From Pirellulales bacterium (GTDB taxonomy: Bacteria > Planctomycetota > Planctomycetia > Pirellulales > UBA7805), in NCBI GenBank assembly GCA_029245145.1, contig JAQWPY010000050.1, positions 1 through 32,929 of the forward strand: a DNA stretch of 32,929 nucleotides, read 5' to 3'. Below, one piece after another: positions 1 to 32,929 of the stretch (its first letter is position 1; the number at the start of each line of letters is the position of its first letter). The position numbers were made by a program, and so were the translations under genes. A model generated the notes under the pieces. The model saw only the letters and a list, made by a program, of their open reading frames with translations, had not been told where the DNA came from and searched no databases.

Positions 1-23
1 ATACACGCTTTGGATTTTCTCAT

Positions 24-1619
24 ATGGACGCTCAACCGTCACTCTCCCGCGACACAATGCGGAACGAACTTGCTGAAACGGTATTTGATGTGTTGGTGAT
101 TGGCGGTGGGGCAACGGGTCTGGGGGTCGCTGTGGATGCGGCGAGTCGCGGATATCGGACGGCGCTGGTTGAGGCACACGACTTTGCCAAGGGAACGTCG
201 AGTCGGAGTACCAAACTGGTACACGGCGGGGTCCGCTATCTGGAGCAAATGAACTTCTCGTTGGTGACCGAGGCCCTCCGCGAACGAGGGATCATGGCTC
301 GCAATGCCCCTCACCTGGTAAGCAATCTGGCCTTCGTGGTACCACGCTACAAATGGTGGGAGGGCCCATTCTATGGAATTGGAATGAAGCTCTACGATGC
401 GTTGGCGGGAGAACTCAACATTGAGGCGAGCCGCAGTTTGGATCGAGACGAGACGATTCAAGCGATCCCGAATGTACAACAGGAGGGACTTCTGGGCGGC
501 ATCATGTATTACGACGGACAATTTGATGACGCTCGTATGGCGATCACCTTAATGCGGACTGCAGTCTCGCACGGCGCTACGGTGATGAACTATTGTAAAG
601 TCACAAACATCCTTAAAAACCAAGATCATGTATGCGGAGTGGAGGTAACCGACTGCGAACTGGATGAAACATTTGATGTTCGTGCTCGGGTGGTCGTCAA
701 CGCGACCGGTATCTTTTCAGATACCATTCGCCGCCTCGACACTCCGGATGCCCCGGCGCAGATTGAACCGGCTCAGGGGATACACTTGGTTTTGCCCGCG
801 TCATTTCAACCTGGGAAAAATGCCATCATGGTTCCCCATACAGATGATGGCCGTGTCTTATTTGTAATTCCCTGGCATGATCGTGTGGTTGTGGGTACCA
901 CTGATACACCGCGCGAGGAGGCTGAAATAGAACCGCGAGCGCTTCCAGAGGAGTTGGGCTTTGTTCTTCGCAATGCGGGTCGCTACATGCAGCGGGAGCC
1001 ATCGATAAGTGATATTCAAAGTGTTTTTGCCGGCCAGCGTCCCCTCGTGCATCCAGAGGGTCGAACCGGCGACAGCAAGTCCATCTCAAGATCGCACGAG
1101 GTCTTTGTCAGCCAGAGCGGACTGGTCACGATTGCAGGCGGTAAGTGGACCACCTATCGCAAAATGGCGGAGGATACCCTCAGCCACGCAATTCCCGTGG
1201 GCGGTCTGACACCCGCACCTTGTCGAACCGAACATTTGCCCTTGCATGCGGCGCCTCACGATGTGCATAGCCTCCAAGATCTCACCGACACCCTTCGCTT
1301 TTACGGAACGGACGCTGAGGCGATTGAAAAGCTCGCTCGTGAGGAGCCGAATCTCGCGGAGCGGTTGCACCCATCGCTGCCCTATCGGGGCGCCGAAGTG
1401 GTCTGGGCGACGCAGCATGAAATGGCAATCCACCTCGAGGATGTGTTGGCCCGCCGCACGCGTGCTTTGCTGCTCGGCGTGGAAAACTCAAAACAAGCAG
1501 CACCTCATGCTGCAAAACTTATGGCAAAGCAACTTGGCCGTAACGAAAAGTGGGTCAAGCAGGAGGTAGCGCGGTACAATGCGTTGGCCGAGGGCTATCT
1601 CGTTTCAGACCCTGTGTGA
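24..1619 (+). CDS. glpD: Glycerol-3-phosphate dehydrogenase (FAD-dependent, GlpD type)
   Basis: Oxidises sn-glycerol 3-phosphate to dihydroxyacetone phosphate and passes electrons to quinone at the inner face of the cytoplasmic membrane. The 531-residue protein has the usual GlpD length. An N-terminal dinucleotide-binding fold is clear: VLVIGGGATGLG around residues 23-34, with Glu50 ending the second strand (FAD ribose contact in this family), then the SSRSTKLVHGGVRYLEQ block near 59-75, which is a GlpD hallmark. The segment AGGKWTTYRKMAED near 373-386 is the conserved FAD-closing motif, and the C-terminal helical domain follows. An alternative ATG lies at 57, 11 codons in, closer to the FAD fold; too little upstream sequence is present to decide. 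The next gene begins 45 bp downstream on the same strand. Family assignment is secure; membrane association is known for the family, not seen here. Confidence 0.95.
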   Translation: MDAQPSLSRDTMRNELAETVFDVLVIGGGATGLGVAVDAASRGYRTALVEAHDFAKGTSSRSTKLVHGGVRYLEQMNFSLVTEALRERGIMARNAPHLVSNLAFVVPRYKWWEGPFYGIGMKLYDALAGELNIEASRSLDRDETIQAIPNVQQEGLLGGIMYYDGQFDDARMAITLMRTAVSHGATVMNYCKVTNILKNQDHVCGVEVTDCELDETFDVRARVVVNATGIFSDTIRRLDTPDAPAQIEPAQGIHLVLPASFQPGKNAIMVPHTDDGRVLFVIPWHDRVVVGTTDTPREEAEIEPRALPEELGFVLRNAGRYMQREPSISDIQSVFAGQRPLVHPEGRTGDSKSISRSHEVFVSQSGLVTIAGGKWTTYRKMAEDTLSHAIPVGGLTPAPCRTEHLPLHAAPHDVHSLQDLTDTLRFYGTDAEAIEKLAREEPNLAERLHPSLPYRGAEVVWATQHEMAIHLEDVLARRTRALLLGVENSKQAAPHAAKLMAKQLGRNEKWVKQEVARYNALAEGYLVSDPV

Positions 1620-1664
1620 AATCATCTCGTCCCTCATCAGCGAGATTTTAAAGAACAGCTTCTC

Positions 1665-2381
1665 ATGTGTGGACGCTTTACACTCAAAACGCCAATCGAA
1701 TCGATTTGTCGCCAAATAAATCTATTCGATATTTGGCCACAAGAGCCCCAAGGGTTGCAATCGATACCTCGCTACAATATTTTCCCGAGTGAGGAGATTC
1801 TGGTGCTCCGCAAAGGATTAGGGAGTCCCGTAGATACCGCCCGCGCCCCGGCCGTAGAATTGCTCACCATGCAATGGGGATTTTCTGCAGAAAAGATGAA
1901 ACGAATCGTGAACACGCGTGCGGAAACAATCCTTGATCAAGAGAGAACACCGCGCGGGGAACCAGCAAAGCGGTGTGTGATTGTTGCCGACGGGTACTAC
2001 GAGTGGAAGCAGGAGGGGACCCATAAGATTCCCTATTATTTTTTCCGTCCACAACAAAAAATATTCGGCATGGCCGGATTGTGGCGAACCGCCAAAGATC
2101 AGGCAGAAAATATAACCGAGTCCTGTACGATTATTACCGTTCCAGCCAATGAAAAGGCCGGCCAAATCCATGAGAGAATGCCCGCACTTCTTGATATCAC
2201 ACAAACTCTTCGTTGGCTTGAAGTGGACTTACGGCGTGAATCGCTTCAAGACTTGCTCATCCCCGCACCGAACGCTTGGCTTCAATCGCATCCCGTACAT
2301 CACCGGATCAATCGGGTTGGAATCGATGATCCGCAGTGTGTCAAAGCGGTTTACTGCGACGAACAAAGAAGCCTGTTTTAG
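1665..2381 (+). CDS. SRAP-domain protein (YedK/HMCES family, abasic-site DNA-protein crosslinker)
   Basis: Members of this family shield abasic sites in single-stranded DNA by forming a covalent link through the amino group and thiol of Cys2. The sequence begins MCGRFTLK, so Cys2 is exposed after Met removal. The other conserved residues are present: Asn83 in IVNTRAET, Glu113 in DGYYEWK and His169 in IHERMPALL. The 238-residue length is typical. No strong Shine-Dalgarno precedes the ATG, but no other start would leave Cys2 at the N-terminus, which fixes it. It may be co-transcribed with the glpD-like gene 45 bp upstream, though the two have no obvious functional link. Older databases call the family 'SOS response-associated peptidase'; no LexA-type box is evident upstream. 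Confidence 0.95.
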   Translation: MCGRFTLKTPIESICRQINLFDIWPQEPQGLQSIPRYNIFPSEEILVLRKGLGSPVDTARAPAVELLTMQWGFSAEKMKRIVNTRAETILDQERTPRGEPAKRCVIVADGYYEWKQEGTHKIPYYFFRPQQKIFGMAGLWRTAKDQAENITESCTIITVPANEKAGQIHERMPALLDITQTLRWLEVDLRRESLQDLLIPAPNAWLQSHPVHHRINRVGIDDPQCVKAVYCDEQRSLF

Positions 2382-2831
2382 GCGACCTTCTGCAGGGCAA
2401 ATCGTGCGCCAAAGAAAAATACAAAATTGATTTTATTGAAATGAATCTTGTTGAAGCAGAATTATTAATTTGCCGATGTAAGGTAGTGTCTATTAAAATT
2501 CATCCAAAAATAATTTTCTCAAATAAATTCCACTTGATCTGTGGTTAAAATTTACGTATTGAACTACGCAATCTTCGGTTTCCAATTCCGTCGGAGGGAC
2601 TAACTAAAAGCGTTGGCTTGGGATTCACAAAAGCGGTGCAAAGCACTGCCGGTCCCCGCCTTTCTCGCAGCGACCTCCACCGTCGCAATGGGCCGAAGAT
2701 CAATGAGGCTGCGGTTTTCTCCAAGGAGAAGGCCGGCGGCCTTTTTTATTTGATACATCCAGTTTGAGGAGTATCGTCTTGCTTCAGGTTGCAACGTTGC
2801 CAATCGCGGAAAAGAATCACGCCAGAGAAAT
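2382..2831. other. Gene-free stretch of 450 bp
   Basis: No convincing coding sequence is seen here. Short open frames lack family signatures and good ribosome binding sites. The first part is AT-rich (about 2400-2560). The only clear element is a rightward intrinsic terminator near 2729-2747, about 350 bp beyond the SRAP stop codon. That distance leaves room for a long 3' untranslated region or a small RNA. Confidence 0.6.
2729..2747 (+). terminator. Intrinsic terminator, rightward
   Basis: A perfect 6-bp inverted repeat, AAGGCC and GGCCTT with a GGC loop, runs directly into six T residues on the plus strand. The minus strand has no T-run after the hairpin, so it ends rightward transcripts. 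The nearest rightward gene stops about 350 bp upstream. The stem is short, hence moderate confidence. Confidence 0.6.
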
Positions 2832-3194
2832 TTATTGAGTGTTGCTAGAAAGTTGTGAAATGATGGCCCGCATTTGCGACAAAAATTCTCCGCGGGCATA
2901 GACTTGATGGCAACCAACATCATGTGCAACCCTGATTTTCTGGGTATGCACATGAGGCACAAACGCAATCAGGGTGACGTTTGTTCCGTGCGATCGTATC
3001 CAGTTTGCCACACACTCGATATCAAGTCCGGGTAGCATTAGATCGATCAACACAACATCGGCTGGCAATTCTTTCCAGGAGGATTGCAGATTTTCAAGAG
3101 AGAGAACCTGCTCCAAAGAACAGTTGAGCTCCCTCACGATACCATCGACTCGCGGGACAATCATGAGGTCGTGTGTGAGGAGAGCAAACTTCAT
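2832..3194 (-). CDS. Stand-alone degenerate response-regulator receiver domain
   Basis: A 120-residue protein with the pattern of a CheY-like receiver and no output domain. The third strand is VVLIDLMLPGLD (residues 47-58), with Asp51 in the position of the phospho-acceptor and the usual Pro-Gly after it. Other conserved positions have drifted: the first strand ends LLTHDLM with only one acidic residue (Asp9) where a pair is normal, and the lysine after strand five appears replaced by Arg101 in VYARGEF. Phosphorylation may be weak or absent. The ATG at 3194 gives a compact domain; an in-frame GTG at 3209 would add five residues. It is divergent from the kinase-like gene to its right, and no histidine kinase is nearby. 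Confidence 0.7.
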   Translation of the reverse strand: MKFALLTHDLMIVPRVDGIVRELNCSLEQVLSLENLQSSWKELPADVVLIDLMLPGLDIECVANWIRSHGTNVTLIAFVPHVHTQKIRVAHDVGCHQVYARGEFLSQMRAIISQLSSNTQ

Positions 3195-3343
3195 GGCACT
3201 TATTTTCACATGGTGCTATCGAACCGAAAAGCGTTTCAACGCTCTTCGTCAGTCGGTTAATGCGGGTTGGTGCCCCCAGGAAGTCGTGATTGGCGGCTAT
3301 TGGTTGTACCGTTTTTAAATCAGTTGCACAAAACGTTACAGTA

Positions 3344-4354
3344 ATGATCATGAAAAAAATTCAGGACATTCTCGACTACTTTCCGGGCGATTGTCTCTCA
3401 CCGCAAGTGGAGAGTTTAGGGTCGGCTGGAGGTTTCAGCGGTGCTCTGCTCTGGAAAATCCATGCTCCCCGGAGTCTGCTTTGTCTGCGGCGTTGGCCGC
3501 GCGAACATCCGTCGCACAAACGACTCGATTTTATTCATGGATTACTCGGGCATGTGGCAACCAATGGATGCCCTATCGTGCCAGTGCCCATTCATTTGCG
3601 ATCCAGTACACCGTCGACATTTTTAAAACAGGATGGCTATTTATGGGAGCTTGCGCCCTGGATGCCGGGAGAAGCCACTTACGAACAAAATCCATCGACC
3701 GAGAAATTGTGTAACGCGGCACGCGCGCTCGCCTCTTTTCATCATGCATCGAGCGACTACCGGAGACCGACCGTATCGAGTGGGCCCGCTCCGGGGGTTT
3801 GCGAGCGGTTGGAGAAAACGAGCATTTGGCGACAGGAAGATTTGGAGCGAATCGATGCGAAAATCAAAACAACAAGCACACTTTCTTCCCCAATCGGTGG
3901 CGGTCAATCTCGAATGATTCTGAACTATGCAAAAAATACAATTGAGGCAGTCGAGCGCGAGCTATCGGCGCTTTCCACATTAGACGTTCCGATTCAATCT
4001 TGTATTCGCGACGTTTGGGAACAGCACCTTTTGTTTTCGGGAGACGAGGTCACCGGAATTGTCGATTTTGGCGCCGCCCGCCCCGATACTGTGGTAGTGG
4101 ACATCGCACGACTTTTAGGGAGTCTTGCCATGAACGACCAGCAATTGTGGAAAATAGGCCTTCAGGCGTATGAATCATTGCGTCCGCTATCTTCGGCTGA
4201 GCGATCCCTCCTCCCGGCACTCGACCGTAGCGCCATACTGCTTTCGGGCTTGAATTGGCTTCGCTGGATTTTTCTTGAAAATCGCAACTTCAGCAATTGG
4301 TCTGCAGTCACTTTGCGTTTGAACAAAATTATTGCACGAATCGAAAATAGTTAA
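3344..4354 (+). CDS. APH-fold phosphotransferase (aminoglycoside phosphotransferase family), substrate unknown
   Basis: A 336-residue protein of the APH/choline-kinase fold. The N-lobe runs to about residue 105, ending in the hinge-like LWELAPWMPGE (100-110). The catalytic loop reads SCIRDVWEQHLLF (219-231) instead of the canonical HGDxxxxN: Asp223 sits at the catalytic-base position but His and Gly before it are replaced by Ile and Arg, and the Asn position is His. The metal-binding Asp241 is in TGIVDFGAA. Since the DFG-like Asp and catalytic Asp persist, it is probably an active small-molecule kinase, but the substrate cannot be read from the sequence and resistance should not be assumed. 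Two ATGs at 3344 and 3350 are equally plausible starts; neither has a clear ribosome binding site. It is divergent from the receiver gene. Confidence 0.8.
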   Translation: MIMKKIQDILDYFPGDCLSPQVESLGSAGGFSGALLWKIHAPRSLLCLRRWPREHPSHKRLDFIHGLLGHVATNGCPIVPVPIHLRSSTPSTFLKQDGYLWELAPWMPGEATYEQNPSTEKLCNAARALASFHHASSDYRRPTVSSGPAPGVCERLEKTSIWRQEDLERIDAKIKTTSTLSSPIGGGQSRMILNYAKNTIEAVERELSALSTLDVPIQSCIRDVWEQHLLFSGDEVTGIVDFGAARPDTVVVDIARLLGSLAMNDQQLWKIGLQAYESLRPLSSAERSLLPALDRSAILLSGLNWLRWIFLENRNFSNWSAVTLRLNKIIARIENS

Positions 4355-4508
4355 ATATACATGAGTCGTAGCGTGCCTTTATGCAATCCTTAATTTGATT
4401 GTTTCATCTCCGGTACAATGACCGATAATCCTCAGGAAGATTACATTGACCGGCACGCCGGGGCCGCAATACAATAAAGAGTCTAATCTCTACGGTAGGG
4501 ACCCTTCG

Positions 4509-6920
4509 ATGCGATTTTGCTCGTTACTCACATCGCGATACCGTGCTTTTCTCGCCACGGCAGCAGTGCTAGCGGTCGCGCTGCCGTTCGGAGGCGAAGG
4601 TAAGTCCCAGGCGGCCGAACGGGTAGAAGTGTCGGCCCAAATTTTTCCTCAGCAGGGGGCAAAGGCAGAACTCCGGATAACGACAAAAATTATTCCCGGT
4701 TGGCACATTTATTCGATCACACAAAAGCCGGGAGGGCCCAAGCCGACACGCATCAATTTAGTCGCCTCCAATCGTTATCGCATTGCAGGCGATTTTGTTG
4801 CCGTGCCCCCGGCCGTCGTTCACCACTACGACTTCTGGCCCGATCTTGATGTCGAGGAGCACGAGCAGCAGGTGACGTGGTCCGTGCCAATTGAGGCAGA
4901 AAACGGTTGGCAGGGCGTTACGATTGCGGGAGATGTCCAGGGACAAGTCTGCAAAGATCTCTGTGTCAATTTTTCGCAAACATTCGAGGCAAGCGTTGCC
5001 CCCGGTGCGCCCTCGATCAGCGACTCGATCGCCGGCCCGCCTCCTCCAGTCTCATCAGTCAGCCCTCAGCCGGAACAAAACCCCCAATCCGAATCATTCA
5101 GTACCCCTTACGTCGATGTTTCGGGCGAACTGGTGCCCGGAGGTGTGGAGGAGGAAGGTCGAACGCAATTGATTCTTCGGGCAATGCTCGCGCCCGAATG
5201 GCACGTCTACTCTTACGAAAAGCAGGCGCCATCCGACCCCGTCCGATCGCGTCCGACGCTCATCGTACTGGATCAGCGGGATGGTCTCCTTGCCGGCACG
5301 CCTCGGGCAAGTTCGCCAGTGATTAGCAAAGCGCGCGATCAGTTCCCAGAGTACGTCGATAATTTTCACCATGGCGATGTTGATTGGATCATCGACATCG
5401 AGGTGCCGGAAGATGCACGTACAGGGACCCATACCCTTAGTGGCTGGTTTGGTTTTATGGCGTGCAAGGACGACGGAACGATGTGCGATCCCCCCAAGGC
5501 GGCGAAGTTTGAAGTCACTCTCGAAGTGGGACAGAAGTTGGCGACAAACAAGAGGGTGACGTTCGTTTCCGCAAGCTATGCGAAAGCGGCTTCTGCAGCA
5601 GAACGGGCCGCTCCGTGGGATTTAGTGATTCCGCAAGCGAAAGCATGGACCTGGGGTGCGCTGATCACCAACATGGGGTGGGCCCTGCTGGCCGGCCTGT
5701 TGTTGAATGTGATGCCATGTGTTTTGCCCGTCATAGGGCTCAAGGCAATGTCGTTTGTACAACAGGCAAATGAAAGTCGAAGCCGTATTCTGACCTTAAA
5801 CTTGGCGTTTTCTGCTGGAATTCTTTTCGTCTTTCTGATCCTGGCGCTGTTTGCGGCTTTTGCAGGCCTCGCCTGGGCAGACCAGTTTCAGGATCCACGC
5901 TTTGGCATTGCCATGGCGGCACTCGTTTTTGTGTTTGCCTTGAGTCTCTTGGGCATCTGGGAGATCCCGATTCCCGGTTTTGTCGGCTCGAGTGCCGCGC
6001 AGTCTGTCGCCGAACGAGAGGGCCTTTCCGCCGCGTTTTTTAAAGGCGTCCTGAGTACACTCTTGGCCACGCCATGCGTGGGTCCGTTTATGTTTACCGG
6101 GCTCACGTTCGCTGCCGAACAACACTCGCCCGTAATCACGCTTGTTATTTTTGGAGCCATGGGCATCGGCATGGCGCTCCCGTTCCTGCTGATCGGTGCC
6201 TTTCCCGCCTGGATTCGCTTTCTTCCAAAGCCTGGCGGGTGGATGGAATCTTTTAAGCACTTGATGGGGTTTGTCTTGCTGGGAACGGTTGTTTGGATAT
6301 TTTACGCATTCGTACCCGACCATTACTTTGTTCCCGCGCTCGGTTTACTTTTCGGACTCTGGCTGGCCTGTTGGTGGGCCAACCGTACCCCGATGACCGC
6401 TGCGCTACCGGAGCGACTTTATGGTTGGTTGGTCGCGGCAGTGCTCGCAGCTTTTACCGGATACGCCTCATTTGCGTTGCTCGAAAAATCACCCCACGCG
6501 CAAACTGCCCAGGCCGCTTCAGGCGACTGGGAACTTTTCTCACAGGAAACACTCGATCGCCTCCGGGAGCAGGGCTCGACGGTGCTGATTGATTTTACGG
6601 CCGACGGCTGACTGATCTGCAAAACAAACGAGGCAGTTGCCTTGCAAACCGAGACGACAGAAGCCTATATGCGCGAGAATGGAATCGTTGGTCTTATTGC
6701 CGATAAGACAGAAGAAGCCCCGGAAATTGATCGCCTCATGCTTGAACTGGGGCATAGCAGTTTGGGAATTCCGCTTTACGCCCTCTACCCGTCTGATGGA
6801 CGCCCCCCGATTATTTTCAGTGGATTATTGACCGAAGGAACGCTGTTGGATCGATTGAGGGAAGCAGGGCCATCGCGGGGGTTCGGCACCCAGACGGCCA
6901 GAGCATCGATTACCAACTAA
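4509..6920 (+). CDS. dsbD: DsbD-type thiol-disulfide interchange protein with an in-frame TGA (candidate selenocysteine) at residue 701
   Basis: Predicted to carry reducing equivalents from cytoplasmic thioredoxin across the membrane. Read through one TGA (6609-6611) it has 803 residues. Signal peptide about 1-36. Two DsbD-alpha-like periplasmic domains follow, with cysteines 148/152 (CKDLC) and 319/326. The membrane core spans about 385-655, with VMPCVLPVIG (Cys404) and ATPCVGPF (Cys523), the buried cysteine pair of this family. The C-terminal thioredoxin domain (about 675-795) reads IDFTADG-TGA-LICKTNE. Relatives have a WCxxCK motif here, so the TGA replaces the first cysteine of CxxC, and Cys704 remains. 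The frame then stays open and family-like (GLIADKTEEAP, SLGIPLYALYPSDG) to TAA. The ATG at 4509 is chosen because it begins the signal peptide and has AGGG upstream. A nonsense mutation or sequencing error is possible, but the intact downstream frame and the following hairpin favour selenocysteine. Confidence 0.8.
6629..6644 (+). promoter_or_regulatory. Candidate bacterial SECIS hairpin after the in-frame TGA of the DsbD gene
   Basis: CGAGGC and GCCUUG form a 6-bp stem (one G-U pair) closed by the loop AGUU. The stem begins 17 nt and the loop 23 nt after the TGA. Known bacterial SECIS elements lie inside the coding region just after the UGA, with a short stem, a small loop and a G among the first two loop bases; this hairpin has all three. 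Such short hairpins also occur by chance, so it supports, but does not prove, selenocysteine insertion. Confidence 0.5.
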
Positions 6921-6953
6921 AGATTCAGCTTCCCTCTCGCAAGAGATACCGGA

Positions 6954-7802
6954 TTATTTTGATTCCCGATCCGGTGTGGTCCGCGTGTCCTGATGCGGTT
7001 CTTTTTGTAACCATCCCGGTCCCGAGTTACCGCGGGAAAAGCCTTTCGCTCCCAACGATAAAATTGTCGAATCGGGCACCCGATGCAGCGGGGTGTAGCG
7101 TGGATGATGGGATTCCTTAAAGGGTTGATTGGATCGCGCATTGTAGCAACAGATCATCGACCATCGCGGGGCCTCCGAGCGATTTGCATCGCTGCAATGA
7201 AGCAGATTGGGATGAAAGAATAAGACATCTCCCGGTTGCATCACAATATGTTCCACCCGAGAGTTTTCAAGCACGGCACGCATCCGCTCAGGTTCGACTT
7301 CTGCTTGCTGCTCGATGCGCCGGTGCTCGAGGCGGCCCATCGTGTGGCTTTCCGGAATGACCTGAAGGCATCCGTTCTTTTCAGTCGCCGCATCGACTGC
7401 AATAAAGCAACTTGTGAGTTGGGGGCGTAGAATGCCATTGTGATACCAGTACCCGTAATCTTGATGCCAACTCCAACCGCCACCGATCCCCGCCTCTTTC
7501 ATGATCATTTTTGAGTGGTAGTGGTAAGGTTCATCCTCGAGGATCTGTTCAACGGCATCGACCACCCGACGACAACGCGCAAACATTCCATAAATATCAT
7601 CGCCTGGATGATTCCATACGGAAAGGCTTACAGGATTTCCCTGTCCATCCGATTTTTTAAACGCGTGATTCTCAAGTTCCCGATCCTCCTTCGCGGTTGA
7701 CCGCAAAAGGTTGATCTCATCTTGGTGAAAATAAGATGCGAGACACAGATATCCTCTATCGTGATAGTTGCGGAGTTGCGATGCTGAGAGTTGAAATCCC
7801 AT
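6954..7802 (-). CDS. Phytanoyl-CoA dioxygenase (PhyH) family Fe(II)/2-oxoglutarate-dependent hydroxylase
   Basis: A 282-residue cytosolic enzyme of the PhyH family, which hydroxylates small molecules using 2-oxoglutarate and oxygen. The iron triad is visible: His113 and Asp115 in SWHQDYGYWY (111-120), and the distal His202 in LLHCSDANRS. Arg208, six residues on, is the usual 2-oxoglutarate-binding arginine. The N-terminus LSASQLRNYHDRGYLCL is the standard first helix. The substrate is unknown; PhyH enzymes are numerous in planctomycetes and range from ectoine hydroxylase to natural-product tailoring. It is convergent with the DsbD gene, with only 33 bp between stop codons. No recognisable partner gene is adjacent. 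Confidence 0.9.
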   Translation of the reverse strand: MGFQLSASQLRNYHDRGYLCLASYFHQDEINLLRSTAKEDRELENHAFKKSDGQGNPVSLSVWNHPGDDIYGMFARCRRVVDAVEQILEDEPYHYHSKMIMKEAGIGGGWSWHQDYGYWYHNGILRPQLTSCFIAVDAATEKNGCLQVIPESHTMGRLEHRRIEQQAEVEPERMRAVLENSRVEHIVMQPGDVLFFHPNLLHCSDANRSEAPRWSMICCYNARSNQPFKESHHPRYTPLHRVPDSTILSLGAKGFSRGNSGPGWLQKEPHQDTRTTPDRESK

Positions 7803-8058
7803 GTGCTATTTCTCAAAAGAAGCGTTTACATCTGGTAAAATTCGCAGGACGAACGCATCCGGATTGTAGGAGTGAGGCGTGTTTTTGTGTATTTGTAGAT
7901 AAAAATAAGGGGCAACCGTTGCCGGAAAAAACCGCAATCTAGAAATGTCTCCGGTTTAGGTTATTTTCCCCGGTACCTGTCTAACATAAAATCTGAGGTG
8001 ACGTGAAGGCATTGGATCTTCCTCTTGAAACTCACCAGATTTGTTGTGCACCTTAGCT

Positions 8059-10020
8059 ATGACACAAAAGAAAAAACCCGCCGTCGGTATTGACCTGGGA
8101 ACGACACATTCCGTTGTCGCTTATTTGGATAGCGAGGGTCGTCCCACAACCATTCATAACTCCGAAGGTGGAATCACCACCCCGAGCGTTGTTTTTTTTG
8201 ACGAAACGGGCCCGGTGGTCGGCAAAGAGGCGTCTCGGACTGCCGCTTTCGAACCCGACATGATTGCCCAGTTTGCCAAGCGGGATATCGGGGCAGCTGC
8301 CTACCAAAAGCAGGTCGGCGGTATGGAGCTTCCGCCCGAGGTCATCGAAGCGATCATCCTGAGAAAACTTAAGGAAGATGCCGAGCTTATCCTGGGTGAG
8401 GTCGAAGATGTTGTGATCACAGTGCCAGCCTATTTTAACGAACCGCGACGGAAAGCGACTCAGGATGCGGGAGAGTTGGCCGGGCTGAATGTACTCGACA
8501 TTATCAATGAACCGACGGCTGCTGCCATCGCATATGGCGTGCATCAAAAATTTTCGCCCTCAGACGAACCGATCGACGGCAAGGAAACCGTTTTGGTTTA
8601 CGACCTTGGCGGTGGAACCTTCGATGCAACACTGATGGAACTTACCAGCAGTCAATACACTGCGATTGCGACAGCAGGTGATGTACATCTCGGAGGGATT
8701 GATTGGGATAATCGCATCTTCGAGTTTGTTGCCGAACAGTTTATCGAGAATTTTCAAACCGATCCGCGGGAAGATGATTCTGCGGCGGAGCGACTCAGGC
8801 AATCTGCGGAGGTAGCAAAAATGGCGCTCACTGCGAGAAGCGCCTACAAAATGCACTGCGAGTACGAGGGCAATCGCCTGCGGCTCGATATCACACGGGA
8901 ACAGTTTCAAGAATTAACGCAAGATCTGGTTGAACGTACGCTCTTTACAATTCGACGGATGCTGAAAGAGGCTTCACGAACGTGGGATGACATCACCAGA
9001 ATTTTGTTGGTTGGTGGGTCGACGCGGATGCCCATGGTCATCGAAGCACTGGAATCTGAATCGGGTGTGGTGGTTACTCGTTCGATATCACCGGACGAAG
9101 CGGTGGCTCACGGTGCTGCCGTCTATGCTAACCTGGTACTCTCGCAACAAAGGGGAGAGCCCACGGATCTTGTGGTGAAGAATGTCAACTCGCATGACTT
9201 GGGTGTCCTTGCAGTGGAATCCAGTACTGGGATGCCGCGGCGCAAAATACTCATACCGAAGAATTCACCACTTCCTGCCATGGGATCGGGCGGATTCAAA
9301 ACTCGGGATGAAAATCAAAAAACGATTGCCGTAAACGTGATTGAAGGTGGCGATGCGAGCGGTCGCAATGCAACGAAGATCGGTGCTTGCGTGGTGTCGA
9401 ATCTTCCCGAGGGCCTCCCTGCCAAGACGGCGGTCGAGGTTCAATTTCAGTATTTGGAGAATGGGCGGCTTACGGTCGACGCCAAGATTCCAAATACCGA
9501 AATTCAGGCCACGTTGGAAATAGAAAGGGCTGCGGGTCTCTCGGAAGAGAAAATGGAATACTGGGAAAAGTGGATTGCCGAAGGTGCCATTTTGACTCCG
9601 ATGGCTGATGTGGAACTGGCCCCAGAGGAGGATTCGGACGAGGTCAACGAGGTCGACGAAATTGAGGAAATTGATTGGGAAGATGCCGGGGAAGAAGTAG
9701 ACGAAGCGGTAGAGGAATTTGATTTCGAGGAGGATTCCACGGACTCCACGGGTTCAACCGAGCCGTCGGCAGAGGGTGCCCCGGAGTCAGGGTTCGATTT
9801 TTCCGACTTTTCGCCGGAAGGTGAAGCGCAGGGTGAAAAGCAAGATCAGGATGATCAGGATATCGAGGAGAGCGAGTTTTTTGCCGCCGAAGGTACAGAA
9901 GGTACAAATGATTCGTCCGAGGTCGCCTTGGACGGACTGGTGACCGAAGATTCGGAATCGCAACAAGATGTCGAGACGGATGATTCGGACCTGGCAAACT
10001 TTCTCAATGACCTCGAGTGA
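8059..10020 (+). CDS. Hsp70 (DnaK)-like protein lacking the usual lid, with a long acidic C-terminal tail
   Basis: A 653-residue Hsp70 relative. The ATPase domain fills about residues 7-365, with phosphate loops IDLGTTHS (11-18) and YDLGGGTFD (181-189), INEPTAAAIAYG (149-160) and LLVGGSTRMP (316-325). A beta-sandwich substrate-binding domain follows (about 372-492), including the NSPLPA segment near 402-407. The helical lid is reduced to a short stretch (about 493-515). From about residue 520 the protein is dominated by Asp, Glu and Ser, and ends in the hydrophobic-containing motif DLANFLNDLE. So it is not ordinary DnaK, which has a full lid and a short EEVD-like end. The start at ATG 8059 is chosen because the preceding TTG codons would add residues before the first strand. 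No dnaJ or grpE is nearby. Role is unknown; a specialised chaperone is a fair guess. Confidence 0.9.
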   Translation: MTQKKKPAVGIDLGTTHSVVAYLDSEGRPTTIHNSEGGITTPSVVFFDETGPVVGKEASRTAAFEPDMIAQFAKRDIGAAAYQKQVGGMELPPEVIEAIILRKLKEDAELILGEVEDVVITVPAYFNEPRRKATQDAGELAGLNVLDIINEPTAAAIAYGVHQKFSPSDEPIDGKETVLVYDLGGGTFDATLMELTSSQYTAIATAGDVHLGGIDWDNRIFEFVAEQFIENFQTDPREDDSAAERLRQSAEVAKMALTARSAYKMHCEYEGNRLRLDITREQFQELTQDLVERTLFTIRRMLKEASRTWDDITRILLVGGSTRMPMVIEALESESGVVVTRSISPDEAVAHGAAVYANLVLSQQRGEPTDLVVKNVNSHDLGVLAVESSTGMPRRKILIPKNSPLPAMGSGGFKTRDENQKTIAVNVIEGGDASGRNATKIGACVVSNLPEGLPAKTAVEVQFQYLENGRLTVDAKIPNTEIQATLEIERAAGLSEEKMEYWEKWIAEGAILTPMADVELAPEEDSDEVNEVDEIEEIDWEDAGEEVDEAVEEFDFEEDSTDSTGSTEPSAEGAPESGFDFSDFSPEGEAQGEKQDQDDQDIEESEFFAAEGTEGTNDSSEVALDGLVTEDSESQQDVETDDSDLANFLNDLE

Positions 10021-10355
10021 TCTCGGGCAATGGGAATCATGCGCATTGCGTAACATGCGGTGAGAGACGTACTGTGCAGCATGTTTTGAAGTATCCCGTC
10101 GGAGTGTTTAATTGGGCAATTCAGGCGACCTGGCTCAACTGTCTTTGCTAGCAGAGATTGATTTATGGGCAAAGCCATTTTTTGAGCTTCTTCGCACAAT
10201 GGATCTGGCTTACCTCCTTTTACCCTTTCGCGGACGTGTTCTAAACTTCAGGAGGGGTTCGTGACGAATGAAGGAGTTGAGTGGTTATTTGTTTCAGGAA
10301 ATAAATAAGGGTCAGATAAGTGCTGCAGAGAGTATGGATTAAAGGAAGCCGACAT
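10021..10355. other. Gene-free stretch of 335 bp
   Basis: Between the Hsp70-like gene and the DUF1573 gene. I see no coding sequence, tRNA-like fold or terminator with a clear T-run. It must hold the promoter of the DUF1573 gene unless that gene is read through from the left; no strong -35/-10 pair stood out by eye. Confidence 0.5.
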
Positions 10356-11369
10356 ATGATTCGCAGCTTGCTGCTTGTGGTCACTCTCGTGGTCAGCTTT
10401 GCCGCACAGAACGCTGGTGCCCAGGAATGGGCAACAAAGATGTTTGATCGCGTGGACTACGATTTTGGAAGTCTTGCCCGCGGTGCCAAATCTGAACACA
10501 CGTTTAAAATCAAAAATCACTTTGAAGAAGACATTCGCATTCAAAGTGTCCAATCAAGTTGCGGCTGCACTATCCCTCAGATCAGCAAAGAAGTTCTAGC
10601 CTCGGGTGAAGAAGCCGAGTTGGTGACCGAATTTGACACGGTCAAGTTCAAAGGGCCCCACTCCGCAACGATTACCGTTACGTTTGCTCCGCCCTTCTCA
10701 GCCGAAGTTCGGCTACAAGTTCGCGGTTATGTCAGACAAGATGTCGTTTTTGAACCAGGCCGCATTGAATTCGGTCAGGTTCCCGCCTCCGATGGCGCCA
10801 GCCAAGCAGTTGCGATCACGTATGCGGGTCAAGACGGTTGGAAAATAGAGGATGTACGCAGTGCCAGTGATAATTACGAAGTTGAACTTCGTGAACTTGA
10901 ACGAGCAGGCAGCCGCGTGGAATACGAAATGCTCGTCCGTCTTAAAAAGACGGCGCCCACCGGCTATCTCAGCGATCAATTGACGTTGGTCACAAGCGAT
11001 TCAGAAAGGCGTTACATTCCCCTGATGGTCGAGGGAAGGATAGTGCCATCCGTTGATGTAGAACCCAAATCATTGCATCTCGGAGTGGTCAGGCCCGGAG
11101 AGTCAGTAACCAAACAGCTAGTGGTTCGTGGAACGACACCCTTCCGCATTCTTGATGTCGCCTGTGAGAAGCCGGATGATTGTTTCCAGTTTGCGGCAAA
11201 TGACAAAGAGAGAAAGCTGCATTTAATTCCGGTGACGTTTACAGCAAGTGATACTCCGGGAAAAATTGTGGAAACAATTCAGATTACCACAGGGTCCCAG
11301 GCCGCCGCCGATTCGGGTGATAAAAAAGCACTTGAGGTCGTGGCACACGTGGAAGTGCTCGAAGATTAA
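10356..11369 (+). CDS. Secreted DUF1573-family protein (Ig-like/ASPM-type beta domains)
   Basis: A 337-residue exported protein. A signal peptide covers about residues 1-22, ending AQNAGA before QEW. The DUF1573 signature follows: VDYDFGSLARGAKSEHTFKI (33-52), then IQSVQSSCGCTIP (62-74) with Cys69 and Cys71. At least two more beta-sandwich repeats can be seen, beginning near VFEPGRIEFGQV and SVDVEPKSLHLGVV. DUF1573 proteins are abundant in planctomycetes and Bacteroidota and have no proven role; the fold resembles Ig-like adhesion or scaffold modules. The ATG at 10356 starts the signal peptide and has AAGGA about ten bases upstream. It is convergent with the zinc-ribbon gene on its right. Confidence 0.88.
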   Translation: MIRSLLLVVTLVVSFAAQNAGAQEWATKMFDRVDYDFGSLARGAKSEHTFKIKNHFEEDIRIQSVQSSCGCTIPQISKEVLASGEEAELVTEFDTVKFKGPHSATITVTFAPPFSAEVRLQVRGYVRQDVVFEPGRIEFGQVPASDGASQAVAITYAGQDGWKIEDVRSASDNYEVELRELERAGSRVEYEMLVRLKKTAPTGYLSDQLTLVTSDSERRYIPLMVEGRIVPSVDVEPKSLHLGVVRPGESVTKQLVVRGTTPFRILDVACEKPDDCFQFAANDKERKLHLIPVTFTASDTPGKIVETIQITTGSQAAADSGDKKALEVVAHVEVLED

Positions 11370-11394
11370 ATCGTGTCATCTCGCGGCACCGTTC

Positions 11395-11883
11395 TCAATT
11401 GCCGCTTCCGAACGAGTTCACCCTCCACAACCAGTCTTGGATGGAACCCTCCGGAAAAAGTTCGAGAATCGGTTCTGCCTTGCCCAAAAAAAGAAGCACA
11501 GCAAGCCCAAGTAAGAGTCCGACGAATCCAAAAAATACGATTCCGAACAGATGCATCAGCGGCGAGATGCGTCGCGATGATTTTGTCTTTCTATCGGAAC
11601 GGATTATTTCTGTTGCCACGCCATCCACCGTCGCACTGCCGAAAATGGGGGCATCAATCAGGGGATCACTTTCCTGATTTGAACCGATGCCGTCGAAACT
11701 GTGATTCGCATCTAACGCCTGAGCCGAATCCTTAACTCTCACCATAGGCAGCGTGTCGGAATCGATCTTTTCCCAAAAAAAAGACGCATCACAGAGGGAA
11801 CATTCTACCTCGGCTGAGAGCGGCACGTCTTGAGAGACCCCCACTTCTTTTTCACAGTGAGGACAGCGAATCAGATTTATCAT
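11395..11883 (-). CDS. Zinc-ribbon protein with one C-terminal membrane segment
   Basis: A 162-residue protein. The N-terminus carries a zinc ribbon with two CxxC pairs, CPHC (Cys7, Cys10) and CSLC (Cys28, Cys31). A polar linker follows, then one strongly hydrophobic segment (HLFGIVFFGFVGLLLGLAVL, about 113-132) and a short tail. The layout resembles the MJ0042-type zinc finger membrane proteins common in planctomycetes and proteobacteria. The ribbon would face the cytoplasm. Function is unknown. It is convergent with the DUF1573 gene and follows the M32 peptidase gene on the same strand with 35 bp between them; its ATG lies downstream of that gene's promoter side only by inference, so co-transcription is not established. 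Confidence 0.75.
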   Translation of the reverse strand: MINLIRCPHCEKEVGVSQDVPLSAEVECSLCDASFFWEKIDSDTLPMVRVKDSAQALDANHSFDGIGSNQESDPLIDAPIFGSATVDGVATEIIRSDRKTKSSRRISPLMHLFGIVFFGFVGLLLGLAVLLFLGKAEPILELFPEGSIQDWLWRVNSFGSGN

Positions 11884-11918
11884 GAGGCGGAATGGCTTTC
11901 GGATTCAATTAATTGATT

Positions 11919-13436
11919 TCAGAGATTGTAGATTTCCGACATCTTTTCCCGCAAGTAGTCGATAAGAAAATGATGCGCAAGGGGCTCACCGGTGACGTGC
12001 TCCACCAACTCGCCCGCGGCGTACCGCTGGCCCCACTGGTGGATATTTTCTTGAAGCCACCTGCGAAAAGGGGCAAAGTCACCATTGGCAATCTGCGCAT
12101 CAAGATCAGAGATATCTTTTTTACACTGCGTAAAAAATTGTGCACTGTATAAATTCCCCAGTGCATAGGTGGGGAAGTAGCCAATGGCACCACCACTCCA
12201 GTGGATGTCCTGCAACACCCCCTCGGCCGGATTTTGCGGCCGCACGCCCAAATACGATTCATATTTTTCGTTCCAGGCATCCGGCAAGTCCGCCACCGCC
12301 AACTGTTCATCTACGAGCAATTGCTCTAACTCAAAGCGAATCAAGATGTGAAGATTATATGTCACCTCGTCGGCTTCCACCCGTATCAACGAGGGAGCGG
12401 TCGTGTTGGCGGCGGCGTAAAACTCATCCAGAGATACTCCGTCGAGCGATGGAGCAAACAATTGCTGGGCGCGAGGATAGAAATGCGTCCAAAAAGCACG
12501 GCTTCTTCCGATCTGATTTTCCCAGATACGCGATTGCGATTCGTGGATTCCCAGCGAGATGGTTTGGCCCGGGGGCAATCCGTACCATTCTTTCTGTAGA
12601 CCCTGTTCATAAATCCCGTGTCCCGCTTCGTGCAGGATACCGAAGAGTGCAGTGGGCAGAAAATGTTCATCGTACCGTGTGGTGATTCGCGTATCGTCGG
12701 GGCCGATTTCAGTACAGAACGGGTGGATTGTGGTGTCGAGCCGTCCTCGCTGAAAATCGAAACCAATCGCCGTGGCAACCTCTTTTCCCAGGATCTTTTG
12801 TTTTTCCATATCGAAAGATTTTTTGAGGCACTCGTCCACATTGAGCGGACTGCGGGCGGTGATTTCTCCGAGCAACGTCACCAGGTCGTCCCGGAGATTG
12901 CCTAAGATGGTCGCGGTCTCAGCGGTGGTGGCCCAGGGCTCATATTCATCGAGCAGCGCATCGTAGCGACACTCGGTAAAACCGACCGCATCCGCCTCTT
13001 GGCACTTCAGTCGCACCATGTGCTCAAGATTTGGAAGGAAGATCGAAAAGTCGTTTTGTTCTCGTGCGCGTTGCCAGTCGTGCTGCCCCTGCACGGCAGT
13101 CCGCGTGATTTCCTTCACCAGCGCAGAGGGCAATTTTTGCTGTCGTTTAAACTGCCGCTTCGACTCCCGGATCACGGTGCTGGTGATCGAATGAGGGTCT
13201 GCATTGAGGGGCGATTCGGTAAGCTTTTCAAGCCACTCGCCCAACTGCGGGTCGGTCCGGCGACTGTGAATCAGGCCGGCCAGGTAGGTCATCTGCTCAC
13301 CGCGATACTCCGCTGCCTCGGGCGGCATGCCGGTCCTCTCATCCCACCCGAGCATTGATAGCGTTGATTCGAGAATTGCCGATTCGCGAAGAAAAGCACA
13401 AAGGTGATCAAAAACAGGCTGATCGGTATCGGGCAT
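11919..13436 (-). CDS. Carboxypeptidase Taq (M32) family metallopeptidase
   Basis: A 505-residue cytosolic metallocarboxypeptidase that removes C-terminal residues from peptides; the length matches the M32 family. The zinc motif is HEAGH (269-273), inside GILHEAGHGIYEQG. Two other family blocks are present: HPFCTEIGPDDTRITTRY (238-255) and IHESQSRIWEN shortly after the zinc site. The N-terminus LGWDERTGMPPEAAEYRGEQ (29-48) is also conserved. The ATG at 13436 is chosen because AAAGGAA lies just upstream; longer frames begin in the divergent intergenic region. It is divergent from the BshB1-like gene, with about 160 bp between the starts, which must hold both promoters. Confidence 0.95.
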   Translation of the reverse strand: MPDTDQPVFDHLCAFLRESAILESTLSMLGWDERTGMPPEAAEYRGEQMTYLAGLIHSRRTDPQLGEWLEKLTESPLNADPHSITSTVIRESKRQFKRQQKLPSALVKEITRTAVQGQHDWQRAREQNDFSIFLPNLEHMVRLKCQEADAVGFTECRYDALLDEYEPWATTAETATILGNLRDDLVTLLGEITARSPLNVDECLKKSFDMEKQKILGKEVATAIGFDFQRGRLDTTIHPFCTEIGPDDTRITTRYDEHFLPTALFGILHEAGHGIYEQGLQKEWYGLPPGQTISLGIHESQSRIWENQIGRSRAFWTHFYPRAQQLFAPSLDGVSLDEFYAAANTTAPSLIRVEADEVTYNLHILIRFELEQLLVDEQLAVADLPDAWNEKYESYLGVRPQNPAEGVLQDIHWSGGAIGYFPTYALGNLYSAQFFTQCKKDISDLDAQIANGDFAPFRRWLQENIHQWGQRYAAGELVEHVTGEPLAHHFLIDYLREKMSEIYNL

Positions 13437-13596
13437 CAAAATTCCTTTTTTTCGGATGTGAGATTCCGCAGAACGAAACATCGACCTGCCAAAGACCTGC
13501 CAAAAAAGCGGATTGATTTTAATCAAAATAAGCGTAGAACGTGAGTCTCGGCCCCATGTTTTCCATCAGACTTTATTTTCGGGAGAGACGTGCGTT

Positions 13597-14292
13597 GTGG
13601 TTGCTTTGGATGTTTTAATTGTGGCTCCTCATCCCGACGATGCGGAGTTGGGCATGGCGGGAACGATTTTGAAGCTCAAACAGGAAGGCCTGAAGGTCGG
13701 AGTGTTGGATTTGACCAGCGGTGAGCCTACGCCTCACGGTTCGGAGGAAATACGCCGTGAGGAAACCGCTGCAGCTACCGAAATTCTTCAGCTCGATTTA
13801 CGTGAGAACCTGGGTCTGCCGAATCGACGTCTCCAGGCGAGTCTCGAAGCCCGTAAAGAACTCGCCGGTTTCATCCGGCAGACGCGGCCCCGCTGGTTGT
13901 TTGCGCCCTATTGGGTCGATGCCCACCCGGACCATGTGGCCGCCACCGAGTTGGTGGAGGCGGCGCGATTTTGGGCGAAGCTCACCAAAACTGATCTTCC
14001 CGGCGACCCGTACCATCCGGAGAGAATTTTTTATTACTTTTCAATCCACTTGAAGTGCGTTCCTCAACCGGCATTTGTTGTGGATATCAGCCAGCATTGG
14101 TCGCAGAAGATGCAAGCCTTAGAGTGCTATCACAGTCAATTCATCGCGGGTCGCCCGACCGAGCCTGCGACGCTGCTTGAGCAGTTACATCACGAGGCAG
14201 CATTCTGGGGAAAATCGATCGGAACGCGGTATGGAGAACCTTTTGCGAGTCGCGAACCGGTGGGCCTGAGTAGTCTGTCGACCCTTCTCTGA
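13597..14292 (+). CDS. bshB1: PIG-L/LmbE family deacetylase, BshB1-type (bacillithiol biosynthesis)
   Basis: Zinc-dependent N-acetyl-sugar deacetylase. In bacillithiol synthesis BshB1 removes the acetyl group from GlcNAc-malate. The 231-residue protein has the zinc motif APHPDDAELGMAG (10-22; His12 and Asp15 as ligands) and the third-ligand region DAHPDHVAATELV. The C-terminal part (IFYYFSIHLKCVPQPAFVVD, then Ser-Gln and QKMQALECYHSQF) is characteristic of BshB1 rather than other LmbE enzymes. The GTG at 13597 is chosen because GGGAG precedes it by about 11 bases and it leaves a normal N-terminus; a TTG at 13606 is the alternative. bshA and bshC are not in this window, so the pathway is inferred from this gene alone. 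Confidence 0.85.
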   Translation: MVALDVLIVAPHPDDAELGMAGTILKLKQEGLKVGVLDLTSGEPTPHGSEEIRREETAAATEILQLDLRENLGLPNRRLQASLEARKELAGFIRQTRPRWLFAPYWVDAHPDHVAATELVEAARFWAKLTKTDLPGDPYHPERIFYYFSIHLKCVPQPAFVVDISQHWSQKMQALECYHSQFIAGRPTEPATLLEQLHHEAAFWGKSIGTRYGEPFASREPVGLSSLSTLL

Positions 14293-14595
14293 GGCACCTC
14301 TCGCCATAAAGAATATCCGCGATATCGTTTCTATCTGCTAGCGGGCAATCGGCATAACGTCCTTTGGGAACAAGGGATAAATCACCTGTATGGACTATGC
14401 CGATAAATACTGCATTGCGGTTTATGTAGCTGGCACGCGCGCGAATTTTCATGATAGCCGGATCAGACTGATAATCCGGAGTAACGGGACCAGACCTGAA
14501 TGGTCGATAAAAAGCGTGGTGCCAAATACATCGGCGAACAACCCCACAACGCTCGACCCCACGGCCTCAGCCGGGTAATAGAAGGAGAACACACC
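14293..14595. other. Gene-free stretch of about 300 bp
   Basis: Between the BshB1-like gene and the 79-residue protein. No coding sequence is supported. A small inverted repeat (CCGGAT ... ATCCGG, about 14458-14480) is present without a T-run. The last 15 bases hold a strong Shine-Dalgarno (AAGGAG) for the next gene. Confidence 0.5.
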
Positions 14596-14835
14596 ATGCC
14601 TCAGGATATTAATGTCTTAGCCATGGTCAAAGGTAGCGAGCGTTACGTCTTTCTGTTCGACGACAGCAGTCGAGCGGCCACATTGCGACTATTGGGGAAG
14701 TATGCATCGGACCCCGATTTGAGTTTTACCTGGTATGACGCAGCGATCCTCTCGCAGCGTATACGGGAAGAGGCCCCGGTCAGTGAGAAACGCTTTGACC
14801 TTCCGCTTCCGCTCGATCAGGATGAACTTCTCTAA
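14596..14835 (+). CDS. Small conserved-looking protein (79 residues) upstream of the Xer recombinase
   Basis: A 79-residue soluble protein beginning MPQDINVLAMVKGSERYVFL. It is supported by a strong ribosome binding site (AAGGAG, eight bases before the ATG), clean codon use and its position 29 bp before the recombinase gene. There is no signal peptide or membrane segment. The sequence has a short beta-hairpin-like start (VLAMVKGSERYVFLFDD) and an acidic end (PLPLDQDELL). I do not recognise a family. The close spacing suggests co-transcription with the recombinase, but a functional tie is only a guess. Confidence 0.75.
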   Translation: MPQDINVLAMVKGSERYVFLFDDSSRAATLRLLGKYASDPDLSFTWYDAAILSQRIREEAPVSEKRFDLPLPLDQDELL

Positions 14836-14864
14836 AATCTAGCGAGCCTCCACGTGGCCTTTCT

Positions 14865-15767
14865 ATGATCCGCACGGCCATTGAAAGCTTCATCGAATAT
14901 CTTCGCGTCGAACGCAACGCCTCGAATCTTACCATCAAAAGTTACGAGGAAGATTTAATTGCCCTGGTGCTCTATTTCGAGGAGACGGAAGGCCGCGAGG
15001 TGGAGCTTTCGGAAGTGACCACGCTCGAACTCCGCCGATTCGTTGCAGAATTACAGCAGGCGGGTTATGCAAAATCGACGATCTCCCGAAAACTGGCCTG
15101 TCTGAGAAGTTTTTTCCGTTTTGCCATGCGCGAAGGATGGGTTGAGGCAAATATTGCCAAGCCGCTGCGCAACCCGCGGGCGGGGCGAAAATTACCCCAC
15201 TTCCTTTCGGCAGAAGAAATTGCCCGCTTGCTCGAAAGCCCTCCTTCCACCAATGCTTCGGGAGTACGTGACCGCGCCATTTTAGAGACCATGTACTCTG
15301 CCGGTTTGCGCGTGAGCGAATTAGTCGGCCTCTCGATTGAAGACATCGACTTCACCTCAGGACTCGTCCGGGTACGGGGAAAGGGTCGCAAAGAGCGACT
15401 TTCTCCGCTCGGATCGTATGCTCAAAAAGCGATTAAAGACTGGCTCTCCCAAAGAGAGCCCAATCCAAAAGCGACCAAAGAGCATGCATCGGCCGTCTTT
15501 CTCAATCGCTTCGGCAACCGATTGACTTCTCGAAGTGTGGGTCGCATGCTCGAAAAATATCTCAAACAGTGCGGGCTCGACCAGCGCACGAGTCCGCACA
15601 CGCTGCGGCACAGTTTTGCAACGCACCTGCTCGATCGTGGGGCCGATATCCGGAGCGTCCAGGAACTTTTGGGCCACAAAAGCCTGATCACCACTCAAAT
15701 TTATACGCACGTCAGTACGGAGCGACTCCGCGAAGTCTATGAAAGTGCGCATCCGAGAGCCGGATAG
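14865..15767 (+). CDS. xerD: Xer-family tyrosine recombinase (XerC/XerD)
   Basis: A 300-residue site-specific recombinase, likely acting at the chromosomal dif site to resolve dimers. The N-terminal SAM-like core-binding domain fills about 1-95; the catalytic domain follows. All catalytic residues are present: Arg149 (SAGLRVSELVGL), Lys173 in RGKGRKERLSPLG, His245 and Arg248 (PHTLRHSFATHLLDRG), His271 (ELLGHKS) and the nucleophile Tyr280 (TQIYTHV). Length and motifs are those of chromosomal XerC/XerD rather than phage or integron integrases; no integron-specific insertion is seen between the second and third boxes. Which of C or D it is cannot be settled here. It is convergent with the response regulator, 19 bp apart. 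Confidence 0.92.
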   Translation: MIRTAIESFIEYLRVERNASNLTIKSYEEDLIALVLYFEETEGREVELSEVTTLELRRFVAELQQAGYAKSTISRKLACLRSFFRFAMREGWVEANIAKPLRNPRAGRKLPHFLSAEEIARLLESPPSTNASGVRDRAILETMYSAGLRVSELVGLSIEDIDFTSGLVRVRGKGRKERLSPLGSYAQKAIKDWLSQREPNPKATKEHASAVFLNRFGNRLTSRSVGRMLEKYLKQCGLDQRTSPHTLRHSFATHLLDRGADIRSVQELLGHKSLITTQIYTHVSTERLREVYESAHPRAG

Positions 15768-15786
15768 AAAATCAAACGCTAGAACA

Positions 15787-16416
15787 CTAGACGATGTTTC
15801 TGCGGACCGCCCAGACGGCTGCCTGCGTGCGATCCGAAACACGTATTTTACGGAGAATGTTCTGCACGTGCTCTTTGACCGTCTCGATGCTGATCTGCAG
15901 CGAGTTGGCAATTTCGCGATTGCTCAAGCCGAGGGCAATGTGCCTAAGCACCTGCGATTCCCGATTTGTGAGCGACACATCATCTCCCGCACTCTTTTTT
16001 GATCCTAAAGTCGAAGCCACACTATAGAGCAAGCCGACTTCGATCGGCGATTCGCCGCTGGCGGCCGCTTTGATGACTCGCACCAAATCGTCGCGACTCG
16101 TCCCTTTGGTGACATAATCGCACGCTCCGAGCGCGTGTGCGCGGGCGACATACGTGGGATTATCGTAGGTTGATAGGATGACCACCGGTATATTGGGCTC
16201 GAGCTTTTTAATTTGCTCCAGTGCGTCCAATCCGCTGCCTTCGTTCATGCGGACGTCCAACAGAACCACATCAGGGCGTTTTTGAACCGTTTGCTCAACC
16301 GCATCTTTCGTATTTTCGACCGTGGCAACGACAGAGATATCGGTCCCCGAAAATAAACCATCCAAACCACTTCGGATCATCGGGTGGTCATCAGCGATGA
16401 GAACAGAGATTGCCAT
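15787..16416 (-). CDS. NarL/FixJ-type response regulator (receiver plus LuxR helix-turn-helix)
   Basis: A 209-residue two-component DNA-binding regulator. The receiver has the acidic pair Asp9-Asp10 (LIADDHPMIRSGLDG), the phospho-acceptor Asp54 (VVLLDVRMNEGSG) and the conserved Lys in CDYVTKGTSRDDLV. The C-terminal LuxR-type domain (about 142-205) reads LTNRESQVLRHIALGLSNREIANSLQISIETVKEHVQNILRK-like in order, with a standard recognition helix. The ATG at 16416 gives a normal receiver start and has GGAG ten bases upstream. It is divergent from the NtrC-type gene, separated by about 440 bp. No histidine kinase is adjacent, so the partner is unknown. Confidence 0.92.
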   Translation of the reverse strand: MAISVLIADDHPMIRSGLDGLFSGTDISVVATVENTKDAVEQTVQKRPDVVLLDVRMNEGSGLDALEQIKKLEPNIPVVILSTYDNPTYVARAHALGACDYVTKGTSRDDLVRVIKAAASGESPIEVGLLYSVASTLGSKKSAGDDVSLTNRESQVLRHIALGLSNREIANSLQISIETVKEHVQNILRKIRVSDRTQAAVWAVRRNIV

Positions 16417-16856
16417 CCGTCGAATACTCCAGCAGGTGTTGCCCCGAACCGACCGTAAATCAGACACATTCCGGTCGGGGAGGCGGCTTGGGTGATCTCT
16501 CGCGACCGGGGAAATCCACCAGTTTATTATGCCGTAGACCCCCGGTCATCGAAAGAGGGACGGGCGGGAGAAAAGGGTTTTCGCTGCTCCACAAGATGGC
16601 CCCACTGCTTTGCAGAAAATCCCCGGCAGTCGGTGAGCCAGAAGTGCAGCCCGCAGGACGACTGGGAGGAGTTGTAACGATTGCAACGGAAATTCAGCTC
16701 AAATAATACATCCTCTCTTTTGACCGCAGGCACGTTCTGACGTAGATACATAACACCACTGCATTTCCCCCACGCTTTGGTATTGGTTTGCCCCGGGCAC
16801 CGTGATTGCCCCGGGGACACGATCACCGCAGATGCTGATTGAAGGGGAGTGCAACG
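16417..16856. other. Gene-free divergent region of 440 bp between two response-regulator genes
   Basis: No coding sequence is supported. The region must hold the promoters of both flanking regulators. Its right end contains two 13-bp direct repeats (separate entry) and the Shine-Dalgarno AAGGGGAG of the NtrC-type gene. I looked for a -24/-12 (sigma-54) promoter; near matches have the wrong spacing. Confidence 0.55.
16788..16818 (+). repeat. Two 13-bp direct repeats upstream of the NtrC-type gene
   Basis: TTGCCCCGGGCAC (16788-16800) and TTGCCCCGGGGAC (16806-16818) match at 12 of 13 positions and start 18 bp apart, close to two helical turns. Each contains a CCCCGGG palindromic core. They end 38 bp before the start codon, a position suited to an operator or to the regulator's own binding site. 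Function is inference. Confidence 0.5.
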
Positions 16857-18260
16857 ATGAGCAAGGGTTCGATCCTTTTGGTCGATGATGATCTTCATGT
16901 TTTAAAATCCACCGCCCAATGGTTGCAGGAACTCGGGTTTGTCATCCGCGAGGCCGCGACGTTCCAGTCGGCCCGACAAGCGATCGAGCAAGCGACGTTC
17001 GATCTGGTGATTTCCGATATTCGGCTTGAGGATGGCGACGGATTCGCGTTGCTCCAGGCGGCCCAACAGGCAGATAGTTCCTTGCCCGTCATCCTCGTTA
17101 CGGGCTACGGAACGTTTGAATCAGCCATCGAAGCGATCCGTATGGGCGCCTTCGATTTTCTCTCCAAACCACTGATGGATGATGAACTGCTCGCCGCCAT
17201 TGAAAGAGCACTCACACACAAAACCATACAGCAAGAGACAAGCGTCAAAGGTCAACCGCAGCAACAAGCGCGGACGCGCTCCGATCGGTTCGTGACGCGC
17301 GATCCCTCGATGGAAAATATTCTCGAGGTGGTCGATACGATTGCCGATACGCGGGCCACGGTGCTGGTGACCGGTGAGAGCGGTACTGGCAAGTCGATGA
17401 TCGCGCGGGAGATTCATAATCGGAGTTCGCGGAGCGAGGGACCTTTTGTCGAGGTGGCGTGCGGGGCCCTTTCCGAAACACTCTTGGAAAGCGAGCTGTT
17501 CGGTCACGTGAAAGGGGCGTTCACCGACGCGCGGGCCGACAAACTGGGAAAATTCCATCAGGCTGAAGGGGGCACCATCTTTCTCGATGAGATTGCCACG
17601 GCGAGTCCGGCCATGCAGGTCAAGCTGCTCCGCGTACTTCAGGAACTGCAGTTCGAGCAGGTCGGTGGCACCGAGACCTTTCAGGTCGATACGCGGGTGA
17701 TTTTGGCGACGAACGAAGATCTGGGTAAGTTGGTCGAGCAGGGAAAATTCAGAGAAGACCTCTTTTATCGCATCAATGTCATCCATCTCGACCTTCCGCC
17801 CCTGCGGGAGCGACGGGCCGATATTCCGTTGTTGGCCAATTTTTTCCTCACTAAATTATCCCACGAGGTCGGCAAGTCGATCGACGGTTTTTCGTTCTCT
17901 GCGATGGAACTACTCAGAAATCATCCGCTGCCGGGCAATATTCGAGAACTGCAGAACATGATCGAGCGGGCGGTCCTGCTCGGTAAATCAGCTGAAATTC
18001 AGGTGGACGATCTTCCCGCAAAATTTCAGCAGGCGGTGACCAAAAAGGCGGAGGTGTCGAACAGGGACGTGCCAAGCAAGCCCCAAACGCTCAAAGAGGC
18101 TTTAGAGGGTCCTGAGCGAAGCATTATCTTGAGCGTGCTGAACGGAAATAATTGGAATCGCAACGAGACGGCTGAGACCCTGGGAATCAACCGCACGACG
18201 CTGTATAAGAAAATGAAGAAGCTCGGCCTCGAGGAAAGCCGTGTGGTGAGCTGTTCGTAA
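16857..18260 (+). CDS. NtrC-family response regulator (receiver, AAA+ ATPase, Fis-type helix-turn-helix)
   Basis: A 467-residue sigma-54 activator-type regulator. Receiver about 1-120: acidic Asp10-12, phospho-acceptor Asp54 (VISDIRLEDGDG), Thr82 and Lys104 (FLSKP). AAA+ domain about 145-385: Walker A GESGTGKS (173-180), Walker B GGTIFLDEI (238-246), and arginine-finger region FREDLFYRINV. The sigma-54 contact loop reads GAFTDA (220-225) rather than GAFTGA. The C-terminal Fis-type domain (about 420-460) includes NRNETAETLGINRTTLYKKM. The ATG at 16857 follows AAGGGGAG. No kinase gene lies beside it. The GAFTGA change keeps the key Phe-Thr but swaps the following Gly for Asp; it may still work with sigma-54. 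Confidence 0.93.
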   Translation: MSKGSILLVDDDLHVLKSTAQWLQELGFVIREAATFQSARQAIEQATFDLVISDIRLEDGDGFALLQAAQQADSSLPVILVTGYGTFESAIEAIRMGAFDFLSKPLMDDELLAAIERALTHKTIQQETSVKGQPQQQARTRSDRFVTRDPSMENILEVVDTIADTRATVLVTGESGTGKSMIAREIHNRSSRSEGPFVEVACGALSETLLESELFGHVKGAFTDARADKLGKFHQAEGGTIFLDEIATASPAMQVKLLRVLQELQFEQVGGTETFQVDTRVILATNEDLGKLVEQGKFREDLFYRINVIHLDLPPLRERRADIPLLANFFLTKLSHEVGKSIDGFSFSAMELLRNHPLPGNIRELQNMIERAVLLGKSAEIQVDDLPAKFQQAVTKKAEVSNRDVPSKPQTLKEALEGPERSIILSVLNGNNWNRNETAETLGINRTTLYKKMKKLGLEESRVVSCS

Positions 18261-18349
18261 AACACGCGTTAGCTGCTCTCGGAATAACTTGCCTTGCTAT
18301 TCGCGAGTGTAGAGTAGTTGGCTTTCACAATCCTACATAGGCAATTGCC

Positions 18350-18727
18350 ATGCGGTTGCGCTACTCAACTCAAACTCTATTTCTCTGCACAGCCGTCATA
18401 GCGACAGTTCTCGGATCATGGACACTGACACAGCGAATCGGTGTTCCCGATGTCGTCGTTCAACTCGAGGCAACGTTGCCATTAAGACCTGAGAGTGTTC
18501 GCATCGATCATGACCCGATGCGATCTAGTTACTCATCTGATCCGGCACCCAAGCCGCCATGGCATTTCGTGGGCAACGCTTCTGCAACGTGTCCGTTTAT
18601 AGTCGGCGTCGATTGGGGCACTATGGGTGGACACTTGTTTGGTACGGGCGGCCGCAGTTACTTTTTGTGGTTCTTCGGTGCGACACTTCACCTGCAATTC
18701 CTCGACAACTTTTATTGGAATTCGTAG
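18350..18727 (+). CDS. Small membrane-anchored hypothetical protein, planctomycete type
   Basis: A 125-residue protein starting MRLRYSTQTLFLCTAVIATV, a short basic stretch followed by one membrane segment (about 8-27), a start seen in many planctomycete proteins of unknown role. The rest is likely outside the membrane, with a Gly- and aromatic-rich end (WGTMGGHLFGTGGRSYFLWFFGATLHLQF). No known domain is recognised. Its TAG stop is followed after three bases by GTCTAAC, the first base pairs of a repeat that recurs behind the next genes. It may be the first unit of a cassette-like array. Coding support is the length, the sensible topology and absence of a better frame. Confidence 0.6.
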   Translation: MRLRYSTQTLFLCTAVIATVLGSWTLTQRIGVPDVVVQLEATLPLRPESVRIDHDPMRSSYSSDPAPKPPWHFVGNASATCPFIVGVDWGTMGGHLFGTGGRSYFLWFFGATLHLQFLDNFYWNS

Positions 18728-18730
18728 GAC

Positions 18731-18820
18731 GTCTAACACAGAATAGGGACAGCGTGCTTCGCATCGCCGCTTTGGCATTTCAACTCCGTCCTGTTTGCTA
18801 CAATAATTGGTTATTCAACG
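18731..18820 (+). repeat. Diverged copy of the intergenic repeat (copy 1)
   Basis: Starts GTCTAAC four bases after the previous stop codon and ends near GTTATTCAAC. Its last 25 bases (TTTGCTACAATAATTGG and the following GTTATTCAAC) align with the ends of the two longer copies at 19238 and 19838; the middle is unrelated or too diverged to align by eye. Length is similar to the other copies. Confidence 0.45.
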
Positions 18821-18883
18821 TCGCTCGCTTTGGTAACGGCGGCGACCCCTATCCTTCCCGTTAATGACACGTTTCTATAGACC

Positions 18884-19162
18884 ATGAAGCATTTGGCCCT
18901 TATTGGATTTGCTTCCTGCTGCATTTTTGGAATGATCAGTGTGGCACTCGCGGCGTATTATCAGCTTCGATCTGCCAAATTTCGCAAACCGGGTGTTTCG
19001 TGGATAACGGCGGCGTGGTTTCTGAGTGTTCTGTTTGGTAATCCGCTTTATACCGAAGAGGCATGGCCATGTCGCAAGAAATGCATGTTGTGGCTGCTTG
19101 GTTTTGTCGTTAGCTTTATTTTCGCCTTAATCATTGGTTTGTTGACTGGCGTAGCTCATTGA
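18884..19162 (+). CDS. Small two- or three-span membrane protein, unknown
   Basis: A 92-residue hydrophobic protein. Membrane segments are visible at about residues 4-24 (LALIGFASCCIFGMISVALA), 41-52 (weaker, WITAAWFLSVLFG) and 69-89 (LWLLGFVVSFIFALIIGLLTG). No family is recognised. It stands between two copies of the intergenic repeat, in the same orientation as its neighbours, which suggests it moved or spread as part of a cassette-like unit. No clear Shine-Dalgarno precedes the ATG. Small size and lack of recognised homologs make this call uncertain. Confidence 0.5.
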   Translation: MKHLALIGFASCCIFGMISVALAAYYQLRSAKFRKPGVSWITAAWFLSVLFGNPLYTEEAWPCRKKCMLWLLGFVVSFIFALIIGLLTGVAH

Positions 19163-19237
19163 AGGACAAGGGTTGTTGAGAGGATTCACCGTCGCCACAC
19201 TTGCAGCTCTAACTATCTGTCCCGCTATAAAGGACGT

Positions 19238-19340
19238 CTAACAAGTTGTGGTCGCAAGGCCCGGCTTCGCCAGGTCACCTTCGCTGTTTTTGCACAATGC
19301 TTGTGTTTGCATACAATAAGTGTGTTACTTAACTTTTAAT
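19238..19340 (+). repeat. Intergenic repeat, copy 2 (103 bp)
   Basis: Aligns without gaps to copy 3 exactly 600 bp downstream, with about 88 of 103 positions identical by eye. It is preceded by GT, so its left end reads GTCTAACAAG. Inside, GGCCCGGCTTCGCCAGG can fold as a hairpin, and CACAATGCTTGTG as a second one. TAACA near the left end is complementary to TGTTA (19323-19327) near the right end, 89 nt apart, so the outer ends could pair. Confidence 0.75.
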
Positions 19341-19389
19341 CCTCCGGTGTTGTCTGTGACGGCCACACCAAACGTTGTGCGATCAATCG

Positions 19390-19791
19390 ATGTGGACCTG
19401 CCAAGAATGCGGCGCGAATCTTCTTGACAGTACCGCCGCGTGCGCGGTTTGCCATGTAGGGCGAAGAACGCCTCAAGTCCCCACGGAGTATTCCGATTCC
19501 CTTGCAAGGCAACGTTGGATTCTAGGTCGGCGGATTGGCGTTATACATTTTTGCGTGGCGCTCGCCATTGTTTTTACAATCCTCGCAATCGCCAACCATC
19601 CGATCCCGCCAGCGGGCAGTAACTGGATAGCGGCTGCCTTCTTCATACTTCTGTTTCCAGTCTCGCTACTTGCTTTCGTGGGAGCATTAACAAACGCGTT
19701 AGTGGCATTACTCCTAGTTCCACTAAGTAGCGTAATATGGGCTTGGTGTCTGACACGGCTGTTTCTCCCACGTGTTTCGGATGACCAATAG
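19390..19791 (+). CDS. Zinc-ribbon plus membrane-segment hypothetical protein
   Basis: A 133-residue protein starting MWTCQECGANLLDSTAACAVC: two CxxC pairs about 14 residues apart form a zinc ribbon. After a charged linker come two strong hydrophobic segments (about 51-68, HFCVALAIVFTILAIA region; and about 80-118, long enough for two spans). Function is unknown; zinc ribbons joined to membrane segments are common in planctomycetes. An in-frame TTG at 19375 could add five residues. Its TAG stop is followed at once by GCGTCTAAT, a variant of the repeat start, and copy 3 of the repeat follows about 45 bp later. It shares the array context of its neighbours. Confidence 0.65.
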   Translation: MWTCQECGANLLDSTAACAVCHVGRRTPQVPTEYSDSLARQRWILGRRIGVIHFCVALAIVFTILAIANHPIPPAGSNWIAAAFFILLFPVSLLAFVGALTNALVALLLVPLSSVIWAWCLTRLFLPRVSDDQ

Positions 19792-19837
19792 GCGTCTAAT
19801 GTATGCCATGCGGATCAAAATGGCAGTCGAAGAGCCG

Positions 19838-19940
19838 CTAACAAGTCGCGGCCGCAAGGTCCGGCTTCGCCGGGTCACCTTCGATGTTTTTGCACAATTG
19901 TGGCGACAGCATACAATGAGTGTGTTACTTAAATTTTAAT
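19838..19940 (+). repeat. Intergenic repeat, copy 3 (103 bp)
   Basis: Counterpart of the copy at 19238. Most differences lie in one 15-bp block near the middle (TTGTGGCGACAG here), while the ends are nearly invariant. The left hairpin is stronger in this copy: CCGG-CTTCG-CCGG flanked by AAGGT and ACCTT. CACAATTGTG here is a perfect palindrome. The right end runs into the first possible start codon of the next gene. Confidence 0.75.
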
Positions 19941-20475
19941 GCCCGTTACGGGCGATGACGCTTCCGCCCACCATAAGCAAACCACATTGATGAGTGACGA
20001 AATTCAATCTCCGATAGTTCGTTTTGGCCTGAGTCTGGGGGTGTTGTTGTGTTTCCTTAGCGTACCTGTAAGCGGTTACTTCCTGACCCAAATATTCATT
20101 CAAGCACGCGCCAGTCATGATTGGCCATCGGTAGAGGGGCAGCTGTTGAGAGCGCAAGTTGGCGGCAATGGTGCCCACGGATTCCATGCCGACGTCTCTT
20201 ATCGTTACGAAGTGAACGGCCAGATTTACAACGGCCAGCGGGTACGTACTTCCGATGGCGAGTACAAAATTCGTGACGGTGCTAAACAGGCGATCCGAGG
20301 GCTTATCGCGGGGCAACGGATTACGGTCTACTATGATCCACACGACCCGTCAGAATCAGTGCTGGAACCTGGCGCAGGTTATCAGGAGTACGCGTTGCTT
20401 GGTGTCCCGGTCATCCTCTTGGTGATGGGAGCCGGCCTGTTGATTCGGCTTCGCCGAACACAACCCTCCCGCTAG
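19939..20475 (+). CDS. DUF3592-type membrane protein
   Basis: A protein of 178 residues from the first ATG, or 161 from the ATG at 19990, which begins MSDEIQSPIVRFGLSLGVLL. The first ATG overlaps the end of repeat copy 3, so the second may be the true start. Two membrane segments flank a soluble beta-rich domain: an N-terminal one (FGLSLGVLLCFLSVPVSGYF) and a C-terminal one (LLGVPVILLVMGAGLLI). The middle contains WPSVEGQLLRAQV, VSYRYEVNGQIYNGQRV and ITVYYDPHDPSESVLEPG, which are the hallmarks of DUF3592. The family has no known function. It is the last gene of the repeat-bearing cluster and is convergent with the HTTM gene. Confidence 0.8.
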   Translation: MPVTGDDASAHHKQTTLMSDEIQSPIVRFGLSLGVLLCFLSVPVSGYFLTQIFIQARASHDWPSVEGQLLRAQVGGNGAHGFHADVSYRYEVNGQIYNGQRVRTSDGEYKIRDGAKQAIRGLIAGQRITVYYDPHDPSESVLEPGAGYQEYALLGVPVILLVMGAGLLIRLRRTQPSR

Positions 20476-20498
20476 CAACTCATAGCCGCAAGCTTAAG

Positions 20499-21518
20499 CT
20501 ACGCCCCGTCGGCCTGGGTTTGCGGCGCGGTGCGGGAAGCGGCACCCAGCCAGCGCTGCACCCGGCCGGGCGATACAAAGCTCAGGCTCGCGACCAGCAG
20601 CAGGGCATAAAAGGGGGCGATGCCACTGATCAGCATCAACGAGAACCAGGTTACCGCGCCCAATACCAACACGAGGGGCCGCGCCAGACGGTTCCAGATG
20701 AGGATCGGAAAGAGCAACTCGACCAACACGATCAGGTGCGTCCAGGCGGCCACCAGATAGGGATGTTCCCGCAGGAAAGTGAGAGACTCAAAGAGTCTGG
20801 ACTGCGGTCTGGAAATCATCATCCACACCGCCTCGCCCGTACCCCAGGGGTCGTACCACTCCTGGGCCCCCACGATCTCGCCGGGGCCCGAAATTTTGGC
20901 CAGTCCCATCATGGCGGCCACGATGCAAAGGTGGACTTGAATCAGCCGGATCGCCAGCGTTGCGCTGAAATACTTTTTCTCGTCCAGGTTACTTTGACCT
21001 TTGCGGTCTGCCAGATAACGATCGACCGAGAGCCGCGCCCCACACGGACTGAGGCACAGGTAAAACTGAAGCGCGGCCAGCAGTGGCTCAAATTCGGAGG
21101 TCAGCAGCGGCGCACGCTGGATATAGCTGAGCGTGACAATCAGCCCCAGCACGGCGGTCACCCGGGAGAAGCAGCCGATCGTGAAGAGCCCAAGGATGAC
21201 GATCCCGATCCAGTGGGCGACATTCAAATGCAGTGGTGAATCGAGGTGACTGAGGTATGAGAGATTGGCCGGATTGTAAACCGCATTGTTGGGCTGATAT
21301 TGCTCGGTGAGCTCAAACGGCAAGAGCCCGCCCTGGGCAAAAAAGTAGGAGAGGTCCGCGGTGTAACTGAACACAAACAGCAGGGCGAACAGACCAGTAA
21401 CGATGCGGATCAGGCACAGTGGTAACGGATCGCTCGGCAGGTACCAAAAACGGTTCCACCCGCTTCCGAAGCCCTCGGTCAGTCGCCCAACGTAATTGCT
21501 CATCGAGAGTGTTTCCAT
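20499..21518 (-). CDS. HTTM-domain polytopic membrane protein (vitamin K-dependent gamma-carboxylase-like)
   Basis: A 339-residue multi-span protein of the HTTM family, related to the membrane part of vitamin K-dependent gamma-carboxylase. Typical blocks are LCLIRIVTGLFALLFVFSYT near the start, WIGIVILGLFTIGCFSRVTAVLG, then a loop with CLSPCGARLSVDRYL, and IRLIQVHLCIVAAMMGLAKI, plus WAAWTHLIVLVELLFPILIW-like spans to the end. Bacterial HTTM proteins are mostly uncharacterised; carboxylase activity should not be assumed. The ATG lies two bases after the stop of the upstream gene, so the two are surely translated from one message and probably work together. Confidence 0.88.
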   Translation of the reverse strand: METLSMSNYVGRLTEGFGSGWNRFWYLPSDPLPLCLIRIVTGLFALLFVFSYTADLSYFFAQGGLLPFELTEQYQPNNAVYNPANLSYLSHLDSPLHLNVAHWIGIVILGLFTIGCFSRVTAVLGLIVTLSYIQRAPLLTSEFEPLLAALQFYLCLSPCGARLSVDRYLADRKGQSNLDEKKYFSATLAIRLIQVHLCIVAAMMGLAKISGPGEIVGAQEWYDPWGTGEAVWMMISRPQSRLFESLTFLREHPYLVAAWTHLIVLVELLFPILIWNRLARPLVLVLGAVTWFSLMLISGIAPFYALLLVASLSFVSPGRVQRWLGAASRTAPQTQADGA

Positions 21519-21520
21519 GC

Positions 21521-22231
21521 TTATCGATCCCGTCCTCGGGTCCCTCGCGACTGGGTCATCTCGCCCTGCCCGCCGCGCTTGGAGGGGGACCAGCGATCTT
21601 CATCGAGGATCAGATCGGCGTTGTAAACCGTGTCGTACCAACCGGGATAGTATGGATCTCGGATAGCCGGTTCCATTTCATCGAGGCTGACCATGTCCTG
21701 CGTCCGCTGCGAGAGCAACAGAAAACGATGTGCGCCCTCATCGATGCCTGCGTTTCGCAGCATGCCTCCGGCGATTGCCGAAACAAGTGATGCCTCTTCA
21801 TTGTTATCTCCCTGCACCCCAGAGAGCCATGTTCCCAGCATCAGGTAGCGCTTTTTTTGCATGCCCCACGGTGTGGTTCCCTTGGGGATCAGATCGATCT
21901 TCTGTAGGCTTTCGGCCGCCTCGCTCGAACCATCGAAATCGGCCGGCGGATCGATCACGATCTGGCATAAATGGTCCCAGTCGTCGGCCGTGTTGGAGAT
22001 CAGGTCATATCCGTAGCCGGTGTCGATCCCCAGGGTGTGCAGGTAGGGCTGCACTCCCGGACTTGATCGCAGTTGTCGTCGCAATCCGCTACGCGCCCCG
22101 AAATTGCCGGAGATACCAGCTAGAATCGCGAAAAAGTGAAAGAAGAGGAAGAAGGTGATCAGTGTCCGAACGCCTTGAGAAGGCATTTCGGAGGCTTCCT
22201 CGGAGGCGGCGGCCGCGGGTTTTTCTTGCAT
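21521..22231 (-). CDS. Single-span hypothetical protein, partner of the HTTM protein
   Basis: A 236-residue protein from the ATG at 22231; an in-frame GTG at 22258 could add nine residues. After a polar start comes one membrane segment (about 22-39, TLITFFLFFHFFAILAG), then a mostly polar external or cytoplasmic domain with conserved-looking aromatic motifs (LGIDTGYGYDLISN, YLMLGTWLSG, DPYYPGWYDTVYNADLILDEDRW). It ends in a basic tail. No family is recognised with confidence. The next gene begins two bases after its stop codon, and such HTTM-partner pairs are common in planctomycetes to my knowledge. It may form a complex with the HTTM protein. Confidence 0.75.
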   Translation of the reverse strand: MQEKPAAAASEEASEMPSQGVRTLITFFLFFHFFAILAGISGNFGARSGLRRQLRSSPGVQPYLHTLGIDTGYGYDLISNTADDWDHLCQIVIDPPADFDGSSEAAESLQKIDLIPKGTTPWGMQKKRYLMLGTWLSGVQGDNNEEASLVSAIAGGMLRNAGIDEGAHRFLLLSQRTQDMVSLDEMEPAIRDPYYPGWYDTVYNADLILDEDRWSPSKRGGQGEMTQSRGTRGRDR

Positions 22232-22350
22232 GGCAGGCTGGTCGTGAAGGGCGGGCACATAACGAGATTGTTACCGCTATTCATCGTCCAACTTGCCCGG
22301 AAAACTCCAACGCCACGCAGGGTAACGCTCGACCTTTCCAAATCAATAAA

Positions 22351-22384
22351 AAAAGCCGGGCCCCCAAGAGGGAACCCGGCTTTT
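22351..22384 (-). terminator. Intrinsic terminator of the Cys-rich protein gene
   Basis: AAAAGCCGGG and CCCGGCTTTT form a perfect 10-bp stem around a 14-nt loop. On the minus strand the stem is followed by a run of T (complement of the A-run at 22348-22354), so it ends leftward transcripts about 75 bp beyond the stop codon of the Cys-rich gene. It also separates that gene from the HTTM pair. On the plus strand it has a shorter T-run. Confidence 0.85.
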
Positions 22385-22459
22385 ACAGTTCGCTTTACGC
22401 TCCGCTTTGGTAAACCAATCGGGCGAAGCGCCCTATCGGCTACCGATGCTCAAGCTAGC

Positions 22460-22798
22460 TTAGGCAGCACAGCCGTTACAGGCAGGCGCCGAGCAACCGT
22501 TGCAGCGACCCTTGCATCGACCGTGGCAACGGCCTTTGCAACGACCATGGCAACGTTCTTTGCCACAGCAACGATCTCGACCCGAGCAGCGATCACGACC
22601 GCAGCAGCGATCTTTGCGACCACTGCAACGATGACGACCCTTGCACTTGCAAGACTTGTCGTTGTCACAAGCGGAGCAATCATCTGAGCAGTCACAGCTA
22701 CAACCGTGACCAGCAATGGCTTGCTTCTCACCGCCAATCATGGCGATTCCAACAACCGCGAGAAAGATCGCGATTCCGAATACTAAGGTGCGATTCAT
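22460..22798 (-). CDS. Small secreted cysteine-rich repeat protein
   Basis: A 112-residue protein. A signal peptide covers about residues 1-29 (MNRTLVFGIAIFLAVVGIA then GGEKQAIAG). The remaining 83 residues hold 21 cysteines. The first part has CSCDCSDDCSACDNDKSCKC; the centre repeats RDRCSG/RDRCCG; the last part is a run of four-residue C-x-G-R units (residues 83-98) ending CNGCSAPACNGCAA. Basic residues are frequent, so it is strongly charged. A GGAGG lies ten bases before the ATG, a candidate promoter lies upstream and a clear terminator follows, so it is an independent, probably well-expressed gene. Metal binding or disulfide-linked structural roles are both possible; I do not recognise a family. 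Confidence 0.8.
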   Translation of the reverse strand: MNRTLVFGIAIFLAVVGIAMIGGEKQAIAGHGCSCDCSDDCSACDNDKSCKCKGRHRCSGRKDRCCGRDRCSGRDRCCGKERCHGRCKGRCHGRCKGRCNGCSAPACNGCAA

Positions 22799-23410
22799 CT
22801 TTTCCAATCCTCCAAAAAGGTACCCAAAAAAGTAGGAGTTGACATCTAAAACGGTTGCCGTCTTGGCATTCTTCTCCTGCCCCGCCGACTCGACGGCCAT
22901 GGTCGGGCGACAGCAACCCCCAAGATCAAACCCCCGCATTCCCGGGTACCGGCAAAATACGCCAGATACGTTCGGTTTAGCGGTTTTTTAATCTAGGGGG
23001 GTAAAATAACAAGGTGTTTTTTATTGTCAACCAGCCATTTAGGTAAAATAAGGCTGATAAGTATTTTTAGTAGTTTGAGTGAGATAGATAGGTTTCCATA
23101 AACTCTACCCCATAATGCTTAGGTGGCGGATGAATCACAATGGTTTTATAGAAAAAAAACGTAAAATACGTAGTTTTTTCCGGTTAGCAAGTTTTTGCGG
23201 GCCAAACACTGCAGAAATAGAGATCACCCTCTTGTGGCCCTCACTATTTTCAACAGCTTTTGGTGGTCAGGGAGACCTATCCGGCCAGTTTTTGTGGTCG
23301 GTGAGCAGCACGAAGTGATGGAGGCGGGCAATCGCCCAGGATGGGTGACTCGGGCGGAGCGACTCGACAAGAGGACTGCAAGCGGGCTTTAAACGATCGG
23401 CCGAAAGAGG
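22799..23410. other. Gene-free stretch of about 610 bp, AT-rich in part
   Basis: Between the Cys-rich gene and the end of the pilus operon. No coding sequence is supported. The part around 22980-23180 is AT-rich and contains three near-identical GTAAAATA words (near 23001, 23043 and 23161). A candidate leftward promoter lies at 23003-23030. No terminator for the pilus operon was found by eye just after its last stop codon. Confidence 0.5.
23003..23030 (-). promoter_or_regulatory. Candidate sigma-70-type promoter for the Cys-rich gene
   Basis: On the minus strand a perfect -35 hexamer TTGACA (23025-23030) is followed after 16 bases by TATTTT (23003-23008), which fits the -10 consensus at four of six positions. 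Transcription would start near 22996 and leave an untranslated leader of nearly 200 nt before the Cys-rich gene. Planctomycete promoters are not well defined, so this is tentative. Confidence 0.45.
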
Positions 23411-25372
23411 TTACCGCTGGTTTGGACTCTCGGGATTCTTGCCTCCAAAGCGATTTTCATCCTCATCGTCCTTATCCCGATCCTTTTTGTCCTCGGTCGC
23501 TTTTCGCCGCTTAGCGTCTCCTTGTGCGGCCGCCGCGTACAGGGAACTTTGCTTTTCACCCTCACTCGTATTTCGAACCATAAAGCGGCCGCCAGAATCG
23601 AAGAACAGCAACTCACTCATTTCTGTTTCCTCAGACCCATTTTTTCGAGAACGGATGTCGACGAGCACGATGTCCGCACCGATTTGCTGGGCCGCCTTAC
23701 TCGGAATACCTGCTCCGTTGATCGCATACGCTTCTGTCAGCTCTCCACGGACCACTCCACCCTGCTGTAAATTTTCCTTTTTCCCGATTTGAAGATTTCC
23801 ACCGGACTCGGCCGGTTGGGACACAAAAATGGTTGCCGTGTTGAGGCCATTTGCGGCGTTTTGAACGCCACCAGCATAGATGCCAATCGCCTCGGGAATC
23901 CAAACAGGGTTACTCGGCTCACTCCAGGGCAGCCATGCGTCGGGCGTGAGCGACCACTTGCGATCGGGAGGATTCTTTAAGACGCGTGGCGACTTTTCGT
24001 AGTTCGGATTTTCGAGAAGCAATTGAACCCGATAGAGATAAGTCTTTCCGGGCTGAACGTCAAAGTCGAACAACCGTACTAACTTATTACTGATCGTATT
24101 TGGGGGTGCCGTTTGATCGTTCGTATCTGGTTGATTTTCAGCCTCAGTGCGCGCGGTTGGTTCAGTCGGTTCTTTGGTCCGAAACCGATCTATAGCATTC
24201 GTCTTTTTTTTCGGCTGAGTGCCATTGCCTGCGTCCCGTCGCCCGGTGTTCACGGTCGGCCTTTTAAAATTTTGAGGTCTGTCGGCACCTTTTGCCACGC
24301 TTTTGACTCTCAGGGGAAGATCAGGGTGGGTGGCCCAAGCGTGCCAATCGGCAAATGCCAACGGCCCGAGTGGCATGGTTAAACCGCTCTGGACGTATTG
24401 CGAATCGACGATCTCATTTCCCAAAGTCGCCCAATTTTCAGTATCGCGGATGTCCACCATCATATTGAGTGATGTCTGGCTTGCGGATGCTTCTTCTGAA
24501 GAGATATCCTTTGCAGGTGAATTGTTGGGCGTTTTTATTCCCCACTGCCACTCAATGTCGGGCTGACTCCAATCCGGCTGAAAGTTTTCCACATCCATCG
24601 GAACTTCAATTCGTTGAATCCGTGCGAGCAGGTATTTTGGAACATCTTCTTGAGGGAGATAACCCCCGGCCTCGCGGAAGTTTTTTTCAAAAATTGCATG
24701 CTGATCTTTTACGGGCAACACCGCCGTGATCACGGCCCAATGTTTAAGCTCCCCGGTGGCCCCTGCAGGCATGCGGATACCGGGCAAAACGTTCTCGGAA
24801 AGTCTCACTACCCTCGGTTTTTTTCCAGGCTTGGCATCCTGAGGTGGAATCGCATCTTGCCGAGTCTTTTTATCGTTTTGACCTTCCTCCCTAAGCCAGA
24901 AAACACCGCTTCCCCCCGACGCCCATAAATTTTCGAGCCCCAGGAATTGAGGACGGCCTCGTTTTCTTATTTTCTGAGCATCCACGCCGGTCAGTGAATC
25001 AAACGAATAGCTGTCTGCCGCAATGCGACGTTTGGCTTCCTCGACCCGGGCAACGAAGTCAGGGGGTGTCTCGGCCGCTTCCTCCCCCGAGGCTTGAATT
25101 TTGCTATCCAACGCATCGGCACGTTTTGCAAGCGCCGAGGGGGTGTGCTTTGAATCGGGGCGAAGCGTTCCGATGGCAGAGTAGATGAGTAGGCCAACAA
25201 TTACCACTGACGCCACCAAAACAATCTTCTCAATATGGAGAATGATCCACTGCTTGGCACCCGCAGACGCTGAAGTGCCCGGCTGCGAAGATGACGCGGT
25301 CGAGGACGGAATGTCTGCCGCCTGCTCGTTTTCTGCGGATTTCTTTTTGAGAGAGAGTTTGGGAAATTTCAT
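23411..25372 (-). CDS. Large single-span protein in the pilus operon, unknown
   Basis: A 653-residue protein, last of three genes in a leftward operon; its ATG lies four bases after the stop of the PilO-like gene. The N-terminal 47 residues are polar and Ser/Ala-rich, followed by one membrane segment (about 48-66, EKIVLVASVVIVGLLIYSA). The large remainder should be periplasmic, with several disordered Pro/Thr/Asn-rich linkers. One block, RLFDFDVQPGKTYLYRVQLL, resembles a fibronectin-like strand pair. The C-terminus is very charged. By position it could stand in for PilP, linking the inner-membrane platform to the outer membrane, but no PilP signature is visible. The role is inference from context. 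Confidence 0.8.
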   Translation of the reverse strand: MKFPKLSLKKKSAENEQAADIPSSTASSSQPGTSASAGAKQWIILHIEKIVLVASVVIVGLLIYSAIGTLRPDSKHTPSALAKRADALDSKIQASGEEAAETPPDFVARVEEAKRRIAADSYSFDSLTGVDAQKIRKRGRPQFLGLENLWASGGSGVFWLREEGQNDKKTRQDAIPPQDAKPGKKPRVVRLSENVLPGIRMPAGATGELKHWAVITAVLPVKDQHAIFEKNFREAGGYLPQEDVPKYLLARIQRIEVPMDVENFQPDWSQPDIEWQWGIKTPNNSPAKDISSEEASASQTSLNMMVDIRDTENWATLGNEIVDSQYVQSGLTMPLGPLAFADWHAWATHPDLPLRVKSVAKGADRPQNFKRPTVNTGRRDAGNGTQPKKKTNAIDRFRTKEPTEPTARTEAENQPDTNDQTAPPNTISNKLVRLFDFDVQPGKTYLYRVQLLLENPNYEKSPRVLKNPPDRKWSLTPDAWLPWSEPSNPVWIPEAIGIYAGGVQNAANGLNTATIFVSQPAESGGNLQIGKKENLQQGGVVRGELTEAYAINGAGIPSKAAQQIGADIVLVDIRSRKNGSEETEMSELLFFDSGGRFMVRNTSEGEKQSSLYAAAAQGDAKRRKATEDKKDRDKDDEDENRFGGKNPESPNQR

Positions 25373-25376
25373 CAAG

Positions 25377-26621
25377 CTAGATTTGTTTTCTGGTGAACGA
25401 TGCTTTTTTACTTCTTTGCGCCGACTGACTATTTGCAGAATCCTTCCCGCGGGATACTTTTTCGACGAGGTATGCGAATCCCCATATTTCAATCAGGGTT
25501 CCACGACCTGCAGACGCGGTATCTTTTTCCCCGTTACGCTCGGCGTTTTGTTTGCCCCTACCCGACGGCACTTGAGACCGCGACCCGCGCCGCCGACCTC
25601 CCCTCGAGGTCACCTTAGGCGCAATTGTTTTCAGCGCGGAATGATGTTCGAACCGCATGCCTTCGATAATGAGTGGAATTGGCGAGTTCGACAGCGAACG
25701 AAGAAACGATTCGAGGGAGGAAAGTTCCATACGGACCTTGAGTCGAAAGGGGACAACACTGAATCCATCGACTTTATTTGATTTTGAAGCAGATTCAATT
25801 GATTGGCGTATTTGTTCCTGCTTCCAACTCGATACCGTTTTTTTCTGTTTATCTTTTTTTGACTTTGCGGATTTTCTGCCTTGAGGTTGTTCCTTCTTTA
25901 CCACTTCTGCATCGAACTCTAATAACCAGTCCTGCTCACCAATAGCGTTTGCCACCTCTAAAAAGCTTGCGGTATCTTCGATAGCAAAAATGGGAAGATC
26001 AAATCGATCGCTCGTTCCCTCATTCGTCTGCTGGATCGCACGCACCAAGGCTTGGTAAATCCAAAGCACCTGTTGAAACGTTTTACAATCGCTTTCGTTT
26101 TTGATTGATGACAGACTTCCCTCGAGGTTTTTGTAATCATCAACATTCCACAAAACTCCCGGTTTGTCGGGTGTGTCGACCGCATCGACAATCACTCGCA
26201 ACTGTTGAATCTCGTCACCCACAATTCTCTGGTAATCACTGATTGTTTCATCGTTCCAGTCATCTTGTTCAATTTCGACCAGCGATTGTTCGTGAAGAGA
26301 CGCAGGCCAAGACTGCACACCGGCCTGGGATTCCTTGACGATATCCCAGGCCTTTGTTCCACTTTGAGTTATTTGATTCGTGAGTTTTTCCCTACTTTCG
26401 ATCCAGGATTCATTTGGAAAATTGTTCCCGCCCCGACTTTTGCTTTGTTTATCAATCGAAGCGAACTGCGATTTTATTTTTGCCTGATTGCTTTTGAAAT
26501 CCTTTTTAATTTTTGCTGCGCCGGAACTCCAGGCGTAAAAGAGAACCGCGGTGGCTACCAGAAAGAGCACCCAAACGTGGTGTTGTTTGATTTTTACGAG
26601 GTAAGGTTTGAGTTTTTCCAT
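25377..26621 (-). CDS. PilO-like inner-membrane pilus protein
   Basis: A 414-residue protein with PilO-like layout: a short cytoplasmic start, one membrane segment (about 15-32, HVWVLFLVATAVLFYAWS), a long polar helical region, and a C-terminal part with the pattern of a small ferredoxin-like domain: VVPFRLKVRMELSSLESFLR then SPIPLIIEGMRF, as in PilO and related secretion proteins. It is longer than typical PilO (about 200 residues), with extra inserts of low complexity (for example the Gly-Arg-Ser-rich stretch before GTLIEIWGFAYLVE). It starts 70 bp after the PilM-PilN gene. Sequence similarity alone is weak; context makes the call. Confidence 0.7.
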   Translation of the reverse strand: MEKLKPYLVKIKQHHVWVLFLVATAVLFYAWSSGAAKIKKDFKSNQAKIKSQFASIDKQSKSRGGNNFPNESWIESREKLTNQITQSGTKAWDIVKESQAGVQSWPASLHEQSLVEIEQDDWNDETISDYQRIVGDEIQQLRVIVDAVDTPDKPGVLWNVDDYKNLEGSLSSIKNESDCKTFQQVLWIYQALVRAIQQTNEGTSDRFDLPIFAIEDTASFLEVANAIGEQDWLLEFDAEVVKKEQPQGRKSAKSKKDKQKKTVSSWKQEQIRQSIESASKSNKVDGFSVVPFRLKVRMELSSLESFLRSLSNSPIPLIIEGMRFEHHSALKTIAPKVTSRGGRRRGSRSQVPSGRGKQNAERNGEKDTASAGRGTLIEIWGFAYLVEKVSRGKDSANSQSAQRSKKASFTRKQI

Positions 26622-26691
26622 CGCTCGAATTCACTCTTTGTCGACAACGGGACTGTAAGGATCGTGAGACTATACTGTTACAGATTAATGG

Positions 26692-28866
26692 TTACGGTAA
26701 TTGATCTTTTTTCTGCGGTTGCCAGGCGAATTGCACGGTAAACCGATATTGGGTGAGTTGTTTGTTTGCATCCTGACCAAACGGAGAGGTAACCATTTTT
26801 TCATCCGCCTCAAACACCAAGGGGTGGCTGATTCCCAACGCGGAAATGGGAATTTCGCTTACACTGCCGGTTTGATCGGGTAAGGAAATATTGCGTTCCT
26901 GTAAGTTGTGAACAAACGTGCGCTGCACGAATTTTTTACCCGAACCATTCAAAGGAGAATCATGGAAGTGGTAACCCTTCAGTTGCACCACATAACCGGG
27001 GCCCCTGGGGGGGCCTGAAGGGTGATTCTTCTTTTCCGGCGCGGGGTACTCTTCAACATTTGGATCTCCCTCCTCGGCCTTCCAGGAAGCCTGCCCTTGC
27101 ACCGTCTCCGGCCCACTTGCTTGCATTTTGAGTCGCAGCGGCTCTGCATTTTCGGCAAATCGCACCTTATTGGCTGCGGTATACCAAGAAGCGAGGTTTG
27201 GTACTTTGCGGACTTTTAGATCAGTGATCCAAATATCCATTTTATTGGTGGGGCCTTGAGGTTGACTTTCAACTTTGGCCGCACTCGTCTCGATCACGTC
27301 CCCGGAGGTCTCGTCGGAGGCTTGGTTTTCGAATCCTTCCGGCTCCGTCGCCTCTTCCTTCTCACCCCGTTTCCGCCGTTGTTTTGGAGAAAGTTTTGCT
27401 TTGACCTGCGTGCGATTCCGATCGTCCGGCATACATTGATAAACCGCCTGACATAAATCGAGATAATTTTTTTTGTTGTTGAAGATTGCAAGCTTCGCCT
27501 CAACTCGCTCTTTTTGCTGGTTGTATTGGCCTAGTGCCTCATTGTATTTGTTGCTCAGATTGTTTGCCTTTTTTATGACGAGGTCGGCCTGCCGCGTCGC
27601 CTCGGCCCATTGGTTGTCGGATGAAATTTGAACCTGGGACCAACTCCACCAGAGAATGATAAAGTTGATCAAGCACGCAATGCCGAGCAGCGCGGTGGCG
27701 GCCACCGCCCACGGTTTTTTTCGATCGATAGTCCTTTCCCATACAATTTCTTGTGGCACTAGATTCGTGCCAATAGCCGCCTTGGAAAGCCCTTGCAGTG
27801 CAAGTCCATAAGAAATTGCAAAGGCGGAAAGGTGGTCTTTAAATGCGGGAGATTGTGTGACAACCGATGGGGCGAGTGTCCGCAATTCTGTAAGGTGTTC
27901 TACTTCGAGCCCTAGATTTTTGTTGAGATAGCGCTCGAGTCCCGGTAGTTTCAAAGAATTTCCCAAGGCAACAACACGACTGATTTTTGCTCCTTTGTCG
28001 AGACTTTGAAAATAACCCATCGACCGCTCTATCTCGGTCAACAAATCTTTAAAGATAGGCCGCATCGCCTGATAGATTGCTTTCGGATCTTCGGCTTTGG
28101 TAGCATTCCGTTTAAGGTGTTCCGCCTTCGCGTAAGTCAGCTGGAGTTCTTTTATCAGTGCTTTGGTGAAGTGACTTCCCCCCAATGGAATCGGTCGCTG
28201 CCAGACTCGATACCCGTTGGTGATCACCAGATCGGTTGTCTCTGTACCGACAGAGAGCACAATAATTGATTCTGGAGGATTTTCGGGGTCGTATTCCTCT
28301 GACCAAAGGGAAGGATCGATCTGATCGAAACTAATGAAATTATAGATTGCCAGAGGGGTCAATTGCACAATATCAATGTCGATCCCGGCCTCTTGATAAG
28401 GCGCAATCTCTTCATAAACCTGATCGCGTTTCATCGCGAACAGGCCAACCTCCGCATCAAGGGCAAACCCTTCCTCTTCACTCCCGCCCCACATCCGCTG
28501 GTAATCCCAAATCACCTCGTCCAAATCAAAGGGGATTTGTTGGTTCGCTTCGTAGCGAACAATGTCCGGAATTTTCTTGACTTCCACGGGGGGAAGTTTG
28601 ATGAACCGAGCGAGACCGCTCTGGCCGGAGACCGATACAGAAATCTGGGTCCCCTGTAAATCATTCCTGGAAAGAAACGATTGCAACGCCTCGCGGACAA
28701 TTTCCTCAGGTTCCGCCTCAGGCTGTGAGAGAATTTTTGGGTACTCGATGTAATCGAAGGCCTCGGCGACAATTTTGTCGGGAGCATCTTCGGACACGGT
28801 GCAACGCAGCGCCTTCAACGCGCACTGACCAATGTCGATACCCCATCTTGAGGCAACCTTTGCCAT
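26692..28866 (-). CDS. pilM: Type IV pilus assembly PilM fused to a PilN-like region
   Basis: A 724-residue protein. Residues 1-365 are the actin-like ATPase PilM: WGIDIGQCALKALRC (8-22), the SVSGQSGLARFIKLPPV block (79-94), VRYEANQQIPFDLDEVIWDYQ (103-123) and the late phosphate loop VVALGNSLKLPGL (298-310). Then NLVPQEIVWER (368-378) resembles the conserved cytoplasmic PilN peptide that binds PilM, followed by one membrane segment (about 386-408) and a coiled-coil-like stretch. The rest is periplasmic and contains large inserts. In most bacteria PilM and PilN are separate genes. The ATG at 28866 has GAGG upstream and puts the first strand at the usual distance. It is the first gene of the operon. 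Confidence 0.9.
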   Translation of the reverse strand: MAKVASRWGIDIGQCALKALRCTVSEDAPDKIVAEAFDYIEYPKILSQPEAEPEEIVREALQSFLSRNDLQGTQISVSVSGQSGLARFIKLPPVEVKKIPDIVRYEANQQIPFDLDEVIWDYQRMWGGSEEEGFALDAEVGLFAMKRDQVYEEIAPYQEAGIDIDIVQLTPLAIYNFISFDQIDPSLWSEEYDPENPPESIIVLSVGTETTDLVITNGYRVWQRPIPLGGSHFTKALIKELQLTYAKAEHLKRNATKAEDPKAIYQAMRPIFKDLLTEIERSMGYFQSLDKGAKISRVVALGNSLKLPGLERYLNKNLGLEVEHLTELRTLAPSVVTQSPAFKDHLSAFAISYGLALQGLSKAAIGTNLVPQEIVWERTIDRKKPWAVAATALLGIACLINFIILWWSWSQVQISSDNQWAEATRQADLVIKKANNLSNKYNEALGQYNQQKERVEAKLAIFNNKKNYLDLCQAVYQCMPDDRNRTQVKAKLSPKQRRKRGEKEEATEPEGFENQASDETSGDVIETSAAKVESQPQGPTNKMDIWITDLKVRKVPNLASWYTAANKVRFAENAEPLRLKMQASGPETVQGQASWKAEEGDPNVEEYPAPEKKNHPSGPPRGPGYVVQLKGYHFHDSPLNGSGKKFVQRTFVHNLQERNISLPDQTGSVSEIPISALGISHPLVFEADEKMVTSPFGQDANKQLTQYRFTVQFAWQPQKKDQLP

Positions 28867-29133
28867 CCCCACCACCTCTTACTTTTCTGTTCTCAAGCGT
28901 CCCAGGTCCACGCTGCTGTGAGCGGCGCAAAACCCATAACGTCCTCTCTTTTAACAGTCTAATGATCTGCTCAAAAGGATGCCAGTAAGAAACAACCCTA
29001 ATGGGGGGGTAATAGTGAATTCGTTTTCTAGCGTTGTCTCAAAGAAGGGTCCAGTTATCCGCCACAAATTCTTCCTCCGAAGAGGTACCGGAAAAAATCG
29101 CCCGACCCGCGCAGAGACGATACGCGTTTTTTT

Positions 29134-31065
29134 TCACTGCTGAGCATATGGCATTAAAACGTCTTCACCCTGAAGACTTGCGATCGGCGGGAAACCTTCT
29201 TCGACGATTGCATTTCCGAGCGCCGTGACTTCGCGGAAGAAAGAATCGCTCGGATGACATGCCTCGATTTGATTTCGCTGCTCGCGGCAAAAAATACTCG
29301 CGGCTTCTTGCACCAATGTATTCTCTTGTCGCGCGGCATAGAGACTTGTGCAAAGGATCGTCAGCAGACTTTGGATATCGTGCGACAGCGTCGCCATGCG
29401 GCACTGTCGATCTGCCAATGCAAGCTGATGCTTGCGCATGGTGCCACTGATTTTGAGCGGCATGCGCTGTAAGGCATCCATGGCAAACTCCGCGTGTTGC
29501 CGAAGTGATGGCGCCATTTTCGGTAGGTCAATTCCTTTCCCACGATTCACCGTTTGACCAATCATCCAGCCTGCATAGGGGATCATGGCAGATTTTAAGG
29601 CCCAGATATGAGCGGGGTTGGTAAATCGTGGTTTTCGAATCCCGGCTTTTTGAAGCGCTTTGCCAATGGGTTCAAAAAATTGCATCCCATGATTTTTTAC
29701 AAGCGATTTGAAAAAGGCCATCCCCAGCATTTCGCCTTCACCCTCATAAATGCACGGAGCGAGGTATTCGTGCACATTATCGCCAAAGAGATGACCGTGA
29801 AGAAAACTTCTTCCCCCGTGGGTCTTCATCAATATTTCAACCGCTGCCTCTTTCTGAAGTTCACTTCCCATTATTTTGGCGATGATGCATTCCATTTCCC
29901 CACGATAACCTTGATCAATGAGCCCGCTGCACCAGGCAACCATCGCGTCACAGGCGACAATCATCCCGGCAAGCCGGCCGAGTCGTCGCTGCACCAACTC
30001 TCGAGAGGCGATCACTTGCCCGTACGTTTCACGAAACTTTACCCAGGGAAGCATGCTCGCCATCATTAATCTCAGAGTCCCGGCTGCCGTGGCACAAAGT
30101 GCGATCCGGCCAAGGTTCAGGCCATGGTATGCAATGGTGAGACCATCGCCTTTGGCGGGCTGCAGAAGATTTCCGGCAGGCACTTTGAAATCATTAAAGA
30201 TGATGCCCTGATTGTATGCGCGCCGGAGCGCATAAAGCCCATACTTTTTTAAACGAAAGGAGTCGTTCTCTTCTGCCGGAAGGTCGACGATCAGAACACT
30301 CGGTTTTTCTTCAATGAGACAGACGAGTCCGATGGTTCTTCCCGCAACCACATTCGTGATAAAAAGTTTCTCACCAGTCACATGATAAAATTCGCCTCGT
30401 AATTCGGCCCGCGTACGAAGTGCGGTGAGGTCCGATCCCGCGCACGGTTCAGTGAGCGCGAAGGCAGATAACTTGCGACCGCTGGCAAGGTCCGGAAGAT
30501 AGCGGTCTTTTTGTTCCTGGGTACCAAAGGTGCGAATCGGATCCACCGCACCAATGCACCCATGCACGCTCGCCAGACCCGCCACCGTCGGTTCATGTGT
30601 GGCCATCCGGGTTAAAAAAGGGGCGAAGGCAGAAAAGGAAGCCCCGCTGCCGCCGAACGGGCGATCTACCAGCAAGCCCCAGTAGCCTACATCAGACAAA
30701 GACCGTAACACGGTCTCCGAGATCTTTTGTTGTTGATCATAAATCGATCCGTTCGCACGATGTTTTTTGACGATCTTTAGACTCTCGTCCATTACGGTCC
30801 TGACTTCGTCGGGAAGCACCGGTTCGCGACTCATGAACATTTCGCATGAGGGACGCTTGTCCCATACGGCGCGATGCGCCGGACTGTTGACGGTCTGATA
30901 TTGGGGTGCAAAAAGTGCTTCGACCTGATCATCGGCCTGGTCGATCACACCCGTTCGTCGAGATTCCTTGGCACTTTTACCACCGAGTTCGAGCGCGGTT
31001 TCCGCAAAAGATTTCTGATCTTCCGGGTTTGGCACGTCGTGGATTTCCGGAGGATTGTTACTCAT
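29134..31065 (-). CDS. Acyl-CoA dehydrogenase, long form
   Basis: Catalyses the first, FAD-dependent step of fatty-acid beta-oxidation. The 643-residue protein has an N-terminal helical domain, the middle beta domain with the FAD signature FALTEPCAGSDLTALRTRAE, and the C-terminal helical domain with IYEGEGEMLGMAFF, in which the first Glu is the likely catalytic base. Ordinary enzymes have about 380 residues; here an extra helical C-terminal part of roughly 170 residues follows, and the N-terminus is also extended, as in long FadE-type enzymes and VLCAD. The ATG at 31065 has GAGG upstream. The thiolase gene lies 59 bp upstream on the same strand; the two probably form one operon for fatty-acid breakdown. 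Confidence 0.93.
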   Translation of the reverse strand: MSNNPPEIHDVPNPEDQKSFAETALELGGKSAKESRRTGVIDQADDQVEALFAPQYQTVNSPAHRAVWDKRPSCEMFMSREPVLPDEVRTVMDESLKIVKKHRANGSIYDQQQKISETVLRSLSDVGYWGLLVDRPFGGSGASFSAFAPFLTRMATHEPTVAGLASVHGCIGAVDPIRTFGTQEQKDRYLPDLASGRKLSAFALTEPCAGSDLTALRTRAELRGEFYHVTGEKLFITNVVAGRTIGLVCLIEEKPSVLIVDLPAEENDSFRLKKYGLYALRRAYNQGIIFNDFKVPAGNLLQPAKGDGLTIAYHGLNLGRIALCATAAGTLRLMMASMLPWVKFRETYGQVIASRELVQRRLGRLAGMIVACDAMVAWCSGLIDQGYRGEMECIIAKIMGSELQKEAAVEILMKTHGGRSFLHGHLFGDNVHEYLAPCIYEGEGEMLGMAFFKSLVKNHGMQFFEPIGKALQKAGIRKPRFTNPAHIWALKSAMIPYAGWMIGQTVNRGKGIDLPKMAPSLRQHAEFAMDALQRMPLKISGTMRKHQLALADRQCRMATLSHDIQSLLTILCTSLYAARQENTLVQEAASIFCREQRNQIEACHPSDSFFREVTALGNAIVEEGFPPIASLQGEDVLMPYAQQ

Positions 31066-31124
31066 AAGCTTAAAATACCTCAATGGCTCAAGCGTGGTAC
31101 GCCGGGCGATAACCAGTCAGAAAC

Positions 31125-32288
31125 TTAACTTTCAACCCGTTCGAAAATAGTGGCAATCCCTTGTCCGACGCCAATACACATCGTTGCCAAGCCATATCGC
31201 GCTTCGCGGGCGATCATATTGCGGATCAGGGTGGTCGCAATCCGCGCACCGCTTGCACCGAGTGGATGTCCGATCGCAATGGCTCCTCCCGCAACATTGA
31301 CCCGATCTAATTTGGCTTCGAGCATTTGAATACAGGCGAGCGCCTGAGCGGCAAATGCCTCATTGAGCTCAATAATATCAATGTCATCAAGCATCAGACC
31401 GGCTCGTGCGAGAGCCTTGTGGGTTGCCGGAACGGGACCGGTCCCCATAACACAGGGGTCCACCCCGGCAACCGCCGTGGCAATGATCCGCGCTATTGGC
31501 GTCAGCCCCAAGCTCTCGGCTTTGCTCTCCGACATGATAAGCAGCGCCGCAGCGCCGTCGTTCATTGGCGAACTGTTCCCCGCAGTCACGGTCCCCATAC
31601 CCGGCATGAATGCCGGCTTGAGTTTAGCCAACGCTTCGCGACTCGTGTCACTGCGGATCGACTGATCAAAATCGATAAGAGTGCGTTCGCCCTCCTCGTT
31701 CTTTCCCCACACGGGAACAATTTCTTTTTTGAAATGTCCGTCGGCAGTAGCCGCTGCCGCTAATTCATGGCTCCGTAAGGCAAAATCATCTTGGGCCTCT
31801 CGAGAAATAGAATGCATTTGTGCCAAAAATTCGGCTGTCACTCCCATCATCAATGCACCCTTGCTGGTGCGCTTGAAGAGTTTTGGATTGATGTCGATAT
31901 CCTTATCCATGGGAATATGTTGCATATGCTCGAGCCCGCCCACAATTTGAACGTTTTCAAATCCAGACATGATGGCATGAGCACCCTGATTGACGGCTTG
32001 CAGGCTGCTTCCGCAAAGTCGATTGATCGTGACACCGCCCGTTTCCACCGATAGGCCCGACATCAGAGCCACATTGCGGGCAACGCAAAAACCCTGTTCA
32101 CCCTGCTGTTGGGTGTTTCCTAACAGGCAATCTTCAATCTCATCGGGAGCGATCCCCGTGCGGTTGAGGAGACCCTCGACAACAGAAACGGCAAGATCGT
32201 CGCTGCGAACATCGCGAAAAAAACCGGTCTCAGCATTTGCTTTCCCTACCGGAGATCTGACACATTCCACGACAACTGCCCGGTCCAC
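31125..32288 (-). CDS. fadA: Acetyl-CoA C-acyltransferase (3-ketoacyl-CoA thiolase)
   Basis: Performs the last step of beta-oxidation, splitting 3-ketoacyl-CoA with CoA. The 387-residue length from the GTG at 32288 equals that of typical FadA. The nucleophilic Cys92 lies in INRLCGSSLQAV; the GHPLGASGAR motif has His341 and the second catalytic cysteine is Cys371 in MCIGVGQG. NEAFAAQ is also present. The GTG start is chosen because AGGA lies nine bases upstream and the protein then begins MDRAVVVECVRSPVGK, as in relatives; a longer frame upstream is basic and unlike thiolases. It precedes the acyl-CoA dehydrogenase gene. The hydratase/dehydrogenase FadB is not in the window. Confidence 0.94.
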   Translation of the reverse strand: MDRAVVVECVRSPVGKANAETGFFRDVRSDDLAVSVVEGLLNRTGIAPDEIEDCLLGNTQQQGEQGFCVARNVALMSGLSVETGGVTINRLCGSSLQAVNQGAHAIMSGFENVQIVGGLEHMQHIPMDKDIDINPKLFKRTSKGALMMGVTAEFLAQMHSISREAQDDFALRSHELAAAATADGHFKKEIVPVWGKNEEGERTLIDFDQSIRSDTSREALAKLKPAFMPGMGTVTAGNSSPMNDGAAALLIMSESKAESLGLTPIARIIATAVAGVDPCVMGTGPVPATHKALARAGLMLDDIDIIELNEAFAAQALACIQMLEAKLDRVNVAGGAIAIGHPLGASGARIATTLIRNMIAREARYGLATMCIGVGQGIATIFERVES

Positions 32289-32575
32289 GCGAAGAATTCC
32301 TGTACGATGATGAAGATGGATGTGAAGAGGGAAGAGGTGTGACCTCCTTGCCACCCCCAGGGCATTCTATCCCAATCGTAGTGGTTGTGGACCGGTCGAA
32401 ATTTAATTGTCCGACTTGGGCAGCAATAGGCGCTCTTTCTCCCCTATTATATGCAGCGTTTTCCAGAAGGTGCTCTTGAGCGGGTGCCACTCAAATTTGA
32501 GACATTTGCGTTTCCTCGGCTCACTGGATTCATTACACACTACGCCGCCGATCCTCGGGTGGTAAAAATAGATAG

Positions 32576-32929
32576 ATGAAATCAGCAGGCATTATCCTTT
32601 GCGGTGGTCAAAGCAAGCGCATGGGTGCCGCCAAAGCGACGCTTCCCTTTGGAGACGAACAACTTCTCCAGCGGGTGACGCGAATTGTCGGCTCCGTTGT
32701 ATCTCCACTCGTTGTCGTTGCCTCTCCCGATCAATCGCTTCCTGCACTCCCTGCGGAAGTTCTGGTTGCCCATGATCGGCAGCAGGATCAGGGCCCGCTC
32801 GAAGCTTTAGCAGTCGGTTTGAGTACCTTACCGGAAGCAAGCAAAATCGCTTTTGTTACAGGTTGCGATATCCCCTTTCTTCGGCCGGCTTTTATAAAAC
32901 GAATGCTAGCGCTAGTGGATGGATATGAT
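32576..32929 (+). CDS. mobA: MobA-type molybdenum cofactor guanylyltransferase (partial, runs off the window)
   Basis: The first 118 residues are present; the gene continues past the right edge. The start MKSAGIILCGGQSKRMGAAK, followed by ATLPFGDEQLLQRV, is the nucleotide-binding signature of MobA (LxGGxSxRMG, then the conserved Lys). Further on come QGPLEALAVGL and VTGCDIPFLRPAF, the latter with the metal-binding Asp of the family. MobA attaches GMP to molybdopterin for enzymes of the DMSO-reductase family such as formate dehydrogenase. A related MobA-like or MocA transferase cannot be fully excluded without the C-terminus. The ATG follows an AT-rich stretch with no obvious strong Shine-Dalgarno; it is divergent from the thiolase gene. 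Confidence 0.88.
   Translation, partial: MKSAGIILCGGQSKRMGAAKATLPFGDEQLLQRVTRIVGSVVSPLVVVASPDQSLPALPAEVLVAHDRQQDQGPLEALAVGLSTLPEASKIAFVTGCDIPFLRPAFIKRMLALVDGYD

Follow-up and report, generated by a model that had tools for sequence, protein, structure and literature searches.

The dsbD gene and its reading frame

The stretch of DNA analyzed here (the window; 32,929 nucleotides, contig JAQWPY010000050.1 of the Pirellulales bacterium assembly GCA_029245145.1) harbors a dsbD gene whose frame, opened by the ATG at 4509, encounters TGA at codon 701, stays open for 102 more codons and ends with TAA at 6918–6920. The features of this gene and its putative product are as follows:

4509..6920, + strand: predicted dsbD selenoprotein gene, ATG to TAA, 803 residues including Sec701; orthologues in relatives
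4647..4988, + strand: first nDsbD domain (DsbD_N, PF11412), Cys pair in VCKDLC
Residues about 205–362 (limits set by eye), + strand: second nDsbD-like domain (second PF11412 stretch), Cys pair in ACKDDGTMC
5670..6302 (residues 388–598), + strand: membrane domain DsbD_TM (PF02683, 105.5 bits)
6525..6791 (residues 673–761), + strand: C-terminal thioredoxin-fold (gamma) domain, Thioredoxin_7 (PF13899, 41.3 bits), spanning the TGA
6609..6611, + strand: UGA codon 701, probably read as selenocysteine (Sec), first position of UxxC, assigned from the alignment of relatives and the profile column
6618..6620, + strand: TGC codon of Cys704, second position of UxxC, invariant in the Sec alignment
6629..6644, + strand: bSECIS-type hairpin CGAGGC-AGUU-GCCUUG, the loop beginning 23 nt after the UGA

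Other parts of the window code for a tyrosine recombinase of the phage integrase family with a SAM-like N-terminus (14865–15767), which may be either a XerC/D-like housekeeping enzyme or a component of a mobile element, and, on the minus strand, for four consecutive predicted proteins lacking a Pfam match (20499–26621), which adjoin a PilM-like protein (26692–28875). The ORF at 10320–11369 encodes a DUF1573 protein (PF07610) and has no in-frame TGA inside it; Sec-containing members of this family from elsewhere are mentioned in a selenoprotein inventory (PMC13188914). Neither a tRNA gene nor an Rfam match was detected within the window.

The nDsbD, membrane and gamma domains are thus all found by Pfam in one chain, and the translated membrane domain carries its Cys residues in the motifs MPCVLP and TPCVGP. 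A profile built from the C-terminal domains of 16 Sec copies ranked structures of E. coli cDsbD first in the PDB (2FWE, E = 9e-12); the phmmer search of the PDB with the single C-terminal domain gave no match. The score against the NCBIfam model of DsbD, NF001419, is 169.9 bits, below the curated cut-off of 330, and the protein is a divergent member of the family, placed through its Pfam domains and the structure profile rather than through NF001419.

In the profile, the Sec column coincides with Cys461 of E. coli cDsbD, i.e., the first Cys of ADWCVACK; the corresponding context in the window reads DFTAD-G-U-LI-C-K. The Asp located six residues before the Sec corresponds to Asp455 and the Glu seven residues after it to Glu468 of the E. 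coli protein, both being kept in the window's gene. The sequence-only reading had placed the TGA at the first active-site Cys of DsbD, with Cys704 retained and the rest of the domain encoded in the frame beyond, and all of this was borne out. It had also noted a change of the preceding Trp to Gly and had taken it as a sign that more than a one-base error was involved. The change is genuine but confined to four genomes of the genus (G000, G001, G003 and G005): Trp is kept in G002, G004 and most other Sec copies, and G006 has Ser. Hence, the rejection of a one-base error stands, although it is the sharing of the TGA by independent genomes, and not the Gly, that carries the argument.

Were the UGA a genuine stop, the gene would encode a truncated DsbD devoid of the gamma domain, and what follows would be either a pseudogene in decay or a short gene in its own right. 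Standard gene callers would indeed terminate the gene at 6611, and many DsbD-like proteins elsewhere do without a gamma domain. Still, this explanation is very improbable considering that dN/dS between G000 and G003 is the same before and after the TGA (0.042 and 0.042), indicating equal purifying selection on both parts (the upstream value for G000 vs. G001 was discarded on account of an indel in the ungapped comparison). In addition, TGA, and never another stop codon, recurs at exactly the equivalent of codon 701 in dozens of genomes, and an independent ORF after the TGA would start at the TTG at 6642, i.e., beyond the CxxC site.

The SECIS-type hairpin and the selenocysteine machinery

All seven TGA-bearing members of the family possess a 6-bp hairpin whose start lies 20 nt from the UGA, counted from its first base; the loop is AGUU or GGUC, the latter also being the apical loop in the fdhF SECIS of E. 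coli. The loop GU (6636–6637) is invariant in an alignment of 26 sequences; in a second class, the GU is situated one base earlier. A hairpin rule (loop start 22–26 nt after the UGA, stem of at least 5 bp, loop of 3–5 nt, GU at loop position 1 or 2) picked out all 45 distinct Sec sites and none of 44 Cys homologues, but the rule was drawn up after the Sec sites had been viewed and the sequences are related, so the Fisher value for this contrast is not a strict probability. Since approximately 9% of synonymous shuffles of the window sequence alone also yield such a hairpin, the argument rests on conservation and not on the window's hairpin as such. The stem exhibits covariation: both sides have changed in 17 cells, whereas shuffling gave 4.4 on average, and G-C (14), A-U (10) and C-G (1) alternate as the pair that closes the loop. 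A covariance model of the element scored 56.2 bits on the window vs. a maximum of 18.5 on the Cys homologues; in the window's genome it found no second element, which is unsurprising given that its training set was a single gene family.

According to the published bSECIS rule, the loop comprises 3–9 nt and starts 16–37 nt after the UGA, the upper stem has 4–16 bp, a G occurs within the first two loop positions, and the minimum free energy is at most −7.5 kcal/mol (PMC13188914). The window's hairpin falls within these limits, with AGUU as the loop at 23 nt, a stem of 6 bp and a region energy of −10.1 kcal/mol.

A misread base, with TGC or TGT reported as TGA, is conceivable in principle: draft assemblies do contain such errors, and the TGA at the second active-site Cys in G278 (see below) may exemplify them. 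For the window's gene it is extremely unlikely, as the identical TGA, accompanied by the hairpin in each case, is present in genomes that were assembled separately, with protein identities as low as 48%.

The assembly of the window's genome (2.4 Mb in 223 contigs, 65.5% complete) contains a tRNA-Sec (70.5 bits; reported by ARAGORN as SeC with the anticodon tca), SelA (546 bits) and SelD, the last interrupted by a contig end. SelB was not found in this incomplete assembly; the matches to the SelB model turned out to be other translation GTPases, namely C223, an EF-Tu-like protein of 431 aa, and C168, a CysN/CysC-like one. Full-length SelB is encoded in the near relatives G001, G002, G004, G005 and G006. 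In G003 (70% complete), SelA is present, and tRNA-Sec and SelB were not detected. Three of the components sought as a check on the sequence-only reading are there, with the fourth, SelB, found in relatives but not in the window's own, incomplete assembly.

A genome-wide reassignment of UGA (to Trp, Gly or Cys), in which selenium plays no part, would equally account for the in-frame reading of the TGA in dsbD. Such a recoding has hardly any probability left in view of the five of 19 other main ORFs of the window that end in TGA, the tRNA-Sec, SelA and SelD genes in the same genome, and the restriction of the TGA to a redox position accompanied by the SECIS-type hairpin.

Overall, the reading of UGA701 as selenocysteine, proposed from the sequence alone, is strongly supported by the machinery genes, the alternation of Sec and Cys among relatives (see below) and the hairpin peculiar to the Sec copies. 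With a probability of roughly 0.95, the gene would encode a full-length DsbD with a Sec-x-x-Cys center in its C-terminal thioredoxin-fold domain.

Distribution of the Sec and Cys forms

Each of the six genomes of the genus (G000–G005), as well as G006 of a sister genus, has TGA at this dsbD codon; in G007, G008 and G009, which belong to the same family, the codon is that of Cys. This is the alternation among relatives that the sequence-only reading had suggested looking for. Neither a true tRNA-Sec nor SelB was found in G007 and G009; G008 has both, yet its DsbD is of the Cys type.

The pattern FTAxxUxxCK matched in 18 of the 397 genomes of the order Pirellulales, and 17 of the matches are DsbD genes; the remaining one, in G235, is a chance match in a 26-codon frame. 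The reversed control pattern gave a single match across the same 397 genomes, so the matches exceed chance. Among 84,980 GTDB species genomes, 43 Sec-site loci were found, mostly in genomes titled Pirellulaceae or other Planctomycetota and in some Verrucomicrobiota. When read through, they are DsbD-like, nearly all with the PCxGP motif of the membrane domain in the available sequence. These counts are lower bounds, since the site of G341 (FTGPNUATCD) falls outside the pattern. Matches of the pattern searched phylum-wide were mostly thioredoxin-like selenoproteins or chance hits and not DsbD.

In a tree of 88 DsbD proteins, from which the residues flanking the site were excluded, at least five changes between Sec and Cys are needed, two of them forced by strongly supported branches. 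G007 and G009 are placed among the Sec sequences with support of 84–93, a position that suggests reversion to Cys alongside the loss of the machinery; the tree, however, was built quickly, some of its branches are long, and it does not prove which way the change went. The Sec-DsbD of G002 and G004 (loci L050 and L051) is shorter: the second of the N-terminal domains is absent, and identity in the membrane part is only about one half, which hints at a possible gene replacement inside the genus.

Two more kinds of TGA-bearing genes were noted in the course of the searches. Locus L166 (G278:C55) is a Cys-type DsbD from another family in which TGA takes the place of the second Cys of the active site (DWCLTUK). 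No clear tRNA-Sec was seen in four sampled members of that family; the TGA is likely an error or a sign of decay, with a CxxU center as the alternative reading. The loci L179–L193, from other classes of Planctomycetota, are short thioredoxin-like genes with TGA in FTAEWUGPCK or a similar context, many with a signal-peptide-like start; they represent further candidate selenoproteins other than DsbD.

Known relatives and the putative role of selenium

With the domain family cd02953 presumably representing the DsbD-gamma domain, the window's DsbD shares UxxC in this domain with a kind of selenoprotein already known from marine metagenomes. The Global Ocean Sampling selenoproteome of 2008 included 22 sequences of “Trx-like 2 (Thiol disulfide interchange protein)”, assigned to cd02953 and carrying UxxC (PMC2398784). 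They share with the window's protein the Sec that opens UxxC and a marine bacterial origin; unlike it, they stem from short metagenomic reads that lack the N-terminal domains and the membrane domain, and the passages of that paper that were searched name no planctomycete host (PMC2398784). Hence, the Sec form of the DsbD-gamma domain has a precedent (PMC2398784), and the novelty is modest.

The thiol:disulfide interchange selenoprotein of Geobacter and Syntrophus (WP_011366075.1; PMC1794560, PMC13188914) is likewise a UxxC thioredoxin fold of the same general name, but it belongs to PF13098 (Thioredoxin_2), in contrast to the DsbD_N, DsbD_TM and Thioredoxin_7 make-up found here. The 2026 inventory lists this type and also TsoB, which resembles a rhodanese/DsbD fusion and carries two Sec residues in UxxxxU; a full-length DsbD is not named in the passages found (PMC13188914). 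TsoB (NF045694) has a DsbD-like membrane part, and the window's protein aligns to its positions 176–521. Identity with TsoB was rejected, as the score of 151.6 bits lies below the cut-off of 805, and the window's protein contains just one Sec, within UxxC, with no rhodanese domain reported. E. coli DsbD (PDB 2FWE and others) shows the same domains, the same active-site position and the equivalents of Asp455 and Glu468; it differs in that Cys461 stands in the place of Sec, that there is a single nDsbD domain and not a pair, and that Trp, not Gly, precedes the site. Selenoproteins of Planctomycetes as such have already been described (PMC4807772). What is new, and well supported, is the full-length Sec-DsbD together with the SECIS, the range of genomes in which it occurs and the alternation of Sec with Cys; its architecture is more complete, and its patchy distribution wider, than the sources cited here describe.

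By analogy with the biochemistry of E. coli DsbD, cytoplasmic thioredoxin would serve as the reductant of the Cys pair in the membrane domain, from which electrons would pass to Sec701–Cys704, a center alternating between the selenenylsulfide and the selenol plus thiol. Thence, they would be handed over to the Cys pairs of the nDsbD domains and finally to periplasmic substrates, with Sec701 acting as the attacking nucleophile. All the cysteines needed for such a relay are present in the translation.

It is also conceivable that Sec is inserted but the UGA operates chiefly as a switch by which selenium determines whether the reductase is made in full or as a truncated DsbD serving a different role. 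The decoding of UGA competes with termination, and no second DsbD was found in the window's genome (as noted, an incomplete assembly). This variant is unlikely: nothing points to a function here for DsbD devoid of its gamma domain, and in E. coli the gamma domain is required to reduce nDsbD (PMC3961690).

As regards the full-length Sec-containing reductase, the pKa of Cys461 in E. coli cDsbD, raised by Asp455 and Glu468, amounts to 10.6, the highest value reported for a CxxC of the thioredoxin family, and lowering it renders the domain prone to reoxidation (PMC3961690). As both acidic neighbors are kept in the window's gene, Sec would alter the chemistry at a finely tuned site. As a tentative proposal, to which we give somewhat less than even odds, Sec-DsbD may constitute a full-length family, not described so far, among marine Planctomycetota and Verrucomicrobiota. 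The family would employ selenium as the nucleophile of the transmembrane electron relay, would have been gained or lost several times alongside the Sec machinery, and would depart from the unusually high nucleophile pKa thought to protect cDsbD against reoxidation.

In practical terms, gene callers stop at the UGA, leaving planctomycete DsbD annotated as if it had no gamma domain. For the biology of the family, a natural Sec flanked by the same two acidic residues would make the explanation linking pKa and reoxidation directly testable, and the Sec and Cys orthologues inside one family offer matched pairs for such a test.
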